Position numbers and translations under genes: made by a program | NCBI RefSeq assembly: GCF_024296685.1 | Contig: NZ_CP100763.1 | Coordinates: 1,550,001-1,614,000 of the forward strand | DNA length: 64,000 bases | From: Natrinema marinum | Lineage (GTDB): Archaea > Halobacteriota > Halobacteria > Halobacteriales > Natrialbaceae | Direction of reading: 5' to 3' | The notes under the pieces: generated by a model | Seen by the model: only the letters and a program-made list of their open reading frames with translations | The model's database searches: none | Told to the model about the DNA's origin: nothing | Shown here: positions 1 through 64,000 of the stretch, piece by piece | Numbering within the stretch: the first letter of the stretch is position 1 | Layout of the letters: every line of letters begins with the position of its first letter

Positions 1-23
1 GCTGGCTAGCACGGGACCGAGAG

Positions 24-293
24 ATGGGGAAGGAACTATTCCGTGGCCGATACGTCTGGTCGAGTACGACGCCGACGGTCGCCATCGTCAACGCGATCGC
101 CGGCATCGAAAACGTCGAATCGACCGAGCTCCCGGCAACACTCGACACGCACCTGTACGATCACGTGGATCCGGAAGCGCTCGATACACTCGTCACGACC
201 AGTTCGGATCCCGAACTGTCCTTCGTCGTCGACGACTACCGCGTCGAAATCGACGGGAATCAGCTCTCGATCACGCCCGACGCGGATCGATAA
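24..293 (+). CDS. HalOD1 output-domain protein (possibly 5'-truncated)
   Basis: Small (89 aa from the first ATG) acidic protein. It shows the pattern of the haloarchaeal HalOD1 output domain: an N-terminal helix around AIVNAIAGIENVESTELP, a central segment about residues 44-55 (DHVDPEALDTLV), and a C-terminal beta pair ending VEIDGNQLSI. HalOD1 occurs alone or as the output module of signalling proteins; its biochemical role is unknown. The reading frame stays open from position 3 to the ATG at 24, so the true start may lie left of the window. Confidence 0.7.
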   Translation: MGKELFRGRYVWSSTTPTVAIVNAIAGIENVESTELPATLDTHLYDHVDPEALDTLVTTSSDPELSFVVDDYRVEIDGNQLSITPDADR

Positions 294-352
294 TCGAGAT
301 CCCGTCGCTCCGGCCTGGCCGTCGTTTACGGCCCAGTTACGGGCGGTGACGA

Positions 353-838
353 TCAGATGCCGAGTAATTGCCGGCCGAGCTCGAAGCCCCGCTGTGGAAA
401 CTCGAGTGCGATCATGCCGGCGAGCAGCAACTCCCCGCCCGTGACGACCACCATCATGAGGTCGGCGCGTTTACTGCTGACCGCGACCCCGATCGGCAGC
501 CCGAACTCCTTCTTCCAGACCGGATAGAAGAGCGCGATCCCGCGCTTGCTCCCCGCGACATCGAGGATGTAGTGGGTCAACACGCCGATCCAGACGTACT
601 CGAGGTTTCCGAAGACGTACGGGAACGCGACGAAGCCGACCAGAATCGGGAGGTTGTGCAGCGTCTTCCGGTGTCTTCCGAACGCCGTGTCGACGTCGGG
701 AAAGAGCGCACCCAGCGTGACGGGCACGCCGATCATGACGATCGTCCTGAACGTCTCGAGATCTCCCGCCGGCTCGAGCAGATAGCCAAGCCCGATGCTC
801 AACAGAACGGCATTCAGCACGTGTCCCTTCTTGTTCAT
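353..838 (-). CDS. YdjM/DUF457-type membrane-bound metal-dependent hydrolase
   Basis: 161 aa integral membrane protein of the LexA-binding, putative hydrolase family (YdjM/DUF457). Visible marks are the N-terminal MNKKGHVLNAVLLSIGLGY, the metal-ligand-like LGALFPDVDTAFGRHRKTLHN (His and Asp cluster, about residues 42-62), THYILDVAGSKRGIALFYPV in the centre, and three or four hydrophobic segments. In this family the His/Asp residues are thought to bind metal; no substrate is known. The gene is convergent with the HalOD1 gene and starts at the ATG at 838. Confidence 0.75.
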   Translation of the reverse strand: MNKKGHVLNAVLLSIGLGYLLEPAGDLETFRTIVMIGVPVTLGALFPDVDTAFGRHRKTLHNLPILVGFVAFPYVFGNLEYVWIGVLTHYILDVAGSKRGIALFYPVWKKEFGLPIGVAVSSKRADLMMVVVTGGELLLAGMIALEFPQRGFELGRQLLGI

Positions 839-963
839 CTACCCGACCCTGAGGCACCGATCCGGGAATAGTTTTCTCTCGCGAAAGTCAGTGTTCGGCG
901 AGTGTAACGGGGCCGAACAGTAATGGGGTGCGGGCGGCATGGCTTCGCGGTTTGCGGACGATA

Positions 964-1482
964 TCAGCGCGAGTCGAGTTCGGCGAGCAGATCCTCGAGG
1001 GCCTGATCGACCGTCTTGGCGCGAACGGCCGCGCGGTCGCCGTCGAACTCGTAACGGGAGACGGTCGCGTACGACTCCTCGCTCCCCCAAGGAGCGGCGT
1101 ACGCGACGCCGATATAGACGGTCCCGACGGGCGTCTCTTCGTCCCCGCCGGTGGGGCCGGCGACCCCAGTCGTCGAGACCCCCCACGTCACATCCGCGAC
1201 ATCGCGGACTCCCCGGGCCATCTCGCGGGCGACCGGTTCGGAGACCGCGCCGTGTTCGTCCAGCGCCTCGCGGCTGACCCCGAGGTGGCGGCGCTTCGCG
1301 TCGTAGGCGTACGTCGCGAGCCCGGCGTCGAAGAAGTCGCTCGCGCCGGGTATCGCGGTGATCGCCGCGCCGATCAGCCCACCGGTACAGGATTCGGCGA
1401 CGGCAAGCGTCTCCTCGGCGTCTCGGAGGGCGTCGCCGACGTCCATCGGCAGATCGCGGTCGATGTCGTCGTTCTGTCGCAT
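964..1482 (-). CDS. pncC: CinA C-terminal domain protein, nicotinamide-nucleotide amidohydrolase
   Basis: 172 aa when started at the ATG at 1482. An open frame reaches 1527, but the family begins near the DALRDAEETLAVAESCTGG motif. The protein carries AESCTGGLIGAAITAIPGAS with the catalytic Ser/Thr region, YDAKRRHLGV, HGAVSEPVAREMARG and the glycine-rich GVAGPTGGDEETPVGTVYIG. This is the CinA C-terminal family, which deamidates nicotinamide mononucleotide to nicotinate mononucleotide in pyridine-nucleotide recycling. It lacks the N-terminal MoCF-like domain of full-length CinA, as is common in archaea. It is divergent from the subtilase gene. Confidence 0.85.
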   Translation of the reverse strand: MRQNDDIDRDLPMDVGDALRDAEETLAVAESCTGGLIGAAITAIPGASDFFDAGLATYAYDAKRRHLGVSREALDEHGAVSEPVAREMARGVRDVADVTWGVSTTGVAGPTGGDEETPVGTVYIGVAYAAPWGSEESYATVSRYEFDGDRAAVRAKTVDQALEDLLAELDSR

Positions 1483-1529
1483 GGCTCGAGAAACGATCCG
1501 GTGGGTTGTCAAATCGTCGGGAGGCACGG

Positions 1530-1618
1530 TTCGCTGTAATTCTGATGTAGAGTTATTAAATATATCTAATTATAGTAATTGTTTTATTTATTCAACCAAG
1601 GGTTTAGCAAGGACATCA
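1530..1618 (+). promoter_or_regulatory. AT-rich promoter region of the subtilase gene
   Basis: About 70 nt of unusually AT-rich DNA (ttattaaatatatc near 1552-1566 and gttttatttattc near 1581-1593) lie between two GC-rich genes. The tttattta stretch is about 30 bp before the ATG at 1619, a normal haloarchaeal TATA spacing for a short or absent leader. Inferred from spacing only. Confidence 0.5.
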
Positions 1619-3046
1619 ATGGAAGGAATCGGAAGAGTCTCGAGACGGTCGGTGATCAAAGGAATCGCCAGCGGCAGTGCCATCGGTGGAAGTATCGGGA
1701 CCGTCAGTGCGAGCGATCGTACGGTACCGGATGACAACGAGGTTTATATCGTCCTCGGCGGTGGTCCCGGACTCCGTTCGCGACTCGCGAGCGTCGGGTT
1801 CGAAGTACTCCACGAACTGGCAGACGGGGCGGTCTTCATCGTTCGAGGACCGAAAGCGAAGCGCGACGAACTTCGATCGATGGCGACCGTTACGGACGCC
1901 GTCGCGAACGAAACGTACGTCTTCGATGACATCGAACAGAGCGAAGGCCAGGAGGTACGGGGAGACGACCCGCTAGCCGAGAAACAGTGGAACCAGCAAC
2001 TCGTTCGGGCGGACGTAGCACACGAGCGAGCGACGGGTGAGGGAACGACGATTGCGGTCATTGACTCCGGCGTCAGTTTCGACCATCCGGATCTAGCGCC
2101 CCGGATCGACACCGAGCGAAGTCGACTCGTTCGGAACGCGCACGTACACAGTGGAACCGATCGAGTACGAACGGCAACGAAACCCGGACAGATACTGAAG
2201 CCGACCGAGCAGATCAGACGGCCCGTCGCCGCCGACGTCGATGGACACGGATCCCACGTCGCCGGTATCGCCGTTGCACCGCGTAACGACTCCGGAATCA
2301 TCGGAATGGCTCCGGATGCATCGGTCGTTTCGCTACGGACGATGTATTTCGATCCCGTCTACTCCTACGGCGGGACTACCTATAGCCAACTGATCGGAAC
2401 GCTGGCGGACATGCTCATCGCGATCGATTACGCCGCCGACATCGGCGTTGACGTGATAAACGCTAGCATCCGAGGAATCCGACCGAACGACAGCCGTGCG
2501 TACGCTGCGGTCCGCCGCGTCGTACAGTACGCAATGCAGCGAGGGGTCGTGGTCGTGGCCGCTGCCGGTAACAGAGGTGTTAATGTCGATCGAGAGTCCG
2601 CATATGTTCTCCCAGCGGAAACCCCCGGAACGGTCACCGTCGCAGCGACCGGGCCGTCCGATAAACGCAGTTTCTACTCGAATTACGGGAACGGAACGGT
2701 TGATGTCGCTGCCCCCGGGGGCGGTTACGAGACACGAGCGAAAACGTGGACGACAGATTCGGAGGTTGTCGAGTATCCGTCGCCGACGAACTACGTCCTC
2801 TCGACGGTTCCCGAATCGATCTACGGGAAACGGTACCTGTACAAACCCGGAACGTCCATGGCAGCACCACAGGTCGCGGGACTCGCCTGTCTACTCCGTG
2901 AACTCGCGCCCGGTCTCCACCCGCGACGCGTGCGACAAGCGATCGCACAGGGCGCAGTCGACCTTTCGGGAGACTATACCGACGGCCTCGGAACCGGTCG
3001 AATTGACGCACCAGCTGCGATAAAACGGATTTCCGACCGGCTCTAG
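1619..3046 (+). CDS. Tat-exported halolysin-like S8 serine protease
   Basis: 475 aa from the ATG at 1619. The twin-arginine signal is SRRSVIKGIASGSAIGGSIG, followed by an inhibitor-I9-like propeptide (about residues 40-115) and a subtilisin domain. Catalytic residues read as Asp149 (VIDSGVSFDHPD), His210 (VDGHGSHVAG) and Ser413 (GTSMAAPQVAG), with oxyanion Asn318 (AAAGNRG). An extracellular or cell-surface protease is the likely role. Compared with halolysins there is no C-terminal extension domain; the protein ends about 60 residues after the catalytic Ser. The coding DNA looks richer in A/T third positions (TAT, ATA, AAA) than its neighbours, a possible sign of different ancestry. Confidence 0.9.
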   Translation: MEGIGRVSRRSVIKGIASGSAIGGSIGTVSASDRTVPDDNEVYIVLGGGPGLRSRLASVGFEVLHELADGAVFIVRGPKAKRDELRSMATVTDAVANETYVFDDIEQSEGQEVRGDDPLAEKQWNQQLVRADVAHERATGEGTTIAVIDSGVSFDHPDLAPRIDTERSRLVRNAHVHSGTDRVRTATKPGQILKPTEQIRRPVAADVDGHGSHVAGIAVAPRNDSGIIGMAPDASVVSLRTMYFDPVYSYGGTTYSQLIGTLADMLIAIDYAADIGVDVINASIRGIRPNDSRAYAAVRRVVQYAMQRGVVVVAAAGNRGVNVDRESAYVLPAETPGTVTVAATGPSDKRSFYSNYGNGTVDVAAPGGGYETRAKTWTTDSEVVEYPSPTNYVLSTVPESIYGKRYLYKPGTSMAAPQVAGLACLLRELAPGLHPRRVRQAIAQGAVDLSGDYTDGLGTGRIDAPAAIKRISDRL

Positions 3047-3151
3047 CGTCCTCCTGACGGAGAGCAGTGAGGTGTTCGGTTTCGGACCGAATTAGGCCGA
3101 TCCGGGAACGGATAGGAAGAGCGAAAGGACCCCCGCTGTATACCGTCACCC

Positions 3152-4252
3152 ATGAACTACGAGACGCCGCTGTTCTTCCGCGTCATGGAGTACGCGGACG
3201 CGGCGGACCGCGACGTCGTCGACATGGTCAGCGGCAACCCCGACTGGGAGCCGCCCGAGGCGCTGCGGGAGGGCCTGCGCGAGTACGCCGACCTCGAGCC
3301 GGATCGCTTCCAGTATCCGCCAAGCGAGGGGCTGCTCGAGTTGCGAGAGGAGATCGCCGCCCGCCGCGGCGTCGACGCCGAGCAGGTCGTGGTCACGAAC
3401 GGCACGGGCGAAGCGAACTACCTCGCGATGGCGCGGGCGTTAGAGCGCGACCGCGGCGACGAGGTCCTGCTGACCGATCCCGTCTACCCCTACTATCCGG
3501 GGAAGACGACGATGCTGCGCGGCAGGCAGTCGTACGTCGAGACGGACGAAAGCGGGCAACTCGATCCCGAGGCCGTCCGCGCGGCCGCCAGCGCGGAGAC
3601 AGCCGCGATCGTGGTGAACACGCCGAACAACCCCACGGGAACGGTTTACGCCGCCGAGACGATGCGGGAACTCGTGGCCATCGCCGAGGAGTACGACGCC
3701 ATCCTGATCAGCGACGAGGTGTACGACCACTACGACCTCTCCGGGCGGTTCGCGAGCGCGCTCGAGACCGAGTCCGCGCATCGAGTCGTCACCAATGCGT
3801 TCTCGAAGTCGATGGCGATCACCGGCGTCCGCGTGGGCTATGCGATCTTCCCGTCGGAACTCGTCGATGCAGCCAAGAGCCGCCACATGCTGGTCAACGT
3901 CGCGACCACCCGGCCCGGCCAGTACGCCGTCCTGAAGGCGCTCCGCGAGACGCCGCCCGAGTACCACGAGCGCAACCGCCAGCGGCTCCGCGAGCGTGTC
4001 GCGACGTTCACCGACGCGCTCGAGGCCGCAGGAGCCGAATACACCACGCCGAGTGGCTCGTTCTACGTGATGGCCCGCTTCGACGGCTATCCCGGGACTC
4101 TCGAGAACGTCGAGCGGCTGATCGACGAGGCCGGCGTTGCGGGGATGCCCGGCGAGGCCTTCGGCGACTCGCGGGCCGACTGGCTGCGGTTCGCGCTCGT
4201 CACGCCGCGGGTCGAGGAGGCAGCCGAGCGGTTAGCGGCGTTCTTCGATTGA
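3152..4252 (+). CDS. PLP-dependent class I/II aminotransferase
   Basis: 366 aa fold-type I aminotransferase. The PLP Schiff-base lysine is Lys219 in NAFSKSMAITGVRVGY. Other landmarks are NPDWEPPEALREGL near the N-terminus, NGTGEANYLAMARAL (phosphate-binding turn), VNTPNNPTGTVY, ISDEVYDHY (Asp and Tyr contacting the cofactor) and the C-terminal WLRFALVTP arginine that grips the substrate carboxylate. Family members transfer amino groups of aspartate, aromatic or branched amino acids; the exact donor cannot be read here. It starts at the ATG at 3152. Confidence 0.85.
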   Translation: MNYETPLFFRVMEYADAADRDVVDMVSGNPDWEPPEALREGLREYADLEPDRFQYPPSEGLLELREEIAARRGVDAEQVVVTNGTGEANYLAMARALERDRGDEVLLTDPVYPYYPGKTTMLRGRQSYVETDESGQLDPEAVRAAASAETAAIVVNTPNNPTGTVYAAETMRELVAIAEEYDAILISDEVYDHYDLSGRFASALETESAHRVVTNAFSKSMAITGVRVGYAIFPSELVDAAKSRHMLVNVATTRPGQYAVLKALRETPPEYHERNRQRLRERVATFTDALEAAGAEYTTPSGSFYVMARFDGYPGTLENVERLIDEAGVAGMPGEAFGDSRADWLRFALVTPRVEEAAERLAAFFD

Positions 4253-4322
4253 ACCGCCGTCCAACTCGGGCGCGAGCGCGCGGATCGTCACGACCGGTTG
4301 ACAGTCCGGCCACAACACAGAT

Positions 4323-5795
4323 GTGAGGCGACTGCCGACCCGAAGAGAGATGCTGCTCGAGGCTGTCGTCGTCGCGTTCGTCTTGACGCAGGCGGGCTAT
4401 TTCGTCGTCAACTGCGGCTTGCTGACGCTGTTCGTCCGCCGACCCGTAGCGGAGATCGACGACACGACGCTCGCCCGCCTGGTCGCGGCGGCCGACGCCG
4501 AGAGCGCCGGTCGGTCGCGGCGAGTCGAAGCTGACGGCGGCCGTCGTCTGGCCGCCGTCGGACCAGCCGCGGCCGATACCCACCGCGGAGGATTACCGCC
4601 TACGAACGCGGAGTGTCGGCTTCCGCCGTCTCACGTCCGTCGGATCCGCGTCCTCGTTCCGATCTATCGCGAACGCTGGGAGACCCTATCGGAGACGCTC
4701 GAGAACGTCGCGGCCCAGCGGTACCCGACCGAGTACGTCTCGGTCGTCGTGATCTACGAGCCGACGGATACGACCGTCGCGGAACTGCGCGAGGCGTTCG
4801 CGGCGGCTCGGACCGACGCGCTCGACGGCGAGTTCGTCGCGGTCGACCACGACGCGCTCGCGGCCGATCGATCGCCGGGCGAGTGGTCGTTCGACGGCGT
4901 CGGCGTGCCGCGGACGAAAGCCGCCGCGCTCACCTACGCGTTCACGACCGGCTCGTTCGCGGGCGACGATATCATCACCGTCTTCGACTCGGACACGCAG
5001 GTTCCGCTCGACACGTTCGAGCTCGCCGTCGCCGGCCTCGCAGAGTACGACATCGTCCAGACCAAGCAGACGGTTCGAAACGTCGACGAGGGCGTGCTCC
5101 CCTTGCTCGAGTCGATGGGGATCGCGGCCTGGTCGGACATCGTCTACGCCAACTCGACCGACGGGCCGTATCAGCTCCTCGGGAAGGCCTATTTCACCGA
5201 AGCGCGGGTACTCTACGACATCGATCGGTGGCAACTCGACGCGGTGACCGAGGACATGGCGCTCGGGGTCGCGGCCCATCGAAAGGGGTACACGCTCGGC
5301 GTTATTGACCGGTACGTGCAGGACCTCTGTCCCACGACGTTCGACGCGTGGGTCCGACAGAAGCGCCGCTGGGTCCGCGGCCCGTATCGCCACCTGTTGA
5401 CGCCGGGCTGGTCGGGCTTGGATCGCGGCCGCTTCTGGGCGGGGACGGTGGTGACGCAGCTACTATCGGTGACGAACGTCGTCGGGGTTCCGACCGGAGT
5501 CGTCGTCTTCGCCCTGACCGTCGCAGGTAGCACGGCATCGGTCGTGCCCGGGTACCTGCTGCCCATCGTGCTGTTCAACGCCGCCGTTTGGGCCTACTAC
5601 AGCTGGCGCTCTTACCGGGCCGCCTGGGACGGCGTCGTCTTCGAGAGCCGCTGGGAACGCCTCGCCTACTCGGTGCTGTCGAACCCGTTCTCGCAGGCAG
5701 TCTACGCGACCCTGTGGGCCGTCCCGATCGCGCTGGCCGTCGCCGACGCCGTCCGCGGCGTCGCTCCGTCGTTCACCGTGACGCCGAAGCGCTAG
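4323..5795 (+). CDS. membrane glycosyltransferase, GT2 family
   Basis: 490 aa from a GTG at 4323; an in-frame ATG at 4350 is an alternative. An ATG at 4321 is immediately followed by TGA and cannot be used. One N-terminal transmembrane helix precedes a GT-A domain with VLVPIYRERWETL, the metal-binding DxD (Asp222-Asp224 in TVFDSDTQ), the acceptor TED (309-311) and the processive-type QKRRW (346-350). Three or four C-terminal membrane helices follow. The D,D,D,QxxRW layout is typical of polysaccharide or glycolipid synthases. The donor and product are unknown, and no other glycan genes adjoin it. Confidence 0.85.
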   Translation: MRRLPTRREMLLEAVVVAFVLTQAGYFVVNCGLLTLFVRRPVAEIDDTTLARLVAAADAESAGRSRRVEADGGRRLAAVGPAAADTHRGGLPPTNAECRLPPSHVRRIRVLVPIYRERWETLSETLENVAAQRYPTEYVSVVVIYEPTDTTVAELREAFAAARTDALDGEFVAVDHDALAADRSPGEWSFDGVGVPRTKAAALTYAFTTGSFAGDDIITVFDSDTQVPLDTFELAVAGLAEYDIVQTKQTVRNVDEGVLPLLESMGIAAWSDIVYANSTDGPYQLLGKAYFTEARVLYDIDRWQLDAVTEDMALGVAAHRKGYTLGVIDRYVQDLCPTTFDAWVRQKRRWVRGPYRHLLTPGWSGLDRGRFWAGTVVTQLLSVTNVVGVPTGVVVFALTVAGSTASVVPGYLLPIVLFNAAVWAYYSWRSYRAAWDGVVFESRWERLAYSVLSNPFSQAVYATLWAVPIALAVADAVRGVAPSFTVTPKR

Positions 5796-5900
5796 CGTCG
5801 GCGGACGACCGACGCGAACGGCGCTCGAGGCCGATCGGCAGGGCAGCTTCGACGAGCCGAGACCGACGAATACTCGTGACAGGACGGGGAACCGTGGCGT

Positions 5901-7139
5901 ATGAGCGGCATCGACGTCGAACCGATCGACGAGGACGAGGAAGCACCAAGGGACAGCGACGACGGCGTCTCCACCATCGAGGTGACGCCGACCGATTCGG
6001 TCGACGAGACCGGAGAGCGCGAGACGATCGACGTCGAGCCGTCCGAAGAGCCGATCGACGGCCCCGAGTACGTCCTCTACGGCGGGAAGGGTGGCGTCGG
6101 AAAGACGACGATGGCCGCCGCCACCGCGCTCGACAGCGCCCGCGCTGGAACGCCGACGCTGGTCGTCTCGACCGACCCAGCTCACTCGCTCTCGGACACG
6201 TTCGAGACGGAGATTCCCGCCGAGCCGGGTCGTATCCGCGACGACATCCCGCTCTACGCGGCCGAGATCGATCCCGAGGCCGCGCTCGAGCGAGGAGAGG
6301 TACCCTTCGGCGGCGCGGGAACCGGCGAAGACGATCCGTTCGGCGGAGACGAGGGCGGCAGCGATCCGTTCGCCGGCGGTGGCGGCTCACCGTTCCCCGG
6401 TAGCGAGGACGGACAGGGCGGACCGCTCGGCGGGATGGGGGAGCTACTCGGCGGCGAGTCGCCGATGGACGCCCTCTTCGGCGGTGCGATGCCCGGTGCC
6501 GACGAGGCCGCCGCGATGCAGCTCTTGCTCGAGTACATGGACGACCCACGCTTCGAGCGCGTGGTCGTCGACACGGCACCGACCGGCCATACCCTCCGGC
6601 TGCTCCAGTTACCCGAGATCATGGACACGATGATGGGCCGCCTGATGAAGTTCCGCCAGCGAATCGGCGGGATGCTCGACGGGGTAAAGGGGATGTTCGG
6701 CGGGGGCGAGGCCCCGGACGACGGCGAGGATCTCGAGGACCTGGAGGTGCTGCGCGAGCGCATCGAGCGGCTGCGAGCGGCGCTGCGCGATCCCGCGCGG
6801 ACGGACTTCCGGATCGTCATGGTTCCCGAGGAGATGAGCGTCTTCGAGTCCAAGCGCCTGCGCCAGCGACTCGACGAGTTCGAGATTCCGGTCGGCACCG
6901 TCGTCGTAAACCGCGTGATGGAGCCGCTCTCGAACGTCACCGACGACGTGGAAGGCGAGTTCCTGCAGCCGAACCTCGACGATTGTGAGTTCTGCCAGCG
7001 GCGCTGGGACGTTCAGCAGTCGGCGCTGGCCGAGGCCCAAGAGCTGTTCCGCGGTACCGATGTCCGGCGTGTCCCCCTGTTCGCCGAGGAAGTTCGTGGC
7101 GAGGGGATGCTCGAGGTCGTCGCAGCCTGTCTGCGGTAG
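5901..7139 (+). CDS. Get3/ArsA-family ATPase
   Basis: 412 aa. A 55-residue acidic N-terminal extension leads into the deviant Walker A GGKGGVGKTT (61-70), switch I VSTDPAHSLSDTF and switch II VVDTAPTGHTLRLLQLPE. A Cys-x-x-Cys pair (Cys362, Cys365, DDCEFCQRR) is the zinc dimer clasp of Get3-type proteins. Get3/TRC40 delivers tail-anchored membrane proteins; bacterial ArsA energises arsenite export. The CxxC favours Get3-like function, and no ars genes are nearby. A glycine-rich insertion (about residues 137-195, GGDEGGSDPFAGGGG) replaces part of the client-binding helical region and is common in haloarchaeal members. Confidence 0.85.
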   Translation: MSGIDVEPIDEDEEAPRDSDDGVSTIEVTPTDSVDETGERETIDVEPSEEPIDGPEYVLYGGKGGVGKTTMAAATALDSARAGTPTLVVSTDPAHSLSDTFETEIPAEPGRIRDDIPLYAAEIDPEAALERGEVPFGGAGTGEDDPFGGDEGGSDPFAGGGGSPFPGSEDGQGGPLGGMGELLGGESPMDALFGGAMPGADEAAAMQLLLEYMDDPRFERVVVDTAPTGHTLRLLQLPEIMDTMMGRLMKFRQRIGGMLDGVKGMFGGGEAPDDGEDLEDLEVLRERIERLRAALRDPARTDFRIVMVPEEMSVFESKRLRQRLDEFEIPVGTVVVNRVMEPLSNVTDDVEGEFLQPNLDDCEFCQRRWDVQQSALAEAQELFRGTDVRRVPLFAEEVRGEGMLEVVAACLR

Positions 7140-7280
7140 TGGGTGTTCGACCCCGTCTGCGTAGTTGGAACTCGACTACCAGCCAGGGGTTCGAGGATGA
7201 GCCATCCGAGTAGCGGTAAGGACACCGTTTGCATCCGCGAGCGCCAGAGGCGCGAGCGGGCCGACGACTGACCCGGAAAG

Positions 7281-7299
7281 CGCGGCGCTACGCGCCGCG
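7281..7299. repeat. perfect inverted repeat, 8-bp arms
   Basis: cgcggcgc, then tac, then gcgccgcg: a perfect 8-bp GC stem with a 3-nt loop, 142 bases past the Get3-like stop codon. It would form a stable hairpin on either strand. Confidence 0.7.
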
Positions 7300-7364
7300 G
7301 CGAGGCGAGCGGCAACGTCGCGAGCCAGGGGTAGGAGGAGTGCTTTTCATCAAAGTTTTGCCGA

Positions 7365-7386
7365 GGGTGCGCCCCCGGGCGCACCC
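7365..7386. terminator. perfect 10-bp hairpin downstream of purF
   Basis: gggtgcgccc, then cc, then gggcgcaccc: a 10-bp perfect stem, 16 bases beyond the purF stop on the minus strand. On that strand it is followed by ctcggcaaaactttg rather than a long T run, so termination is inference. Confidence 0.5.
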
Positions 7387-7402
7387 GCAGCGCAAAAGTT
7401 CG

Positions 7403-8914
7403 TTAGTCGTCCGCGTGGAGCGGCTGTCCGCCCAGATCGGGGCGGCTCACGTCGCGGTCGGTCTCCTCACCCTCGATGTCGTAGGGGTACTCGCCGGTGA
7501 CACAGCCGAGACAGAGGTCGATGCGCTCTTTCTCGAGCACCGCTGCGACGGCGTCGGTCGAGAGGTACGCGAGGCTGTCGGCGGCGATCTCGTCGCGGAT
7601 TTCGCCGGTCGTCTTGTCGGCGGCGATGAGCTCCTCGCGGGTGGCCATGTCGATTCCCATGTAGCAGGGGGCGACGATCGCCGGCGCGCCGATGCGGACG
7701 TGGACTTCCTCGGCCCCGCAGTCTCTGAGGAGTTGGACGAGCTGCGTCGAGGTCGTCCCGCGGACGATCGAGTCGTCGATGACGGTGACCGTCTTCCCCT
7801 CGATGGTGGACTTGATCGGGTTGAGCTTCAGTCGGACCGCGCGCTCGCGCTCGTCTTGGGTCGGCATGATAAAGGTGCGGCCGACGTAGCGGTTTTTCAT
7901 CAGCCCCTCTGCGAACTCGACGCCGTCGTCGTCGGCGTCGCGGGGGGCACCGTCGGCGGTCGTCTCGCTCGCCGCGTCGGCGTAGCCAGAGGCGAACGCG
8001 CGCCCGGAGTCGGGCACCGGCATCACGACGTCGGTCTCGACGCCGCTTTCCTCCCAGAGCTTGCGCCCGAGTTCGCGCCGGGCCTCGTAGACCAGCGTCT
8101 CGTCGATGACGCTGTCGGGTCGCGCGAAGTAGACGTGTTCGAAGAAGCAGTGAGCGGTGTTTTCGTTCTCGACGAGCTGATAGGTATCGAAGCCTTGGCC
8201 GTCATCTTGGAGGACGACGAGTTCCCCCGGCCGCACGTCGCGGACCAGATCGCCGTCTAACGTGTCGATCGCCGCCGACTCGGAGGCGAGGATGTACCCG
8301 TCCTCGAGTTCGCCGATGCAGAGCGGCCGGTTCCCTTGCGGGTCGCGAACGCCGAGGATGGTGTCGTCGTGGCTGATCGTCAGCGAGTACGAGCCGTGGA
8401 TGCGCCCCATCGTGCGCTTGACCGCCCGGACCAGATCCTCCTCGAGGAGGTTCCGTGCGAGGTCGTGGGCGATGACCTCGGTGTCGCCGTCGCTGGTGAA
8501 GGCGTGGCCCGCGGCGGCGAGTTCGTCGCGGATCTCGTCGGCGTTGACGAGGTTGCCGTTGTGGCTGAGCCCGAGCGAACCGCTCTTGAACGAAACGGAA
8601 AACGGCTGTGCACAGGAGGAGTCGACGGAGCCGGCCGTCGGATACCGAACGTGCCCGATCCCGGCCGCCCCGTTGAGCGTATCGAGGTCGTCCTCGCCGA
8701 AGGCATCGCCCACGAGCCCCATTTCGACGTGGCTGTGCTGCTGGAAGCCGTCGTGAGTGACGATCCCCGCCGACTCCTGACCGCGGTGCTGGAGTGCGTA
8801 GAGCGCGTAGTACAACGGTCGTGCCGCGTCCCGACCGTCGAGTGAGACGCCGACGACGCCACACTTTTCGGTCATTCCTGTTCGCCGGGGAGTCTCGCCC
8901 CGCCCATCAGTCAT
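7403..8914 (-). CDS. purF: amidophosphoribosyltransferase PurF
   Basis: 503 aa from the ATG at 8914 (490 aa if started at 8875). It converts PRPP and glutamine to phosphoribosylamine, the first committed step of purine synthesis. The N-terminal Ntn glutaminase begins CGVVGVSL, with catalytic Cys18 after a short propeptide, and has LQHRGQESAGI. The phosphoribosyltransferase domain carries TVIDDSIVRGTTS (PRPP loop), and CLGCVTGEYP lies near the C-terminus. The 8914 start is preferred because a TATA-like tttttatc lies about 28 bp upstream (8938-8946), fitting a leaderless transcript. It is divergent from the MutS5-like gene. Confidence 0.93.
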   Translation of the reverse strand: MTDGRGETPRRTGMTEKCGVVGVSLDGRDAARPLYYALYALQHRGQESAGIVTHDGFQQHSHVEMGLVGDAFGEDDLDTLNGAAGIGHVRYPTAGSVDSSCAQPFSVSFKSGSLGLSHNGNLVNADEIRDELAAAGHAFTSDGDTEVIAHDLARNLLEEDLVRAVKRTMGRIHGSYSLTISHDDTILGVRDPQGNRPLCIGELEDGYILASESAAIDTLDGDLVRDVRPGELVVLQDDGQGFDTYQLVENENTAHCFFEHVYFARPDSVIDETLVYEARRELGRKLWEESGVETDVVMPVPDSGRAFASGYADAASETTADGAPRDADDDGVEFAEGLMKNRYVGRTFIMPTQDERERAVRLKLNPIKSTIEGKTVTVIDDSIVRGTTSTQLVQLLRDCGAEEVHVRIGAPAIVAPCYMGIDMATREELIAADKTTGEIRDEIAADSLAYLSTDAVAAVLEKERIDLCLGCVTGEYPYDIEGEETDRDVSRPDLGGQPLHADD

Positions 8915-8937
8915 GGGAGTCAGTAGGGCAGCGAGCC

Positions 8938-8946
8938 GATAAAAAT
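8938..8946 (-). promoter_or_regulatory. TATA-like box of purF
   Basis: On the minus strand tttttatcg is centred about 28 bp upstream of the ATG at 8914. This is the spacing expected for leaderless transcription from that codon. Confidence 0.5.
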
Positions 8947-9208
8947 CCCCGTGTTTGTGCTTCTTCGACTCGAGAGGAACCGCGTTGATACCCACGTTCG
9001 TGGATATGTTCGGCGGAACGACGCCGTGACGACGATTCGTCGGGAAGCAGCCGCGACCGATCGCCCCACCGCGGTTGGTCGACGTTGACTCAGCGACTGG
9101 ATGCCCGGCCCACGCACGAACGTGAACAGCTCTCGTTGTATCGAGTTCGCGACGCACGCGGGTGTGCGAGGCACAGCGTTCAAGAGCGTCGCCTCGAGTC
9201 CAACTGGT

Positions 9209-10984
9209 ATGCGACTCGAGGAGTACTGGGGTGTCGGCCCGAAGACGCGGGAGACGCTGGTCGACGAGCTGGGGCGGGAGGAAGCGATCCGGGCGATCGA
9301 GAGCGGCGACGTGCGGGCGCTCGTCGACGCCGGGCTCGCCCGCGGGCGAGCGACGCGAATTCTACGCCGCGCGACCGGGGGTGCGGGGATCGACGTGCTG
9401 TCGACGAGCGACGCCCGCTCGGCGTACAAGGAACTGCTCGACCTCGCGGTCGACCACGCGGTCACGCAGCGTGCGGCCGACCGGATCCGCGTGCTCACGC
9501 CGCTTGCGAGCCGCGACGCGATGGAAGATCGGCTCGAGGACGTGCTCGCCGCGCGGGACGCTTGGGCCGACCTCGCGGAGGGAGACCGCGAGGCGGTCCT
9601 CCAGGCCTACGAGCGCTACGACGCACGCGACGGCAGCGAGCACGCGGCCGTCGAGGCCGCGCTGGCGCTGCTCGAGGCCGGAGTCGACTCCGGGCCGTTC
9701 GCGGCGATCGCCGACCTCGAGCGCGACCGACTCGCCGAGGCGGCCGACGCGCTGGCGGCCCTCGACGGCGGTCGCGTCCGCGAGGGGGCCGACGAGGAAC
9801 TCGACCGCCTCCGCGATGCGTTAGGCGCGGTCGAAGACATGGACGCGAGCGCCCTCGAGCTGATCGACGAACTGCGTTCGGAGGGCGTCCGGGACGTGGA
9901 GGGCTTTCGCCAGTCCTTCGAGGACCGCTTACTGAGCGAGACGGACGTGACGATCGATCGGGTCCGCAACGCCATGCCGGGCGACGCGACCGACGCGACG
10001 GACTTCGTCGGTGCCACGTTGCGAACCCTCCGGAGCGAACTCACCGCCGCGATCGACGAACGCGAGGTGTTGGTCGCGAGCGACCTCAAGGGGACGCTCG
10101 CGGAGAACCGCGACGCCGTCGATCGGGCCGTGTCGGCGGTCGACGACATCGCGCTCCACCTCTCGTTAGCGCGCTTTGCCCTCGAGTACGACTGCACGCG
10201 GCCAGTGTTTCGCGACGGCGAAGACGCCGCAGTCTCAGTCGTCAACGCCCGCAACCTCACCCTCGCCGCGCGCGACGACGAGTCGGTGCAGCCGGTCACC
10301 TACGCGCTCGGCGATCACGACGTGACGAGCGTCCCGGCCGGCGTGAACACGGTTCCCGACCAGGAACGCGTCGCCGTCCTGACAGGAGCCAACAGCGGCG
10401 GGAAGACAACCCTGCTCGAGACGCTGTGCCAGATCGTCCTGCTGGCGACGATGGGACTGCCGGTCCCCGCGGATCGGGCCGAGGTGACACCTGTCGACTC
10501 GCTGGTCTTCCATCGCCGGCACGCGAGTTTCAACGCCGGCGTCCTCGAGTCGACGCTACGCTCGATCGTTCCGCCGCTGTCCTTGGGCGGGCGCACCCTG
10601 ATGCTGGTCGACGAGTTCGAGGCGATCACGGAACCCGGCAGCGCGGCCGACCTGCTACACGGGCTGGTCACGCTCTCGGTCGACCGCGAGGCGCTGGGCG
10701 TGTTCGTCACTCACCTCGCGGACGATCTGGAGCCGCTGCCGCCCGAAGCGCGCGTCGACGGCATCTTCGCGGAGGGACTGAATCCCGACCTCGAGTTGCT
10801 CGTCGACTACCAGCCCCGTTTCGGCACCGTCGGCCGGTCGACGCCGGAGTTCATCGTCTCGCGGCTCGTCGCGAACGCGAGCGATCGGAGCGAGCGCGCC
10901 GGCTTCGAGACGCTGGGTGAGGCCGTCGGCAACGAGGTCGTCCAGCGCACGCTCGCGGACGCCCGCTGGGCAACCGGCGAGTGA
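9209..10984 (+). CDS. MutS5/MutS2-like ATPase with N-terminal helix-hairpin-helix
   Basis: 591 aa from the ATG at 9209, whose RLEEYWGVGPKTRETLVDEL starts a helix-hairpin-helix region (residues 1-55). A long helical lever/clamp region follows. The ABC-type MutS ATPase has Walker A GANSGGKTT (393-401), Walker B LMLVDEFE (Asp468-Glu469) and a D-loop. There is no mismatch-recognition domain I and no Smr endonuclease tail, so it is not a canonical MutS. Archaeal homologues are called MutS5 or MutS2 and are thought to act on branched or recombination DNA. The Q-loop and signature region read AEVTPVDSLVFHRR and LESTLRSIV. Confidence 0.8.
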   Translation: MRLEEYWGVGPKTRETLVDELGREEAIRAIESGDVRALVDAGLARGRATRILRRATGGAGIDVLSTSDARSAYKELLDLAVDHAVTQRAADRIRVLTPLASRDAMEDRLEDVLAARDAWADLAEGDREAVLQAYERYDARDGSEHAAVEAALALLEAGVDSGPFAAIADLERDRLAEAADALAALDGGRVREGADEELDRLRDALGAVEDMDASALELIDELRSEGVRDVEGFRQSFEDRLLSETDVTIDRVRNAMPGDATDATDFVGATLRTLRSELTAAIDEREVLVASDLKGTLAENRDAVDRAVSAVDDIALHLSLARFALEYDCTRPVFRDGEDAAVSVVNARNLTLAARDDESVQPVTYALGDHDVTSVPAGVNTVPDQERVAVLTGANSGGKTTLLETLCQIVLLATMGLPVPADRAEVTPVDSLVFHRRHASFNAGVLESTLRSIVPPLSLGGRTLMLVDEFEAITEPGSAADLLHGLVTLSVDREALGVFVTHLADDLEPLPPEARVDGIFAEGLNPDLELLVDYQPRFGTVGRSTPEFIVSRLVANASDRSERAGFETLGEAVGNEVVQRTLADARWATGE

Positions 10985-11620
10985 TCAGCGCGACCCGTAG
11001 CGCTCGTCGTCGTCCGTCCCGGCTCTGTCGTCGACCTCCCGGCCCCACTCCGTTCGGTCCTCGCCGCCTCGCAGGCGGTCCTCGAGCCAGCGGTCGGACG
11101 GCGGGGCGTCCGCCACCCCCGAGCCGTCCGCCGACGAGTCGCCGTAGGTGTAGACGATGCCGACGTACTCCTCGCAGACGCGGGCCTCGAGATAGGCCTG
11201 CGCCGCTCGCCGGGAGAGGACCCCCATCTCGACGATATCGGCCAGCGCGGTCTTGGTCGCGCGAAACCAGTGCCTGATCGCGCCGTCGTCTGTGCGGTCG
11301 ACCGCGACGATCGCTCCGCGGTCGCCGTTCCGGCCGTCACCCCACTCGAGCCAGCAGACGTAGTAGGCGTCGACCCGATAGGCCGCCGCCGGCGAGACGA
11401 GGTAAAGCGTCTCGTAGACGCAGGGATCGAGGTGGTCAGTCAGAATCCGGTCGCGGGTGACCGACGCCGCCAGTACCTCGCTCTCGACCGCGCCGTCGGC
11501 CAGCGGCGTCGACGCGCTTATTTCGGCAGCGAGCGAGAGCGTCTCGCCGCCCCAGTGGCTGTATCGGAGGTCGTAGCGCCCGTCCAGTCGCCGGTAGGCG
11601 ACCAGCGCCCTATGCCCCAT
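10985..11620 (-). CDS. conserved haloarchaeal protein, DUF6735-like
   Basis: 211 aa, beginning MGHRALVAYRRLDGRYDLRY and SHWGGETLSL, a start that I associate with the haloarchaeal DUF6735 family. It is a soluble, mixed alpha/beta protein with YYVCWLEWGDG in the middle, ARVCEEYVGIVYTYGD near residue 150 and a charged, low-complexity tail of about 50 residues. No catalytic motif is recognised. Its stop codon directly abuts the stop of the MutS5-like gene (zero bases between), so the two genes are fully convergent. Confidence 0.65.
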   Translation of the reverse strand: MGHRALVAYRRLDGRYDLRYSHWGGETLSLAAEISASTPLADGAVESEVLAASVTRDRILTDHLDPCVYETLYLVSPAAAYRVDAYYVCWLEWGDGRNGDRGAIVAVDRTDDGAIRHWFRATKTALADIVEMGVLSRRAAQAYLEARVCEEYVGIVYTYGDSSADGSGVADAPPSDRWLEDRLRGGEDRTEWGREVDDRAGTDDDERYGSR

Positions 11621-11752
11621 CGTCCACCCGGTCGGGACGGCACGGGTCGGTCGGTGCTGCGCTCGAGCGGGAGTCGATGTCGCGGGTCACGGGCGGTCTG
11701 GCCGCCCGTCCGTACTTGAACCTCCGGACGGGACTTCGGCGGACTCGATCGG

Positions 11753-13267
11753 TCAGTCGCAAGCAGCGGCGACCAGTTCGTGTCGGCTCGGATCACCGAC
11801 CGGCCCATCGGCGTCGACCGGCTGCTCGAAACGGTACACGGTCACCGACTTGACGCCGTCGGGAGCGCGCTCGCAGAAGTACGCGGCCGCCGGCTCGAGG
11901 TGGGCGTCGGCACCCTGGACCTTCGTCCCGTACCGCTTCCAGAGCGTCGTCGGATACCGACTCATGGCGTTCGGCGGGCGGTCGAAGTCCACCGCCTCCC
12001 CGTCGACCAGATCGATCGCCGGCGCGGCCCCGCGCTCGGCTTCGACGACGTACCAGCTGTAAGAGTCCGGTGGATTCGGTGCGAAGAAGCCCCAGCTCGA
12101 GCGCTCGAGGACGCTTCCCTCGTCGTCTGACGGCGCGTCGACGAATCCCATCGCGGCCAGCTGCCAGCTCATCACCGCGAGGAGAAATCCGGCGAGAAAG
12201 ATCGTCGCGAGAAGGCGAGTTCCGCGTCGAACGGAAGGAGAGACGGAACGCGGCAGCGGCGATCCGGCGTCGTCGTTTCGGCCCACGGGGAACGACGAGA
12301 GACGGCGCTCGAGCCGACTCCCCGAAACGAGCCGGTCGAGGCGGTCCCAGACCGGTGACGGGAGGTACAACAGCAGCGCGGCGATCATAACGAACGGGAA
12401 GGCTCCCAATCGCATCGTCGCGGCCATGCTGAGGTGAGCGCAGACGAACGCGGCGACGATCGCGGTTCGGAGTCGGCCGGTCGCGAGGACGAGCAACACC
12501 GACGCGGTCAACACCCCGGTCCAGAGCCAATTGATCGCGGTGAGCACCGCGGAGAGTTCTGCGACGGCCGGCCCGAGCAGATAGACGAAGTCCTCGAGTT
12601 GGAAGATGCGCCGGACCGCGACGCCACGCATCCACGCGTCGCTTCGAAACTTGAGGGCCGCGTTGAGCGCGTAGACGACCGCGACGTGGACGAGTACCGT
12701 CGCGGTCGCCGCCGAGAGTACGCGCGGCTTTTCGAACGCGCGCTCGGCGGCAGAGCCGCGCTCGAGCGGGCGACGATGGAGCGCCCACCGCGACTCGAGC
12801 GGCAGGAACGCGGCGAGCAGGAGCAGCGAGACGAGGATCGTATCGCCGCCGTTGACCAGGTACGGATTGCGGGCGTACAGCGACGCGAGGAGGAGCGCCG
12901 AGGCGAGCGCTGCGAGTCGGGACCGGTAGCCGACGAGCAGACAAACGGCGACCACAGCGCCGAGCGCGAACAGCAGGGTCTGGGCCCACGCTGCGCCCGA
13001 GAGTGCGTGGAGGGACCACCGCGCGAGTCCGGGAGACAGCTCCGCGAGCGCAGATCGGGGCAAGACGCCGTCATCCGTGTAAAACGTTCGTATCCCCGGC
13101 GCTCGAACGACGAGCAGGTCGAGGAGGACGACGAGCGCCAGGCCGATGCGGAACGCGGCTATCGCTCGCGGATCGATGCCGAGGCGTGACCGGGCGGCCG
13201 CTCGTAGCCAACGTGTCGGCGTCTCGCCACGGTCCGAAGCCGTTGTTTCGAGGTGCGGAGGTGACAT
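11753..13267 (-). CDS. HTTM-domain integral membrane protein
   Basis: 504 aa from the ATG at 13267. It matches the HTTM (horizontally transferred transmembrane) domain related to vitamin-K-dependent gamma-carboxylase. Marks are FRIGLALVVLLDLLVVRAPG, FYTDDGVLPRSALAEL, LYARNPYLVNGGDTILVSLL and FLPLESRWAL. At least eight hydrophobic helices are visible, then a C-terminal soluble part with SSWGFFAPNPPDSYSWYVVE and a region rich in Trp/Tyr. Haloarchaeal HTTM proteins have no established reaction. A palindrome lies between its TATA box and start codon (see the entry at 13285), suggesting repressor control. Confidence 0.8.
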   Translation of the reverse strand: MSPPHLETTASDRGETPTRWLRAAARSRLGIDPRAIAAFRIGLALVVLLDLLVVRAPGIRTFYTDDGVLPRSALAELSPGLARWSLHALSGAAWAQTLLFALGAVVAVCLLVGYRSRLAALASALLLASLYARNPYLVNGGDTILVSLLLLAAFLPLESRWALHRRPLERGSAAERAFEKPRVLSAATATVLVHVAVVYALNAALKFRSDAWMRGVAVRRIFQLEDFVYLLGPAVAELSAVLTAINWLWTGVLTASVLLVLATGRLRTAIVAAFVCAHLSMAATMRLGAFPFVMIAALLLYLPSPVWDRLDRLVSGSRLERRLSSFPVGRNDDAGSPLPRSVSPSVRRGTRLLATIFLAGFLLAVMSWQLAAMGFVDAPSDDEGSVLERSSWGFFAPNPPDSYSWYVVEAERGAAPAIDLVDGEAVDFDRPPNAMSRYPTTLWKRYGTKVQGADAHLEPAAAYFCERAPDGVKSVTVYRFEQPVDADGPVGDPSRHELVAAACD

Positions 13268-13284
13268 GGGGACCGGTGGAACCG

Positions 13285-13303
13285 ACTCCTGATTGTCAGG
13301 AGT
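13285..13303. promoter_or_regulatory. palindromic operator candidate at the HTTM promoter
   Basis: actcctga, ttg, tcaggagt: perfect 8-bp arms, 3-nt spacer. It lies immediately downstream of the minus-strand TATA-like cttatatc (13304-13311) and 18 bp before the ATG at 13267. It therefore covers the expected transcription start, a classic archaeal repressor position. Confidence 0.55.
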
Positions 13304-13311
13304 GATATAAG
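13304..13311 (-). promoter_or_regulatory. TATA-like box of the HTTM gene
   Basis: cttatatc on the minus strand, 37-44 bp from the ATG at 13267, implying a short leader of roughly 10-15 nt that would contain half of the adjacent palindrome. Confidence 0.5.
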
Positions 13312-13405
13312 TGTTTTCTCCCTCACAGTCCGTTGTCGAAAATTCGAACCGATCGCCGACCGCGGGCACAACATCGAAATCCCGTCGCGTCCTACTGGCA
13401 CTCGT

Positions 13406-14065
13406 ATGGGAACGCGGACGGCGTACGACGCGGTCATCTTCGACAACGACGGCGTATTGACGACGCCGACGAATCGGCCCGTCCTGGTCGACGCGATGCG
13501 CGACGCCTTCGATATGGTCGGCGTGGCCGACCCGCCCGTCGACCACGTCGAGACGCTACTCGGTCCAACGGTCGATTCGTTACGCCGGGTCGCGGACGGA
13601 CACGGTATCGATCCCGACCGGCTCTGGCGAGCCCGGGAGACGGCCGCGATCGACGCCCAACTCGCGGAACTCCGGTCGGGAAGAAAGGCGACCTACGACG
13701 ACGTGACGGCGCTCGAGTCGCTGTCGATCCCGACCGGGATCGTCAGCAACAACCAGCACGAGACGATCGCGAACATCCTCGAGCACTGTGAACTCGAACC
13801 GTTCGACGTCTGGTACGGCCGCGAGCCGACGCTCGAGGGGATCGAACGCAAGAAGCCGACGCCGTACTACCTCGAGCGAGCGCTCGCGGACCTCGGCGTC
13901 GAGAACCCGCTGTTCGTCGGCGACAGCCGGGCCGATATCGGCGCGGCGGACGCGGTGGGGATCGACGCGGTCTTTCTCCGACGCGATCACCGGGCCGGCT
14001 ACGAGCTGTCGACCGAGCCGACACACGAACTCGAGTCGCTTGCGGCGCTTTCCGACCTGATCTGA
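13406..14065 (+). CDS. HAD-superfamily hydrolase
   Basis: 219 aa, haloacid dehalogenase fold. Motif I is IFDNDGVLTT (nucleophile and acid/base Asp), motif II is the Ser in TGIVSNNQHE, motif III Lys is in ERKKPTPYYL and motif IV is FVGDSRADIGAADAVG. A helical cap lies between motifs I and II (about residues 25-95). It resembles phosphoglycolate phosphatase/beta-phosphoglucomutase relatives; the substrate is not predictable. It is divergent from the HTTM gene with about 140 bp between starts. Confidence 0.85.
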   Translation: MGTRTAYDAVIFDNDGVLTTPTNRPVLVDAMRDAFDMVGVADPPVDHVETLLGPTVDSLRRVADGHGIDPDRLWRARETAAIDAQLAELRSGRKATYDDVTALESLSIPTGIVSNNQHETIANILEHCELEPFDVWYGREPTLEGIERKKPTPYYLERALADLGVENPLFVGDSRADIGAADAVGIDAVFLRRDHRAGYELSTEPTHELESLAALSDLI

Positions 14066-14109
14066 CGGGGTCGCACGTCCCGACGAGGAGACAACCGAAT
14101 CGGACTGAA

Positions 14110-14556
14110 TCAGGCGGTCGCGGTCGCCGCCCGTTCTGCCCGCGCCGCGATCGCCTCGTTCATCGCGACGAACGCCCGCTCTACGCGGGCGCGGTCGAAC
14201 ACCAGCGGGACGAGCGCGCCACGAACCGTCTCCCGCTGCAGCAGGCGCGTGCGCCGACCGTCCTCGATCGGCTCGAGGCGGAACTCGTGGTAACGATCGA
14301 GCGCGAAAGGGACGACGAACCGGTCGAGCCAGGCGAGCCGTCGGTCCGGCTCGACCGCGACCACCGACGACTCGACTGATCGACGGCCGCGACCGGGCGT
14401 CGGGCTCCAGCCCCGTCGGTCGTCGCGCCCGACGCTCACGCCCTCGACCGTCCGACCGATCGGGTCCCACTCCGGATACGCCTCGAACGATCGCAGGGCG
14501 TCCCAGACGACCGCGGGCGGCGCGTCGATCTCGACGAACACCTCGACTTCGTCCAT
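14110..14556 (-). CDS. SRPBCC (START-like) ligand-binding protein
   Basis: 148 aa from the ATG at 14556 (MDEVEVFVEIDAPPAVVWDA), the usual beginning of polyketide-cyclase/START-like proteins. An upstream in-frame ATG at 14619 adds 21 residues unlike the family. Visible features are FEAYPEWDPIGRTVEG, RLAWLDRFVVPFALDRYHEF and the C-terminal helix from about residue 118 (RARVERAFVAMNEA). The helix-grip fold binds hydrophobic ligands; no ligand is known. The gene is convergent with the HAD gene. Confidence 0.75.
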   Translation of the reverse strand: MDEVEVFVEIDAPPAVVWDALRSFEAYPEWDPIGRTVEGVSVGRDDRRGWSPTPGRGRRSVESSVVAVEPDRRLAWLDRFVVPFALDRYHEFRLEPIEDGRRTRLLQRETVRGALVPLVFDRARVERAFVAMNEAIAARAERAATATA

Positions 14557-14842
14557 GCGGTAATGCACGTCACGCGATAGCATGGCTATATCGGTCACCG
14601 GTCGCGACGGTCCGTGCATCGATCATTTCAGCGGAGCGCGCTGTCGTTGAACCGCCGGTTCATCGAGCCAGCGCGCCGCCGGTTCCTCCCGGAACTCACC
14701 ACTGAGGGGGCGGTGCACAGTCGGGAGAGGTTACGCGTTTCGGGCTCTTAACTCGAGGAAATAGGCGTGTGACTGCTATCGCCGCGTGATCGAAACCCGT
14801 CGGACCGCAACCCCCTTCTGCGACCGGCACTCAAAACCGCAC

Positions 14843-16120
14843 ATGGACGGATCGGATCGTGGACTCTCTCGGCGCGCGGTCGTCAGAAGCGCAGTCGCCA
14901 TCGGTGGCGCGAGCGCGCTTTCCGCCTGCCTCCAGCGCGAGGAACCCGAGGACGTCCCTCGGGCCACTCGCTCGCCCGACGAACTCCCCCGCCGCCAGCA
15001 CGCCTGGAACGAGTTCCTCTCGACGGACGATCACGGCAACGTCCGCCCGCCCGAACACCACCTCCTGCTCGGCCTCGAGTACGTCGGCGACGGCCCCGCC
15101 GACGCGGCCGCCGAGCGCGAGCAACTCGAGGCCGCGTTCCGGACGCTCGAGCGGGCCTACAAGCGCGGGAACGATGGGCTGGTGTTCGCGATGGGTTACG
15201 GCCCGGCGTACTTCGACCGGTTCGACGCCGATCTTCGGGGCGTCGACCTCCCCGACCCCGAAGCGCTCGCGCCGATCGAAGATCCCGAACTCGACGAGTA
15301 CGACGCCTTGCTCCACCTGGCCAGCGACTACGGCCACGTCACCCTGAGCGCGGAGGAGGCCCTGACGGGCGAACTCGAAGAACTGAACGGCCTCGAGGTA
15401 GCGGGAACGTTCGACGGCGTCTTCGAGGTCGGCGAGCGCCGGTCCGGCTTCATCGGTGCCGGGATGCCGGCCGAGCGCCAGTCCGGTGTCGGCGGCATTC
15501 CGGACAGCGATCCGGTCCCCGAAGACGCGCCGATGTTCATGGGCTTCAAGACCGGCTTCGAGCAAAATCAGGCGAGCGAGGACCGCGTGACGATCCCGGA
15601 GGGGCCGTTCGCCGGGGGAACGACGATCCACCTCTCGAAGATCCAACTGCACCTCCACCAGTGGTACGAACAGGACAGCCGCAGCCAGCGCGTCGCCAAG
15701 ATGTTCTCGCCGACCCACGCGGCGGACGACCTCGTCGAAGGGGTCGGCGAAAATCTCGGCGACTCGAGCGGGATCACCGAAATCTCCGGCAGTGCGGCCG
15801 AAGACGCTCGCAACGAGGGGACGGTCGGCCACGCCCAGAAGGCCGCCCGCGCCCGCGAGGACGGCGAGCCGATCCTCCTCCGGCGGGACTTCGATTCGAC
15901 CGACGACGACACGGCAAGTACCCACTTCCTCTCACTACAGCGCTCGATCGCCGACTTCGTGAAGACCCGCGAGGCGATGACTGGCTCCGATCTCACCGAC
16001 GGAGCCGTCGGCCCGCTGACGAACAACGGTATCCTCCAGTATCTCACCGTCCGCAACCGGGCGAACTACCTCGTTCCACCGCGAGGACTTCGATCCCTGC
16101 CCGCGCCGAACCCGCAGTAG
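14843..16120 (+). CDS. Tat-exported lipoprotein with degenerate DyP-type peroxidase fold (DUF7405-like)
   Basis: 425 aa from the ATG at 14843. A twin-arginine signal (SRRAVVRSAVAIGGASALSA) ends in a lipobox Cys (LSAC), so the protein is probably anchored outside the membrane. The C-terminal half has the order of a dye-decolorising peroxidase: GFKTG (234-238) where DyPs have GxxDG, a hydrophobic strand IHLSKIQLHLHQW, a proximal-type His330 (TVGHAQ), Arg347-Arg348 (LLRRDF) and STHFLSLQRSIADFV. The distal Asp of GxxDG is Thr237 here, so normal peroxide chemistry is doubtful. From memory such haloarchaeal proteins are labelled DUF7405. Heme binding is inference. Confidence 0.65.
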   Translation: MDGSDRGLSRRAVVRSAVAIGGASALSACLQREEPEDVPRATRSPDELPRRQHAWNEFLSTDDHGNVRPPEHHLLLGLEYVGDGPADAAAEREQLEAAFRTLERAYKRGNDGLVFAMGYGPAYFDRFDADLRGVDLPDPEALAPIEDPELDEYDALLHLASDYGHVTLSAEEALTGELEELNGLEVAGTFDGVFEVGERRSGFIGAGMPAERQSGVGGIPDSDPVPEDAPMFMGFKTGFEQNQASEDRVTIPEGPFAGGTTIHLSKIQLHLHQWYEQDSRSQRVAKMFSPTHAADDLVEGVGENLGDSSGITEISGSAAEDARNEGTVGHAQKAARAREDGEPILLRRDFDSTDDDTASTHFLSLQRSIADFVKTREAMTGSDLTDGAVGPLTNNGILQYLTVRNRANYLVPPRGLRSLPAPNPQ

Positions 16121-16289
16121 CGGACTCTCGCAGACTCGTTTGTTCGCCCGGCTATCGCGCTCGAGGCGACCGTCGATCGAGTCGACGATCCCTGCACCGG
16201 ATGCACACGAGCCGCGAGCGCCAGCCGATCGATCAGCGATCGGTTCCGCCTTCCCTAGGGTCTTTGCCTTCGAGAGCCACCTAAAACCG

Positions 16290-17303
16290 ATGCGAGCCGC
16301 AGCCTTCACCGAACTGACCGGCCCCGAGGGAGTGAGCGTGATCGAGCGAGACGACCCCGAGCCCGCCCCCGGCGAGGCGCTGGTCGACGTCGAGGCTTGC
16401 GCGATCAACCGCCACGACCTCTGGATCCTCGAGGGCGATTCCGCGATGGTCGACACCGACGACCTGCCGTTCGTCACCGGACTGGACGTGGCCGGCGTCG
16501 TGAGCGAGATCGGCGACGACGTTCGCGGCCTCGAGCCCGGCGACAGGGTCGTTCTCTGTCCGAACCAGACCTGCGGTTCCTGTCGGTTCTGCCACGAGGG
16601 CCCGGAGAACATGTGTGAACGGTTCTCGCTGTACCACGGCGGGCTCGCCGAGACCGCCCGCGTGCAGGCCGACCGGCTCATTCCGCTGCCCGAGGGCGTC
16701 GACGCGACGACCGCCGCCGCGATCCCGACGGCATACATGACCGCCTACCACATGCTCAGACGGGCCGAGGTCGGCCCCACTGATCTCGTCTTCGTCCCCG
16801 GCGCGACCGGCGGCGTCGGGGTCGCCGCGATCCAACTCGCAGAGATCCTCGGCGCCGAGACGATCGGCACCTCCTCGTCGGCGTCGAAACTCGAGCGCGT
16901 GCGCGACCTCGGGCTCGATCACGGCATCGAATCGACCGACATCGACGAGATCCGCGAGGCGGTCGATGCGATCGGCGAACCGGACGCGGTGATCAACCAC
17001 CTCGGCGGTGAGTTCACCGACCTCGGTCAGGCCGTCATGCGCCGCGGCGGTCGAATGGTCGTCTGCGGCCGCACCGCCGGCGGCGAGTCGACGATCCGCG
17101 TGGCGAACCTCTTCCTCGGCCACAAGCGCGTCATCGGCTCCACGATGGGTACCCAGGACGACCTCCGGCGGCTCGTCGAGCTCACCGCCGACGGCGAACT
17201 GGCACCCGCGATCGACGAGACGTACCCGCTCGAGGACACCGACGACGCCTTCGCGGCCATGCAGAACCGCGACAGCGTCGGTAAGATCGTCGTCGAACCG
17301 TAG
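16290..17303 (+). CDS. zinc-dependent alcohol dehydrogenase (MDR family)
   Basis: 337 aa medium-chain dehydrogenase/reductase from the ATG at 16290. Catalytic zinc ligands include Cys37 and His42 (EACAINRHDLW). The four structural-zinc cysteines read Cys95, Cys98, Cys101 and Cys109 (TCGSCRFCHEGPENMC). The Rossmann motif is GATGGVGVAAIQLAE, and the C-terminus has YPLEDTDDAFAAMQNRD and VGKIVVEP. It oxidises an alcohol or reduces an aldehyde or enone with NAD(P)H. It is close to the sequence type labelled alcohol dehydrogenase/quinone reductase in haloarchaea; substrate unknown. Confidence 0.85.
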   Translation: MRAAAFTELTGPEGVSVIERDDPEPAPGEALVDVEACAINRHDLWILEGDSAMVDTDDLPFVTGLDVAGVVSEIGDDVRGLEPGDRVVLCPNQTCGSCRFCHEGPENMCERFSLYHGGLAETARVQADRLIPLPEGVDATTAAAIPTAYMTAYHMLRRAEVGPTDLVFVPGATGGVGVAAIQLAEILGAETIGTSSSASKLERVRDLGLDHGIESTDIDEIREAVDAIGEPDAVINHLGGEFTDLGQAVMRRGGRMVVCGRTAGGESTIRVANLFLGHKRVIGSTMGTQDDLRRLVELTADGELAPAIDETYPLEDTDDAFAAMQNRDSVGKIVVEP

Positions 17304-17528
17304 GTTCGCGCCCCGTCCGCCGCCGTATTTCTGCTGACCGACTTTCCCACCGCCGGGCGGGAATGAAAGGGGCGACGGCGCTTTCGGGATCGTGTTGTCC
17401 GAATTCGTATCGTGGACACTCTCCTCTTTCGTAGCGCGTACGGCCGTTATTCGTTCCGGACCAGTTCTTCGGACGAGGCAAGAAGGCGCTGGCCCGACCT
17501 ATTTCAGCCCGTTCGCTGTCCGTCCCGT
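17304..17528. other. intergenic region with IS-end-like hairpin
   Basis: 225 bases without a gene. At 17342-17361 an imperfect hairpin (ttcccaccgccgggcgggaa) is followed by tgaaaggggc. The look is of the structured end of an IS200/IS605-type element, but no tnpA or tnpB remnant adjoins it. Confidence 0.3.
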
Positions 17529-18335
17529 ATGACGAACATCGCGATCACCGGCGCGGCGGGCAACGTCGGCCGCGAGGCCATCGACGCCTTCCCGGACGAC
17601 CACCACGACCTCACGCTCTTCACCCACAGCGAGACCGAGGATCTCGAGTCCGAGCCCCTCGAGATCACCGACGCATCGGCGTTTACCGACGCGCTCGAGG
17701 ACCAGGACGTGCTGATCCACCTCGCGGCCAACGCCTCGCCGCGGGCGTCGTGGGACGAGGTGCGCGGGCCGAACGTCGACGGGCTCTACAACGCCTTCGA
17801 GGCCGCGGCGGAAAACGACGTAGAGCGGGTGGTGTTCGCGAGTTCGAACCACGCGGTCAACATGCGAAACACCGTCTCGCCGATCCGGCCGGAGTCGACG
17901 GTCGGGAGCCCCGAAATCGTCCGACCCGAGGATCCGACGGATCCCGATACCTACTACGGCGTCACGAAGGTCTTCGGCGAGGCGATGGGCTCGTACTACG
18001 CGAAGCGCCACGGGTTCGACGTGGTGAACCTGCGGATCGGGTGGCTGCTCAGCCGCGACGAACTCCGCCGGGAGTGCGACCAGCGCGACGGGGCCGGCGA
18101 GCGCTACGCCCGCGCGATGTGGCTCAGCCCCGACGACTGCCGGCGGCTGCTCGAGGCGGCGGCGACGGCGACGCTCGAGGGCTCGCCGCTGATCGCCCAC
18201 GGCATCTCGGACAACGCCGAACGGTTCCTCTCGCTGGCCGAGACCATGCAGGCGCTCGGCTACCGGCCGCGAGACGACGCCGAGGCCGTGCTGAGCGACG
18301 TGTCGAACGGGCGCGACGGGCTCGAGACGGCGTGA
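17529..18335 (+). CDS. extended SDR, sugar dehydrogenase-like (Azf/uronate dehydrogenase family)
   Basis: 268 aa from the ATG at 17529. The NAD-binding motif is ITGAAGNVGREAI, followed by LIHLAANASPRASWDEV, the catalytic Ser in VVFASSNHAVNMRN and YxxxK in YYGVTKVFGEAMG. The segments SSNHAV, RAMWLSPDDCRRLLEAA and IAHGISDNAERFLSL closely recall Haloferax Azf (NAD-dependent glucose-6-phosphate dehydrogenase of the oxidative pentose phosphate pathway) and uronate dehydrogenases. Which of these reactions it performs cannot be told from the sequence, and a general epimerase-family role remains possible. Confidence 0.75.
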   Translation: MTNIAITGAAGNVGREAIDAFPDDHHDLTLFTHSETEDLESEPLEITDASAFTDALEDQDVLIHLAANASPRASWDEVRGPNVDGLYNAFEAAAENDVERVVFASSNHAVNMRNTVSPIRPESTVGSPEIVRPEDPTDPDTYYGVTKVFGEAMGSYYAKRHGFDVVNLRIGWLLSRDELRRECDQRDGAGERYARAMWLSPDDCRRLLEAAATATLEGSPLIAHGISDNAERFLSLAETMQALGYRPRDDAEAVLSDVSNGRDGLETA

Positions 18336-18432
18336 GTTCCGTGAGTCGGCCATCGAACGCGCGGCTCGTTCGTCCTCGCGAGCGATTCACGGATTCGAAA
18401 GACGGAATAGCGACACGTTCGTAGCGTCGCAC

Positions 18433-18744
18433 ATGTCAGTCAAGGTGTCCGAGTCGACGGGCTACGGGCCGAACACACAGATGTCGCTGTTCGGCTACGT
18501 GATGGCCGCGATCCTCGTCATCATGTTGCTCCCGCTGCTTCCGGTCCTCATCCCCGCGTGGATCCTCTGGAAGGTGTTCGTCTCGGACGAGGACAACGAG
18601 CACAGCTTCGAAAACTGGCGGCGCGAAACCGGCCACACCGGATCGAGTCGGCTCGAGGCCGAGGAGACCGAAGCCGACGAGACCGAACCGGACGACGCCG
18701 AATCCGCCGATGCCGAGACCGACCAGACAGCGGCGGAGTCGTAA
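18433..18744 (+). CDS. small membrane protein (DUF7535-like)
   Basis: 103 aa. A short soluble N-terminus (VSESTGYGPNTQMSLFGYV) is followed by one long or two short hydrophobic helices (residues 19-48, VMAAILVIMLLPLLPVLIP), a short charged stretch and a very acidic, repetitive C-terminal tail (EETEADETEPDDAESADAE). It resembles haloarchaeal proteins labelled DUF7535. Function unknown. It sits about 100 bases after the SDR gene and may share its transcript. Confidence 0.65.
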   Translation: MSVKVSESTGYGPNTQMSLFGYVMAAILVIMLLPLLPVLIPAWILWKVFVSDEDNEHSFENWRRETGHTGSSRLEAEETEADETEPDDAESADAETDQTAAES

Positions 18745-18773
18745 GGGCGTTCGTCCTCTCGTTTCTCGTCTCT

Positions 18774-18790
18774 CTCGAGCGCGCTTTTTT
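18774..18790 (+). terminator. T-run terminator candidate after the small membrane protein
   Basis: A GC stretch (ctcgagcgcgc) followed by six T residues, 30-46 bases past the stop at 18744. Archaeal terminators are often plain T runs. Low-cost annotation by appearance only. Confidence 0.4.
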
Positions 18791-19865
18791 AGTCGTCGGC
18801 GCTGGCCGCCGCGACGAGGTCCGACGGCGGCCCACCGGGAAGTTCGTCGCGGTCGTGCGGTGCCTCGAAGTCCAGATCGGGGCCGCGGGCGACGATCCGG
18901 TGGGGGTTCACGTCGGGGTGAGTCGTGTAGTAGTGCTCCCTGATGTGGTCCATGTTCACGGTCTCGGCGACGCCGGGCGTCTCACGGGTCGCTTCGCTCC
19001 CCGTTCGCTCGTTCGGCGTCTCCTCCCTTCGGTCGGTGACGCCCGTCTGGTACAGATCGCGCAGATACGGCCAGAGGTTGTCGTACTCCCGGATATACTG
19101 GACGTTACACATGAAGTGCGTGTGGTAGACGTTGTCGAAGCGGACGAGCGTCGTGAACATCGCGATGTCGGCCTCGGTCAGGCGGTCGCCCGCGAGGTAG
19201 CGCTGGTCTGCCAGCACCTCGTCCCAGTGGTCCAGCGCCGCGAAGAGGTCGTCGACCGCCTCGTCGTAGGGCCCTTGCTTCGTCGCGAAGCCGGCGCGGT
19301 AGACGCCGTTGTTGATCGGTTCGTAAATCTCGTCGATGATGCGGTCGACGTCGTCTCGATAGCCTTCGGGATACAGATCCACGTCCCGCGTCGCGTACTC
19401 GTCGAACTCGGTGTCGAGCATCCGCATGATCTCTGCGGACTCGTTGTTGACGATGGTGTCCTCCTCTTTGTCCCAGAGGACCGGCACCGTCACGCGGCAG
19501 GTCGCGTCCGGGTCCGCCTTCACGTATAGCTCCCGCAGGTAGTCAGCGCCGTGGACGTGATCGGGCGTACAGCCCGCCTTCTCGGGTGTGAACTGCCAGC
19601 CGTCGTCGCCGCGGTAGGGGTCGACGACCGAGACCGAGATCGCGTCCTCGAGTCCCTTCAGCGCCCGCGTCACGAGCGTTCGGTGGGCCCACGGGCAGGC
19701 GTACGAGACGTAGAGGTGGTACCGGTCGGCTTCGGGCTGAAATCGCGCGTCGGGATCGTCGCGGATCTCGTCCCGGAACGATGTCTCCTGGCGCTCGAAC
19801 GAGCCGTCGTCGGAGGTCGAGTCGTACGCGCCGGTCCGCCACTCGCCGTCGACGAGCATGTTCAT
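18789..19865 (-). CDS. xi-class glutathione S-transferase (glutathionyl-hydroquinone reductase-like)
   Basis: 358 aa. The thioredoxin-like domain has the catalytic Cys57 in YACPWAHRTLV, the cis-Pro region VPVLWDKEEDTIVNNESAEI, and an alpha-helical C-domain with RYLAGDRLTEADIAMF and TLVRFDNVYHTHFMCN. These are the marks of the YqjG/ECM4 xi class, which reduces glutathionyl- or, in haloarchaea probably gamma-glutamylcysteine-linked, hydroquinones. An approximately 25-residue charged segment (RREETPNERTGSEATRETPG) interrupts the helix that normally precedes the conserved HYYTTHPDVNPHRIV. The reductant is inference. Confidence 0.85.
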   Translation of the reverse strand: MNMLVDGEWRTGAYDSTSDDGSFERQETSFRDEIRDDPDARFQPEADRYHLYVSYACPWAHRTLVTRALKGLEDAISVSVVDPYRGDDGWQFTPEKAGCTPDHVHGADYLRELYVKADPDATCRVTVPVLWDKEEDTIVNNESAEIMRMLDTEFDEYATRDVDLYPEGYRDDVDRIIDEIYEPINNGVYRAGFATKQGPYDEAVDDLFAALDHWDEVLADQRYLAGDRLTEADIAMFTTLVRFDNVYHTHFMCNVQYIREYDNLWPYLRDLYQTGVTDRREETPNERTGSEATRETPGVAETVNMDHIREHYYTTHPDVNPHRIVARGPDLDFEAPHDRDELPGGPPSDLVAAASADD

Positions 19866-19960
19866 ACCGCGACGTGAGGGAGCCGCGCATAAATGGTCTC
19901 GCTAACACTCGCGTCACTGGCTCGCGTCGCCGTTACCGGCCGGCCGTGCGACCTTGCGAG

Positions 19961-20953
19961 TCAGCCTGCAATGCTGACGATCCAGTACCCCGCACCGAAC
20001 GCGACGAGAGTGGCACCCTCGAGGCGGGTCAGTCGCCGCCCGGTCGCCAGCACGGCCGTCGCGAACACTGTCAGCACGGCGAGCCACGCCAACGCGAGGA
20101 AGACGCCCGGATCGACCGCCAACGGGCGAACGGCGGCCGCAATCCCCAGCACGCCGAGGACGTTGAAGACGTTCGAACCGACGACGTTACCCGCGGCGAT
20201 ACTCGTATCGCCCCGGCGAGCGGCTACCACCGAGGTCACGAGTTCCGGCAGCGACGTACCGGCCGCGACGACCGTCGCGCCGACGACCCACTCCGAGACG
20301 CCGGCGGCCAGCGCCAGCCCGACCGCCGCGTCGACCAGCAGCCGACCGCCGACGATCACCAGCGCGAGGCCACCGACGACGCGGCCGACCTCGAGACCGA
20401 ACCGCACCGAGACCTCACCGCTTGCCACCTCTGCGGTCGACGCGCCGTCGGCGGACTCGTGTGACGCAGCTTCCCTGCCATCCGTGGCGTTGCTGTCACC
20501 AACGTTCCGAACCGCGACGACGAGCGCCCCGAGGTACGCGCCCAGTAATAGCAGGAGGACCGCACCCTCGAGGCGCGAGACGACGGCGGTCGCGAGGACG
20601 GCGGCCGCAACGACCGTCGACGCGGCCATCGCGAGGACGTCCCGACGAAGCAACTGCTCGGCGACGCGAAACGGCGCGATGACGGCGACGAGTCCGAGTA
20701 TCACCCCGAGATTGAACACGTTCGAACCGACGACGTTGCCGACCGCGACGCCGCCGCGGCCCTCGAGCGCGGCTCCGGTCGAGACGACGATCTCCGGCGC
20801 GGAGGTCCCGAACGCGACCACCGTGAGGCCGACGACGAGGGCGGAGACGCCGGCCGCGCTCGCGAGCCTCGCGGCACCGGTCACGAGCAGCCGCGCGCCG
20901 AGCCACAGGGCGAGCACACCGACGACGAGCGACGCCGCGTCTCCGAGCATCAT
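19961..20953 (-). CDS. sodium/calcium exchanger family membrane protein (CaCA)
   Basis: 330 aa from the ATG at 20953. Two inverted alpha-repeats are visible: VVAFGTSAPEIVVS with VGNVVGSNVFNLGV, and VVAAGTSLPELVTSV with AGNVVGSNVFNVLGV. These Glu/Asn/Ser residues bind Na+ and Ca2+ in CaCA exchangers. About ten hydrophobic helices are split by a hydrophilic loop (residues about 145-175, rich in Asp/Glu/Ser). It is likely to export Ca2+ in exchange for Na+ or H+. It is divergent from the methyltransferase gene. Confidence 0.88.
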   Translation of the reverse strand: MMLGDAASLVVGVLALWLGARLLVTGAARLASAAGVSALVVGLTVVAFGTSAPEIVVSTGAALEGRGGVAVGNVVGSNVFNLGVILGLVAVIAPFRVAEQLLRRDVLAMAASTVVAAAVLATAVVSRLEGAVLLLLLGAYLGALVVAVRNVGDSNATDGREAASHESADGASTAEVASGEVSVRFGLEVGRVVGGLALVIVGGRLLVDAAVGLALAAGVSEWVVGATVVAAGTSLPELVTSVVAARRGDTSIAAGNVVGSNVFNVLGVLGIAAAVRPLAVDPGVFLALAWLAVLTVFATAVLATGRRLTRLEGATLVAFGAGYWIVSIAG

Positions 20954-21023
20954 CGACAGCAGTCGTTTTCTGCGGAAGCGGAAAAACGCCGGGGACCCGA
21001 CTCGGCCGGCCGGAGCCACAAGC

Positions 21024-21030
21024 GTTTAAG
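21024..21030 (+). promoter_or_regulatory. TATA-like box of the methyltransferase gene
   Basis: gtttaag centred 28 bp before the ATG at 21055, consistent with leaderless transcription. Confidence 0.45.
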
Positions 21031-21054
21031 CGGTCCCGGTGAGCACTCGAGGCA

Positions 21055-22134
21055 ATGGCAGACGACGGGGACCGGCATCGACAGAGCCGGCTGTTCACGG
21101 ACGACGACGGCGGGTTCGACGCCGATCGCGCACGCGAGGAATCGTTACCCGTCGAGGACGGCGAGGTGATCGACACCGACGAACTGGCCGATCACCAGCG
21201 CTACGTCGAGGGGCGGGGGATCTACGACGAGCGCAACCGGGTAAACGACCTCACCGGCAAGGAGTGGAAGTACGCCACGAAGTCGGTGATCGCCGAGGGC
21301 TACCCCACGGACGTGCAACACGACCTGCGAAGCGAACACGGCGGTCAGAAGCCCCCGCGGCTCTGTGCCGAGTTGATCGGCCGGTTCAGCAAGGCCGGCG
21401 ACACCGTCCTCGACCCTTTCGCCGGCGTCGGCGGCACCTTACTGGGGGCGAGCTTCTGCGAACACGAGGGGACGGGCCGCCGCGAGGCCATCGGCTTCGA
21501 GCGCACCCGACGGTGGATCGATATCTACCACACCGTCCTCGAGCGGGAAAACGAGGAGCGCCGCGCCCGCGGCGAACAGCCGCTGGCCGAACAGGACGTG
21601 CGCCACGGCGACTGCGCCGAGTTGATCGACGAGGTACCCGACGACTCGGTCGACCTCCTGCTGACCGACGTGCCCTACTGGCACATGGACGAACTCGAGC
21701 AGACACGCAACGAGCGCCGCACGCGCGAGAGCAAACTGGGATCGTTCGACGACCCGGACGGCGACGACGCGGACGAGGACGGCGCCTCCGATGCGGACCC
21801 GTCCACCGCCGACAGCGAGTGGGAGACGAAAGCCGACTGGCTCGAGGACATGGCCGCGAAGTTCGATCGGTTCACCGACGCGGTCGCGCCCGACGGCCAC
21901 CTCGTCGTCTTCATCGGCGACATGTACCGCGAGCAGTCCTACGAGTTCCTCTCGGCGGACCTCGCGCGCGCCATCGAGGAGACCGCGCCCGTGACGCTCG
22001 CCGCTACTCTGATCTGGTACGATCCGTCGAAGGACCTCCACGTCTACGGCTACCCGTTCTCGTTCGTCCCCTCGATGGTCCACCAGAACGTCCTCGTCTT
22101 CCGCCTCGAGTCGGGCGACGAGGGCGACTCGTGA
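21055..22134 (+). CDS. orphan N4/N6-type DNA methyltransferase
   Basis: 359 aa. SAM-binding motif I is TVLDPFAGVGGTLLGA (about residues 121-136). The catalytic motif IV is LLTDVPYWHMD, a DPPY/W variant reading DVPYW, and motifs run in the I-then-IV order. Upstream, KEWKYATKSVIAEG and KPPRLCAELIGRFS form a conserved N-terminal region. An acidic insert of about 35 residues lies after motif IV. No restriction endonuclease is adjacent, so it is an orphan enzyme. Nearly all haloarchaea carry a conserved orphan methyltransferase modifying CTAG (Zim in Haloferax); this gene is a candidate for it, unproven. RNA methylation is a less likely alternative. Confidence 0.75.
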   Translation: MADDGDRHRQSRLFTDDDGGFDADRAREESLPVEDGEVIDTDELADHQRYVEGRGIYDERNRVNDLTGKEWKYATKSVIAEGYPTDVQHDLRSEHGGQKPPRLCAELIGRFSKAGDTVLDPFAGVGGTLLGASFCEHEGTGRREAIGFERTRRWIDIYHTVLERENEERRARGEQPLAEQDVRHGDCAELIDEVPDDSVDLLLTDVPYWHMDELEQTRNERRTRESKLGSFDDPDGDDADEDGASDADPSTADSEWETKADWLEDMAAKFDRFTDAVAPDGHLVVFIGDMYREQSYEFLSADLARAIEETAPVTLAATLIWYDPSKDLHVYGYPFSFVPSMVHQNVLVFRLESGDEGDS

Positions 22135-22272
22135 CGGCGTCGGACTTCCGTCGGCCGACCGTCTGACGCGGTTTTATTGGGGTCCAGCGAGACGAAACGA
22201 ACAGGCGCGCCGACGGCTTCCCCACCCCTCCCCATCCGTCCGCGCGCCTGCTCCCGTTCCTCTCCTTTCGAA

Positions 22273-22935
22273 TCAGGCGCTCGCTGGCAGCAGCGCCGAC
22301 CGAACCGCGTCCGCACGATCGGTCTCAGTGATGACCGCGACCTCGTCGCCGACCGCGAGTTCCGTCCCCGGCAGCGGGATCGTCAGCGGCTCGCGGGCGC
22401 GACCGTGGGCGTAGATCCGCGCGGACTCGGGCAACTCGAGTTCGCTCATCCGCTTGCCGACCGCGGGCGAGCCGTCCGTGATCTCGAGGACGGTCAGTTG
22501 GAGGTTCGCCGCGAGGTCGGTGACGACGTTGAAGTCGCCGCCGAGCAGCGCCGTCTTCGCGCCCGCGGCGCCGAGGCGTTCGGGGTAGACGATCTCGTCG
22601 ACCTCCGCGGCGTACTTCTCGTAGATGTCCTCGCGGTAGTCCTCGTCGATCCGCAGCACGGTCCGACAGCCGTGGTGGGTGCCGACCATGCAGGCCGCGA
22701 AGTTGACGTTGAGATCGGGTGTGAACGCGCCGATCGCGTCTGCAGCTTCGATCTCAGCTTCGACGAGAACCTCCTCGTCCGCGCCGTCGCCCCGTACTGT
22801 CTCGAAACCGTCGTCGGTCGCGCGCTCGATCCGATCGATATCGTCGTCGACGATGACGACCTCGTGACCCTCCTCGGCGAGGATCGTCGCTGTCCGCGAG
22901 CCGACGCGGCCATATCCCACGATAACAAACATCAT
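22273..22935 (-). CDS. TrkA-type potassium channel/transporter regulatory protein (RCK)
   Basis: 220 aa. The N-terminal RCK Rossmann fold is FVIVGYGRVGSRTATILAE with the acidic nucleotide-binding VDDDIDRIE, then GDGADEEVLVEAEIEAAD. A C-terminal TrkA-C domain (about residues 137-215) ends LAVGDEVAVITETD. The protein binds NAD(H)/ATP and gates a K+ uptake system, a key need for salt-in cells. No TrkH/KtrB membrane subunit is next to it. Two adjacent ATGs (22935, 22932) are both usable. Confidence 0.87.
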   Translation of the reverse strand: MMFVIVGYGRVGSRTATILAEEGHEVVIVDDDIDRIERATDDGFETVRGDGADEEVLVEAEIEAADAIGAFTPDLNVNFAACMVGTHHGCRTVLRIDEDYREDIYEKYAAEVDEIVYPERLGAAGAKTALLGGDFNVVTDLAANLQLTVLEITDGSPAVGKRMSELELPESARIYAHGRAREPLTIPLPGTELAVGDEVAVITETDRADAVRSALLPASA

Positions 22936-23038
22936 GATACATCGATACGCGCTCGGGAGTCAAATACGTTGGTCCGTGCGGGGATCGGCGGCCCCTCGAG
23001 ACGCGCCGCGAACTCGCGAATAGGAGAGCGACCGAACG

Positions 23039-23048
23039 TATTTTATTC
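23039..23048 (+). promoter_or_regulatory. TATA-like box ahead of the permease leader
   Basis: tattttattc lies about 26 bp before an ATG at 23069 that opens an 11-codon frame. A second TATA-like tttaac (23100-23105) lies nearer the permease start at 23137. Confidence 0.4.
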
Positions 23049-23068
23049 CGCACATATTTGTGAACGGT

Positions 23069-23104
23069 ATGGCGCTCACCGTCGATGCGGACAAGAATCT
23101 TTAA
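23069..23104 (+). CDS. 11-codon leader ORF upstream of the purine permease
   Basis: ATG at 23069 encodes MALTVDADKNL and then TAA (23102-23104), 32 bases before the permease ATG. A TATA-like box at the right distance would make it leaderless. It could be a translated leader peptide, or chance. Low confidence as a real product. Confidence 0.25.
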   Translation: MALTVDADKNL

Positions 23105-23136
23105 CTAACCTGTCTTGCTACGCTCGAGCATCCGAT

Positions 23137-24600
23137 ATGGGGGCCATCGACCAACTCGCGGCGTACTTCGAATTTGACGAACACGAGACAGATTTCACGA
23201 CCGAACTGATCGCGGGGATCACGACGTTTCTGGCGATGTCGTACATCATCGTCGTCAACCCGACGGTGCTGTTGCCGGCGATCATGGGGTTCAACTCCGA
23301 AGGCGGACTCAATCAGCAGACGACCATTGACGGGAGCACCTACAGTTCGACGGAGGTGTTTCAGATGCTCGCGATCGCGACGATCATCGCGTCGGTCGTC
23401 GCGGTCCTCGTCATGGCGCTGTACGCCAAGCGGCCGTTCGGGCTCGCACCTGGCATGGGGCTGAACGCCTTCTTTACGTTCACCGTCGTGATCGGAATGG
23501 GGATTCCCTGGCAGACGGCCCTCGCGGCGGTCTTCGTCGAGGGAATCATCTTCATCGCCATCACGGCCGTCGGGGCTCGAGAGTACGTCATCAACCTCTT
23601 CCCCGAACCCGTGAAGTACTCCGTCGGCGCGGGTATCGGCGTCTTCCTCCTCTTCATCGGTCTCCAGGAGATGCAGGTCGTCGCGGCCGACTCCGCGACG
23701 CTGGTCACGCTCGGGGACATCGCACAGAACCCCGCTGCGATCCTCGGCCTCGCCGGGCTCTTCCTGACGTTCGTCCTCTGGGCGCGCGGGATGAAAGGCG
23801 CGATCATCGTCGGCATTCTCGGCACGGCCGCCGCCGGCTGGGCGCTCCTGCTCGCGGGCGTCTCGACGGCGTCGGCGATCGCGCCTGAAACGCTGCTCGA
23901 TAGCCAGACCGGCGAGCTCACCTTCGAGGCGGTGACCTCGCCCCACTACGACATCACGCCGCTGGTCGGCGCGTTCGTCGAGGGACTACGCGACGTCGAT
24001 CCGCTCACGTTTGCGCTCGTCGTGTTCACGTTCTTCTTCGTCGACTTCTTCGACACCGCCGGGACGCTCATCGGCGTCTCGCAGTTCGGCGGCTTCCTCG
24101 ACGAAGACGGCGAGTTGCCCGAGATGGACAAGCCGCTGATGGCCGACGCCGTCGGGACCACCGTCGGCGCGATGGTCGGCACCTCGACGGTGACGACCTA
24201 CATCGAGTCCTCGACCGGCGTCGAGGAGGGCGGTCGGACCGGCTTCACCGCGCTCGTGGTCGCGGTCCTGTTCGCGCTGTCGCTGGTCGCGGTACCGGTC
24301 GTCGCCGCTATCCCCGCCTACGCCTCGTTCATCGCGCTCGTCGCGGTCGGCGTCATCATGCTCCAGGGCGTCCTCGATGTCGACTGGGAGGATCCGGCGT
24401 GGTCGGTCTCCGCCGGATTGACCATCACAATCATGCCGCTGACCTACTCCATCGCCAACGGGCTCGCAGCGGGGATCATCGCCTACCCGCTCGTCAAGAC
24501 CGCGATCGGCGAACACGACGACGTCCGCCTCGGCCAGTGGGCAATCGCCGTCGCCCTCGTCGGCTACTTCTACGTCTACACGAGCGGCATGCTCGGCTGA
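23137..24600 (+). CDS. NCS2-family purine permease (AzgA/PbuG type)
   Basis: 487 aa from the ATG at 23137. About 12-14 transmembrane segments. Signature stretches are TELIAGITTFLAMSYIIVVN near the N-terminus, LAPGMGLNAFFTFTVVIGMG, and the substrate-site region FFFVDFFDTAGTLIGVSQFG followed by GTSTVTTYIESSTGVEEGGR. These are the hallmarks of the AzgA/PbuG branch, which transports hypoxanthine, guanine and adenine by proton symport. The frame is open far upstream, but MGAIDQLAAYFEFDEHETDF is the conserved family start. Confidence 0.88.
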   Translation: MGAIDQLAAYFEFDEHETDFTTELIAGITTFLAMSYIIVVNPTVLLPAIMGFNSEGGLNQQTTIDGSTYSSTEVFQMLAIATIIASVVAVLVMALYAKRPFGLAPGMGLNAFFTFTVVIGMGIPWQTALAAVFVEGIIFIAITAVGAREYVINLFPEPVKYSVGAGIGVFLLFIGLQEMQVVAADSATLVTLGDIAQNPAAILGLAGLFLTFVLWARGMKGAIIVGILGTAAAGWALLLAGVSTASAIAPETLLDSQTGELTFEAVTSPHYDITPLVGAFVEGLRDVDPLTFALVVFTFFFVDFFDTAGTLIGVSQFGGFLDEDGELPEMDKPLMADAVGTTVGAMVGTSTVTTYIESSTGVEEGGRTGFTALVVAVLFALSLVAVPVVAAIPAYASFIALVAVGVIMLQGVLDVDWEDPAWSVSAGLTITIMPLTYSIANGLAAGIIAYPLVKTAIGEHDDVRLGQWAIAVALVGYFYVYTSGMLG

Positions 24601-24670
24601 GCCGCGGGAACCTACTCGAACCGCCGCAACCCGTGCGTTCTTACGCCTCGAGACCCCTACATCCGTCACC

Positions 24671-24928
24671 ATGGCAGAGATCACGATGTACGAGCTCCCC
24701 GGCTGCCCGTACTGCGCGAAGGTCCGCTCGAAGCTCGACGAACTCGAGCTCGACTACGACACCATCGAGGTTCCCCGGTCCCACGATGACCGGACCGAAG
24801 TCGAGAAGGTCAGCGGCCAGACCGGCGTCCCGGTCATCGTCGACGAGGCAAACGGCGTCGACGGAATGAGCGAGAGCGACGACATCGTCGCCTACCTCGA
24901 GAAGACCTACGGCGACGGCGCGGCGTAA
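24671..24928 (+). CDS. glutaredoxin-like protein
   Basis: 85 aa thioredoxin-fold protein with the dithiol active site CPYC (residues 12-15, ELPGCPYCAKVR), cis-Pro GVPVIVDE and the C-terminal SDDIVAYLEKTYGD helix. It reduces disulfides with a low-molecular-weight thiol; haloarchaea use gamma-glutamylcysteine rather than glutathione. The acidic helix after the active site is typical of halophile members. It stands alone, 70 bases after the permease. Confidence 0.85.
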   Translation: MAEITMYELPGCPYCAKVRSKLDELELDYDTIEVPRSHDDRTEVEKVSGQTGVPVIVDEANGVDGMSESDDIVAYLEKTYGDGAA

Positions 24929-25117
24929 CGTCGCCCTCGGCGGTCGGTGACGCCCGTAAACCGATCCACGACGGAGCCGGCGGACGAACGGAATCGGCGC
25001 GACGAGCGAGCATCTCGAGCGGTAGTGTGACGAACGACCGCCTCGAGCAGCGTTTACTGACGTACTGACTGGTGGGGAAGTGCGTATCGACCGCCGTTCA
25101 GGAGATAGACGAGTGTC

Positions 25118-26083
25118 TCAGGCCGCTTCTTCGCGCTCGGAGCGCTCGCGGATCACGTCTCTGAGTTCGTCGGCGTTGCGAAGTTCCGCGAGTTCGTCGC
25201 GTTCGACCAGCGCCGTGCCGTCGACGGACTCCTGTTTCGCCCGGTCGACGACGTAGACCGACCGCGTCCGGGTGACGTGGCCGATCGAACTCATGATCCG
25301 GGCGCGCTTTTCGGCCGCCTTGGTGAACTTCGAGTGGCCGGTGAGGACGATGTCGCTGTCGTCTTCGTCCTCGCTGACCGCCGTAAACGGCGAGCGGACC
25401 GTCGGATGGACCTGATAGCCGGCCCGCGTGAGGACCGCGACCACCTGCTCGTCGTCCGGATCCGCTTCTGGATCGTCCGGTGTCGCGTCGCTCTCGTGGA
25501 CCTCGTCGGCTCCCTCGAGCACGTCGACCGGGCTCGTGAGGGGGGCCTCGAACAGGTCCTCTAAGGCCATCGCGACCTCGACGGAGGCGTTCATCCCGTC
25601 TTCGTACTTCGAGACGGTCCGCCGGGAGACGCCGAGTTCGCTCGCCAGTTGGCCCAGGCTCCAGTCGCGGTCCTGGCGCTCGTCGGCCAGCAGGTCGCCG
25701 TCGATATTGACGTAGAGGCCGCCGGGGGCGGCGTAGATCAACGGCGGCACGTCCTCAATGAACAGGTTGTACGCCGTGTCGGGACTGAAGACGGGGACGC
25801 CGTGGCGGAAGTAGACGACGTCGGGCTTGAGGTCCTCGTCGCGGCTGCGCAGACCGATGACGAGCGGCGTCGCCTGGAGGTAGGTCCCCAGGCGGCGCAT
25901 CTCGTGGCCGGTCGCCTCGTTGAACGCGTCGATGTTCGCGAGGATCTTGACGAGGATCAGGTCGTCGCCGCGTCGTGCAGCGATGTCGAAGCTCTTCGGC
26001 CGGATCGCACACCGGTCGCTGACCACGAATCCCGCGTCCTCTAACATCGCGGTTACGTTGCCGACCAGTGCGGAGCGGGACAT
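25118..26083 (-). CDS. COG1395 archaeal HTH transcriptional regulator
   Basis: 321 aa from the ATG at 26083 ([20 protein letters not shown]). The N-terminal half (residues 1-110) resembles a restriction-nuclease-like fold ([20 protein letters not shown]). An XRE-type helix-turn-helix follows at about 140-185 ([20 protein letters not shown]), then a C-terminal sensor-like domain. This architecture matches the archaeal putative HTH regulator family COG1395. The regulated genes are unknown. A TATA-like box at 26106-26114 lies about 27 bp upstream of the start, and the gene is divergent from tiaS. Confidence 0.85.
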
Positions 26084-26105
26084 ACGGGGACGTAAGCGAT
26101 TCCTC

Positions 26106-26114
26106 CTATAAGAC
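26106..26114 (-). promoter_or_regulatory. TATA-like box of the COG1395 regulator
   Basis: tcttatagg on the minus strand, about 27 bp upstream of the ATG at 26083; spacing suggests a leaderless transcript. Confidence 0.5.
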
Positions 26115-26245
26115 GTTTTCCCCGATCTGTCCGTCTGCCGTGTCGCGATTCGAGGCCGTACCGGGAGAATACTTTTATAGATGGTTTCACCGACCGCGGG
26201 ACCGATCCCGAAAGGGGTTACCCGACCGGCCGACAAACACCGCCG

Positions 26246-27553
26246 ATGACCGTCGTCGGGATCGACGATACCGACTCGCGCGAGCGGGGAATGTGTACGA
26301 CCTACGTCGCCACGCAGGTCGCCCAGCGGCTCCGGACGGCCGAGTCGGCAACCGTCTCGAGCGTTCTGCTGGTCCGACTCAACCCCGCCGTCGAGTACAA
26401 GACGCGGGGCAACGCCGCCCTGGCGATCCACACGGATTGTGATCCCGGACGCGCGTTCGCGCTCGCTCGCGACCGCCTCGAGACGCTCGCCGAAACCGGC
26501 GACGAGCGGACGAACCCCGGACTGGTCGTGGCCGACGCGACCCCCGAGGACGCGCCGGTTCCCGACGATGTCTGCCGATTCTCGCAAGCGGCAATCCGCG
26601 ACCACCTCGAGATCGCCGACGCCGTCGACCTGTTAGAGCGCCGCGGGTACCGGTCGTGGCACGCCGGCGACGGCCGCGGTCGGATCGGCGCGCTGGCCGC
26701 GATCGGAGCCTGGAGCGCCCTCGAGGAGTGGACCTACGAATACATCTCTTATCGCGAGCCCGACCGCTGGGGGACGCCCCGCGAGGTCGACCACGAGAGC
26801 GTCTTCGCCGCGGCCGACGCGGGGTATCCGGCGGTGTGGGACACGGTCGACCGCGGCGAGGACGAGGCAGTCTGTGTCCCTCACACGCCGGGCCCGATCC
26901 TGCACGGGATCCGCGGCGACGACCCGGACGCGGTCCGATCGGTCGCGGCCGACATCGAGAGCGAGCCCGTCGCGGAGAGCCGACTGTTCGTCACCAACCA
27001 GGGGACCGACGCGCACCTCCAGCGGGGGTCGATCGGGACCGTCGAGGACGGCCGCGCCTACCGGCTCGAGGGTCGCGTCGCGAGCGAGCCCGAAACCCGC
27101 CGCGGCGGGCACGTCTTCGTCGACCTCGAGTCGCCGACCGACGCGGCGGACGACGGCGCGCCCGCGCGAGAACGGCTCCCCTGTGCCGCCTTCGAACCGA
27201 CGAAGCGCTTTCGCGACCGCGTGCGCGCGCTCCGCGTCGGCGACCGAGTCACGGCCTGCGGCGAAGTGAGCCGCGGGACGCTGAAACTCGAGAAGTTCGC
27301 CGTCCGCGATCTCGTCAGCAGCGAGCGAGTCACGCCGACCTGCACCGACTGCGGTCGGACGATGGAGAGCGCCGGTCGCGATCAGGGCTACCGCTGTCGT
27401 GACTGTGGGACGCAAGCGGCGGAGAAAGCGACGCGGCGACTCGAGCGCGACCTCGAACCGGGCTGGTACGAGGTGCCCCCGTGTGCGCGACGACATATCG
27501 CGAAGCCGCTGGTCCGCGGCGGGTTCGACGCGCCGACGCATCCGGAACGGTAG
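26246..27553 (+). CDS. tiaS: tRNA(Ile2) 2-agmatinylcytidine synthetase TiaS
   Basis: 435 aa. It attaches agmatine to C34 of tRNA-Ile2 (anticodon CAU) so that AUA is read as isoleucine; essential in most archaea. The N-terminus [18 protein letters not shown] and [18 protein letters not shown] are family signatures. [19 protein letters not shown] marks the kinase-like catalytic domain. An OB-fold region (about 290-370) and a C-terminal zinc ribbon ([19 protein letters not shown]) bind the tRNA. The full length fits the family. Confidence 0.92.
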
Positions 27554-27580
27554 GTGTGGCCGGGCGGGTACGACTCCCGC

Positions 27581-27784
27581 TCAGCGGATGCTGACGCCGT
27601 TGCGCGCAAGGAACTCGCCGGCCGACTTGATCTCGACGGGGCTGCCGATGATCCGGCAGTGGTCGTCGCCCGCCGGAACGACGGTGACCGTGAACTCCTC
27701 GTCCAGCCGCGGCTCCAGCCCCTCGAGCGTCTCCCGCGGGAGGACGATCTGGGTACTGTCACGCAGCTGTGACGCGTCTGGCAT
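27581..27784 (-). CDS. small conserved haloarchaeal protein (VNG_1110C-like)
   Basis: 67 aa: an N-terminal MPDASQLRDSTQIVLPRETL, a short beta pair EEFTVTVVPAGDDHCRIIGS and a C-terminal EIKSAGEFLARNGVSIR. The compact beta-alpha look is that of a conserved small protein; I recall homologues labelled VNG_1110C family, from memory only. No function is known. It is convergent with tiaS, 27 bases away. Confidence 0.6.
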   Translation of the reverse strand: MPDASQLRDSTQIVLPRETLEGLEPRLDEEFTVTVVPAGDDHCRIIGSPVEIKSAGEFLARNGVSIR

Positions 27785-27954
27785 GCATAAGCGATTCCCC
27801 CGCCTATCGGTTAGGTGTATCGAAGTCCGGTTGGTATCGGTAATGGCACGCTTGAGGTGCTGAAACAGCGCTTTCGAGCATTGTGAGAGAGGAGTGGAGC
27901 GGTCCGTGGCGGATGCTGACGGCTAGTCCGGGGGCGGTTCCGTTCGGTGTCGTC

Positions 27955-28158
27955 TCACGCGGAGTCGGCGCTAGGGGGTAACTCGACCGCGACGATTTCG
28001 TGGCCCGTCTCTCGTCGATGGTGGGTCCCGATCCGCGTCGCTTCCTCGCGGCCGTCGGCCGACCGCTCGAACGAACAGCCGTCACACTGCACGAGGAACC
28101 GCTTTGCATCCGTCTGTGCCGACCCCGACTCCGTTGGCCCACTCTTGTTTGCCGCCAT
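27955..28158 (-). CDS. single-zinc-finger small protein
   Basis: 67 aa. One zinc-finger-like pattern is visible: VQCDGCSFERSADGREEATR then IGTHHRRETGHEIVAVELPP, i.e. Cys-x2-Cys followed about 20 residues later by His-His and a third His. The N-terminal 20 residues are polar linker. Such tiny zinc-finger proteins are abundant in haloarchaea and often affect growth or stress phenotypes; partner unknown. A TATA-like gataattca (28185-28194) sits about 30 bp upstream of the ATG. Confidence 0.7.
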   Translation of the reverse strand: MAANKSGPTESGSAQTDAKRFLVQCDGCSFERSADGREEATRIGTHHRRETGHEIVAVELPPSADSA

Positions 28159-28206
28159 GTCACACGCTTCACCGGCATCGGGCTTGAATTATCCTCCAAA
28201 GGAATT

Positions 28207-28229
28207 GGGGTCACGCCGTCTCTGACCCC
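28207..28229. repeat. inverted repeat upstream of the small zinc-finger gene
   Basis: ggggtca, 9-nt spacer, tgacccc: perfect 7-bp arms, located just upstream of the TATA-like box of the minus-strand gene at 28158. It may be an activator site or a terminator hairpin; undecided. Confidence 0.4.
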
Positions 28230-28360
28230 TCCCAAATACATCGCCTCGAGAGTGTTTCGTTCCGGTGACCGACGGCCGTCGATTCGGAACCGAGCCGTCG
28301 GTCGTACGGAGGGAGTACCGAACGAAAGTGGGCGACACTGGCGACCCGTCGACCGGTCGC

Positions 28361-30028
28361 TCAGTTCGTTCCGGAAACCGTCACCGTCCGCGTATCGCTC
28401 GAGTGTGGCGATCGCACCGTCACCGGGAACGTGTCGTCGTTTCTGACGGGGTATGTCTCGTAGCCGAGCGACACCGATGCCGTCTCGCCCGGCGCGAGAC
28501 TCACGCTCGCGGTGTCGACCACTTCGGGCGTGCTGCCGACGACGAACTCGATCGTGTGCGTCCCTGCGGCATCGCCCGCGTTCTCGACTGCGGCGGTGAC
28601 GGAGAGCCGCTCGCCACCGGTCACCGGTGCGTTGGTTCCCGTGATCGACACTGCGAACGACGCCGTGCCGGTGTTACCGTCGCCGCCGTCACCGCCATCG
28701 GCCCCGTCGTCGCCATCGCTGTCGCGGCCGTAGACGAGCACCGACCGCGAGGCGGAGTCGTCGCCGGTCCGCACGCGCACGGGGAACTCGTCGTCGTTTC
28801 GCACGGGATAGGTCCCGTAGCCAAGCGTGACGGTCGTCGACGCGCCCGCACCGACGGTCACCCGCCGACTATCGACGGTCGTCGGATCGTGCCCGACCAC
28901 GAGTTCGACCTCGCGATCGGCCGGCCCGTCACCCGTATTCGAGAGCGTCGCGGTCACCGTGAGGCGCTGGCCGCCCGTCACCGGCGCGTTCGTCTCGAGG
29001 CCGGTCACCGCGAGGTTCCCGTGCTCGCCGGCGTCCTCGGTCCCGACGACGGTCACGTCCGTCTCCGAAGCAGCGTGGCGAGTCTCGACGCGGACGGGGA
29101 ACGTTTGCGTGTTGCGGACCGTGGCCGTCGTGAACTCGAGTCGCACGGTCGCGGCATTCCCCGCCATTATCTCGATCGTCGTGCCGTCGACGCGGGTGGG
29201 ATTGTGCCCAACGATTAGTTCGGGGTTCGCCGTGACGAAGCTGTGGTAGGTCGAACTGCCGTGGATCGAGACGTCGGCCTCGACGACGAGTTCTTCGCCC
29301 GCGCGGACCGGCGCGTTCGTGCCGGTGATCCCGACGTCGCGGAACGCATCGATCGACGGGCCATCGGTGCGGGCGACCGAGACCCGGCCGTCGTCGCAGA
29401 CGAGCCACGCCATCATCGGGTAGCCGCCGATAAACCAGATCGCGTTCCCCGCGACCATCGTGTACGTGACCGTCTCCTCCGCCCCAGACATACCGCTCGT
29501 ATCGACGTACGTCGCGTTTCGTCCTTCCTGCCAGAGCACCCGCTCGAGCGCCCCATCGCCGTCGCTGGCCGTCGCGGTCACCGCGATCTCGTCGCGGGTC
29601 GTGATCGTGGTCCCCGGCTCGGGGTCACAGGTGACCGTCCCGCTCGGTGCTGCCGGTGCGGATTCGGCGACGGCGACCCGCCAAGCGACCGACGCTCCGC
29701 CGACGGTCGCGACGACCCGGTAGGTTCCGGGGTCGTCGAACTGGGCGTACACGGCCGGGTTCCCAGTTCGATGGGTGTAGCTCCAGAACGGTGCACCGCC
29801 GACGATCTCCGCCGCGCCCGCGCCCTCGATACGCCAGTCGGTCGTCGAGGGATCGACGCTCGACGACGCCGCGGCTTCGAACACCACCTGCGCCCCGGGT
29901 CGGACGGCCGTCGCGCGATTCGCCGGACAGACGCGATCTAGTCGATCCGTCTGTGCCCCTCCGAGACCCGTCGTCGCGAGCGCCCCCACACCACTGCCCA
30001 CCGTGGTAACGTAGTCCCGCCGCCGCAT
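28361..30028 (-). CDS. Tat-exported protein with CARDB-like Ig repeats
   Basis: 555 aa. A twin-arginine start (MRRRDYVTTVGSGVGALATT) precedes an N-terminal Ig/PKD-like domain with DWRIEGAGAAEIVGGAPFW and a second one around TVTCDPEPGTTITTRDEIAV. Three homologous beta repeats of about 95 residues follow, each opening TGTNAPVRAGE, LETNAPVTGGQ or TGTNAPVTGGE and closing TYPVRNDD(E/T)FPV or a variant. A Gly/Asp linker (DSDGDDGADGGDGGDGN) lies before the last repeat. CARDB-type domains mediate adhesion or extracellular scaffolding. There is no C-terminal membrane anchor or sorting signal, so it is probably secreted. Confidence 0.75.
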   Translation of the reverse strand: MRRRDYVTTVGSGVGALATTGLGGAQTDRLDRVCPANRATAVRPGAQVVFEAAASSSVDPSTTDWRIEGAGAAEIVGGAPFWSYTHRTGNPAVYAQFDDPGTYRVVATVGGASVAWRVAVAESAPAAPSGTVTCDPEPGTTITTRDEIAVTATASDGDGALERVLWQEGRNATYVDTSGMSGAEETVTYTMVAGNAIWFIGGYPMMAWLVCDDGRVSVARTDGPSIDAFRDVGITGTNAPVRAGEELVVEADVSIHGSSTYHSFVTANPELIVGHNPTRVDGTTIEIMAGNAATVRLEFTTATVRNTQTFPVRVETRHAASETDVTVVGTEDAGEHGNLAVTGLETNAPVTGGQRLTVTATLSNTGDGPADREVELVVGHDPTTVDSRRVTVGAGASTTVTLGYGTYPVRNDDEFPVRVRTGDDSASRSVLVYGRDSDGDDGADGGDGGDGNTGTASFAVSITGTNAPVTGGERLSVTAAVENAGDAAGTHTIEFVVGSTPEVVDTASVSLAPGETASVSLGYETYPVRNDDTFPVTVRSPHSSDTRTVTVSGTN

Positions 30029-30266
30029 GCTATGTCATTCCATATACGGGAGGGAATAGCTATGGAAAAGTTTGCGACACGAACCGGTTCGGCCGAACGA
30101 GTGTCCGAGCCGACGGCACGGCGGATCCGGCGAAAGACGGCGGACGAGTCGGGGAGAGCAACGACAGTGACGGCGAGCCCCGACCAGACGTCGAGTCGTC
30201 GGCGGGTCCGATCCCCACCGGGCATCTCGAAAGGGTTTTTCGGCGCGGCCGGTTGTGTACGGACAA

Positions 30267-31379
30267 ATGGGGCTCGAGGAGGAGATCGAAGAGATCGAGG
30301 AGGAAATCGCCAATACGCCCTACAACAAGTCGACTGAGGCCCACATCGGCCGGCTGAAGTCGAAGCTCGCGGAGAAAAAAGAGAAGCTGGAGAAGCAACA
30401 GTCCGGTTCGGGCGGCGGTGGCGGCTACTCCGTCGAGAAACACGGCGATGCGACCGTCGCGCTGGTCGGCTTTCCGAGCGTCGGAAAATCGTCGCTGTTG
30501 AACTCGCTGACCAACGCCGAGAGCGAGACCGGCTCCTACGAGTTCACGACGTTGGACGTCAACCCGGGCATGCTCCAGCACCGGGGGGCGAACATCCAGA
30601 TGCTCGACGTGCCGGGGCTCATCGAGGGCGCGGCGTCGGGGAAAGGCGACGGCCAGCAGGTGCTCGCCGTCGTGCGCAACGCCGACCTGATCGTCTTCGT
30701 TCTCTCGGTGTTCGAGATCGACCAGTACGACCGGCTCCAGGAGGAACTCTACGACATCAACATCCGCGTCGATCAGGAGCCCCCGCGGGTGACCGTCCGG
30801 CCGAAGATCAAAGACGGCATCAAGATCACCTCGAGCACCGAGCAGGATCTGGACGAACAGACGATCCAGGACGTGCTCCGCGATCAGGGCTATGTCAACG
30901 CCGACCTCAACCTGCAGGAGAACGTCACCATCGACCGATTGGTCGACGGGCTAATGGAGAACCGCGAGTACATCCCCTCTATCACCTGCGTCAACAAGGT
31001 CGACCTGATCGAGCCCGACTACAAGGAGACGGTCGACGAGCAGTTGCGCGAACGCGACCTCGACCCCGAGGAAGTCACCTTCATCAGTGCCGAGAAAGAG
31101 AAGGGCCTCGAGGCCCTCAAGGATCGCATCTGGAACAACCTCGGCATGATCCGGGTCTACATGGACAAACCGGGCCGCGGCATCGACTGGGAGGAGCCAC
31201 TCGTGATCGAGGAGGGAACCACCGTCGGCGAAGCCATCGAGAAACTCGGCGGGGAGATGGAAGAGCGGTTCCGCTTCGCCCGCGTGACCGGCCCCAGCGC
31301 AACCCACGACGAACAGCAGGTGGGGAAAGACCACGTCCTCGAGGACGAGGACGTGCTGAAACTGATTTTACGACGGTAG
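30267..31379 (+). CDS. drg: DRG-family GTP-binding protein
   Basis: 370 aa from the ATG at 30267 (MGLEEEIEEIEEEIANTPYN). A basic/acidic coiled N-terminus with KLAEKKEKLEKQQ is followed by the G domain: G1 ALVGFPSVGKSSLLN, G3 LDVPGLIEGAASGKGDGQQ, G4 NKVDL and a C-terminal TGS domain ending LEDEDVLKLILRR. Drg proteins are conserved from archaea to man, bind the ribosome and assist translation. An S5D2L-type insertion lies in the G domain as usual. Full length for archaeal Drg. Confidence 0.93.
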   Translation: MGLEEEIEEIEEEIANTPYNKSTEAHIGRLKSKLAEKKEKLEKQQSGSGGGGGYSVEKHGDATVALVGFPSVGKSSLLNSLTNAESETGSYEFTTLDVNPGMLQHRGANIQMLDVPGLIEGAASGKGDGQQVLAVVRNADLIVFVLSVFEIDQYDRLQEELYDINIRVDQEPPRVTVRPKIKDGIKITSSTEQDLDEQTIQDVLRDQGYVNADLNLQENVTIDRLVDGLMENREYIPSITCVNKVDLIEPDYKETVDEQLRERDLDPEEVTFISAEKEKGLEALKDRIWNNLGMIRVYMDKPGRGIDWEEPLVIEEGTTVGEAIEKLGGEMEERFRFARVTGPSATHDEQQVGKDHVLEDEDVLKLILRR

Positions 31380-31386
31380 TCGACTA

Positions 31387-31408
31387 CCGCTCGAGGCGAC
31401 TCGAGCGG
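31387..31408 (+). terminator. GNRA-loop hairpin after drg
   Basis: Stem ccgctcgag, loop gcga, stem ctcgagcgg: a perfect 9-bp stem capped by a GNRA tetraloop, 8 bases past the drg stop codon. It may terminate or stabilise the drg transcript; no T run follows. Confidence 0.55.
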
Positions 31409-31505
31409 CAGTTTCGAACGATAGAATAGGTGTCAAAACTCGATATTATCATCCAATAATACTGCAATCAATAGCATTATCTGGCCCTTAGTCGATCGAC
31501 TAGAT

Positions 31506-33191
31506 ATGTCTGAGTTCGGAGTTCTTTCGCTCGTGCCCCCGGTGCTCGCGATCGCCCTCGCGATCGCGACCCGCCGGCCGATGCTCTCGTTGTTTCTGGG
31601 CATCTGGTCGGGCGCGGTCATCCATACCGGGGGTCTCGGTATCGCACAGACGTTCGACTGGATCGTGGGCGCGATCATCGTCGACGACGGCTTCCACGTC
31701 CAGATCCTCGTCTTCACGCTCCTGCTGGGATCGGGCGTCGCGCTCATCTGGCGGCTCGGCGGCGCGATCGCCGTCCGACGGTGGTCGATGAACCGTCTCG
31801 AGAGCCAACGCACCGTCGGCGTGACCACGTGGTTGCTGGGGATCGCGATGTTCTTCGACGACTACGCGAACACCGCGATCGTCGGCAGCACGATGCGGGA
31901 GATTTCCGACGAGCTGCGCGTCTCCCGCGAGAAGCTCGCGTACATCGTCGACTCGACGGCCGCGCCCGTCGCGACGCTGGGCATCTCGAGCTGGGTCGCG
32001 TTTCAGCTGTCGCTGATCGGGAGCGCCTACGAGGACATGGGTGTCGCGAGCGAGGCGCCGACGGCGTTCGCGACGTTCGTCGGGTCGATTCCGTACAACA
32101 CCTACGCGATACTCGCGATCGTCATGGTCGGCATCGTGGTCTACACCGGGCGGGATTACGGCGAGATGCTTGACGCCGAACACCGCGCTCGGACAACCGG
32201 GGCGGTCAACCGCGAGGACGCACAGCCGCTCCAGAAAGTCGAGGACGACCTCGGGAAACCGATCGACGACCGGCCGATGCTTCGGACGTTCTTCGCGCCC
32301 GTCGTCGTGCTGATCGCGGTGACGCTGGCCGGCGCGTTCTGGACCGGCTATCGATCGTGGCGCTCGAGTCAAGCTGAAGCGGGTGCGTCGACGTCGCTGG
32401 GGGCCGCCGCGAACGATACCGGAATCGCGCAGGTGCTGATCGACGTCGTCGGCGCAGGCGACTTCGCGACGGCACTGATCTGGGGCTCGTTCGCCATGGT
32501 CGTCACCGCGGTCGCGATCGGACTCGGCTACGGCCTGTTCGATATCGGCGACGGCGTCGACACCGTCATCGACGGCTTCGGCATCATGCTGACGGCGGTG
32601 ACGATCCTCGTGCTCGCGTGGACGATCAGTAGCGTCGCGGAGACGCTCGGAACCGGTGAGTACGTCGCAAGTCTGGTCGAACCCTACCTCACGGCGGAGT
32701 TGCTCCCCGTGCTCATCCTGTTCGCCGCCGCGTTCGTCGCGTTCACGATGGGGTCGTCGTGGGCGACGATGGGGCTCGTCACCCCCATCGCTATCCGGGT
32801 CGCCTACGAGTTCGGAGCCGGATTCGACCTCGTTCCGATCGCCGTCGGGGCCGTCTTCTCCGGCGCGATCTTCGGCGACCACGCCTCGCCGATCTCCGAC
32901 ACGACGGTCCTCTCCGCCACGTTCAGCGGCGCGGACCTGATCGACCACGTGCGCACGCAACTCCCCTACGCCCTGACCGTCTTCCTCGTCGTCGTCGGCT
33001 GCTATCTGCTCAACGGCTACCTCGGCGTCCCGCCGATCGTCTTCCTCCCGCTGGGCGTCGTCGCGCTCGTTGGCCTCGTGATCGGTCTCTCGAGGCTCGA
33101 CGCCGAGCGAAAGGGGATCGAGCCGGTCCCGACCGAGCCGGCCGCCGACCTCGCCGAACGCGACGCCGATTCGCCCGAAGGAAGCGGCTAG
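31506..33191 (+). CDS. NhaC-type Na+/H+ antiporter
   Basis: 561 aa with about 12 transmembrane segments. Family marks are RRPMLSLFLGIWSGAVIHTG near the N-terminus, GIAMFFDDYANTAIVGSTMR (acidic pair in a membrane helix), DSTAAPVATLGISSWVAF and the C-terminal FGDHASPISDTTVLSAT. It belongs to the NhaC/ion-transporter superfamily, which exports Na+ for H+. A hydrophilic loop of about 60 residues sits in the centre (around VEDDLGKPIDDRPMLR). The upstream gap (31430-31505) is AT-rich, probably its promoter. Confidence 0.88.
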   Translation: MSEFGVLSLVPPVLAIALAIATRRPMLSLFLGIWSGAVIHTGGLGIAQTFDWIVGAIIVDDGFHVQILVFTLLLGSGVALIWRLGGAIAVRRWSMNRLESQRTVGVTTWLLGIAMFFDDYANTAIVGSTMREISDELRVSREKLAYIVDSTAAPVATLGISSWVAFQLSLIGSAYEDMGVASEAPTAFATFVGSIPYNTYAILAIVMVGIVVYTGRDYGEMLDAEHRARTTGAVNREDAQPLQKVEDDLGKPIDDRPMLRTFFAPVVVLIAVTLAGAFWTGYRSWRSSQAEAGASTSLGAAANDTGIAQVLIDVVGAGDFATALIWGSFAMVVTAVAIGLGYGLFDIGDGVDTVIDGFGIMLTAVTILVLAWTISSVAETLGTGEYVASLVEPYLTAELLPVLILFAAAFVAFTMGSSWATMGLVTPIAIRVAYEFGAGFDLVPIAVGAVFSGAIFGDHASPISDTTVLSATFSGADLIDHVRTQLPYALTVFLVVVGCYLLNGYLGVPPIVFLPLGVVALVGLVIGLSRLDAERKGIEPVPTEPAADLAERDADSPEGSG

Positions 33192-33239
33192 ACCGCCGCC
33201 TTCGCCAATCTTTTGGAGCGCGCAGCCGATCTATCGCGT

Positions 33240-34028
33240 ATGGACGGAACGCTCGACCACACGATGATCCGCGTCGCCGACCTCGAGGAATCGCTCGAGT
33301 GGTATCGGACCCACCTCGAGTACGAGGAGAAAGACCGCTACGAGGGCGACGGCTTCACCATCGTCTATCTGGGCCCCGAAGAGATGCACGAGGACGGTGC
33401 GATGCTCGAGATCACCCACAACGAGGGCGAGGAACCCGAAGTGGGCGACGCCTGGGGGCACGTTGCGGTCCGCGTTCCCGAGGGCGAACTCGAGGACTAC
33501 TACCAGCAGTTGATGGATGAGGGCGTCGAGGACTACCGCGACCCCGAGTCCTGTGGCGGCCGGTACGCGTTCGTCAAAGACCCCGACGGCCACGAGATCG
33601 AGATCGTCCAGCGCGATCAGGGCGCGCTCTGGTCGCTCGATCACACCATGATCCGCGTCGAAGATGCCGACGCGGCGCTTGGCTTCTGGACCCGCAAGTT
33701 CGAGTACGACGAGGTCGGCCGCTGGGAGGCCGACACCTTCGCGAACTACTTCGTCGAACCGAGCGACGCCGCTCCCGAAGCCATGTCCGTCGAACTCACC
33801 TACAACTACGACGGGCGCAGCTACGAGATGGGCGACGCCTGGGGTCACCTTTGTGTCCGCATCGACGATCTCCACGAGGACTGGAAGCGACTCATGACCC
33901 GGGAAGCGGCGGACTACCGCGACCCCGAGAGCTGCGACGATATGTACGCCTTCACGAAGGATCAGGACGGCCACGAGATCGAACTCATCGAGCGCGACCT
34001 CGAGGCCGACTCGCTGTTCCCCTTCTGA
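33240..34028 (+). CDS. tandem VOC (glyoxalase-like) protein
   Basis: 262 aa from the ATG at 33240. Two vicinal-oxygen-chelate domains follow one another: DHTMIRVADLEESLEWYRTH with HVAVRVPEGELEDYYQQLMD and DPDGHEIEIVQ; then LDHTMIRVEDADAALGFWTR with GHLCVRIDDLHEDWKRLMT and DQDGHEIELIER. The metal ligands (His of DHTM, Glu, His of HVAV/HLCV, Glu of EIEIV) recur in each half. The pattern is that of glyoxalase I-like enzymes, which detoxify methylglyoxal thiol adducts. Whether both sites are active is unknown. Confidence 0.85.
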   Translation: MDGTLDHTMIRVADLEESLEWYRTHLEYEEKDRYEGDGFTIVYLGPEEMHEDGAMLEITHNEGEEPEVGDAWGHVAVRVPEGELEDYYQQLMDEGVEDYRDPESCGGRYAFVKDPDGHEIEIVQRDQGALWSLDHTMIRVEDADAALGFWTRKFEYDEVGRWEADTFANYFVEPSDAAPEAMSVELTYNYDGRSYEMGDAWGHLCVRIDDLHEDWKRLMTREAADYRDPESCDDMYAFTKDQDGHEIELIERDLEADSLFPF

Positions 34029-34108
34029 CCGCCCGCCGGTCGCGACCGACGGTCTCCGTCGGTCCGATCGCAGTCGGTCGAGTGCGAGGCACGTTGTGCT
34101 CTCGAGCC

Positions 34109-34492
34109 CTATAGTTCCGGAATCGGCACGACGACGACCGGGCGAGTCGTCGCCTCGAGGAGAGACTGCGCGGTCGAGCCGAGCCCGCGCGTCGCGTCCG
34201 GATCGCCGCTGTGGGCCCCGATGACGAGTTCGTCGGCGTCGGCGTCGGCCGCAGCGTCCCGGAGCTCGTCGGTCGGCGTCCCCTCGCGGACTTCGGTCTC
34301 GACGTCGCCGACGGTCGCGAGCCTGACGGGGGCCACGTTCAGCGCCTCCTCGCAGTCGCGTCGCGCCGTCGGATCGTCGGGCGCTGCGACCGCGACGACG
34401 GTAACGGTGTCGTCGGCGGTCGCCCGACTGTCGAGGTAGTCACAGATCGCTGCCGTCGTGTGCACGGAGTCCGTTCCGGCGAGGTAGTCCAT
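34109..34492 (-). CDS. UspA-family universal stress protein
   Basis: 127 aa from the ATG at 34492. A Rossmann-like Usp domain is indicated by the central VGDVETEVREGTPTDELRDA, the ATP-loop region ELVIGAHSGDPDATRGLGST and the final TRPVVVVPIPEL. The G-2x-G-9x-G(S/T) loop reads in shortened form, so nucleotide binding is uncertain. The N-terminus MDYLAGTDSVHTTAAICDYL lacks the usual beta-1 motif VAVDGS and may be shortened. The promoter region carries the 17-bp palindrome listed at 34554. Confidence 0.78.
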   Translation of the reverse strand: MDYLAGTDSVHTTAAICDYLDSRATADDTVTVVAVAAPDDPTARRDCEEALNVAPVRLATVGDVETEVREGTPTDELRDAAADADADELVIGAHSGDPDATRGLGSTAQSLLEATTRPVVVVPIPEL

Positions 34493-34553
34493 AGCGGACC
34501 CAGAATCGGAGACTCGAAGAAACCTGTGGTGGGGCCGACTCGCGACACTCGTA

Positions 34554-34570
34554 TTTTCTGGCTCAGAAAA
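34554..34570. promoter_or_regulatory. 17-bp palindrome, copy 1 (upstream of Usp)
   Basis: ttttctggctcagaaaa: perfect 7-bp arms around gct, 62-78 bp upstream of the Usp ATG. It differs from the copy at 35523 in two of 17 positions, both in the centre. Confidence 0.6.
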
Positions 34571-34701
34571 CACGCTCCCGTTTCTATTACAATCCGATCG
34601 GAATGAATGATCGGGGGACGAGAAAGGCCATCTCCCCGCACGCCTTGGCGATCCCCCGTGTCCCGACAGCCGATCATCCCAGGGGTCGCGACACCTGCCC
34701 C

Positions 34702-34740
34702 ACGCACGTCCCTGCACTCCCCCTCGGCAGGGACGTGTGT
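34702..34740. repeat. long stem-loop (14-bp stem)
   Basis: Arms acgcacgtccctgc and gcagggacgtgtgt with an 11-nt loop; 13 Watson-Crick pairs and one G-T. It lies 82 bases downstream of the HTH/DUF7521 operon end on the minus strand and about 210 bases upstream of Usp. It could end the first transcript or lead the second. Confidence 0.55.
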
Positions 34741-34821
34741 CCCGTCGACCGACCCCGACTGCCTCGGTGCCGTCCACGTCCGAATCCCGTCGCTTCGGCC
34801 CTCACGATCGCGAGCCGGTTT

Positions 34822-35133
34822 TCAGTGTTGCCCGTACAGCGAATACGTAATCGCGACCAGTCCGAGCAGTCGACTCACGTTCTCGAGCAGCACGATGACG
34901 ATCCGTTCAGGTTCGAACAGCGTCGTAACGGTGACGTTGAGTACGAACGGACACAGCGTCAGCAAGAGGAGGCCGAGCGAGAGATAGAGCATCGACCGCG
35001 CGCCGTTCCGACGGTAGCCTCGATAGGCCTGATAGGCGATGACCGTCCCGAAGAGTGCAACGAGAAAGAGACTCGCGACGGTCAGCAGTTCGAACAGCGT
35101 CGCCTGATCGAGCCGCACGACGTTCCGGCTCAT
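34822..35133 (-). CDS. small membrane protein, DUF7521-like, partner of an HTH regulator
   Basis: 103 aa from the ATG at 35133 (MSRNVVRLDQATLFELLTVA). Three hydrophobic helices are visible (about residues 13-36, 48-70 and 80-100), separated by RGYRRNGARSML and a short loop. The start overlaps the stop of the upstream HTH gene in an ATGA (35130-35133), so translation is coupled. HTH-plus-DUF7521 pairs recur in haloarchaea; the membrane protein may sense a signal and pass it to the regulator, which is inference. Confidence 0.75.
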   Translation of the reverse strand: MSRNVVRLDQATLFELLTVASLFLVALFGTVIAYQAYRGYRRNGARSMLYLSLGLLLLTLCPFVLNVTVTTLFEPERIVIVLLENVSRLLGLVAITYSLYGQH

Positions 35134-35477
35134 CGCATCCCCTCCCACATGCGGGTGAACTTGTCGGCGACGTCTTCCTCGCGATGCGTCAACTCGAGGG
35201 AAAACGATCCGTCGTCGAGTGAGAGCTCGAGGGTGTCGAGGTTCGCGCTGTAGACGCTGTAGTGGTTGCCGTCCGGTGCGAGTTCCGTCTCTTCGGTGAC
35301 GAGATTACACTCCTCGAGACGGTCGAGCCGTCGATAGATCGTCGGGAGGGAGGCGTCACACCGTTCGCTCAGGGTACTGGCAGACATGGGTTCGACGCTG
35401 GTATGTGTGAGGATATCTCGCGCGTACTCGTCGTCGAGAACTGCGAGCAGTGTCGACAGGTCGGATTCCTCACTCAC
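35130..35477 (-). CDS. ArsR-like winged-helix regulator
   Basis: 115 aa starting with GTG at 35477. The HTH_20-type winged helix reads LLAVLDDEYARDILTHTSVE, then SASTLSERCDASLPTIYRRL (turn and recognition helix) and a wing EETELAPDGNHYSVYSANLD. A charged C-terminal tail may dimerise. A TATA-like box lies about 27 bp upstream (35499-35507), and the 17-bp palindrome at 35523 lies just beyond it, a place typical for autoregulation. First gene of a two-gene operon with the DUF7521 protein. Confidence 0.8.
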   Translation of the reverse strand: MSEESDLSTLLAVLDDEYARDILTHTSVEPMSASTLSERCDASLPTIYRRLDRLEECNLVTEETELAPDGNHYSVYSANLDTLELSLDDGSFSLELTHREEDVADKFTRMWEGMR

Positions 35478-35522
35478 TGGTATGGCTGTTCGTTCCGGTA
35501 TTACTATGAAAAGCAGTCCGGT

Positions 35523-35539
35523 TTTTCTGGGTGAGAAAA
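35523..35539. promoter_or_regulatory. 17-bp palindrome, copy 2 (HTH/DUF302 intergenic)
   Basis: ttttctgggtgagaaaa: 6-bp perfect arms, 15 of 17 positions identical to copy 1 at 34554. It lies 16 bp upstream of the HTH TATA box and about 75 bp upstream of the DUF302 TATA-like box, between divergent genes. Confidence 0.6.
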
Positions 35540-35646
35540 TACGTCCGCCGATTCCTGCACCCGGCGACAGCCGGGGTCGACGCCCGTTTTTCGTGCTCGC
35601 GGTTTGGAACCATACGGTTAAGCCTGTCCAGATAGTAGTGTGTAAT

Positions 35647-36063
35647 ATGGACTATACAATGAAAAAGTCCGTGGACGCCACCTTCGACGAGACCGTCGAC
35701 GCGACGGTCGCCGCGCTCGAAGCGGAAGGGTTCGGCGTCCTCTGTGACATCGACGTCCAGGCGACGTTCGCGAAGAAACTCGACGAAGAGTTCAGGCAGT
35801 ACCGTATCCTCGGCGCGTGCAATCCGGGACTGGCACGCGACGGGCTTTCCGAAGAGATCGAACTCGGCGCGCTGTTGCCGTGTAACGTCGTCGTCTACGA
35901 ATCCGACGACGGGGACGTGGTCGTGAGCGCGGTCGATCCGCAACGGCTGGTCGGCATCGCTGACAACGCCGCGCTCGAGTCCATCGCGACCGAAGTCGCC
36001 GATCGATTCGAGCGCGTACTGGCGACCGTTGCTGACGATCTCGCGCCCCCTTCGGAAACGTAG
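35647..36063 (+). CDS. DUF302 protein
   Basis: 138 aa from the ATG at 35647. DUF302 marks: KKSVDATFDETVDATVAALE, GFGVLCDIDVQATFAKKLDE, YRILGACNPGLARDGLSEEI and GALLPCNVVVYESDDGDVVV. The conserved Cys pair (in GACNPG and LLPCNV) is present. DUF302 proteins occur beside redox and sulfur or metal stress genes in many prokaryotes, but no reaction is established. A TATA-like acggttaagc (35614-35623) sits about 28 bp upstream. It is divergent from the HTH/DUF7521 operon and shares the palindrome region with it. Confidence 0.85.
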   Translation: MDYTMKKSVDATFDETVDATVAALEAEGFGVLCDIDVQATFAKKLDEEFRQYRILGACNPGLARDGLSEEIELGALLPCNVVVYESDDGDVVVSAVDPQRLVGIADNAALESIATEVADRFERVLATVADDLAPPSET

Positions 36064-36216
36064 GGGTTCAACCGCTCTGTCTCACTCGTTCCGAAGCGCG
36101 CGGAGAAGCGAGCATCGCATTTGGACACAACATTCTCTATATCGGTATGCAGTTTATAGCATGGCTGCAGGCGAAACACCCGCCGACTGGACCACCTACG
36201 ACGGGCGGCCGACGGA

Positions 36217-36957
36217 CTACCTCCGAGCGTCCGCCCAGGCGAGCCACCCGAACAATCGCTCGAGCAGTCGCTCCTCTCCGGCCCGCGAGAACCGATGTCC
36301 TTCCCCCGCGAACCGCTCGATCAGGACGTCTGTCTCGAGTCGCCGGGCGGCGGTGAAACTATTCGCCAGCGGGACGGACTCGTCGTCGCCGCCGTGAAAG
36401 ATCGCGACGGGACACGAGAGCGTTCCCACGACCTCGTCGAACGGGTGTCGATCGAGCGCCTCGAAGAACCGGCCGTCGATTCGGTCGCCGGTGTCGAACG
36501 TCACCGCGCCATCGCGGTCGACCGTTTCCCGGTACTCGTCGAACGTATCGGTGAGCGTCACCGGCGCACGGGTAGCGACCGCCCGCACTCGATCGTCCGT
36601 CGCGGCGGCGTGAAACGCGACTTTGCCGCCGAAACTCGAGCCGAACAGGGCGTAGGAGTCCGGGTCGAAGTAGTCGACGACGCCGTGGAGGTCGGCGAGT
36701 CGCGCCTCGAGCGTCGAGTCGGCGAACTCGCCGTCGGAGTCGCCACAGCCGCGGGTGTCGAACCGGACCGCGTTGTATCCTTCCTCGACCGCGCGCCGAC
36801 AGCGATGTTCGTAGCTGCCGGCCTTGTCGCTGCGAAGCCCGTGACAGAAAAACAGCCACCTGTCACCCTCGGCCTCGTGGTGGACGGCGACGACCTCCGG
36901 AACCGACGCGGTTTCAGTCGCGTCCGCTTTGATTGGGATGCGGTGTCGTTCGGCCAT
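36217..36957 (-). CDS. alpha/beta hydrolase
   Basis: 246 aa from the ATG at 36957 (MAERHRIPIKADATETASVP). The catalytic triad reads Ser in LFGSSFGGKVAFHA, Asp in FHGGDDESVPL and His in AGEGHRFSRAGEE. The oxyanion region is LFFCHGLRSDKAGSYEHRC, and the strand RFDTRGCGDSDG is typical of serine esterases and peptidase-like hydrolases of the YheT/BAAT type. The substrate is unknown; no signal peptide, so cytoplasmic. Confidence 0.85.
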   Translation of the reverse strand: MAERHRIPIKADATETASVPEVVAVHHEAEGDRWLFFCHGLRSDKAGSYEHRCRRAVEEGYNAVRFDTRGCGDSDGEFADSTLEARLADLHGVVDYFDPDSYALFGSSFGGKVAFHAAATDDRVRAVATRAPVTLTDTFDEYRETVDRDGAVTFDTGDRIDGRFFEALDRHPFDEVVGTLSCPVAIFHGGDDESVPLANSFTAARRLETDVLIERFAGEGHRFSRAGEERLLERLFGWLAWADARR

Positions 36958-37352
36958 ACTCCGACGGACGCGTTCGGTCGCCTTGATAGCGGTGTTTGTC
37001 GGTGGAACCGTCCACCTCGAGTCGATGCTCCGTCCGTGGTCCGAGCTCCGGATCGGCTCCGTTCGGCCAGGTATCGATCGAAACCAGCGCGTATACATGC
37101 CGAGGGGCTGGGAACGATGGCTCACGAAGGCACAACCCCTGGGGTCGACGGTGTCAGATCGGGTGGTTGGGAGGCAGGAAAGCTTCGCCGGATCGTCGGC
37201 GATTGGCTATCGATACTGTGACCTGAGCGAACATCTTCTCACTGACCACTTGTACGCGAAACTCGCCACCGCTCGAGTCGTTGCGTCCGAATCGGTCGCC
37301 AGCGACGGCCGTCGGCGAACCGTTTATCCCTCGCCGTCGGGTTCGGTCACTT
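36958..37352. other. intergenic region between hydrolase and zinc-ribbon genes
   Basis: 395 bases. Open frames here have arginine-rich, non-halophilic compositions and I do not accept them. The right end holds the TATA-like box of the zinc-ribbon gene (37323-37327). Nothing else recognised. Confidence 0.5.
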
Positions 37353-37517
37353 ATGACCCGCACGACGTACCAGTGTCAGTGTGGTGCGCGCCTCGAGTTC
37401 AAACAGGATCTCGAGAAAGAGCCGGGTACGACGACGCCGAACTGGAAGTGCAAGGACTGCGGGACGCCGGTTCCGGGGATGACCGCCGAAAAGATCAGCC
37501 ACCAGAACCCGTCTTGA
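37353..37517 (+). CDS. small zinc-ribbon protein
   Basis: 54 aa, shorter than most gene callers accept. Two knuckles bind zinc: YQCQCGARLEF (Cys-x-Cys form) and WKCKDCGTPVPG. The tail MTAEKISHQNPS is polar. Start at the ATG at 37353 because a TATA-like tttat lies 30 bp upstream (37323-37327), fitting a leaderless transcript. Tiny zinc-ribbon proteins of this kind are frequent in haloarchaea and are thought to act through protein partners; the partner is unknown. Confidence 0.75.
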   Translation: MTRTTYQCQCGARLEFKQDLEKEPGTTTPNWKCKDCGTPVPGMTAEKISHQNPS

Positions 37518-38065
37518 TCGTCGAATTGGGGCTCCGGGCTTCGAAGTAGGGGTTGTCCGACCGTTCGCAGACTGCGTCTATCGCCCGGTCCGACTCTCGG
37601 TCAGCCGTGTTGCTCGAGACGCCACCGCTTGATCAGCTGAGAGTGTCCGAGAGCGGCACCTCTCTCGTCCAGGCACCAAATAAACGGCATAAGGCTATAT
37701 GAAATACTCCCGGCTGCTACGGAGAGGGCGAGCAGAGCAGGTACCAGCCCTCGACCTGTTGGACCGCCAGCGACCGCACAGACTCCCCGACTGGGCGGCT
37801 CGAGCAGCCGAATCGACCTCGAGCCGGGCGTTCACGCCACGCAGGCGTCGCGTTTTTTCCGACCCCGTCGCACCGAAACACGGATTTAGCTCCGTGAGAC
37901 AGTACCGACCGAAGCGATGAATCGTGGCGTCACCCTCGCGATCCGTGTTGACCGCGGCGGCTGCGGTGACGACAGCCTCGAGCGATCGGGCGACGGGCAG
38001 GGAGAAATCCGGCGGCGCCGATTCGGTCCAGCCGTCACCACGACTCTCGAGCGGGTGATCGCGCT
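37518..38065. other. 548-base gap with a structured non-coding stretch
   Basis: No halophile-like gene is present. The only long frame, from 37699, is rich in arginine. The centre (about 37700-37866) is strongly structured and ends in a run of T; it is listed as an ncRNA candidate. Confidence 0.55.
37700..37866 (+). ncRNA. candidate structured non-coding RNA
   Basis: A TATA-like gctatatga (37691-37699) precedes a segment with several complementary arms: cccggct with agccggg near its two ends, cggctgct with agcagccg, and gagggc with gccctc. It closes with a small hairpin (ggcg, ttca, cgcc) and six T residues near 37855. The open frame through it looks non-coding. No known RNA family was recognised (not tRNA, 5S, SRP or RNase P). 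Confidence 0.4.
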
Positions 38066-39190
38066 GTGAGCGACGTGGCGGTCGTAGACGCGGTCGACGC
38101 CTATCTGGAGCGAAAGGCCGTCGGCGACCCCGACGGCTCGGGGGCCGGAACTTACGCGTCGAACGCCGAATCGATCCTCCGGCGCTGGGCCGAGTGGCTC
38201 GAGCGCGACCACGGCCTCACGGCGATCGACGCCCTCGAGGTCGATCACATGCGGGCCTACGCCGAGGAGCTCCGGCGGCGGACCGATCGCGGGGAGTACA
38301 CGGCATCGACCGCCGGCACCTACTATGCGGTGGTCCGGGCGTTCTGCTCGTGGTGTGTCCACGGCGGGATCCTCGAGACCAATCCGGCCGCGACCGACCG
38401 CGCCGAGACCGCGCTACCGACCGTCGACGAGCGCCCGGCGAGTGACTCCTGGACGGCAACGCAGCGTCGCAAACTCGAGCGCTACGTTCGCGACCGGGCG
38501 CTCGAGGCCGCTTCGCGTGCGACGCGCGAGCGACGAACCCGACTGCGGGAGTACGCGATGGTTGCCGTCCTCGCCCACTCGACGGTCCGCGGGGCGGAGT
38601 TGTTCCGCGTGCCCGACGACGACCGGCGGACGGGCGCGACCTGGCAGGACGTCGATTTCTACACGGGGACGATTCGCGTCCTCGGGAAGTCCCAGCGCCT
38701 CGAGGACGTGCCGCTGCCCGCCCGCGCGCGGACGCCGCTGCGGCGGTATCGGGTCGTCCTCGATCCGCCGTCGAACGACTGGCCGCTGTTCCCGACCGGT
38801 CACGCGCCCTCGATCGCCGCGCGGGTGCGGTCGGCCCTGCGTGAGCGGGGCTACGACGACGAGACGATCGAGGCCATGTTCGAGGACGCGACGGCGGTCG
38901 AACTCGCCCGCGAGCGGTCGATCGCGCCGCCGGCAATCACGACAGAGGGCGCGCGGTCAGTACTACGAAGGCTCTGTAACGGGGCCGGGATCGATGTCGA
39001 CGGCGACTATCTGACACCGCGGGGCGTTCGTCACCAACAGGCTGACGAGCCGTATCGTCGGGAGGCGACGGCGTCGAAGGCGACGCTTCGAGCGTCTGTC
39101 CTCGAGCAATCGATCGTCGTGCCGGCCGAGCGGCCGTCGGTCCGCGACACGGAGCCGGCCGACCGCGACGAGTCGACGAACGCGGAGTGA
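38066..39190 (+). CDS. tyrosine-recombinase-like protein lacking the nucleophile Tyr
   Basis: 374 aa from a GTG at 38066. An N-terminal SAM-like core-binding domain (residues 1-115, with STAGTYYAVVRAFCSWCVHG) is followed by a catalytic-fold domain. The first Arg is present (Arg175, STVRGAELFR), as is a Lys in VLGKSQRLEDVPL. The HxxR box reads RGVRH (Arg319 in place of His, Arg322 kept, His323). No Tyr follows at the nucleophile position: the last one is Tyr330, only 8 residues later. It may be an inactive DNA-binding relative of XerC/D integrases. No att sites are seen. Confidence 0.7.
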   Translation: MSDVAVVDAVDAYLERKAVGDPDGSGAGTYASNAESILRRWAEWLERDHGLTAIDALEVDHMRAYAEELRRRTDRGEYTASTAGTYYAVVRAFCSWCVHGGILETNPAATDRAETALPTVDERPASDSWTATQRRKLERYVRDRALEAASRATRERRTRLREYAMVAVLAHSTVRGAELFRVPDDDRRTGATWQDVDFYTGTIRVLGKSQRLEDVPLPARARTPLRRYRVVLDPPSNDWPLFPTGHAPSIAARVRSALRERGYDDETIEAMFEDATAVELARERSIAPPAITTEGARSVLRRLCNGAGIDVDGDYLTPRGVRHQQADEPYRREATASKATLRASVLEQSIVVPAERPSVRDTEPADRDESTNAE

Positions 39191-39223
39191 CCAAAGGGCG
39201 ACGGAGCCCGCGAGTCGACGGAG

Positions 39224-39766
39224 TTATCCGGATACCGCGTAGCGAAGCTCGACCATTCCGGTTTCGCGGGTCGTGTTCTCGAGCAGTTCCAAGGTCCGTT
39301 GCTTCCCGTCCGTCCCGAAGAGTGAAATCCCGCGTCCGAGCAGCACCGGAACGAGGGTGAGCCGCAGTTCGTCGACCCGGTCCTCGCGCAGGAACGCTCG
39401 AACGACCTGCGCACCGCCCACCAGCCAGATGCGGTCGTGCCGGCGTTCGAGTTCTGTGGCCAGCGCGGCTACCTCACCGTCGACGAACTCGACGGCGTCG
39501 GTGGCGCGGGGATGCTCGCCGTGGGTGAGCACGTACGTCGGCCGCTCCTCGTAGGGCCAGTCGCCGAAGGCGCGCACCTGTTCGTACGTCGTCGCGCCCA
39601 TGACGAGCGCGTCAATATCCGCGAAGAACGTCTCGTAACTTCCGTCTCGGTCGTCGGTGCCAGCTTCCGGCTGGAACTCCTCGAGCCACGCGACGCTCCC
39701 GTCCTCGGCGGCAATGAAGCCGTCCACACTCGTCGCGATGTAGAGCGTGATCTCGCCCGTAGTCAT
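39224..39766 (-). CDS. dihydrofolate reductase-fold protein (RibD C-terminal family)
   Basis: 180 aa. The family pattern is ITLYIATSVDGFIAAEDGSV at the N-terminus, DALVMGATTYEQVRAFGDWP, RIWLVGGAQVVRAFLREDRV and the LTLVPVLLGRGISLF strand. This is the YyaP/YwjB-like branch of the DHFR superfamily, which binds NADPH but often has no known substrate. It is convergent with the recombinase-like gene, 33 bases away. Confidence 0.85.
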   Translation of the reverse strand: MTTGEITLYIATSVDGFIAAEDGSVAWLEEFQPEAGTDDRDGSYETFFADIDALVMGATTYEQVRAFGDWPYEERPTYVLTHGEHPRATDAVEFVDGEVAALATELERRHDRIWLVGGAQVVRAFLREDRVDELRLTLVPVLLGRGISLFGTDGKQRTLELLENTTRETGMVELRYAVSG

Positions 39767-39822
39767 GCGACTCCTTCGCGCCGACGGAGAGTAAAACTAC
39801 ACCGGGTTCTCAGAACGATTGG

Positions 39823-41670
39823 TCAGACCACGAGCAGCCACAGGATCACGGTCAGGACGACGGTCAGCACCAGAACGGTCGTTCCGATGCCCGCGCGGAG
39901 CTGAATCGTCGACGGGCGGCCGCCGTCGGTCGCCTGACGTTCGTCCACGTCGACCAGCGGGAGCCGGCTTGCGGCCGCGTCGACCGCCAGCACGGGGTTG
40001 TTCCCGATCCAGTAGCAGCGTTTGACGGCCCCGACGACCGCGGCGTCGACGGCGGCGTAGGTCTCGGTGACCGCGAGCATCGACCACCGGCTGACGTAGT
40101 AGGTCGCCGGATAGACGACCATCGCGGGGTCGCCCAGATCGAGTTTCGAGAGCGGTTTCCGGACGATGACGAAGGCGATCGCGGCGACCCCCGTCAGGAT
40201 TCCCGCCGTCTCGAGGTGACTGAGACTGTAGGGATGCAGCGTCCCCTCTCCGCCGGAGTATGCGAACGTGAAGTGGCCCCCGTGGCCGTGCAGCGTCGGC
40301 GCGAGGTCGGCCAGCCCCTGCCACCAGACGCCAAAGAGGAGGCAGGCACCGCCCAACCCGAGCATCGCGACGGTCTGGCCGGGCTTCGCGTCGGCGACCT
40401 CGTAGTCGCTCTCGCCGTGGAAGAAGACGTAGTAGCCGAGCTTGATAAACGACAGCAGGGTGCCGATCGCGCCGAGCCAGAGGAGCCAGTACAGCGCCTG
40501 ATACTCCGGCTGACCGTAGTATCCCGGATCGGCCGCGTCGAACAGCATCCCCTTGCTGACGTAGCCGTTGAAGCCCGGGATAGCGGTGATCGAGAGTGCG
40601 CCGAGCCCGTAGCCGATCGCGGTCAGGGGCATCTCGCGCCAGAGCCCGCCCAGTTCGTAGAGGTCCTCCTCGCCGGTGCGGTAGATGACGACGCCGACGG
40701 CCATGAACAGCAGGCTCTTGAACAGGATGTTGTTGAGCAGGTGGCTCATCGCACCGGCGGCGGCGAGTTCGGACCCCATCGCGGCGGCCATGCCGATCCC
40801 GGCGACGATGTAGCCGAGCTGGGCCTGAATGTGGTAGGACAGCAGCGCCCGCATGTCGTGTTGCAGCAGGGCGAACGTCGCGCCGTAGACGGCCATCAGG
40901 CCGCCCATGTAGGCGATGTAGATACCCAGGTCGCTCCCGGCGTCGATGGGGAACGCCCGATAGAGGACGAACGCGCTCGTCTTCGTCGTATAGACCGAGA
41001 GGAACACCGACGCCGCGAAGTGCGGTCGCGGGTAGGTGTCCGGCAGCCAGGTGTGGACGCCGATGAAGGCCACGTTGACGCCCATGCCGAGCACCGCGAG
41101 CAGCGCCGGAATTCCGTCGCCGATGCCGGCCCCGGTGTAGACGAACGTCCCGGTCTGAACGTAATGGGCGGCGACTGCCAGCATCACGAGCACGCCGCCC
41201 GCACCATGGAACAGCGCGTACCGGAAGCCGGCCCGGACCGCCTCGCCGCCGTACTGCCAGACGACCAGCGTGCTGGTCACGGCCATCAGCTCCCACATGA
41301 ACAACAGGACGAGCCAGTCGCCCGCGAACGCCGCGCCGATCGACGAGGAGACGTAGACCAGCGCGAGCGCGACCAGCGTCTCGCTCGCCTCGCTCGAGTA
41401 GGCGTAGATCACGCTACAGATCCCGAGGAAGCCGAGGCCGAGCCCGACCATCCGCGAGAACTCGTCGACGTAGTAGGGGACGACCTCGAACCCGAGGAAG
41501 GTGCCGGCAAGATGCTGGCCCTCCGGTGCGATCAGCGAGATCGCCAGCACGGCCGCCAGACTGAGCGCGCCGACGGTGAAGCCGGCGATCCGGGGCAGGA
41601 CGAGCACGAGCAGCGCCGCCGTGAAGACCAGCAGCGGCGGGTAAGCCAACGAGAGGAGTTCGAGTTCCAT
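39823..41670 (-). CDS. Mrp antiporter D-type subunit (third copy)
   Basis: 615 aa from the ATG at 41670, which shares its A with the upstream stop (TGATG); a GTG at 41673 is possible. This is a proton-translocating NuoN/MrpD-like membrane subunit with about 14-16 helices. Marks are LVVWQYGGEAVRAGFRYALF (Lys/Arg helix), AFIGVHTWLPDTYPRPHFAA and LQHDMRALLSYHIQAQLGYI. It is the last gene of the nine-gene operon. Its C-terminal 130 residues, beyond the core, include YVSRWSMLAVTETYAAVDAA and a final single helix. Confidence 0.85.
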   Translation of the reverse strand: MELELLSLAYPPLLVFTAALLVLVLPRIAGFTVGALSLAAVLAISLIAPEGQHLAGTFLGFEVVPYYVDEFSRMVGLGLGFLGICSVIYAYSSEASETLVALALVYVSSSIGAAFAGDWLVLLFMWELMAVTSTLVVWQYGGEAVRAGFRYALFHGAGGVLVMLAVAAHYVQTGTFVYTGAGIGDGIPALLAVLGMGVNVAFIGVHTWLPDTYPRPHFAASVFLSVYTTKTSAFVLYRAFPIDAGSDLGIYIAYMGGLMAVYGATFALLQHDMRALLSYHIQAQLGYIVAGIGMAAAMGSELAAAGAMSHLLNNILFKSLLFMAVGVVIYRTGEEDLYELGGLWREMPLTAIGYGLGALSITAIPGFNGYVSKGMLFDAADPGYYGQPEYQALYWLLWLGAIGTLLSFIKLGYYVFFHGESDYEVADAKPGQTVAMLGLGGACLLFGVWWQGLADLAPTLHGHGGHFTFAYSGGEGTLHPYSLSHLETAGILTGVAAIAFVIVRKPLSKLDLGDPAMVVYPATYYVSRWSMLAVTETYAAVDAAVVGAVKRCYWIGNNPVLAVDAAASRLPLVDVDERQATDGGRPSTIQLRAGIGTTVLVLTVVLTVILWLLVV

Positions 41671-43646
41671 CACGCGCTCACCTCCGTTACGAGCTCGTCG
41701 AGCGGAACGGTCCCCAATTCATCGAACGGCATCCCGAAGACGCCTTCGACGATCTCGGTCGCGAGCTCGAGGAAGACGGCGTAATCCGGGACGACGCCGA
41801 GGACGACCGCGCCGGTCGCGATGACGACGATCGGGGCGAGCATGAGCCACGTGCTCTCCGCGAACGGCGAGCGACGCGGCCAGCCGCCGGCGGGCGGCCC
41901 GCCGGTGAGGTGGTCGTCGTGGTCGCCGTGGTGGTCGACGGCGCTCACGTGCTCACCCTCCGGCTCGGATTCGGGGTCGTCCGGAGCCGTGTGGTCGCTC
42001 GGATATTCGTCGACCGCGTACTCGTAGTCCTCGTCGCCGTCGGCGTGGTCCGATTCCGCCGCGTCGGCCGCATCGGAGCGGTCCGTTTCGCCACCGTCGG
42101 AGCGAGGCTCCGACGGAGATCGCCTCGTGTCACTCGGCTCACCGCCGTCGGCGGCGACGCTGTCGTCCCCTTCGGCGGTGCCGTAGGACTCGAACAGGCC
42201 GCCGCTCGGGAACTCGAGTAAGGGTTTAGCATCGTGGTAGTCCTCGCTCTCGAAGAAGGCGGTGTAGACGACCGGCCAGAAGTACGCGATGTTGAGGACG
42301 GCCGAGAGCAGCAGTGCGCCGGCGAACAGCCAGTACTCGCCGCCCATGGCGCCAGCCCCGATGAGCATGTAGAACTTGCTGACGAAGCCGGCGATCGGCG
42401 GCAGGCCGGCCATGCCCGCCGCGCCGACGGTGAAGGCGGCCATCGTCAGCGGCATCCGCTTGCCGATACCGGCCATCTCGCTGATGTAGTCGGTGTGGGT
42501 CTCGACGTGGATCGAGCCGGCACAGAAGAACAGCGTGAGCTTCGCGAACGCGTGCGCGGGGATGTGAAACAGCGCTCCGACCATGGCGTAGGGATGCAGC
42601 ATCGAGAGCCCGAGCACGATGTAGGAGAGCTGTGCCGTCGTCGAGTACGCGAGTCGGCGCTTGAGGTGGTCTTTCCGCATCGCGATGATGCTCGCCGCGG
42701 TCAGCGTGAACGCGGCGACGATGGCGACGGGGATATTCAGACCGACCTCGCCGATCCCCGGCACGTCGAGGGGTAGGTCGTAAATCAGGCCCGGACCGTA
42801 GACCTCGAGGATGACCCGCGCGACGCCGAACGCGCCGGATTTGACGACTGCCACGGCGTGGAGCAGCCCGGAGACTGGGGTTGGCGCGACCATCGCGTCG
42901 GCGAGCCAGGAGTGAAGCGGCATCAGCGCGGCCTTGACGCCGAAGCCGGCGATGAGCAGGAAGAAGGCGATCTGGGCGTAAACTGGCTCGACCTGTGCGG
43001 CCGCGGCCAGCGCCTCCATACCGCCGGCTTCGAAGGCGAGCGTCGGCCCGGCGCTCGTCAGACTCGTCAGCCAGTAGATCATGACGGTGCCGGCCAGCAG
43101 GAAGACGCCGCCGCCGAAGAACGTGTACGTGAGGTACTTTCGGCCAGCGATGCGGGCCTCGCTGTCCTCGTTGTGGGCGACGAGCGGGTACGTGACCAGC
43201 GACAGCAGTTCGTAGAAGACGAAGATCGTCACGAGGTTCGCCGCGAAGGCGATCCCGACGGCGGCCGAGAGGCTGGCCGCGAACGACGCGAAGAAGCGCG
43301 TCTGGGCGTGCTCGTCGAGCCCGCGCATGTAGCCCGTCGCGTAGAATGACGTGAAGATCCAGAGGAAGCTCGCGAGCAAGGCGAAGAAGATCCCCAGCGG
43401 ATCGGCTCGCAGGGCGAAGTCGATCCCCGCGAGGAACTGGATCCCCGTCGAGTCGGCGAGGCTCCACCGGAAGACGGTGCCCGACATGACCGCGGGGAGC
43501 ATGCTAACGACGATCCCGAACTTCGCGAGGGCGGCCAGCACGGACCAGCCTTCGCGCAGGTTCGGGCGGCGATGCGACGCGATAATCAGGACGATCGCGA
43601 CCGCCGAGACGAGAACGGCGGCCAGCGGGCGAATGTCTGCGACCAT
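41670..43646 (-). CDS. Mrp antiporter D-type subunit with acidic/His-rich insertion
   Basis: 658 aa from the ATG at 43646, sharing its A with the upstream stop (TGATG). The core has about 13 helices with TRFFASFAASLSAAVGIAFA, LMPLHSWLADAMVAPTPVSG and RKDHLKRRLAYSTTAQLSYI, typical of MrpD. Unusual is a hydrophilic insertion of about 130 residues (around 475-600), very rich in Asp/Glu/Ser, ending EHVSAVDHHGDHDDH with a histidine cluster, before two final helices. The insertion is probably cytoplasmic and may have a regulatory or metal-binding role. Confidence 0.83.
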   Translation of the reverse strand: MVADIRPLAAVLVSAVAIVLIIASHRRPNLREGWSVLAALAKFGIVVSMLPAVMSGTVFRWSLADSTGIQFLAGIDFALRADPLGIFFALLASFLWIFTSFYATGYMRGLDEHAQTRFFASFAASLSAAVGIAFAANLVTIFVFYELLSLVTYPLVAHNEDSEARIAGRKYLTYTFFGGGVFLLAGTVMIYWLTSLTSAGPTLAFEAGGMEALAAAAQVEPVYAQIAFFLLIAGFGVKAALMPLHSWLADAMVAPTPVSGLLHAVAVVKSGAFGVARVILEVYGPGLIYDLPLDVPGIGEVGLNIPVAIVAAFTLTAASIIAMRKDHLKRRLAYSTTAQLSYIVLGLSMLHPYAMVGALFHIPAHAFAKLTLFFCAGSIHVETHTDYISEMAGIGKRMPLTMAAFTVGAAGMAGLPPIAGFVSKFYMLIGAGAMGGEYWLFAGALLLSAVLNIAYFWPVVYTAFFESEDYHDAKPLLEFPSGGLFESYGTAEGDDSVAADGGEPSDTRRSPSEPRSDGGETDRSDAADAAESDHADGDEDYEYAVDEYPSDHTAPDDPESEPEGEHVSAVDHHGDHDDHLTGGPPAGGWPRRSPFAESTWLMLAPIVVIATGAVVLGVVPDYAVFLELATEIVEGVFGMPFDELGTVPLDELVTEVSA

Positions 43647-45187
43647 CAGTTAAACACCTCCGTCAGGAACGGCTCGAGTAGGTCGGCGATCGCGCCCCCG
43701 GCGAAACCGAGTGCGACGGCACAGAGCGCGGCGATCACGACGACCGCGACCATGCCGACCGAGACGGCGTCGGCCGCCCCCTCGCCGCGGATCGCGCCAT
43801 CGGCGTCGGTCGTTCCGCCGTCGGTCGCGGCGGCTCCCGGCCGGGGGGTCTCGACCGCCGGCGGCGTGAAGTACATCTTCTCGAGCAGACGGGCGGCGTA
43901 GGCGAGGGTGAGCATGGTACTGAGGAAGATCACGGCGGCGACGGGCCACAGTTCGGACTGGACGGCACCCAGCGCGATGTACCACTTGCCGACGAAGCCG
44001 ACGCCCGGCGGGACGCCGACCAGCGAGAGCAAGAGGACGGCCATCGCGCCGGCGACGACCGGCCGGTGCTTCGCGAGGCCGGCGTACTCGTCGACGGTTC
44101 GCGCGCCGTAACTCGTCGCGACGAGCGCGGCCGACAGGAAGAGGCCGGCTTTCAGCAGGCCGTGGCCGAGCAGGTGGATCGCGGCGCCGACGAACGCCGT
44201 CTCGGAGCCGCCGGCGATGACGACCCCGTAGGCGGCGATGACGAGGCCGAACTGCGAGACCGACGAGTAGGCGAGCATCCGCTTGACGCTGGTCTGGATC
44301 ACCGCCAGAACGGTGCCCGCGAGGACGCTCACGCAGCCGACGACGAGAACGATCGCGGCCGCGTTTTGAGTTCCGGCCAGATAGTCCACGCCGAAGACGG
44401 TCACGATCAGCCGGCCGAAGGCGTAGGCGGAGGCCGTCGAGACGAGCGCGGCGATCAGCGGCGTCACGCCGTCGGGGGCCTGCTGGTAGGCGCTGGGCTG
44501 CCACGTGTGCAGGGGCCACTGGGCGACCTTGACTGCGAAGCCGACGACGATGAATCCGAAGCCGGTCCGGATCAGGAGCGGGCGCTCCGCCGCTGGAATC
44601 TGTGCGGCGAGCTCGAGCATGTTGAGCGTCCCCGTCGCCATCAGCAGGAAGGCGACGCCGATCAGGTACATCGACGCGGCGACGGTTCCCAGGATCAGGT
44701 ACTGCAGGGCGGCGACCGCCGATTCCGGGCCGTCGCCGCTGGCGACCAGCGCGTAGGTCGCGATGCTCGTGATCTCGAGGAAGACGAAGAGGTTGAACAC
44801 GTCGCCGGTCATGGTGATCCCGAGCAGGCCGCCGACCAGCAGCAGGTAGGCGGTGTAGAACGTGTTCCCGCGGGGACCGCCCCGACGCGTGTACACGAGG
44901 ACGCCGGCGGCGACGGCCGTCACGAGCAGGGCGATCAGGACCGAGAACTCGTCGGCGACGAGCTGGATGCCGTACGTTTGCGGGTAACCGCCCAGTTCGT
45001 GGGTCACTACCCCGTCGGTATAGACCACGGTCGCGAGGGCGACGACGGCGGCGAACAGGCCGGTCGTCGTGAGCGCGGCGACGGACCAGCCGGCCCGGTC
45101 GTAGCGCAGCCCCAGCGCGATGGGGAGCGTGGCCGCGAGCAACGGGGCGACGATCAGCAACGGCGGGAGCAGGTCGACGCTACTCAT
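43646..45187 (-). CDS. mrpD: Mrp antiporter subunit D (MnhD/MrpD)
   Basis: 513 aa, the standard length for MrpD. About 14 helices with TMTGDVFNLFVFLEITSIAT, KVAQWPLHTWQPSAYQQAPD (conserved Lys and His) and QTSVKRMLAYSSVSQFGLVI. It forms one of the proton or ion channels of the Mrp complex. Its start overlaps the end of the C subunit gene by 8 bases. A Gly/Ala/Asp-rich loop of about 25 residues lies before the final helix. Confidence 0.88.
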   Translation of the reverse strand: MSSVDLLPPLLIVAPLLAATLPIALGLRYDRAGWSVAALTTTGLFAAVVALATVVYTDGVVTHELGGYPQTYGIQLVADEFSVLIALLVTAVAAGVLVYTRRGGPRGNTFYTAYLLLVGGLLGITMTGDVFNLFVFLEITSIATYALVASGDGPESAVAALQYLILGTVAASMYLIGVAFLLMATGTLNMLELAAQIPAAERPLLIRTGFGFIVVGFAVKVAQWPLHTWQPSAYQQAPDGVTPLIAALVSTASAYAFGRLIVTVFGVDYLAGTQNAAAIVLVVGCVSVLAGTVLAVIQTSVKRMLAYSSVSQFGLVIAAYGVVIAGGSETAFVGAAIHLLGHGLLKAGLFLSAALVATSYGARTVDEYAGLAKHRPVVAGAMAVLLLSLVGVPPGVGFVGKWYIALGAVQSELWPVAAVIFLSTMLTLAYAARLLEKMYFTPPAVETPRPGAAATDGGTTDADGAIRGEGAADAVSVGMVAVVVIAALCAVALGFAGGAIADLLEPFLTEVFN

Positions 45188-45551
45188 CGGCGCGCACCTC
45201 CCTCAGGGTGTCTTCGCGGAGGGTCCCGTACTCCGCGTAGATGCGGATGATCAGGGCCAGTCCGACCGCCGTCAGCGCGATGCCGACGACGATGGCGGTC
45301 AGGACGATGACCTGCGGCAGCGGGCTCGCGACGAGGAGGTCGCCAGGGTTTTTCTCGGCGGGAACGACCGGTGCCGAGCCGCCCTCGACGTAGGCCATCG
45401 CGATGAAAAACAGGAAGATGGCCGTCTGGAAGAGGTTCACGCCGATCAGTTTCTTCACGAGGTTCTCGCTCGCGATCACCATGTAGATCCCGATGCCGAG
45501 CACGACGAACACCAGCGCGTAGAGGTAGTAACTCGAGAGGAACTCAATCAT
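45180..45551 (-). CDS. mrpC: Mrp antiporter subunit C (MnhC, NuoK-like)
   Basis: 123 aa. Three membrane helices with YLYALVFVVLGIGIYMVIAS, NLVKKLIGVNLFQTAIFLFF (the Glu/Lys-bearing NuoK-like helix) and DLLVASPLPQVIVLTAIVVG. It is homologous to complex I subunit NuoK and essential for Mrp assembly. It overlaps its neighbours by 8 bases on each side, a sign of tight co-translation. Confidence 0.9.
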   Translation of the reverse strand: MIEFLSSYYLYALVFVVLGIGIYMVIASENLVKKLIGVNLFQTAIFLFFIAMAYVEGGSAPVVPAEKNPGDLLVASPLPQVIVLTAIVVGIALTAVGLALIIRIYAEYGTLREDTLREVRADE

Positions 45552-46053
45552 CGTCGCTCACCTCCCGGTCGTCGGCCCTGCTGGTGCCGCCGGTTCCGCT
45601 CGGTCGTTCGGGCTCGAACCCCGCCGCCATTGAGAAGAACAGGCCGATCATGGTCCCGGAGACGATCAGCGCGATGCCGAGGATCTCGACGGCCTCGAGC
45701 CCCCACTTGGGCTTGATGTGGAAGACCGCCTTGAGCCGATAGAACTCGAGGAACTCCCCGCCCAGCGCGATCATCGCGAGGCCGATCGCGCCGAAGATGA
45801 CGACACCGCCGGTGACGAGACCCACGAGCAGGGAGTTGCGCAGCCACTGACGGGTCGGCTCGATCCCGAAGGCGAAGGCGAGCATGAGGATCGTGACGCC
45901 GACGATAGCGCCGCCCTGGAAGCCGCCGCCGGGCGCGTCGCCCCCGTGGAAGGTCATGAACAGCCCGTAGGTGAGCGTAAACGGTGCGATGATCTTCACG
46001 GCGGTCATGATCACCTGGCTTTCGGTGTACGTATCATCGATGGAGTCGGGCAT
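45544..46053 (-). CDS. mrpB: Mrp antiporter subunit B (MnhB domain)
   Basis: 169 aa. Signature: SQVIMTAVKIIAPFTLTYGL, FMTFHGGDAPGGGFQGGAIV and GVTILMLAFAFGIEPTRQWL, the MnhB domain with its conserved His-Gly-Gly-x-x-Pro-Gly-Gly-Gly-Phe loop. Four helices follow with a short hydrophilic tail. It starts directly next to the previous gene's stop (no bases between) and overlaps the C subunit. Confidence 0.9.
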   Translation of the reverse strand: MPDSIDDTYTESQVIMTAVKIIAPFTLTYGLFMTFHGGDAPGGGFQGGAIVGVTILMLAFAFGIEPTRQWLRNSLLVGLVTGGVVIFGAIGLAMIALGGEFLEFYRLKAVFHIKPKWGLEAVEILGIALIVSGTMIGLFFSMAAGFEPERPSGTGGTSRADDREVSDDD

Positions 46054-46593
46054 TCAGGCGAACACCTCGCGTTTCAGGACGAGCAGCGTGGAGACGCCGG
46101 CGGCGAAGACGACGACCGCCTCACCGAAGGTATCGAAGCCACGATAGGCGGCGAGAACGGCCGTCACGGCGTTCTGGACGCCCGTTTGCTCGTAGGTCGC
46201 GCGGATGTAGTGTTGGGTCACGTCGGGGTCCGACCAGACCGGCGTCTCCGTGAGACCAACAGCGTACATTTCGGGCAGGACGACGGTACAGAGCAGGAGG
46301 ACGAACGCGCCGACGGCGACGACTCCCGGAACGTGAATCCGCTCTCTGAGGTCATCGGTCGAGGGACGCGCTGTCCGTGCGATCGTCAACAGCAACAAGA
46401 GCGTCGTGACGCCGGCCCCGATCGCGGCCTCGGTCATCGCCACGTCGGGTGCCAGCAGGAACGTGTAGAGGATCGCCATGCCGAGGCTGTAGGCACCGAA
46501 AACGATGATGACCGACAGCACGTCCCGGAACAGCGCGGTCGCGACCGCGGTCGCGAGGACGAACAGCGCGAGCGCGTACGCGAAGGCACTCAC
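46054..46593 (-). CDS. Mrp DUF4040/MbhD-MbhE-like subunit
   Basis: 179 aa. The N-terminal half (ALFRDVLSVIIVFGAYSLGM, LLAPDVAMTEAAIGAGVTT) is the DUF4040/MbhD domain, and the C-terminal part (RGFDTFGEAVVVFAAGVSTL) is the MbhE-like domain. In bacteria these form the C-terminus of the giant MrpA; here they are a separate gene, with additional D-type subunits replacing MrpA's N-terminus. Overlaps the G subunit gene by 4 bases (ATGA). Confidence 0.87.
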   Translation of the reverse strand: MSAFAYALALFVLATAVATALFRDVLSVIIVFGAYSLGMAILYTFLLAPDVAMTEAAIGAGVTTLLLLLTIARTARPSTDDLRERIHVPGVVAVGAFVLLLCTVVLPEMYAVGLTETPVWSDPDVTQHYIRATYEQTGVQNAVTAVLAAYRGFDTFGEAVVVFAAGVSTLLVLKREVFA

Positions 46594-47006
46594 TGTGGTT
46601 CACCTCCCGTTCCCGCGTCGCGGTCCGTCGGCTCCCCACCCCGCCCCGACGATTCCGGATCGGGCTCGGGCTCTAAGTCGCGCGCGGATTCGCTCCCGTC
46701 GTCGGCGAGCTGTGGCTCGACGCCCGTTTCGGCCGCCGAGCGCGCGATCGCGTGGGCCGCCGTCGGGTTCGTGATGAAGACGAAAAACAGCAGTAAGACG
46801 GTGTAGACCGTCGCGTGCTGCCAGCCCAGCGCAACCGCGACGCCGGCGAGGGTTAGCCCGGCGCCGAGGGTGTCCGCCTGTGAGGCGGTATGTGTGCGCG
46901 CGTAAACGTCGGGAAGCCGGATCACGCCGACCGCCGCGATGAACGTGAAGAACACGCCGAGGGCGACGAGGGCGACGGCCACCCAGAAGCGAAGCGCGTC
47001 GATCAC
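46590..47006 (-). CDS. mrpG: Mrp antiporter subunit G (MnhG)
   Basis: 138 aa from a GTG at 47006, overlapping the F subunit stop by four bases (GTGA). Three helices with VALVALGVFFTFIAAVGVIR, LPDVYARTHTASQADTLGAG (the family signature) and LLFFVFITNPTAAHAIARSA. The last 50 residues are an acidic tail rich in Asp/Glu/Pro that standard MnhG lacks; it may be a halophile feature. Confidence 0.88.
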   Translation of the reverse strand: MIDALRFWVAVALVALGVFFTFIAAVGVIRLPDVYARTHTASQADTLGAGLTLAGVAVALGWQHATVYTVLLLFFVFITNPTAAHAIARSAAETGVEPQLADDGSESARDLEPEPDPESSGRGGEPTDRDAGTGGEPQ

Positions 47007-47281
47007 AGCACGCCACCCCGCTCGACGGTGAACTTCGAGATCGCGATCGACATCAGGAAGTTCAACAGGGCGTAGATCAGGGCGACATCGAGGAACCACG
47101 GCTCGTCGAGCGCCACGGCCAGCAGCGCGAGGACGACGACCGTGTTCGTCCCGAGGACGTTGACCGCCAGCAGCCGGTCCTGGGTCGTCGGCCCGACGAC
47201 GGCGCGGTACAGTAACACGATCGCGAGGACGACGAACGCCGCGGCCGCGGCGAGGAAGACGTCCGCGAGCGGCGGCGTCAC
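47003..47281 (-). CDS. mrpF: Mrp antiporter subunit F (MnhF)
   Basis: 92 aa from a GTG at 47281, again in a GTGA overlap with the E subunit stop. Three helices with VVLAIVLLYRAVVGPTTQDR (Arg-Val-Val-Gly-Pro motif, conserved Asp), NVLGTNTVVVLALLAVALDE and ALIYALLNFLMSIAISKF. Normal MnhF length. Confidence 0.9.
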   Translation of the reverse strand: MTPPLADVFLAAAAAFVVLAIVLLYRAVVGPTTQDRLLAVNVLGTNTVVVLALLAVALDEPWFLDVALIYALLNFLMSIAISKFTVERGGVL

Positions 47282-48312
47282 AGCTCCTCACCCCCGACGA
47301 CCTCGGCCTCGTCGCGCTCCTCGGGCGAGGGGATCGCCGCCGATTCCCGACCGTAGAAGACGAAGCGGATGCCGCGCTCGAGGCCGCCGTCGAACAGGTC
47401 CTCCTGAGCGGCCGGGATCAGCGTGTGGACCAGCAGCTCCTGATTGTCGGCCCGGACCGTCAGGGTTCCCGGGGTGAGCGTGATGCTGTTTGCCAGCGCG
47501 GTCAGCGGCAGGCCGCTCCGGACGCGAGCGTTGACCCGCGTCAGCGTGGGTTCGATCGGCATTGACGGCCGCAACACCGCGGCCGAGACCGCGATGTTGG
47601 CTTTCAGGATCTCCCAGAGCAGATACGGGATGTAGAGGACGAATCGTACGGTCCGTATCGGCGACTGGACGCGGTCCAGCGGCACCGAGAACGTCACCTG
47701 CGCGAGCGAGACGGAGACGATGGCGGCGACGGCCGCACCGGTGACGAGATCGAACCAGTAGGTCGGATCGCCCAAGACGAGATAGAAGCCATAGGAGATC
47801 CAAAACGTCGCGAACAGTCGGTCGAAGTCCTCCGTCCCGCCGACGAGCCGGCCGCGACGGGCCGGTCGATCGACCGGTGCCTCGTCGTAGGCCAGCCCGA
47901 TGCGCTCGAGTTCGCGCTCGAGGGGCTGGAGCAACTGGGCGGAGACGCCGGGCTGGTACTCGGGATCGATGATCACGCGGTCGATCCCGTGATCGTCCGC
48001 GTAGGCGTCGAAGATCTCGGCGTAGTCCCGCGGACCGAAGAGGTACTCGTCGGCGCCGAGCGTCGCCGTCTCAATCGTGACGTCGGCATCGCTGGCGTCC
48101 TCTTCGGCCCAATTCCGTGCCCGCGAGAGCAGGTCGTCCGCGTCTTCGCGGTGGCGCGCGCTCTCGGGCACGTCGGCGTCGTAGGGGAGCGCGACGACGA
48201 GGTGGCACTCGAGGGAGTCGGCGCGCTCGAGGCCCGATCGGACGGCGTGGCCGACCGTCTGCCGAACGGTCACCGTGTCCGACAGCGGGACGAGCAGGCG
48301 TTCAACCGCCAC
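47278..48312 (-). CDS. mrpE: UspA-MnhE fusion, Mrp antiporter subunit E
   Basis: 344 aa starting with GTG at 48312. Residues 1-150 are a UspA-like domain (ERLLVPLSDTVTVRQTVGHA, YADDHGIDRVIIDPEYQPGV). Residues 165-340 form the MnhE subunit with two or three helices (FWISYGFYLVLGDPTYWFDL, VRFVLYIPYLLWEILKANIA) and the cytoplasmic ALANSITLTPGTLTVRADNQ. The fusion is known in haloarchaeal Mrp operons. It could tie antiporter activity to a nucleotide or stress signal. First gene of the nine-gene operon, so its promoter lies in 48313-48558. Confidence 0.88.
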   Translation of the reverse strand: MAVERLLVPLSDTVTVRQTVGHAVRSGLERADSLECHLVVALPYDADVPESARHREDADDLLSRARNWAEEDASDADVTIETATLGADEYLFGPRDYAEIFDAYADDHGIDRVIIDPEYQPGVSAQLLQPLERELERIGLAYDEAPVDRPARRGRLVGGTEDFDRLFATFWISYGFYLVLGDPTYWFDLVTGAAVAAIVSVSLAQVTFSVPLDRVQSPIRTVRFVLYIPYLLWEILKANIAVSAAVLRPSMPIEPTLTRVNARVRSGLPLTALANSITLTPGTLTVRADNQELLVHTLIPAAQEDLFDGGLERGIRFVFYGRESAAIPSPEERDEAEVVGGEEL

Positions 48313-48558
48313 GGCGTCTCCCTCCGGGTGACCGTTGGTGGATGTACATGACTCTCGTTGATAGTCGAGTGAAACGGTAGCCGTAGGAAAACGATTTCGT
48401 TATCCGCCAGCAGTCACGCATTCCGACGGATTCTGCCGGGATATTTGTGACATTTACGTTCCGTTTTCGTCGCCTGTTCGACGAGAGCGGAGTTCGCCGA
48501 CGGCGTCGATCGACCGGTAGTTTTACAACCCGAGTTTCAGTAGAGAAAGCTGACTTGC
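48313..48558. promoter_or_regulatory. divergent promoter region of mrp and cbt operons
   Basis: 246 bases between the mrpE GTG and the cbtB ATG. A TATA-like gttttaca at 48520-48527 lies about 35 bp upstream of cbtB. I looked for a B12-riboswitch box and did not find a convincing one. The mrp promoter is not clearly visible. Confidence 0.5.
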
Positions 48559-48744
48559 ATGACCACGACTGATACCGTTCACGATCGAATCGGAACCGCA
48601 CGCGACGACCTCACGACGGGCCAGTTGCTGGCCGTCTTCGCTTTCGCCGCGGCGCTTTCATTCACGCTACTGTTCTTGCAGGAACCGCTGGCCCACGACG
48701 CCATGCACAACTTCCGGCACGCGGCCGGCGTCGCCTGTCACTGA
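48559..48744 (+). CDS. cbtB: cobalt transporter subunit CbtB
   Basis: 61 aa. One transmembrane helix (QLLAVFAFAAALSFTLLFLQ) followed by the histidine motif EPLAHDAMHNFRHAAGVACH, which is the CbtB signature thought to bind Co2+. CbtB and CbtA together form a predicted cobalt uptake system for cobalamin synthesis. Its TGA overlaps the cbtA ATG (TGATG), so both are co-translated. Confidence 0.92.
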   Translation: MTTTDTVHDRIGTARDDLTTGQLLAVFAFAAALSFTLLFLQEPLAHDAMHNFRHAAGVACH

Positions 48745-49496
48745 TGGTCGTCGACTACCTCGAGCGGGGCGTCCTCGCCGGATCGATCGCGGGGCTGGCC
48801 TACGGAGCCTACATGGCGCTCGTCGCGAACCCGCTGATCGGCTATATGGAGGGGGTCGCAGAGGGCGGTGTCGGCGACCACGCACACGAGCACGCCCACG
48901 CCGCCGTCGACGGAGGCCCCGTCGTGACCGAGGCGACGACCGCCGCGGTCAGCGTCGGCGGCGGCGTCCTCTGGGGCATCCTGCTCGGCGGCGTCTTCGC
49001 GCTCGCGTTCTACTTCCTCGAGCCGGCACTGCCCGGCCGCGGGAAGGCGAAGGCTTACGTGCTGGCCGGCGCGGGCTTTTTCACCGTCTCAGTTGCGCCG
49101 TGGCTCGTTCTCCCGCCGACGACGCCGGGGGCCGAGCAGGCGTATACCCCGACGCTGCGGATCGCGATCTACGTCGGGATGATGGCCGTCGGCGCGGTCG
49201 TCGCCGCGGCGTCGATCTACGGCTACGACCGCGTCTCGGCCCGGAGTCGCCCGCTCGGAGCCGTTGCGGCCGCGGTTCCGATCGTCGCGCTCGCGGCCCT
49301 CACCGCGCTCGGGGCGCCGACGATCGTCGCGGCCGGCGCGGTGCCGGCCGACCTCGCAACGGCCTTCCGGGGTCTGACCGTCCTGAGTCAGGGTGCGCTC
49401 TGGGCGCTCGTCGCCGGCTGCTTCGGCTGGTTCCAGACGCAAGCCGGCGTTCGATCGGCCGCCGAACGGCGCGACGAACTGCTGACCAGTCCATGA
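48744..49496 (+). CDS. cbtA: cobalt transporter subunit CbtA
   Basis: 250 aa with about six helices. The N-terminal LERGVLAGSIAGLAYGAYMA is followed by a loop with a histidine cluster DHAHEHAHAA (residues about 47-56) likely to bind metal, then GGGVLWGILLGGVFALAFYF and further helices to GALWALVAGCFGWFQTQAG. This is the CbtA family, found with CbtB and regulated with cobalamin genes in many prokaryotes. The next gene starts inside its stop (ATGA, 49493-49496). Confidence 0.9.
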   Translation: MVVDYLERGVLAGSIAGLAYGAYMALVANPLIGYMEGVAEGGVGDHAHEHAHAAVDGGPVVTEATTAAVSVGGGVLWGILLGGVFALAFYFLEPALPGRGKAKAYVLAGAGFFTVSVAPWLVLPPTTPGAEQAYTPTLRIAIYVGMMAVGAVVAAASIYGYDRVSARSRPLGAVAAAVPIVALAALTALGAPTIVAAGAVPADLATAFRGLTVLSQGALWALVAGCFGWFQTQAGVRSAAERRDELLTSP

Positions 49497-49825
49497 GAGA
49501 GCGGACCGAACAGCACCGCGAGCGCCTCGAGGCCCACGTCTTCGTCTGTACCAACGACCGCGACTCCGAGTACGCGAGTTGCGGCGCGGCGGGTGCAGAG
49601 GAGACCGTCGCGGCGGTCAAAGACTGGCTGCGCGAGCGGGACGCCTTCTGGACGGCGGTCTCCGTCGGCACGACTTCGTGTCTGGGGCTGTGTAGCGAGG
49701 ACGGCACCGCGGTCACGATCCAGCCGCGAAACACCTGGTACTCCGATGTAACACCGGCCGACGTGCCTGACCTGCTCGCCGCGGAGTTCGGTCCGAACGC
49801 GGAGCGGGTCCGGGCCGGCGACTGA
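49493..49825 (+). CDS. thioredoxin-like [2Fe-2S] ferredoxin domain protein
   Basis: 110 aa from the ATG at 49493 in an ATGA overlap with cbtA. Four cysteines fit a thioredoxin-fold [2Fe-2S] cluster: HVFVCTNDRDSEYASCGAAG, then SVGTTSCLGLCSEDGTAVTI. WYSDVTPADVPDLLAAEF closes the fold. Such ferredoxins accompany cobalamin-biosynthesis genes in haloarchaea and may supply electrons for cobalt reduction. Third gene of the cbt operon. Confidence 0.87.
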   Translation: MRERTEQHRERLEAHVFVCTNDRDSEYASCGAAGAEETVAAVKDWLRERDAFWTAVSVGTTSCLGLCSEDGTAVTIQPRNTWYSDVTPADVPDLLAAEFGPNAERVRAGD

Positions 49826-49880
49826 GCCCGCCGGCGCACAACCGTTTTGACGCTGGTCTCCGATACCACGCGTAGTACCG

Positions 49881-51515
49881 ATGCTCACGTGGCCAGACGA
49901 GACCATCTACGAGGGAATCGCGGCGGTCGCGGCGACCGACCCGGACCGGCGGGCCGTCGTCTTCGAGGGAACGACGTGGACCTACGACGATCTGCTCGCC
50001 GAAACGCGGGCACTCGCCCGCGGACTCGCCGATCTCGGCGTCTCCGAGGGCGACGTGATCGCGGTCTGGCTCGGTAACCGTCCCGAGTGGATCGCCTGCC
50101 AACTCGCGGCCTCCGCTCTCGGCGCAGCGATGGTCGCCGTCAACACCCGCTACCGGACCCACGAACTCGAGTACATGCTCGAAGACTCCGGCGCGAGCGT
50201 CCTCGTTACCGAGGACGAACTGCTCGACCGGGACTACCACGAGATGCTCGCGACCGCGGTCCCCGAGGTCGCGGCGCAGTCGCCAGACGCGTTCGACCCC
50301 GACTCGATCCCCTCGCTCGAGGCGGTCGTGAGCCTCGAGCCCTCCGACGAACTGTCGGCGCTACGGACCTACGACGACGTATGCGAGACGGGGCGAGCGC
50401 GAGACCGGGGAGAACTCGAGCCCGCGACCGACTCGGAGGCCCCGGTGGCGATCTTCTACACCAGCGGCACGACGAGCGATCCGAAGGGGTGTCTGCAGTC
50501 GAGTCGGTCGCTGCTGAACCACTCGGCGCACGTCGCCGATCACCTTGGCGTGACCGACGAGGACGTGGCCGTCGCGACGCTGCCGTTCTGCGGCATCTGG
50601 GGCTACAATACCCTCTTCAGCGTCCTCGCGACGGGCGCAACGCTCGTGACGCAGACGCACTTCGATCCCGGCGAGACGATCCGGCTGGTCGACGACCACG
50701 ACGCGACCTACCTCACCGGATTGGGCGTGATGTTCGAGCGGGTGCTCGAGCACGAGACCTTCGATCCGTCGCGCGTCGAGACGGTCGAGACGGGCGTCGT
50801 CGGCTTCATCAGCAAGGGGTTCGACGCGGCCCTGTTCGAGCGCATCGAATCGACGGTCGGCTTTCCGGTGGTCCAGCCCTACGGGCTCTCGGAGGCCAAC
50901 AGCCAGATCTTCGTCGGCGATCCCGACGACCCCGCAGCGCGGCGCAAGCGTGTCGGCGGGCCGCCGATCCACCCGGACATCGAGGCGAAGATCGTCGACC
51001 CCGAGAGCCGCGAGGCGCTGCCGGCCGGCGAGGAGGGCGAACTCGCAATCCGGGGCTATCTGCTCGCCGATGGCTACCTCGGCAAGCCAGCGGCGACCGC
51101 GGCGGCCTTCGACGAGTCGGGGTGGTTCTACACCGGCGACCTCGCCGAGATGGACGAGGACGGCTACGTCTACTACCGCTCGCGGCTCGACGACGCCCTG
51201 CGAGTTCGGGGGTTTCTCGTCGCGCCCCGCGAGATCCAGTCGGCGGTCGAGGACCACCCCGATGTCCGCTCGTGCGAGGTCGTCGGCGCGCCCCACCCGC
51301 GCCACGGTGAGGTAGCGGTCGCGTTCGTCGTCCCCGCGAACGACGAGGTGAACGCGGGGGAACTCGAGGAGTTCCTCGATTCCCGCGTGGCCGACTACAA
51401 GGTCCCCGAAGCGTTCGAGTTCGTCGACGAGTTCCCGACGACGGAGGGACCGAACGGCGAAAAAGTCCAGAAAACGGTGCTTCGCGAGCGAGTCGCAGAC
51501 CGGTTCGACGCGTGA
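49881..51515 (+). CDS. AMP-dependent acyl-CoA synthetase
   Basis: 544 aa ANL-superfamily adenylase. P-loop A3 is AIFYTSGTTSDPKGC, A5 is VVQPYGLSEANSQ, A7 is GWFYTGDLAEMDEDGYVYY, and the C-domain has RSRLDDALRVRGFLVAP (hinge, unusual Asp-Asp-Ala in place of the common Lys-Asp/Glu) and a final Lys in GEKVQKTVLRER. It activates a carboxylic acid to its CoA thioester. It stands first among the CoA-ester genes; acid chain length is not predictable. Confidence 0.88.
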   Translation: MLTWPDETIYEGIAAVAATDPDRRAVVFEGTTWTYDDLLAETRALARGLADLGVSEGDVIAVWLGNRPEWIACQLAASALGAAMVAVNTRYRTHELEYMLEDSGASVLVTEDELLDRDYHEMLATAVPEVAAQSPDAFDPDSIPSLEAVVSLEPSDELSALRTYDDVCETGRARDRGELEPATDSEAPVAIFYTSGTTSDPKGCLQSSRSLLNHSAHVADHLGVTDEDVAVATLPFCGIWGYNTLFSVLATGATLVTQTHFDPGETIRLVDDHDATYLTGLGVMFERVLEHETFDPSRVETVETGVVGFISKGFDAALFERIESTVGFPVVQPYGLSEANSQIFVGDPDDPAARRKRVGGPPIHPDIEAKIVDPESREALPAGEEGELAIRGYLLADGYLGKPAATAAAFDESGWFYTGDLAEMDEDGYVYYRSRLDDALRVRGFLVAPREIQSAVEDHPDVRSCEVVGAPHPRHGEVAVAFVVPANDEVNAGELEEFLDSRVADYKVPEAFEFVDEFPTTEGPNGEKVQKTVLRERVADRFDA

Positions 51516-51774
51516 GGATTGCGTGTCGTCACGGCGATCCGCTGACGATGAGGGCCCCGTCTCGTCCGTCGATCCGATCCTCGTTCGTCGGCTCCGAAAC
51601 CGATACAGCACCACCTCAGTACGATTATTTATATTATTATATGTTTGAATGACCGCCCACGTACAAATGAACGTAGAGAAGTTTCTGTGCCGATTTTATC
51701 GGTTTCTTCGATCGGGACCTGTGGTATACATCATGACATAACGCTTTTCTCCCGACCTGAGAGAGGATCTGCTA
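51516..51774. promoter_or_regulatory. promoter region of the acyl-CoA dehydrogenase gene
   Basis: 259 bases, AT-rich in two places (51622-51645 and 51725-51745). It contains a palindrome ccgat-ttt-atcgg at 51690-51702 and a TATA-like catgacataacg about 33 bp before the ATG at 51775. No gene is seen. Confidence 0.5.
51690..51702. promoter_or_regulatory. 13-bp palindrome upstream of the acyl-CoA dehydrogenase
   Basis: ccgat, ttt, atcgg: perfect 5-bp arms, 73-85 bp upstream of the start codon and upstream of the TATA-like element. Possible regulator site. Confidence 0.35.
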
Positions 51775-52980
51775 ATGGCACGACTCCTACGGGATGCGGT
51801 CTCGCTCACCGAGAGCCAACGGCTCGTTCGCTCGAGCATCCGCGACATCTGCTCTGACTTCGATCACGAGTACTGGCGTCGGCGAGCCGAGGAGGGAGAG
51901 TACCCCCGCGAGTTCGTCGACGCGTTGACCGACCACGGCTGGATGGGGATCCTACTGCCCGAGGAGTACGGCGGTGCCGGAATGGGTACCCAAGAAACCG
52001 TCGTCATGATGGAGGAGATTGCCGCCAACGGCGGCGGGTTCAGCGCCGCACAGGCGGTCCACGGCGGCGTCTACAACTCCGTCCCCATCGTCGAGTACGC
52101 CAGCGAGGAGATCAAACGGGACCTGCTCCCGAAGGTCGCCGACGGCGAGGCGTCGATCCAGGCCTTTGGCTTGACCGAGCCCAACGCGGGCTCGAACTCG
52201 CCGGCGATCGAGACGCGCGCAGAACGAGACGGAGACGAGTACGTCGTCAACGGCCAGAAGATCTGGACCTCCCGCGTCGACGTCTCCGACTACATCGTCC
52301 TCGTCGCGCGTACGACCCCGCTCGAGGAAGTCGACAAACGGACCCGCGGTATCTCGATGTTCCTCGTCGACTTGGAGGACGCGATGGACCAGGGGGCACT
52401 CGAGATGGAGGCGATCCCCAAGTCTGCCAGCGACTTCGTCCACTCCTTCGAGCTCTGGTTCGATGACCTGCGCGTCCCCGCGGAGAACCTGATCGGCGTC
52501 GAGGGCAACGGCTTCTATCAGGTGCTAGATGGCCTCAACGAGGAACGGCTCGTCATCGCCGCCGAGTGTCTCGGCCTCGGGCGGCTGGCGCTCGAGCGCG
52601 CGGTCCAATACGCCACCGACCGGGAGGTGTTCGACCGCCCGATCGGGAAGAACCAGGCGATCCAGCACCCGCTGGCGGAGGCCTACGCGCGGCTGCAGGC
52701 GGCCAAGCAGCTGACCTACAACGCGGCCGACCGGGCGGCCTCCGACGAGGACGTGGACCTGGGCGCGTACGCGAACGCGGCGAAGTTCCTCGCGGCGGAC
52801 GCGGCCTACGAGGCGGCCGACGCGGCGGTCCAGACCCACGGCGGCTTCGGCATCGCGACGGAGTACGACGTCGAGCGCTACTTCCGCGAGGCCCGCCTGA
52901 CGCGGCTGGTGCCGATCACCCAGCAACTCGCCTTGAACTACCTCGGCGAGAACGTACTCGGCCTGCCGCGTTCGTACTGA
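51775..52980 (+). CDS. acyl-CoA dehydrogenase
   Basis: 401 aa. FAD/substrate marks: MGILLPEEYGGAGMGTQETV, ASIQAFGLTEPNAGSNSPAI, YVVNGQKIWTSRVDVSDYIV and QTHGGFGIATEYDVERYFRE. The C-terminal segment where many family members have the catalytic Glu (YEGT) reads RLVPITQQ here. A Glu257 in DGLNEERLVIAAECLG sits at the position of the catalytic Glu of isovaleryl- and long-chain dehydrogenases, so this enzyme is probably of that subtype. Substrate chain type not certain. A MaoC gene follows after 43 bases. Confidence 0.88.
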   Translation: MARLLRDAVSLTESQRLVRSSIRDICSDFDHEYWRRRAEEGEYPREFVDALTDHGWMGILLPEEYGGAGMGTQETVVMMEEIAANGGGFSAAQAVHGGVYNSVPIVEYASEEIKRDLLPKVADGEASIQAFGLTEPNAGSNSPAIETRAERDGDEYVVNGQKIWTSRVDVSDYIVLVARTTPLEEVDKRTRGISMFLVDLEDAMDQGALEMEAIPKSASDFVHSFELWFDDLRVPAENLIGVEGNGFYQVLDGLNEERLVIAAECLGLGRLALERAVQYATDREVFDRPIGKNQAIQHPLAEAYARLQAAKQLTYNAADRAASDEDVDLGAYANAAKFLAADAAYEAADAAVQTHGGFGIATEYDVERYFREARLTRLVPITQQLALNYLGENVLGLPRSY

Positions 52981-53023
52981 TCGACGAGTACCCCGCGACC
53001 CGACCAATCTACGATTCACGCCA

Positions 53024-53602
53024 ATGACGGACGACACTGACGACACCGAAACGGAGGAAGCGACGGAGAAGCGACTGGTAGAGGGCTGGCACGGCCGCTA
53101 CTACGAGGACTTCGACGTGGGCGACATCTACAAACACCCCTTCGGTCGCACGGTCACCGAGACGGACAACGTCTGGATGACCAACGTGACGATGAACCTC
53201 AACCCGATGCACTTCAACGAGGCCTACGCCGAGGAGACGGAGTTCGGCGAGCGGCTGGTCGACGGCACCTTCGTTATCGCGCTGGCGGTCGGGATGAGCG
53301 TCATCGACATCTCGGTCAACGCGACGGCGAATCTCGGCTACGACGACATCCGCCACCACAACCCGGTCTACCACGGCGACACCATCTTCGCCGAGAGCGA
53401 GGTCCTGAGCAAGCGGGAACTCGAGTCCCGCGATCACGTCGGCATCGTCGAGACCGAACTGCGGGCGTACAACCAGGACGGCGACCTCGTGCTCAGCTTA
53501 GAGCGCACGCCAATGGTGTTGAAACGCGAGTACGCCGAGCCCTCCGCGGCGAAGCCGCCGGGCTGGCTCGAGGGAATCGGGACGCAGCCGGAGGACCTCT
53601 AG
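53024..53602 (+). CDS. MaoC-family enoyl-CoA hydratase
   Basis: 192 aa hotdog-fold hydratase. The family pattern is RYYEDFDVGDIYKHPFGRTV, the catalytic Asp/His-type TMNLNPMHFNEAYAEETEFG, ERLVDGTFVIALAVGMSVID and DDIRHHNPVYHGDTIFAESE. The subtype resembles hydratases of mesaconyl-, itaconyl- or methylmalyl-CoA. Single-domain length (the double-domain mesaconyl-CoA hydratase is near 340-350 aa). Two bases separate its stop from the CoA-transferase start. Confidence 0.87.
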   Translation: MTDDTDDTETEEATEKRLVEGWHGRYYEDFDVGDIYKHPFGRTVTETDNVWMTNVTMNLNPMHFNEAYAEETEFGERLVDGTFVIALAVGMSVIDISVNATANLGYDDIRHHNPVYHGDTIFAESEVLSKRELESRDHVGIVETELRAYNQDGDLVLSLERTPMVLKREYAEPSAAKPPGWLEGIGTQPEDL

Positions 53603-53604
53603 CC

Positions 53605-54783
53605 GTGTTCGCGCTCGACGATATCACGGTCGTGAGCCTCGAGAGCGGAGTCAGCGCGCCGCTGTGTACCCGCATGCTGGGTGACTTCGGCGCCGAGGTA
53701 ATCAAGGTCGAGCGGCCGGACGTGGGCGACGTCAACCGCCACTGGGACTCGGTGGTGTACGGCGACTCGTCGGCCCACGCCTGGGTCGACCGGAACAAGC
53801 TGAGCGTCGAGTTGAACTTGAAAAGCGAGGACGGGACCGCGATCTTCCACGAACTCGCCGCGGAGGCCGACGTGATCGTCCAAAACTACTCGCCGGGCGT
53901 CGTCGAACGCCTCGGCGTGGGCTACGACGATATTGCCGAGAGCAACGAGGACGTCATTTACCTCAACGTCTCGGGCTACGGTCGGAGCGGGCCCTACAGC
54001 GATCGCAAGGCCTACGACATGGTCATGCAGGGCGAGACCGGCCTCATTCTGATGAACGGCTCGCCGGACGCCCCCGCGAAGATTCCCCTGAGCGTCTGTG
54101 ACATCAACGCTGCGACCTACGGCACGATCGCCACGCTACTCGCGCTGTTCCACCGCGAGCGCACCGGCGAGGGGCAGGAACTCGACGTGACGATGTTCGG
54201 CGGGATGCTCTCGTGGCTCGGCTACTTCCCCCACAAGTACTGGCACAACGACGAGCAGCCGGAACGCATCGGGATGCGCCACCACCTGCTGACCCCCTAC
54301 GGCCCTCACGAGACGGCCGACGACCAGTACGTCAACTTCGCCATCCTGAGCGAAGCCCACTGGGAACTGCTCTGCGAGGCCGTCCTCGAGCGCCCCGACC
54401 TGCTCGCGGACGAGCGCTTCGCGGACAACGAGAGCCGGGTTGAGAACCGCGACACGCTCGAGCCGCTGCTCGAGGACCTGATCGCCGAGCGGCCGCGTGA
54501 CTACTGGGCCGAGCGGCTGGCCGAAGCGGGCATCCCGTGGGGCGACGTGAACCAGCTAGACGAAGTGCTCGACCACCCCCAGACCGAGCATCTCGACCTC
54601 GTGAAGGAACTCGAGACCGAGGACGGCCCGGTGCCGTACGTCGACAATCCGATCGACACCGACGCGCTCGAGTTCGCGGCCGAGCCGATGCCGGATCTCG
54701 GCGAACACACCGACGAGGTGCTCGACGCGCTCGGCTACTCGAGCGAGGAGATCGACGCGCTCCGGGAGAACGATGTGGTCTGA
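53605..54783 (+). CDS. CaiB/BaiF family III CoA-transferase
   Basis: 392 aa starting with GTG at 53605. Signature elements are VVSLESGVSAPLCTRMLGDF, AEVIKVERPDVGDVNRHWDS, WVDRNKLSVELNLKSEDG, and the region KIPLSVCDINAATYGTIATL whose Asp is the expected acyl-anhydride nucleophile. C-terminal VPYVDNPIDTDALEFAAEPM is typical. Family members move CoA between acids such as succinate and mesaconate, itaconate or formate/oxalate. Its place next to MaoC and PrpD genes suggests a C4-C6 dicarboxylate substrate. Confidence 0.88.
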   Translation: MFALDDITVVSLESGVSAPLCTRMLGDFGAEVIKVERPDVGDVNRHWDSVVYGDSSAHAWVDRNKLSVELNLKSEDGTAIFHELAAEADVIVQNYSPGVVERLGVGYDDIAESNEDVIYLNVSGYGRSGPYSDRKAYDMVMQGETGLILMNGSPDAPAKIPLSVCDINAATYGTIATLLALFHRERTGEGQELDVTMFGGMLSWLGYFPHKYWHNDEQPERIGMRHHLLTPYGPHETADDQYVNFAILSEAHWELLCEAVLERPDLLADERFADNESRVENRDTLEPLLEDLIAERPRDYWAERLAEAGIPWGDVNQLDEVLDHPQTEHLDLVKELETEDGPVPYVDNPIDTDALEFAAEPMPDLGEHTDEVLDALGYSSEEIDALRENDVV

Positions 54784-54885
54784 GCGTCGGCGGGCCGCTC
54801 GATCGGCCCGAACGGAATTCGAGAGAGCGTCGGTCGCCGTGACCGGCGGGAACGGTTATCCGCGTGGGCCTCGGAGGGAGCCGCG

Positions 54886-56250
54886 ATGACCGGCTCCCCC
54901 TCGAGCGAAGTGACCGAAGACCTTGCCTCGTTCGTCGCCGCGCTCACGGCCGACGACGTTCCCGACGGGGCGCTTCGCACCGCCGAACGGGCGGTTCTCG
55001 ATACCGTCGGCGTGACGCTCGCCGGCGCGGACGCCGAGGCGGGCGGGATCGCGACGGCTGCCGTGACCGCGGACGGCGATGCCGGCGAGACGACGGTTCT
55101 CGGCCGCGACGAGCGACTGCCCCTGTCCGACGCCGTCTTCGCGAACGCGACCGCAGGCCACGCGCTGGACTTCGACGACGTGGCACTGGCGGCGATGGAC
55201 GGCCATCCGAGCGTGCCGATGGTCGCCCCCCTGCTGGCCGTCGGCGAGCGCGAAGGGGCGTCCGGACTGGAGCTACTGACGGCCTTCGTCGCCGGCTTCG
55301 AGGCGCAGAACTACCTCTCGAGGCCGATCAGCCCCGGCCACTACGAAGGGGGCTGGCACGCCACCTCGACGATCGGCCTCTTCGGTGCCGCGGCGGCCGT
55401 CGCCAATCTGCTCGATCTCTCGACCGAGCGCACCGCGAACGCGCTCTCGATTGCCGCCTCGATGCCGGCCGGGCTCAAGCGCAACTTCGGGACGACGACC
55501 AAACCGATCCACGCGGGCCAGGCCGCCCGTTCGGGAACGACCACAGCCCTGCTCGCGGCCGAAGGCGCGACGGCCAACTCGGCGGCGATCGACGGTCACC
55601 GCGGCTTCTTCGACCTCTACCGCGGTGATGGCGAATCCGACCTCGAGGCGCTGCCCGATCTCGGCGAGCGGTGGGCGATCCGCGAGGACGGCATCGACGT
55701 GAAGAAGTATCCCTGCTGTTACTACACCCACGCCGCCATCTACGCGGCGATCGGACTCACAGAGGACCGCGCCCTCGAGCCAGCGGAGATCGACACGGTG
55801 CGTGTGACGGCATCGCAGGGCGCGGCCGACGCGTTAGCTCACGACGACCCCGAGACGGGCCTCGAGGCGAAGTTCTCGATGCAGTACCTGATCGGGAGCG
55901 CGATCGCCCGTCGCTCGGTTGGCCTGTCCGCGTTCGAGGAGGACACCATCGACGAGCCGGCGGTCCAGACCGTCCGCGAGCGCGTCTCGCTGGTCGTCGA
56001 CGACGACCTGCCGTACGACTCGAACGCCGCGCGCGTCGCGGTGGCGACCCGCGACGGAAAAACACACGAGCGCACGCAGGAACGACCGCCGGGGACGCAC
56101 GACGATCCCCTTTCCGTCGAGGAACTCCACGAGAAGTTCCGGATGTGCGCCGAGTACGCGCCGGGGCCAATCGCGGTCGACGACGCGCTCGCGGCGCTCG
56201 ACGATCTGCGGTCGGTCGACGACGTGGGGACCCTCCTCGAGTCGCTCTGA
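54886..56250 (+). CDS. MmgE/PrpD family protein
   Basis: 454 aa. The family marks are RTAERAVLDTVGVTLAGADA near the N-terminus, NATAGHALDFDDVALAAMDG, HPSVPMVAPLLAVGEREGAS, GGWHATSTIGLFGAAAAVAN and KRNFGTTTKPIHAGQAARSG. The two-domain fold includes 2-methylcitrate dehydratase and cis-aconitate decarboxylase. KKYPCCYYTHAAIYAAIGL carries the conserved Tyr/Cys region. The reaction here is unknown; a hydratase or decarboxylase for a tricarboxylate or methyl-branched acid fits best. It ends the cassette. Confidence 0.85.
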   Translation: MTGSPSSEVTEDLASFVAALTADDVPDGALRTAERAVLDTVGVTLAGADAEAGGIATAAVTADGDAGETTVLGRDERLPLSDAVFANATAGHALDFDDVALAAMDGHPSVPMVAPLLAVGEREGASGLELLTAFVAGFEAQNYLSRPISPGHYEGGWHATSTIGLFGAAAAVANLLDLSTERTANALSIAASMPAGLKRNFGTTTKPIHAGQAARSGTTTALLAAEGATANSAAIDGHRGFFDLYRGDGESDLEALPDLGERWAIREDGIDVKKYPCCYYTHAAIYAAIGLTEDRALEPAEIDTVRVTASQGAADALAHDDPETGLEAKFSMQYLIGSAIARRSVGLSAFEEDTIDEPAVQTVRERVSLVVDDDLPYDSNAARVAVATRDGKTHERTQERPPGTHDDPLSVEELHEKFRMCAEYAPGPIAVDDALAALDDLRSVDDVGTLLESL

Positions 56251-56295
56251 ACGCGGGGACCGGGCTCGGGAGCGCTCGCGTCGGCGCTTCGAGAC

Positions 56296-56303
56296 GTTTA
56301 CTT
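56296..56303 (+). promoter_or_regulatory. TATA-like box of pyrD
   Basis: gtttactt centred about 28 bp before the ATG at 56328, consistent with leaderless transcription independent of the upstream cassette. Confidence 0.5.
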
Positions 56304-56327
56304 GCCGGCCGTTCGGACTACCAGCAA

Positions 56328-57398
56328 ATGACGCTGTACTCGCGGGTTCGCCCCCTCGCGTTCAAGTTGCCGGCCGAGACGGCCCACGACCTCGGCAAAC
56401 GGACGCTCCGGGCGGCCCAGTCGACGCGGCCGACGCGGGCGGCGCTCTCCTACGCGTACCGGTACGACCACCCGGCGCTCGAGGTCGACCTGTTCGACGC
56501 GACGTTTCCGAACCCGGTCGGCGTCGCCGCCGGCTTCGACAAGAACGCCGAAGTGACCCACGCGCTGTCGGCGCTTGGCTTCGGCTTCGTCGAGATCGGC
56601 ACCGTCACGCCCTACCCGCAGGAAGGTAACGACCGTCCACGCCTCTTTCGTCTGCTCGAGGACGAGGCGATGATCAACCGGATGGGCTTCAACGGACAGG
56701 GGATGGAACGGGTCAAATCTCGGCTCGAGGGCGACGGAACACCGAATATCCCTCTCGGCGTGAACGTCGGCAAGATGAACTCCTCGAGCGAGCGCGAGGC
56801 GATCGAGGATTACCGGCGCGTCTTCGATCGGCTCTCGCCCTTTTCCGACTACGTCGTGGTCAACGTCTCCTGTCCGAACACGCCCGACGAGTTCGACGAG
56901 GCTTCGCCCGACCACCTCCGAGCGATCTTCGAGACGCTCGAGGCCGAAAACGATCGGAACGTGCCGATCCTCGTCAAGATCGGCCCCGACGAGCCCGACG
57001 AGGCGATCTTCGACCTCGTCGACATCGTCCGCGAGTTCGACCTCGACGGCATCGTCGCGACCAACACCTCGACGAGCCGCAAGGGCCTCGCGTCGTCCCG
57101 CCGCGAGGAGTGGGGCGGACTCAGCGGGAAGCCGATCGCCGATCGATCGACCGAAGTCATTCGCACGCTCGCCGAGTACACGGACGGCGAGTTACCGATC
57201 ATCGGCGTCGGCGGCGTCGACTCCGCGACGAGCGCCTACGAGAAGATCAGGGCGGGCGCGTCGCTCGTCCAGTTGTACACCGGGTTCGTCTACGGAGGCC
57301 CGTCGACGGCGAAGCGGATCAATCGGGGGCTGGTGAAACTGCTCGAGCGCGACGGCTTTTCGTCGATCGAGGACGCGGTCGGCGCTGACCTCGAATAG
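56328..57398 (+). CDS. pyrD: dihydroorotate dehydrogenase, class 2-like
   Basis: 356 aa from the ATG at 56328. It oxidises dihydroorotate to orotate using FMN and quinone. The N-terminal helical extension (ETAHDLGKRTLRAAQ) and FGFVEIGTVTPYPQEGNDRP mark class 2 enzymes that touch the membrane. NPVGVAAGFDKNAE and GVGGVDSATSAYEKI bind FMN. The catalytic-base position is Cys182 in VNVSCPNTPDE, where bacterial class 2 enzymes have Ser (NISSPNT). Cys there is a class 1 trait, so this is a mixed form. Confidence 0.92.
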   Translation: MTLYSRVRPLAFKLPAETAHDLGKRTLRAAQSTRPTRAALSYAYRYDHPALEVDLFDATFPNPVGVAAGFDKNAEVTHALSALGFGFVEIGTVTPYPQEGNDRPRLFRLLEDEAMINRMGFNGQGMERVKSRLEGDGTPNIPLGVNVGKMNSSSEREAIEDYRRVFDRLSPFSDYVVVNVSCPNTPDEFDEASPDHLRAIFETLEAENDRNVPILVKIGPDEPDEAIFDLVDIVREFDLDGIVATNTSTSRKGLASSRREEWGGLSGKPIADRSTEVIRTLAEYTDGELPIIGVGGVDSATSAYEKIRAGASLVQLYTGFVYGGPSTAKRINRGLVKLLERDGFSSIEDAVGADLE

Positions 57399-57431
57399 GA
57401 AGGCAGTGAGCCGAGGACGCCGGCTATCGTT

Positions 57432-57665
57432 CTAATCGGCCGGTTCCGGATCGTCGATCGCGTCGTCGAGTCCGTGGTGTTCCGCGGGGCCGATAACCTC
57501 GTTGGCGCGTTCCTCGCGAATCTCACGCGTTGTGGAGTCCTCCTCCTGCGGTTCGACGACCGGGTCGGTGTCGCCGTCGGTCACGGAGAGGTACACCGAT
57601 CTGAGCTGGGCGGTCTTGTCCGTCTCGCGATCGTCGGCATCAGCGGTGGCGTCTGCATCGGTCAT
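57432..57665 (-). CDS. small acidic conserved protein
   Basis: 77 aa. It is very acidic (about one third Asp/Glu), with a central LRSVYLSVTDGDTDPVVEPQ and REERANEVIGPAEHHGLDDA that suggest two short ordered segments in an otherwise disordered chain. It has a halophile composition and a clear ATG at 57665, so it is probably real. Function unknown. It lies between the convergent pyrD and pyrC. Confidence 0.6.
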   Translation of the reverse strand: MTDADATADADDRETDKTAQLRSVYLSVTDGDTDPVVEPQEEDSTTREIREERANEVIGPAEHHGLDDAIDDPEPAD

Positions 57666-57777
57666 GGCACTGTATCCGTATGGAATGCGATGGAACCGAT
57701 AGGGAATATAATCAGACCGCTACTTTCTCGAGTTGAAAACGGTCACGACGAACGTCGTTCCACACTCCAGCGGCCGA

Positions 57778-59142
57778 TTAGTCGACGTCCACGCGCGTCC
57801 CGTAGCCTGACTCGCCGACGACCTCGCCGCCCTCCGCGACGACCTCGCCGCGGACGACCGTCGCGACCGCCTTCCCGCGGAAGGACTCGTCCTCGAACGG
57901 CGTCACGCAGTTTTTCGAGTGGAGATCGGCGCTGTCTACCGTCCACTCGAGGGCGGGGTCGACGATCGTGAAGTCGGCGTCGGTGCCGACCTGCAGCGAC
58001 CCCTTCTGTGGGTACATCCCCCAGACCTTAGCCGGGTTCGCCGAGTGGCGGTGGACCCACTCCTCCATCGTGAGTCGGCCGCGGTCGACGAACGTGAGCA
58101 TGGCCGGCACCTCGGTCTCGAGGCCGACGAAGCCGGAAATCGCCTCCCAGGTGTTGCCGAACGGGTCGTCGACCTTCTTCTCCTCGGGGGTGTGGGGGGC
58201 GTGGTCGGTGGCGATGCACTCGATCGTGCCGTCGTCGATGCCGACCTGCCAGAGTTTCTCCTGCTCGTCAGCGTCACGGATGGGTGGCTGGACGCGCGCG
58301 ACGTTGCCCTTCTCGCGCATCACTTCCTCGGTGAACCAGAGGTAGTGGGGCGTCGTCTCCGCGGTCACGTCGACGCCACGGTCTTTACCGCGGGCGACGG
58401 CTTCGGCCGCCGAGCCCGAGGAGACGTGGAACATGTGGATCTTCGCACCGGTCTCCTCGGCGAAGGTGATCATCCGTTCGACGGCCTCCCGCTCGGCAAT
58501 CACGGGCCGCGAGTGGGAGTGGTCGATCGGCTCGTTTCTCCCCTCGGACTGGAACCGCTCCGTGTAGTGATCGATGATCTCGCCGTTCTCCTCGTGAAAG
58601 CCCAGCCGCTTGCCAGTCTCGCGGATTTGCTCCATCGCCTCGATGATCTCGCCGTCGCTTGGTGGCGGCACGTCGCCGACGGTCGAGCCGAGGAAGACCT
58701 TGTAGCCGAGCGCGCCGGCCTCGTCGATGTCGGGAATCAGATCGAGGTTCTCGCTCGTGACGACGGCGTAGCTCTGGAAGTCGACGTGGGCCGACGCCTC
58801 GCCGCGTTCGAACTTCAACTCGAGGCGGTCCGGCCGATCGATGACCGGGTCCGTGTTGGGCATCCCGACGACGGTCGTCACGCCGCCGGCGGCCGCGGCC
58901 CGCGTCGCGGACTCCCAGTCTTCCTTGTACTCGAGGCCGGGCTCGCGGTTGTGGATGTGACAGTCGACGATGCCCGGCACGAGGACGTTCCCCTCGCCAT
59001 CGAAGACGCGATCTGCATCGGGGAGCCGGTCGCTCCGGCCGACGGCGACGATGGTCCCGTCCTCGACGGCGACGCCCGCGTCGGGGGTCCGCCCCGCGGG
59101 CGTGACGACGGTACAGTTGCGTACGACGAGATCGACGGTCAT
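57778..59142 (-). CDS. pyrC: dihydroorotase (amidohydrolase, PyrC type)
   Basis: 454 aa from the ATG at 59142 (MTVDLVVRNCTVVTPAGRTP). The metal site reads HxH in GIVDCHIHNREPG, a carboxylated Lys in LGYKVFLG, later His residues in GFHEENGEI and FHVSSGSA, and the catalytic Asp in IECIATDHAPHTPEEK. KEDWESATRAAAAGGVTTV is class I dihydroorotase-like. It cyclises carbamoyl-aspartate to dihydroorotate, the step just before PyrD, encoded 380 bases away. Allantoinase or hydantoinase cannot be fully excluded. A minus-strand TATA-like ctatat (59169-59175) lies about 30 bp upstream. Confidence 0.87.
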   Translation of the reverse strand: MTVDLVVRNCTVVTPAGRTPDAGVAVEDGTIVAVGRSDRLPDADRVFDGEGNVLVPGIVDCHIHNREPGLEYKEDWESATRAAAAGGVTTVVGMPNTDPVIDRPDRLELKFERGEASAHVDFQSYAVVTSENLDLIPDIDEAGALGYKVFLGSTVGDVPPPSDGEIIEAMEQIRETGKRLGFHEENGEIIDHYTERFQSEGRNEPIDHSHSRPVIAEREAVERMITFAEETGAKIHMFHVSSGSAAEAVARGKDRGVDVTAETTPHYLWFTEEVMREKGNVARVQPPIRDADEQEKLWQVGIDDGTIECIATDHAPHTPEEKKVDDPFGNTWEAISGFVGLETEVPAMLTFVDRGRLTMEEWVHRHSANPAKVWGMYPQKGSLQVGTDADFTIVDPALEWTVDSADLHSKNCVTPFEDESFRGKAVATVVRGEVVAEGGEVVGESGYGTRVDVD

Positions 59143-59691
59143 TGCCGTGGAGTTGCCGAGGGCCGCGCATATAGCTTCCCCAAACTGCTCGGACGCTCGT
59201 CGATCCGCCCGCTCCGCGGTGGCGCGCGCTGATGGTCGGCCGAGCACCAGCGAGGACGACCACGGACTCCGTGCGAGGTCTTCGCGAATATTGTGAGCGA
59301 ACGGTTCGGACGACACATCGTGTCTTCCGATGGATGAACGAGAGAACGAAGTGAACGAGTGAATCGGCTGGGGCGGGTGTGGCGATTCTTTGCCGCCACG
59401 ATCGCAAAACGTTTGCAGTCGCCCGTATCGCCCGAAAAGCCGAATCGACGATCGCTGGTACGCGCAATAATCGACTGCCCTCGAGCGGATCGGAACGGCC
59501 ACCGAGCGCCGTCTGTCCGTTCCACCACAACCGCCTGGCGTCGACAGTCGTCGGTCGTGCTACGGCCCGTCATGACCTCGCTCGAGACGACTGCAACCAA
59601 CGCTGTAAGCAGCGCCTTCCGTCGCCTCGAGCCTGAATACGCAGGGGTACGAATCGGATACTAAACAGCGAGGTGCTGGTAGCGCCGAGCG
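59143..59691. other. intergenic region between pyrC and the epimerase gene
   Basis: 549 bases. Holds the pyrC TATA-like box (59169-59175), a short near-palindrome gcaaaacgtttgc (59404-59416) and the TATA-like gatactaaac (59657-59666) about 30 bp before the epimerase ATG. Imperfect gaacga repeats occur near 59333-59361. No gene is accepted. Confidence 0.5.
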
Positions 59692-60675
59692 ATGGACACG
59701 CCAGCGATCTGTGACGAAACGATACTCGTAACCGGCGGCGCGGGCTTCATCGGCAGCCACCTCGTCGACGCCCTGACGCCGCACAACGAGGTCCGCGTGC
59801 TCGATAACTTCTCGACGGGCGACCCCGCCCACCTCCCCGACGACGTAACGGTGATCGACGGCGACGTTCGCGACCCGATCGCGCTCCAGCGGGCGGCCCG
59901 CGGCGTCGACCTCATCTTTCACCACGCCGCGGTCGTCAGCGTCTCCCAAAGCGTCGACGAACCGCGTCGGAGCAATCAGACGAACCTCGAGTCCAGCCTC
60001 CTGCTCTTGGAGCAGGCCCGCCAAGAGGACGCGCGGGTCGTCGTCGCCTCGAGCGCGGCGGTCTACGGCCACCCCGAGGAGCTGCCGGTGTCCGAGACGG
60101 CGAGGACGAACCCGACCTCTCCCTACGGCGTCCAGAAGCTAGCGCTCGATCAGTACACCCGTCTCTACGAGGAGTTGTACGACCTCCCGACGGTCGCGCT
60201 ACGCTACTTCAACGTCTACGGCCCGCGCCAGCAAGGGCCCTACAGCGGGGTCATTTCGACGTTCATAGAGCAAGCGCGGGCGGACGAGCCGATCACGATC
60301 GAGGGGGATGGCCAGCAGAGCCGCGACTTCGTTCACGTCGACGACGTCGTCCGAGCGAACCTGCACGCCGCGACGACCGACGCGGTAGGCGAGGCGTACA
60401 ACATCGGAACGGGGACGCGAACGACGATCGAAGCCCTCGCCGAGACGATCCGCGACGCTACTGGCTCCGCCTCGCCGATCGTCCACCGCGAACCGCGAAC
60501 CGGCGACATCAGACACAGCGGCGCGGACGCATCGAAGGCGAGCCGCGAACTCGGGTTCGACGCCCGCATCGGTCTCGAGTCGGGGATCCGATCGCTCGTG
60601 GACTCGTCGGGAACCGGCAGGCGAGACGCCGGCGCTGTCTCGGAGCCGAACCGCGAAAGCGAGTCGTATAGCTAG
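59692..60675 (+). CDS. NAD-dependent sugar-nucleotide epimerase (GalE-like)
   Basis: 327 aa extended SDR. NAD-binding TGGAGFIGSHLVDAL, then LIFHHAAVVSVSQSVDEPRR, the Ser in VVVASSAAVYGHPEE and catalytic YxxxK in TSPYGVQKLALDQYTR. LRYFNVYGPRQQGPYSGVIS and RDFVHVDDVVRANL bind the sugar nucleotide. It interconverts UDP-glucose/UDP-galactose-type substrates, probably for surface glycans or protein N-glycosylation. The surface glycoprotein candidate lies 1.1 kb downstream. The last 30 residues form a polar tail beyond the fold. Confidence 0.87.
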   Translation: MDTPAICDETILVTGGAGFIGSHLVDALTPHNEVRVLDNFSTGDPAHLPDDVTVIDGDVRDPIALQRAARGVDLIFHHAAVVSVSQSVDEPRRSNQTNLESSLLLLEQARQEDARVVVASSAAVYGHPEELPVSETARTNPTSPYGVQKLALDQYTRLYEELYDLPTVALRYFNVYGPRQQGPYSGVISTFIEQARADEPITIEGDGQQSRDFVHVDDVVRANLHAATTDAVGEAYNIGTGTRTTIEALAETIRDATGSASPIVHREPRTGDIRHSGADASKASRELGFDARIGLESGIRSLVDSSGTGRRDAGAVSEPNRESESYS

Positions 60676-61144
60676 CGATTTCCCTCGGTCGAGCCGACGA
60701 AATCCGCACATTCCGTCGACGGCAGACCGCTGTGTCGGTTCGAAGACGGGTCGAACGCGGTGCCGCTCGACGATCGCGATCGTTCGTGTTCGATTCGATG
60801 AGGGTCAGTGAAGTATTTCCTTACTGGCTGAATCCGGAGCGAATCCGCGCTAACCGTTACAAACGTACGGTCGAGTTTATTCGGATCGTCGATCAAAGAC
60901 CGCCTATACCATGACTGAGACGTATCTTACCGAACCGATCGCGACCTGCGCTGCCGCGGTTCCACCGCCCGGCACGCAGCCGTCTGCGGCCGGCCAGCCG
61001 GAGCAACCCATTCGGCAACCGAACGGTATGGATACGACGAGAGACAGGCGGAATCATAACAGCAGATGGGTTATAAAAAACAATTTGTAGAGCGGTCACG
61101 ACGGTACAGGACATGAATCACGTAGCCACAGCCCCCAAACAGCC
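60676..61144. other. gap with promoter-like elements and small frames
   Basis: 469 bases. Holds TATA-like tttatt (60876-60881) before a 59-codon frame, and ttataaaaaa (61071-61080) before an 11-codon frame that overlaps the next gene. Both frames are listed with low confidence. Confidence 0.5.
60911..61090 (+). CDS. possible 59-aa small protein
   Basis: ATG at 60911, TAG at 61088-61090. It begins MTETYLTEPIATCAAAVPPP and ends WVIKNNL. A TATA-like tttatt lies about 33 bp upstream, fitting a leaderless mRNA. The C-terminal half is basic and unlike halophile proteins, so it may be chance. Confidence 0.25.
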   Translation: MTETYLTEPIATCAAAVPPPGTQPSAAGQPEQPIRQPNGMDTTRDRRNHNSRWVIKNNL

Positions 61145-61148
61145 ATGA
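61113..61148 (+). CDS. 11-codon frame overlapping the membrane HTH start
   Basis: MNHVATAPKQP, with its TGA (61146-61148) inside an ATGA overlap with the regulator's ATG (61145). A TATA-like ttataaaaaa (61071-61080) lies upstream. It may be a translated leader coupled to the regulator. Confidence 0.3.
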   Translation: MNHVATAPKQP

Positions 61149-61645
61149 GCATCCGACGACGTGTCTCAACGGTCACCGAGACGTCCAGTCCATCGACCAG
61201 TGGCGCGGCCGCCGCTTCGATCGTCGCGGCTCCGCGGCCGGAGCTCGTCTCGGAACTCGTCCGGCCGCTCCAACTGGACGGCAGTGCACACCTGGCGGCG
61301 CTCGCCGGCATGATCGCGCTAGCGCTTCTCGGCGGGGTACTCGTCGCCCGCAACCGATACGAGGATCCGTCGGCGCGGGCCGACGAGACGGAACCGACCC
61401 GCGAGGAGTTCGTCACCGATCAAGAGCTGGTCCGCCAACTACTCGAGGACAACGGCGGACGAATGAAGCAATCGAAGATCGTCGACTCCGTCGACTGGTC
61501 GAAAGCCAAGGTCAGTCGGCTGCTCGCCGATCTCGAGGACGACGGCCAGATCACGAAACTCAGGCTCGGGCGGGAGAACCTGGTCTGTCTGCCGGGACAC
61601 GAGCCGACGGCGTCGAAGTCGCCCGAACAGCCGACAGACGATTAG
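61145..61645 (+). CDS. membrane-anchored winged-helix regulator
   Basis: 166 aa. A non-cytoplasmic N-terminus of about 45 residues is followed by one helix (AHLAALAGMIALALLGGVLV, near 48-68) and a cytoplasmic winged helix: TDQELVRQLLEDNGGRMKQS, KIVDSVDWSKAKVSRLLADL and a wing GQITKLRLGRENLVCLPG. Membrane-bound one-component regulators of this MarR-like type occur in haloarchaea beside exported proteins. It may control the surface protein gene that follows. Start at the ATG at 61145. Confidence 0.75.
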   Translation: MSIRRRVSTVTETSSPSTSGAAAASIVAAPRPELVSELVRPLQLDGSAHLAALAGMIALALLGGVLVARNRYEDPSARADETEPTREEFVTDQELVRQLLEDNGGRMKQSKIVDSVDWSKAKVSRLLADLEDDGQITKLRLGRENLVCLPGHEPTASKSPEQPTDD

Positions 61646-61799
61646 CGCGGAACCGTTCCTATCAACAACCGTTGTTTTCCGCGAACGAACGTCTCACTGA
61701 ATACACCGCCGCTGGACCGTAGTATCCGATTTCTCAGCGTAATGGTTCCGCCGCTTTATCCTCCGAAACGACGACGACGCAGATGCCTTCAGGGCAACC

Positions 61800-64000
61800 A
61801 TGAACGCACGCAAACAGGTACTCGTTGTGATCACCGCGCTGATGCTCGTGTGCTCGAGCGGGGCGATGGTCACCGCTGCATCCGGCAGTGGGGCCGTCGA
61901 CGAGAGCGCACAGATCAGCGAAGACGAGTACGAACAGACAAACGAGACAGTAGAACAGAACGTGACGGATAACGAGACCGTCACCGACGACGAGGCTGCA
62001 CTAGAAAACGAGACTGCGGACAACGGAAGCCAGGCCGCGTACGTGACGTTCGACGATCAGACGACCGAGGGCGAGACGGTCGTCGTCGCGAACGCCACGC
62101 TCGCGAGCGGGGGCTTCGTGACGATCCACGACAGTAGCCTCCTCGTGGGGAACGTCATCGGCAGCGTCATCGGAACGTCGGAGTATCTCGAGGCGGGAAC
62201 GCACGAGAACATCACGATCACGCTCGACGAACCCCTCGAGGAAGACGAGACGCTGATCGCGATGCCACACCGTGACACGAACCAGAACGAGACGTACGAT
62301 TTCGTCGAGACCGAAGGTCAGGCCGACGGACCGTACCTCACGGCTGACGGCGAGCCGGTGACCGACCAGGCTGTCGTCACGGTTGAGGACGCCGTCGCGG
62401 AGGAGCCGGCCGACAACGTCACCGACGAAGAGCCGGTTGACAACGTCACCGACGAACCGGTCGACGAAGAGCCGGTTGACAACGTCACCGACGAACCGGT
62501 CGACGAAGAACCGGTTGACAACGTCACCGACGAACCGGTCGACAACGTCACCGAAGAACCGACCGACAACGTCACCGAAGAAGAGCCGGCCGAGGCTACC
62601 GTGACGTTCGACAACCAGACGACCGAGGGCGAGACAGTCGTCGTTGCGAACACCACACTGCCGAGTGCCGGCTTCGTGACGATCCACGATAGCAGCCTGC
62701 TCGAGGGCAACGTTATCGGGAGCGTCATCGGTGTCTCCGACTACCTCGAGGCGGGAACGCACGAGAACATCACGATCACGCTCGACGACCCCCTCGAGGA
62801 AGACGAGACGCTGATCGCGATGCCGCACCAGGACACGAACGACAACGAGACGTACGACTTCGTCGAGACTGAGGGTGAAGAAGACGGACCGTTCCTCACC
62901 GCCGAGGGTGAACCGGTGATCGACGATGCCTTCGTCACGGTCGAGGAACCGGTCGACGAAGAACCGGTCGATAACGTCACCGACGAAGAGCCAGTCGACA
63001 ACGTCACCGACGATGAAGAGAACGTCACCGACGAAGAGCCAGTCGACAACGTCACTGACGACGAAGAGAACGTCACCGACGAAGAGCCGATCGAGGACAA
63101 CGTGACGATCGACGAGCCGATGGACGAGCTGCCGATCGACGCAGGTGATCGGCCGATCTTCGTCACCGTCGAAAACACCACCATCGAGAACCTGAACGTC
63201 GAGAACGCGAGTATTTACGTTTTCGTCGTCAGTCCGAATATCAGCCCCGACGACCTCCCGGACGAGATGGAGAACATCACCGACGAGATCCCGACCGAGG
63301 ATAACGTCACGGAAGACAACGTGACGGAAGATAACGTCACCGAGGAGGAACCGGCTGATAACGTGACCGACGAAGAGCCGTTCGACGAGAACGTCACCGA
63401 AGAGCCGCCTTCGATGGAGGACAACATCACCGAGGATAACGTCACGGAAGACAACGTCACCGACGAAGAACCGGTCGACAACGTGACCGAAGACAACGTC
63501 ACCGACGAAGAACCGGCTGACAATGTCACCGAGGATAATGTGACGGACGAAGAACCGGTCGACAACGTCACCGAGGATAACGTGACCGAAGATAACGTCA
63601 CGGAAGACAATGTGACGGACGAAGAACCGGAGACAGCCGATTCCTTCAACGTCACCAATCTCGAGGCACCCGACAACGCCACCATCGGTGAGAACATCAC
63701 CGTAACGGCGACGATCGAGAACCCGACGGATCAGGAGCGGACCGAAGCCGTTCAGTTCCGTCTCGACGGTGACCTCATCACCGCACAGAACCTGACGCTC
63801 GAGGCCGGTGCGAGTGAGGATGTCGAGTTCGATGTCAGTACCGAGGGCCTCCAGCCCGGCGACTACATCCACATGGTGCTGACCGACGAGTCCGGCGAGG
63901 TTGCGATGATCGAGCTGACCGAGTCGACCGACACCGGCACCGATATCGGCGAAAGTAACGAAACCGAAACCGAGAACGAGACCGGCGACGGTCTCAACGA
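61800..64000 (+). CDS. exported surface protein with DUF7282 domains and N-glycosylation repeats (3' incomplete)
   Basis: At least 733 aa; the frame runs off the window. A Sec signal (MNARKQVLVVITALMLVCSS) is followed by two DUF7282-type domains of about 115 residues, roughly 80-195 and 263-380, each with TTEGETVVVAN, GFVTIHDSSLL, GNVIGSVIG and EDETLIAMPH. They are separated and followed by tracts built from DNVTDEEPVDNVTEE-like units (about 28 NVT/NIT sequons). A CARDB-like domain (from FNVTNLEAPDNATIG) precedes the end. In total about 50 N-x-S/T sites are visible, so heavy glycosylation is likely. Cell-surface location is inference; the C-terminal anchor is not in the window. Confidence 0.85.
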   Translation, partial: MNARKQVLVVITALMLVCSSGAMVTAASGSGAVDESAQISEDEYEQTNETVEQNVTDNETVTDDEAALENETADNGSQAAYVTFDDQTTEGETVVVANATLASGGFVTIHDSSLLVGNVIGSVIGTSEYLEAGTHENITITLDEPLEEDETLIAMPHRDTNQNETYDFVETEGQADGPYLTADGEPVTDQAVVTVEDAVAEEPADNVTDEEPVDNVTDEPVDEEPVDNVTDEPVDEEPVDNVTDEPVDNVTEEPTDNVTEEEPAEATVTFDNQTTEGETVVVANTTLPSAGFVTIHDSSLLEGNVIGSVIGVSDYLEAGTHENITITLDDPLEEDETLIAMPHQDTNDNETYDFVETEGEEDGPFLTAEGEPVIDDAFVTVEEPVDEEPVDNVTDEEPVDNVTDDEENVTDEEPVDNVTDDEENVTDEEPIEDNVTIDEPMDELPIDAGDRPIFVTVENTTIENLNVENASIYVFVVSPNISPDDLPDEMENITDEIPTEDNVTEDNVTEDNVTEEEPADNVTDEEPFDENVTEEPPSMEDNITEDNVTEDNVTDEEPVDNVTEDNVTDEEPADNVTEDNVTDEEPVDNVTEDNVTEDNVTEDNVTDEEPETADSFNVTNLEAPDNATIGENITVTATIENPTDQERTEAVQFRLDGDLITAQNLTLEAGASEDVEFDVSTEGLQPGDYIHMVLTDESGEVAMIELTESTDTGTDIGESNETETENETGDGLN

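Follow-up and report, generated by a model that had tools for sequence, protein, structure and literature searches.

Can a protein with the fold of a dye-decolorizing peroxidase (DyP), but lacking the distal aspartate of the GxxDG motif, still carry out heme chemistry, and what process would it serve? The question is raised by a gene in a 64,000-nucleotide stretch of Natrinema marinum DNA (the window), whose product a first-pass annotation took to be either an exported heme protein with changed chemistry or a heme/ligand sensor. The answer we favor, by a modest margin over even chances, is that the gene encodes a DyP-like heme protein that would use Arg347 for peroxide chemistry together with Asp349, and would play an EfeB-like part in iron handling alongside a DUF7350 lipoprotein.

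The gene and its export signal

The gene lies where it was first annotated, on the forward strand at 14843 to 16120, with an ATG at 14843, a stop codon ending at 16120, and a product of 425 amino acids; a family alignment favors this start over an upstream GTG at 14786. The motifs originally picked out are all present (GFKTG at residues 234-238, His330, Arg347-Arg348, and FLSLQRSIADFV at residues 362-373) and stand above chance, His330, Arg347, and Arg348 being invariant among 134 homologues. The predicted Tat signal and lipobox (14843 to 14929, forward strand) consist of twin arginines Arg10-Arg11 and the sequence LSAC with lipid-anchor Cys29, and both are kept across the family: Arg11 in 134/134 homologues, Arg10 and Cys29 in 131/134 each. 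Such a conserved twin-arginine signal is what would be expected of a Tat-exported DyP like EfeB. Directly upstream in the window is an SRPBCC gene (14110 to 14619, reverse strand); in several Natrinema relatives a ferritin-like gene sits between the two, and it is absent from positions 14620 to 14842 of the window.

A DyP fold in a catalogued family

The product matches the full Pfam profile DUF7405 (PF24152) over residues 70-413, with 534.8 bits against a cut-off of 27.1 (E 1.1e-160). Matches to DyP profiles are far weaker: Dyp_perox_C scores 18.7 against a cut-off of 20 in the window protein and exceeds the cut-off in several relatives, PF20628 gives 20-28 bits in many DUF7405 members, and no NCBIfam model matches the window protein. 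A phmmer search of the PDB with the single window protein returned chance matches only, and a DUF7405 family profile weakly reached DyPs.

An AlphaFold model built from 92 family sequences (mean pLDDT 90.4, pTM 0.90) replaced a poor one built from 20 (pLDDT 60.5), and the top 50 solved structures listed by VIA-align for it are all DyP or EfeB (Z 26.4-27.7), the best being EfeB 6jbn with Z 27.7, rmsd 3.3, and 317 aligned residues. Foldseek agrees, with E values down to 3e-15, and a profile of 12 bacterial DyPs, made from EfeB and YfeX of E. coli and from plasmid sequences, was matched by hhalign with a probability of 99.1 (E 5.6e-19; 338 columns, spanning both domains). The model has the predicted two-domain ferredoxin-like alpha+beta barrel of DyPs, as the first-pass annotation had anticipated from motif order, and on model and alignments together the DyP assignment is secure in terms of both fold and homology.

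The pocket residues

Realigned hhalign and MAFFT agree in placing Thr237 on EfeB Asp235, His330 on His329, Arg347 on Arg347, and Asp349 on Gly349, with Gly234-Gly238 falling on GxxDG, where a first whole-length hhalign run had put His330 one column off and non-realigned runs had left it unaligned. Specifically, i) His330 (15830 to 15832, forward strand, as for all residues given here) is placed by both methods on the proximal heme-ligand histidine, and its spacing of 17 residues from Arg347 is that of His215-Arg232 in YfeX; ii) Arg347 (15881 to 15883) is the predicted distal arginine, corresponding to the invariant arginine of the 12 DyPs and to KpDyP R232 and DtpB R243; iii) FLSLQRSIADFV (15926 to 15961) begins with Phe362, which aligns with the distal-pocket Phe248 of KpDyP; and iv) the GFKTG loop (15542 to 15556) is the equivalent of GxxDG, with Thr237 (ACC, 15551-15553) in place of the aspartate. 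Trp274, Lys333, and Phe362 are likewise invariant in 134/134. The Arg347-Arg348 pair had been annotated as a unit; both residues are indeed invariant, and the catalytic arginine would be Arg347, with Arg348 merely its neighbor. Heme binding by the protein is very probable.

The missing aspartate proves to be a property of the whole family rather than of the window protein. Position 237 is Ser in 117 homologues, Ala in 13, Thr in 2, Val in 1, and Asn in 1, and Asp or Glu in none of the 134. Threonine is therefore far from fixed among haloarchaeal homologues, a point that the first-pass annotation had raised, and on the alignment Thr237 is a conservative Ser-to-Thr change, local to the window's genus. 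Since the DyP fold, the proximal His, and the distal Arg are all found, and the GxxDG aspartate is not, we file the window protein as DUF7405, a relative within the DyP superfamily and not a canonical DyP. A plasmid-borne Streptomyces 'Dyp-type peroxidase' (L189:241-1152) has Glu for the GxxDG aspartate (FTEGF) and lacks the first Gly.

DUF7405 is an uncharacterised but already catalogued family. We found no paper naming it in the open literature searched and, by the terms tried, none on haloarchaeal DyPs. PGAP already labels plasmid homologues 'Dyp-type peroxidase (domain-containing) protein' or 'Tat pathway signal protein', and its annotations of the haloarchaeal relatives mention neither the missing aspartate nor an iron-binding partner.

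Is the aspartate needed, and has it moved?

The premise of the first-pass annotation, that DyP enzymes need the GxxDG aspartate for peroxide cleavage, was overstated. The D152A variant of Streptomyces lividans DtpB forms compound I at 1.7e5 per M per s, compared with 2.7e5 for wild type at pH 5 (PMC9638988), and it is the arginine that governs the rate of compound I formation in this enzyme (PMC9638988; PMC8463360); arginine is the key residue in both DyPB and DtpB, and is reported to be essential in DyPB (PMC8197335). KpDyP, on the other hand, loses about three orders of magnitude at pH 7 without its aspartate, yet its compound I is then more reactive (PMC6153280). It is still unsettled whether proton transfer in DyPs is the work of Asp or of Arg (PMC8463360), and a natural family that lacks the Asp in all members, has kept the Arg, and places an acid at another site of the predicted pocket offers a ready test.

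That acid is Asp349 (15887 to 15889), two residues beyond the distal arginine, where 114 of the 134 members have Asp and the rest His (14), Ser (5), or Thr (1), and where the 12 sampled DyPs have a small or neutral residue, never an acidic one. Because the Arg+2 position sits in the distal pocket of solved DyPs, where Ser234 of KpDyP is one of the residues lining the distal channel (PMC6153280) and Asn245 of DtpB makes a hydrogen bond to the ferryl oxygen (PMC8463360; PMC9638988), the alignment suggests Asp349 as a candidate replacement for the missing aspartate; its geometry relative to iron is taken from the alignment and from the structures of these other enzymes, our model being heme-free. 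A small clade of paralogues with Ser/Ser or Ser/Thr at positions 237 and 349 has no acid at either site, which counts against a moved acid. We set aside as strong support the covariation of the two positions, Ala or Val at 237 being always paired with His at 349 (14/14): these sequences form one clade in the tree, and so represent a single event that is suggestive only.

The principal alternative is that the loss of the aspartate matters little because Arg347 is enough to promote O-O cleavage, as the arginine does in DtpB and R. jostii DyPB, with Asp349 playing a structural part. The kinetics of the DtpB variant and the invariance of Arg347 fit such an arginine-dependent peroxidase well; it leaves unexplained, however, why an acid should be kept at 349 in 114/134 members when the 12 DyPs do without one, and we consider it rather unlikely. 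Changed chemistry, as the first-pass annotation proposed, is a plausible prediction for the window protein.

A genomic partner and an iron context

We sampled 296 genomes of the phylum, 72 of them from the window's order. Within this sample DUF7405 occurs only in the window's order, in 61 of the 72 genomes, and DUF7350 occurs in 59, which are exactly those with a DUF7405 of the main subfamily (59/59); the remaining 13 sampled haloarchaea have neither DUF7350 (0/13) nor a main-subfamily DUF7405. Two of the 13 (G133 and G152) have DUF7405 as divergent paralogues only, and 11 have neither family. The two genes are at most 5 kb apart in 43 genomes. Presence or absence of the pair varies within two genera, and co-occurrence therefore does not reflect shared ancestry alone.

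The DUF7350 partner is itself a Tat lipoprotein. The two sampled copies have an N-terminal Iron_transport domain (PF10634) and a C-terminal DUF7350 domain, PF10634 itself having been checked in these two partners and in the window genome, and PGAP labels genes neighboring DUF7405 'iron transporter'. PF10634 is the Pfam family named for P19 (PMC8238504). The company DUF7405 keeps is thus that expected in a P19-linked iron system. Other neighbors are a ferritin-like gene in Natrinema and a DUF892 gene in Haladaptatus, neither of which is found in the window. Against an iron partnership, DUF7350 is not adjacent to DUF7405 in the window's own genome, where the distances to its copies are 110 kb and 0.75 Mb.

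In bacteria, EfeB and P19 alike work with the permease FTR1. Considered as the permease partner here, FTR1 (PF03239) found no match in the window genome or in any sampled haloarchaeon, all 37 matches in the phylum lying outside the window's order; the FTR1-type permease EfeU of an EfeUOB system was thus not found in the window genome. No EfeO was seen in the annotations of seven homologue regions. Nor did a canonical DyP turn up in the phylum sample: the PF20628 matches listed are all weak, at no more than 28 bits, and those checked in the same genomes are DUF7405 itself. A multi-pass membrane protein of about 500 amino acids with no Pfam match was observed at 12 loci (among them L091:10475-11983 and L135:11708-13261), and in several genomes it occurs with a small DUF7410-like partner near DUF7405 and DUF7350; this conserved protein is a candidate for the missing transporter. 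The perfect co-occurrence with iron-binding lipoproteins suggests what two Pfam families without an assigned function may do, and is a pointer to an FTR1-independent iron route in haloarchaea.

A proposed role, and other readings of the pocket

We suggest that the DUF7405 protein is exported folded by the Tat pathway and held at the outer surface of the membrane by a lipid on Cys29; that heme b would be held in the C-terminal half of the DyP barrel through His330; that Arg347 would be used for the reaction with peroxide; that Asp349 would probably serve as an acid/base or hydrogen-bond partner, as the GxxDG aspartate does in ordinary DyPs, leaving just a small Ser or Thr at position 237; and that the protein would work with DUF7350/P19-type lipoproteins in acquisition of iron at the cell surface, or in iron detoxification, with no FTR1 permease. 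EfeB-like redox work in iron handling together with the DUF7350 lipoprotein is the most likely of the predicted roles. More tentatively, DUF7405 could be a distinct and mostly haloarchaeal class of DyP-like heme enzymes in which the catalytic acid has moved out of GxxDG to Arg+2 and the resulting triad is Ser/Thr-Arg-Asp, or Ala/Val-Arg-His in one clade, and which is dedicated to redox handling of P19/DUF7350-bound iron in cells without FTR1; we regard this as possible, with more doubt than confidence.

Two further readings give up the peroxidase activity. DUF7405 might bind heme without useful peroxidase activity, as a surface heme carrier, a heme-iron release protein, or a ligand sensor, and the absence of the defining acid, the export as a lipoprotein, and the coupling to iron-binding lipoproteins are all compatible with such a role. 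An invariant distal arginine and pocket phenylalanine would nonetheless be superfluous in a simple carrier, and we found neither a sensor or output domain nor a consistent signaling partner, the genomic link being to iron-binding lipoproteins; the sensor proposed in the first pass is thus unsupported, and this whole group of readings is improbable. That the barrel has lost heme altogether, its conserved His and Arg binding some other ligand or metal, is suggested by further near-invariant residues outside the DyP mechanism (H53, H72, H292, and E246) and is very improbable, as the invariant residues include exactly the heme positions of DyPs.

Comparison with known systems

Among the closest known systems are EfeB and the A-type (class I) DyPs, with which DUF7405 shares the full-length two-domain barrel, Tat export, the proximal His and distal Arg, and a genomic link to iron proteins; it differs from EfeB in lacking the GxxDG aspartate, in being a lipoprotein, and in having a P19/DUF7350 lipoprotein for partner, no FTR1 permease having been found in the sampled haloarchaea. 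The B-type (class P) enzymes DtpB, DyPB, KpDyP, and YfeX share the fold and a polar pocket residue at Arg+2, but retain the GxxDG aspartate and carry Asn or Ser at Arg+2; in DUF7405 the GxxDG position is Ser or Thr and Arg+2 is Asp. With the bacterial P19/FTR1 iron uptake systems (FetMP, Ftr) the sampled DUF7350 partners share the PF10634 domain; the bacterial gene sets described combine P19 with FTR1 and thioredoxin-like or FMN-binding proteins, whereas the constant companion in haloarchaea is a DyP-fold protein.

Unusual family members

A plasmid of Streptomyces sp. NBC_00503 carries a DUF7405 homologue (L174:7989-9065, 295 bits) with Ser at the GxxDG aspartate position and the His and Arg kept; it adjoins genes for a zinc-binding dehydrogenase and NAD(P)H-binding proteins, and its translation starts close to the domain, without a Tat signal or lipobox. 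DUF7405 is therefore confined neither to haloarchaea nor to export. Two congeneric genomes encode 615-residue paralogues (L160:4128-5972 and L161:4430-6274) that have about 130 extra C-terminal residues with no Pfam match and no Cys at the lipobox position. Finally, contig 53 of another genome (G059; loci L165 and L164) carries several DUF7405 copies and fragments, some of which contain stop codons; the pattern suggests that the gene has duplicated locally and that copies are decaying.

Follow-up and report, generated by a model that had tools for sequence, protein, structure and literature searches.

A gene cluster of Natrinema marinum as a probable haloarchaeal counterpart of the bacterial cluster for itaconate and methylsuccinate breakdown

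Five reading frames and a four-gene core

Within the window, meaning the whole 64,000-nucleotide stretch of Natrinema marinum DNA under analysis, positions 49881-56250 carry five consecutive reading frames on the plus strand, which sequence and profile searches place in the families already named by the first-pass annotation (Table 1). Codon-position GC and acidic bias fit genuine haloarchaeal genes, and the spacing of 2 bases that had been noted between the MaoC stop and the CoA-transferase start is indeed there. Since a gap of ~260 bases sets off the ligase, which is optional in relatives, we count the core as four genes (51775-56250), encoding an acyl-CoA dehydrogenase, a MaoC protein, a CaiB/BaiF protein and an MmgE/PrpD protein. 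The gap possibly holds a separate promoter for this core, and the cluster would be co-transcribed. The ligase scores best against the NCBIfam model PRK06164 (405 bits, cut-off 677), and its ortholog cluster recurs in 5 of 60 other loci in the first set examined.

Table 1 Features of the locus in window coordinates.
Feature	Position	Strand	Remark
AMP-forming acyl-CoA ligase	49881-51515	+	Pfam AMP-binding, 252 bits; optional neighbour
Intergenic stretch	51516-51774	+	AT-rich TATA-like run near 51618-51650, read from the sequence
Acyl-CoA dehydrogenase, methylsuccinyl-C4-CoA dehydrogenase (Mcd) ortholog	51775-52980	+	Reciprocal best hit
MaoC-fold hydratase, RipB/Ich-like; predicted mesaconyl-C4-CoA / itaconyl-CoA hydratase	53024-53602	+	Top model RipB/Ich
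CaiB/BaiF family III CoA-transferase, Ict-like; predicted succinyl-CoA:methylsuccinate/itaconate CoA-transferase	53605-54783	+	GTG start
MmgE/PrpD protein; predicted dicarboxylate isomerase/epimerase	54886-56250	+	Reciprocal sole match with Msi
Sixth reading frame, pyrD	~56329-57398	+	Named from its match to the dihydroorotate dehydrogenase annotated at the corresponding position of a relative

Relationships of the core proteins

The first-pass annotation had proposed an undescribed route; the same enzyme combination is, however, known from biochemical work on Pseudomonas aeruginosa and Cupriavidus necator, as a five-gene itaconate/methylsuccinate cluster (Ich, Mcd, Msi, Ict, Ccl) described in 2023-2025 (PMC9875883, PMC12290011). 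Both that cluster and the window combine a dehydrogenase, a family III CoA-transferase, an MmgE/PrpD protein and a hydratase, with an orthologous Mcd and reciprocal-best CaiB and MmgE proteins. Unlike the bacterial cluster, the window has a hydratase of RipB rather than PA0878 type and an MmgE/PrpD of another clade, its candidate lyase lies outside the cluster, and the host is an archaeon.

The window dehydrogenase and Mcd of P. aeruginosa PA7 are reciprocal best hits (49% identity, 395/393 bits; next matches 181/198). In a tree, it falls within an Mcd clade of 13 rows with 100/100 support, which also includes dehydrogenases of Thermus, Rubrobacter and Novosphingobium; the eight other dehydrogenases of its own genome and eight of P. 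aeruginosa that were taken in (from 13 and 23 other matches, respectively) lie outside. On these sequence grounds, the protein is orthologous to methylsuccinyl-C4-CoA dehydrogenase. The earlier guess of CoA-dependent breakdown of branched C5 dicarboxylates is supported, but the suggested C5-C7 range goes beyond the evidence; the nearest characterised dehydrogenase uses methylsuccinyl-CoA (C5). A leucine (R)-route of the M. tuberculosis type (PMC6689899) was deemed unlikely because the dehydrogenase belongs to the Mcd clade.

Reciprocal best hits also connect the CaiB/BaiF protein with P. aeruginosa PA7 Ict (39% identity, 276/273 bits; next 247/208), and its putative catalytic Asp and GxxH align. 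Its superfamily and that of the MaoC protein are likewise represented by Mct and Mch of the haloarchaeal methylaspartate cycle, both acting on C5 dicarboxyl-CoA, and Mct accepts methylsuccinate in vitro (PMC5592240). The absence of methylaspartate-cycle genes noted earlier holds for the window and fails for the genome, where glutamate mutase E, methylaspartate ammonia-lyase, Mct, Mch and malyl/beta-methylmalyl-CoA lyase lie at ~C1:365-373 kb, all exceeding their curated cut-offs (Mct and Mch at 729 and 641 bits). The window pair might then be an extra Mct and Mch on a second mesaconate branch of the cycle, leading to beta-methylmalyl-CoA and on to propionyl-CoA and glyoxylate. They do match the Mct and Mch models, at 218 and 92 bits, but remain far below the cut-offs of 700 and 560 that the genes at C1:365-373 kb pass; moreover, the dehydrogenase and MmgE have no role in the cycle, and P. 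aeruginosa Ict matches the window CaiB (276 bits) ahead of the genome's own Mct (163 bits). A second branch is highly improbable on this evidence, and a duplicate of the cycle was dropped as a candidate on the curated cut-offs and the location of the true genes elsewhere. The CaiB and MmgE proteins also score far short of the curated cut-offs set for the NCBIfam models that they match.

For the MaoC protein, the top NCBIfam model is RipB/Ich (NF038241; 174 bits, below the curated cut-off of 340). It shares 50% identity with a Paraburkholderia caribensis protein annotated as RipB, of which it is the best hit in its own genome, and blastp gave no match at 1e-3 to the PA7 hydratase of PA0878 type. 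The Asp of the hydratase motif Asp-x4-His is the catalytic residue. Alignment reveals Asn-x4-His in the window protein, a form common to the P. caribensis, Thermus and Rubrobacter proteins; Asn also stands in Mch, and three other MaoC proteins of the genome carry Asp at the same column. The MaoC tree resolves little (2 of 18 inner branches starred), and this motif column is all that was taken from it. On these features, the protein is like a RipB-type itaconyl-CoA hydratase and unlike that of Pseudomonas, and the Asn shared with RipB and Mch argues, short of exclusion, against an enzyme that acts only on straight-chain enoyl-CoA, an outcome that the first-pass annotation had raised. RipB of the Yersinia-type rip cluster (RipA, RipB, RipC) is the top curated match; unlike that cluster, the window has a family III transferase, an additional dehydrogenase and MmgE, and no adjoining RipC. 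In a transcriptome paper, a Haloferax gene bears the name itaconyl-CoA hydratase, as a matter of name use only (PMC10694973).

The MmgE/PrpD protein and P. aeruginosa Msi are each other's only match at 1e-5 in the two genomes (33% identity). Out of seven Msi active-site residues (P. aeruginosa H88, E91, H102, Y148, H152, K202, K266), six are identical and E91 is replaced by D; the six recur, with a single exception, throughout the 37 haloarchaeal rows, which represent 37 of 38 MmgE places, one having been dropped by a length filter. Iminodisuccinate epimerase is closer to the window protein (35%, 248 bits) than Msi is (32%, 157 bits), is its closest solved relative (PDB 2hp0, 252 bits) and shares with it the Tyr and His pair described as the two-base epimerase residues (PMC12290011); the differences are an identity of only 35%, a long branch and a cluster with no iminodisuccinate context. 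The window protein falls with this epimerase in the tree, outside the Msi clade, and a clade uniting it with Msi was weakly rejected (p-AU 0.0385, for groups picked after the first tree). The first MmgE tree was built without 10 rows, near-duplicates for the most part; the second omits 15, long-branch rows among them. Haloarchaeal MmgE/PrpD proteins form two lineages, one of them sister to Msi (99/98) and the other, the window's, not; the authors who described Msi define membership by their own HMM at 550 bits (PMC12290011). An assignment as 2-methylcitrate dehydratase PrpD was ruled out (48 bits, cut-off 575), as was cis-aconitate decarboxylase (at most 153 bits for solved entries so named, against 252 for iminodisuccinate epimerase). 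Methylsuccinate is the likeliest substrate that we would predict.

Conservation and co-occurrence of the core genes

Neighbourhoods were compared at 95 places in 38 genera, namely the window and 94 listed places with MaoC identity of at least 73%, a sample covering part of the 292 genomes. The grouping of the genes exceeds chance, because 33 of the 95 MaoC places (window included), in 20 genera, carry the dehydrogenase, MmgE/PrpD and a CoA-transferase, all within 6.5 kb. Counted singly, a Mcd-type dehydrogenase occurs at 48 of the 95, MmgE/PrpD at 38, any CoA-transferase at 67, a TRAP permease at 25 and a TAXI binding protein at 23; at 25 of the 95, none of dehydrogenase, MmgE and CoA-transferase is nearby. 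Scattering of the genes in relatives, envisaged at the outset, is not seen in most of them, yet the set is accessory and variable. MmgE goes together with the dehydrogenase, which is present at 33 of the 38 places with MmgE and at 15 of the 57 that have none (Fisher p 5e-9, kinship uncorrected). Co-occurrence across the 292 genomes is strong as well: MaoC is present in 60 of the 63 that have the dehydrogenase and in 29 of the other 229 (p 4e-36, kinship uncorrected). The dehydrogenase was called at E 1e-125, and at least one genome scored as negative, G055, has a 62% relative next to its MaoC.

The partners of MaoC vary between loci. At 53 of 95 listed places other haloarchaea pair it with a class I CoA-transferase, as in Yersinia-type rip clusters; this transferase scores as a YgfH/ScpC-type succinate CoA-transferase. 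In Natronorubrum bangense, the cluster is on a plasmid. A Rubrobacter plasmid combines a 52% MaoC and an Mcd-clade dehydrogenase with an MmgE that is 62% identical to P. aeruginosa Msi, and a Thermus plasmid has a 57% MaoC with an Mcd-clade dehydrogenase, CaiB, CitE, a fumarase-like pair and a TAXI TRAP protein. Some plasmid neighbourhoods show an unrelated gene context.

MaoC and a CoA-transferase occur without a Mcd-type dehydrogenase at 20 of the 95 listed places, 16 of them also without MmgE, an arrangement that resembles the three-gene itaconate clusters of PMC12290011. Such places would suit a function in itaconate handling (detoxification) alone, with the dehydrogenase and MmgE kept for another purpose; with dehydrogenase, MmgE and CoA-transferase together in the window and 32 more of the 95 listed places, we consider this very unlikely for the cluster.

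Less remote, though still unlikely, is a module resembling beta-oxidation that handles some other acyl-CoA, branched or dicarboxylic, in which the ligase or the CoA-transferase would activate the acid, the dehydrogenase and MaoC would oxidise and hydrate it, a thiolase would end the sequence and MmgE/PrpD would epimerise a different alkyl-substituted dicarboxylate. This would account for the upstream ligase, the position of MmgE outside the Msi clade, the cluster without a lyase, and a thiolase near MaoC at 6 of 95 listed places, two of which (L038, L044) are without dehydrogenase, CaiB and MmgE. In the window itself, no thiolase separates CaiB from MmgE, and no 3-hydroxyacyl-CoA dehydrogenase was identified in the cluster; in addition, the fully supported placement of the dehydrogenase in the Mcd clade and the RipB-like MaoC with Asn, unlike the Asp form, speak against it.

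A CitE-like lyase, for which the first-pass annotation had proposed a search, exists in the genome, albeit unlinked to the cluster (C1:1151060-1151938; 41% to P. aeruginosa Ccl; top model RipC/Ccl). Profile searches found no CitE lyase among the identified window genes, and CitE lies within 6.5 kb of MaoC at only 2 of 95 listed MaoC places. The candidate occurs in 252 of 292 genomes and is therefore not cluster-specific, and it was dropped as a cluster marker; comparison of two tables finds it absent from 5 of 89 MaoC genomes at E 1e-40.

A predicted route and its implications

Taken together, the cluster is probably a haloarchaeal counterpart of the bacterial one that degrades itaconate and methylsuccinate. 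The MmgE/PrpD protein would interconvert (S)- and (R)-methylsuccinate (step 1), the CaiB/BaiF enzyme would activate methylsuccinate or itaconate with succinyl-CoA as the CoA donor (step 2), and the acyl-CoA dehydrogenase would oxidise methylsuccinyl-C4-CoA to mesaconyl-C4-CoA, passing electrons to electron-transfer flavoprotein (step 3). MaoC would then hydrate mesaconyl-C4-CoA, or isomerise and hydrate itaconyl-CoA, to (S)-citramalyl-CoA (step 4), which the unlinked CitE-like lyase may cleave to acetyl-CoA and pyruvate (step 5). Step 3 is based on orthology, steps 1 and 2 on reciprocal best hits and step 4 on the RipB-like type, alongside neighbourhood and co-occurrence; we infer every substrate, the reaction directions and the use of this particular CitE. 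Several observations weigh against this reading: the lyase outside the cluster and the wide spread of the candidate CitE, the scores of MaoC, CaiB and MmgE below the curated cut-offs, an MmgE nearer to iminodisuccinate epimerase than to Msi, a MaoC with no match to the P. aeruginosa hydratase, the 6 places with a thiolase, for which the route has no need, and the 25 places where MaoC stands apart from dehydrogenase, MmgE and CoA-transferase. The best reading is a known route in a hybrid haloarchaeal variant, built from different enzyme lineages and with predicted activity.

A more specific version of this reading is possible, if somewhat doubtful: haloarchaea would have put the route together from a Mcd-type dehydrogenase and, for three further steps, components that are not orthologous to the bacterial ones, namely a hydratase of RipB type, a CoA-transferase from one of two classes and an MmgE/PrpD protein from one of two lineages. 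Methylsuccinate would then be a real substrate, and the isomerase would have a second origin. As one haloarchaeal MmgE/PrpD lineage is sister to Msi and the window's is not, the latter would represent a second origin of methylsuccinate (or related alkylsuccinate) isomerases, 96.2% of which are reported from Pseudomonadota in PMC12290011, a paper whose main text names haloarchaea only in its reference list. The literature searched, which takes in a minority of subscription journals, yielded no haloarchaeal report of this cluster.

Our analysis extends a bacterial route to archaea rather than adding a new one. It proposes a specific, assayable function for a cluster of ~20-25 sampled haloarchaeal genera, as well as a substrate class for an uncharacterised MmgE/PrpD lineage. 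It also bears on the published doubt over haloarchaeal methylsuccinate metabolism: a role for the compound was called 'doubtful' in 2017 (PMC5592240), and, if our proposal is true, methylsuccinate would, on the contrary, be a genuine substrate in hypersaline habitats.

Comparison with the bacterial itaconate/methylsuccinate cluster

All five genes claimed in the first-pass annotation were found as described there, with MaoC and CaiB 2 bases apart, in haloarchaeal DNA from a genome consisting of a single contig of 3,766,003 bases (window, 1550001-1614000). That annotation had proposed an undescribed route, a reading replaced by that of a known route on comparison with the itaconate cluster of Pseudomonas aeruginosa and Cupriavidus necator, which is characterised in PMC12290011 and for which PMC9875883 provides genetic evidence. 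We located the P. aeruginosa PA7 cluster through a published primer sequence and searched it in both directions against the window's genome. The PA7 dehydrogenase Mcd retrieved the window dehydrogenase at 395 bits (runner-up, 181), which in turn scored 393 bits in PA7 against 198 for the next protein; for the CoA-transferase Ict and the window CaiB, the values were 276 (runner-up, 247) and 273 against 208. The window MmgE/PrpD protein was the sole match of the isomerase Msi in this genome at E 1e-5, and itself had a single match in PA7. No similarity at 1e-3 was seen between the window MaoC and the hydratase of PA7; a Paraburkholderia caribensis protein annotated as RipB, the hydratase of the rip itaconate cluster, retrieved this MaoC at 159 bits (runner-up, 97). 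In a 31-row tree, the window and other haloarchaeal dehydrogenases form a 100/100 clade on a long stem with Mcd and proteins from Thermus, Rubrobacter and Novosphingobium.

Plasmids carry bridging clusters. MaoC (52%), MmgE (62% to P. aeruginosa Msi) and an Mcd-clade dehydrogenase are adjacent in Rubrobacter indicoceani, and a Thermus thermophilus plasmid holds MaoC (57%), CaiB, an Mcd-clade dehydrogenase, a fumarase-like pair, CitE and a TAXI TRAP protein.

Location of the cluster, its surroundings and related genes
Feature	Location	Strand	Remark
CbtA cobalt-transporter-like gene	48744-49496		directly upstream of ligase
Ligase	49881-51515	+	
Dehydrogenase	51775-52980	+	
MaoC	53024-53602	+	
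CaiB	53605-54783	+	
MmgE/PrpD	54886-56250	+	
Small gene, DUF7343/IclR-like helix-turn-helix domain	61145-61645		candidate regulator
CitE candidate, same contig	C1:1151060-1151938		outside cluster
CitE adjoining glutamate dehydrogenase	L095:5048-10216		second MaoC near
MaoC place, Halomarina plasmid	L103:10531-12901		

The CbtA-like gene is retained close to the cluster in several relatives. Itaconyl-CoA poisons B12 mutases, and the same genome has a glutamate mutase gene; any connection would be speculative.

Hydratase motif and MmgE/PrpD lineages

The hydratase motif of the window MaoC is TMNLNPMH, with an Asn common to RipB and to Mch, the methylaspartate-cycle hydratase; three further MaoC proteins encoded in this genome have Asp, which is catalytic at this position in standard (R)-hydratases.

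The window MmgE/PrpD protein has Msi residues His88, His102, Tyr148, His152, Lys202 and Lys266, with Glu91 replaced by Asp. In the tree it sides with iminodisuccinate epimerase (96/84), not Msi, and forcing its group onto Msi was 32.7 log units worse (p-AU 0.0385). A second haloarchaeal lineage, sister of bacterial Msi (99/98), lies in clusters of the same kind (places L049, L060, L066, L074 and L135). One genus, g32, holds both, the first at L055 and L057, the second at L060 and L063.

Distribution in haloarchaea and candidate lyases

MaoC matches at 1e-20 occurred in 260 of 292 genomes, and in 89 at an identity of at least 73%, the next level down being 54%. Among 95 MaoC places at this level of identity (≥73%), from 38 genera, the dehydrogenase was nearby in 48, MmgE in 38 and a class I CoA-transferase, always on the same strand, in 53. 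CaiB was near 16 (10 at ≥70%), and CaiB at ≥70% occurred together with a class I CoA-transferase at none of the 95. TRAP permease (25/95), TAXI (23/95), IclR (17/95) and CitE (2/95) genes were also found; 25 of the 95 places had no nearby dehydrogenase, MmgE or CoA-transferase. Thiolase lay near MaoC at six places (L036, L038, L039, L041, L044, L047), two of them devoid of dehydrogenase, CaiB and MmgE; the methylsuccinate route does not explain it.

At 1e-125 the dehydrogenase was detected in 63 of 292 genomes, 60 of which have MaoC (p 4e-36, uncorrected for kinship); the other three have a MaoC of 47-54% nearby on the same contig. Since the dehydrogenase is present in 6 of 16 genomes of the window's genus, the cluster is accessory. 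MaoC is also often plasmid-borne in haloarchaea (identity ≥74% in 26 records). Haloarchaeal plasmid annotations made by others place TRAP genes with the MaoC, the dehydrogenase, MmgE and a class I CoA-transferase.

The genome search for a CitE-like lyase, suggested in the first-pass annotation, yielded a candidate among four HpcH/HpaI-type places, the others being the methylaspartate-cycle lyase and two aldolase-like genes. Its best model is RipC/Ccl (199 bits vs a cut-off of 375), it is 41% identical to P. aeruginosa Ccl, it lies near glutamate dehydrogenase and a second MaoC, and similar genes are present in 252/292 haloarchaeal genomes. We infer that it may serve the methylsuccinate/itaconate route. 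On the Halomarina plasmid, MaoC is followed by two annotated genes, for a TcuA-like flavoprotein and an isocitrate lyase/PEP mutase family protein, a possible alternative lyase.

Of the predicted steps, the isomerase and lyase are weakly supported, the CoA-transferase and hydratase moderately and the dehydrogenase well; as predicted from its genes, the window cluster is a new hybrid version of the known route.
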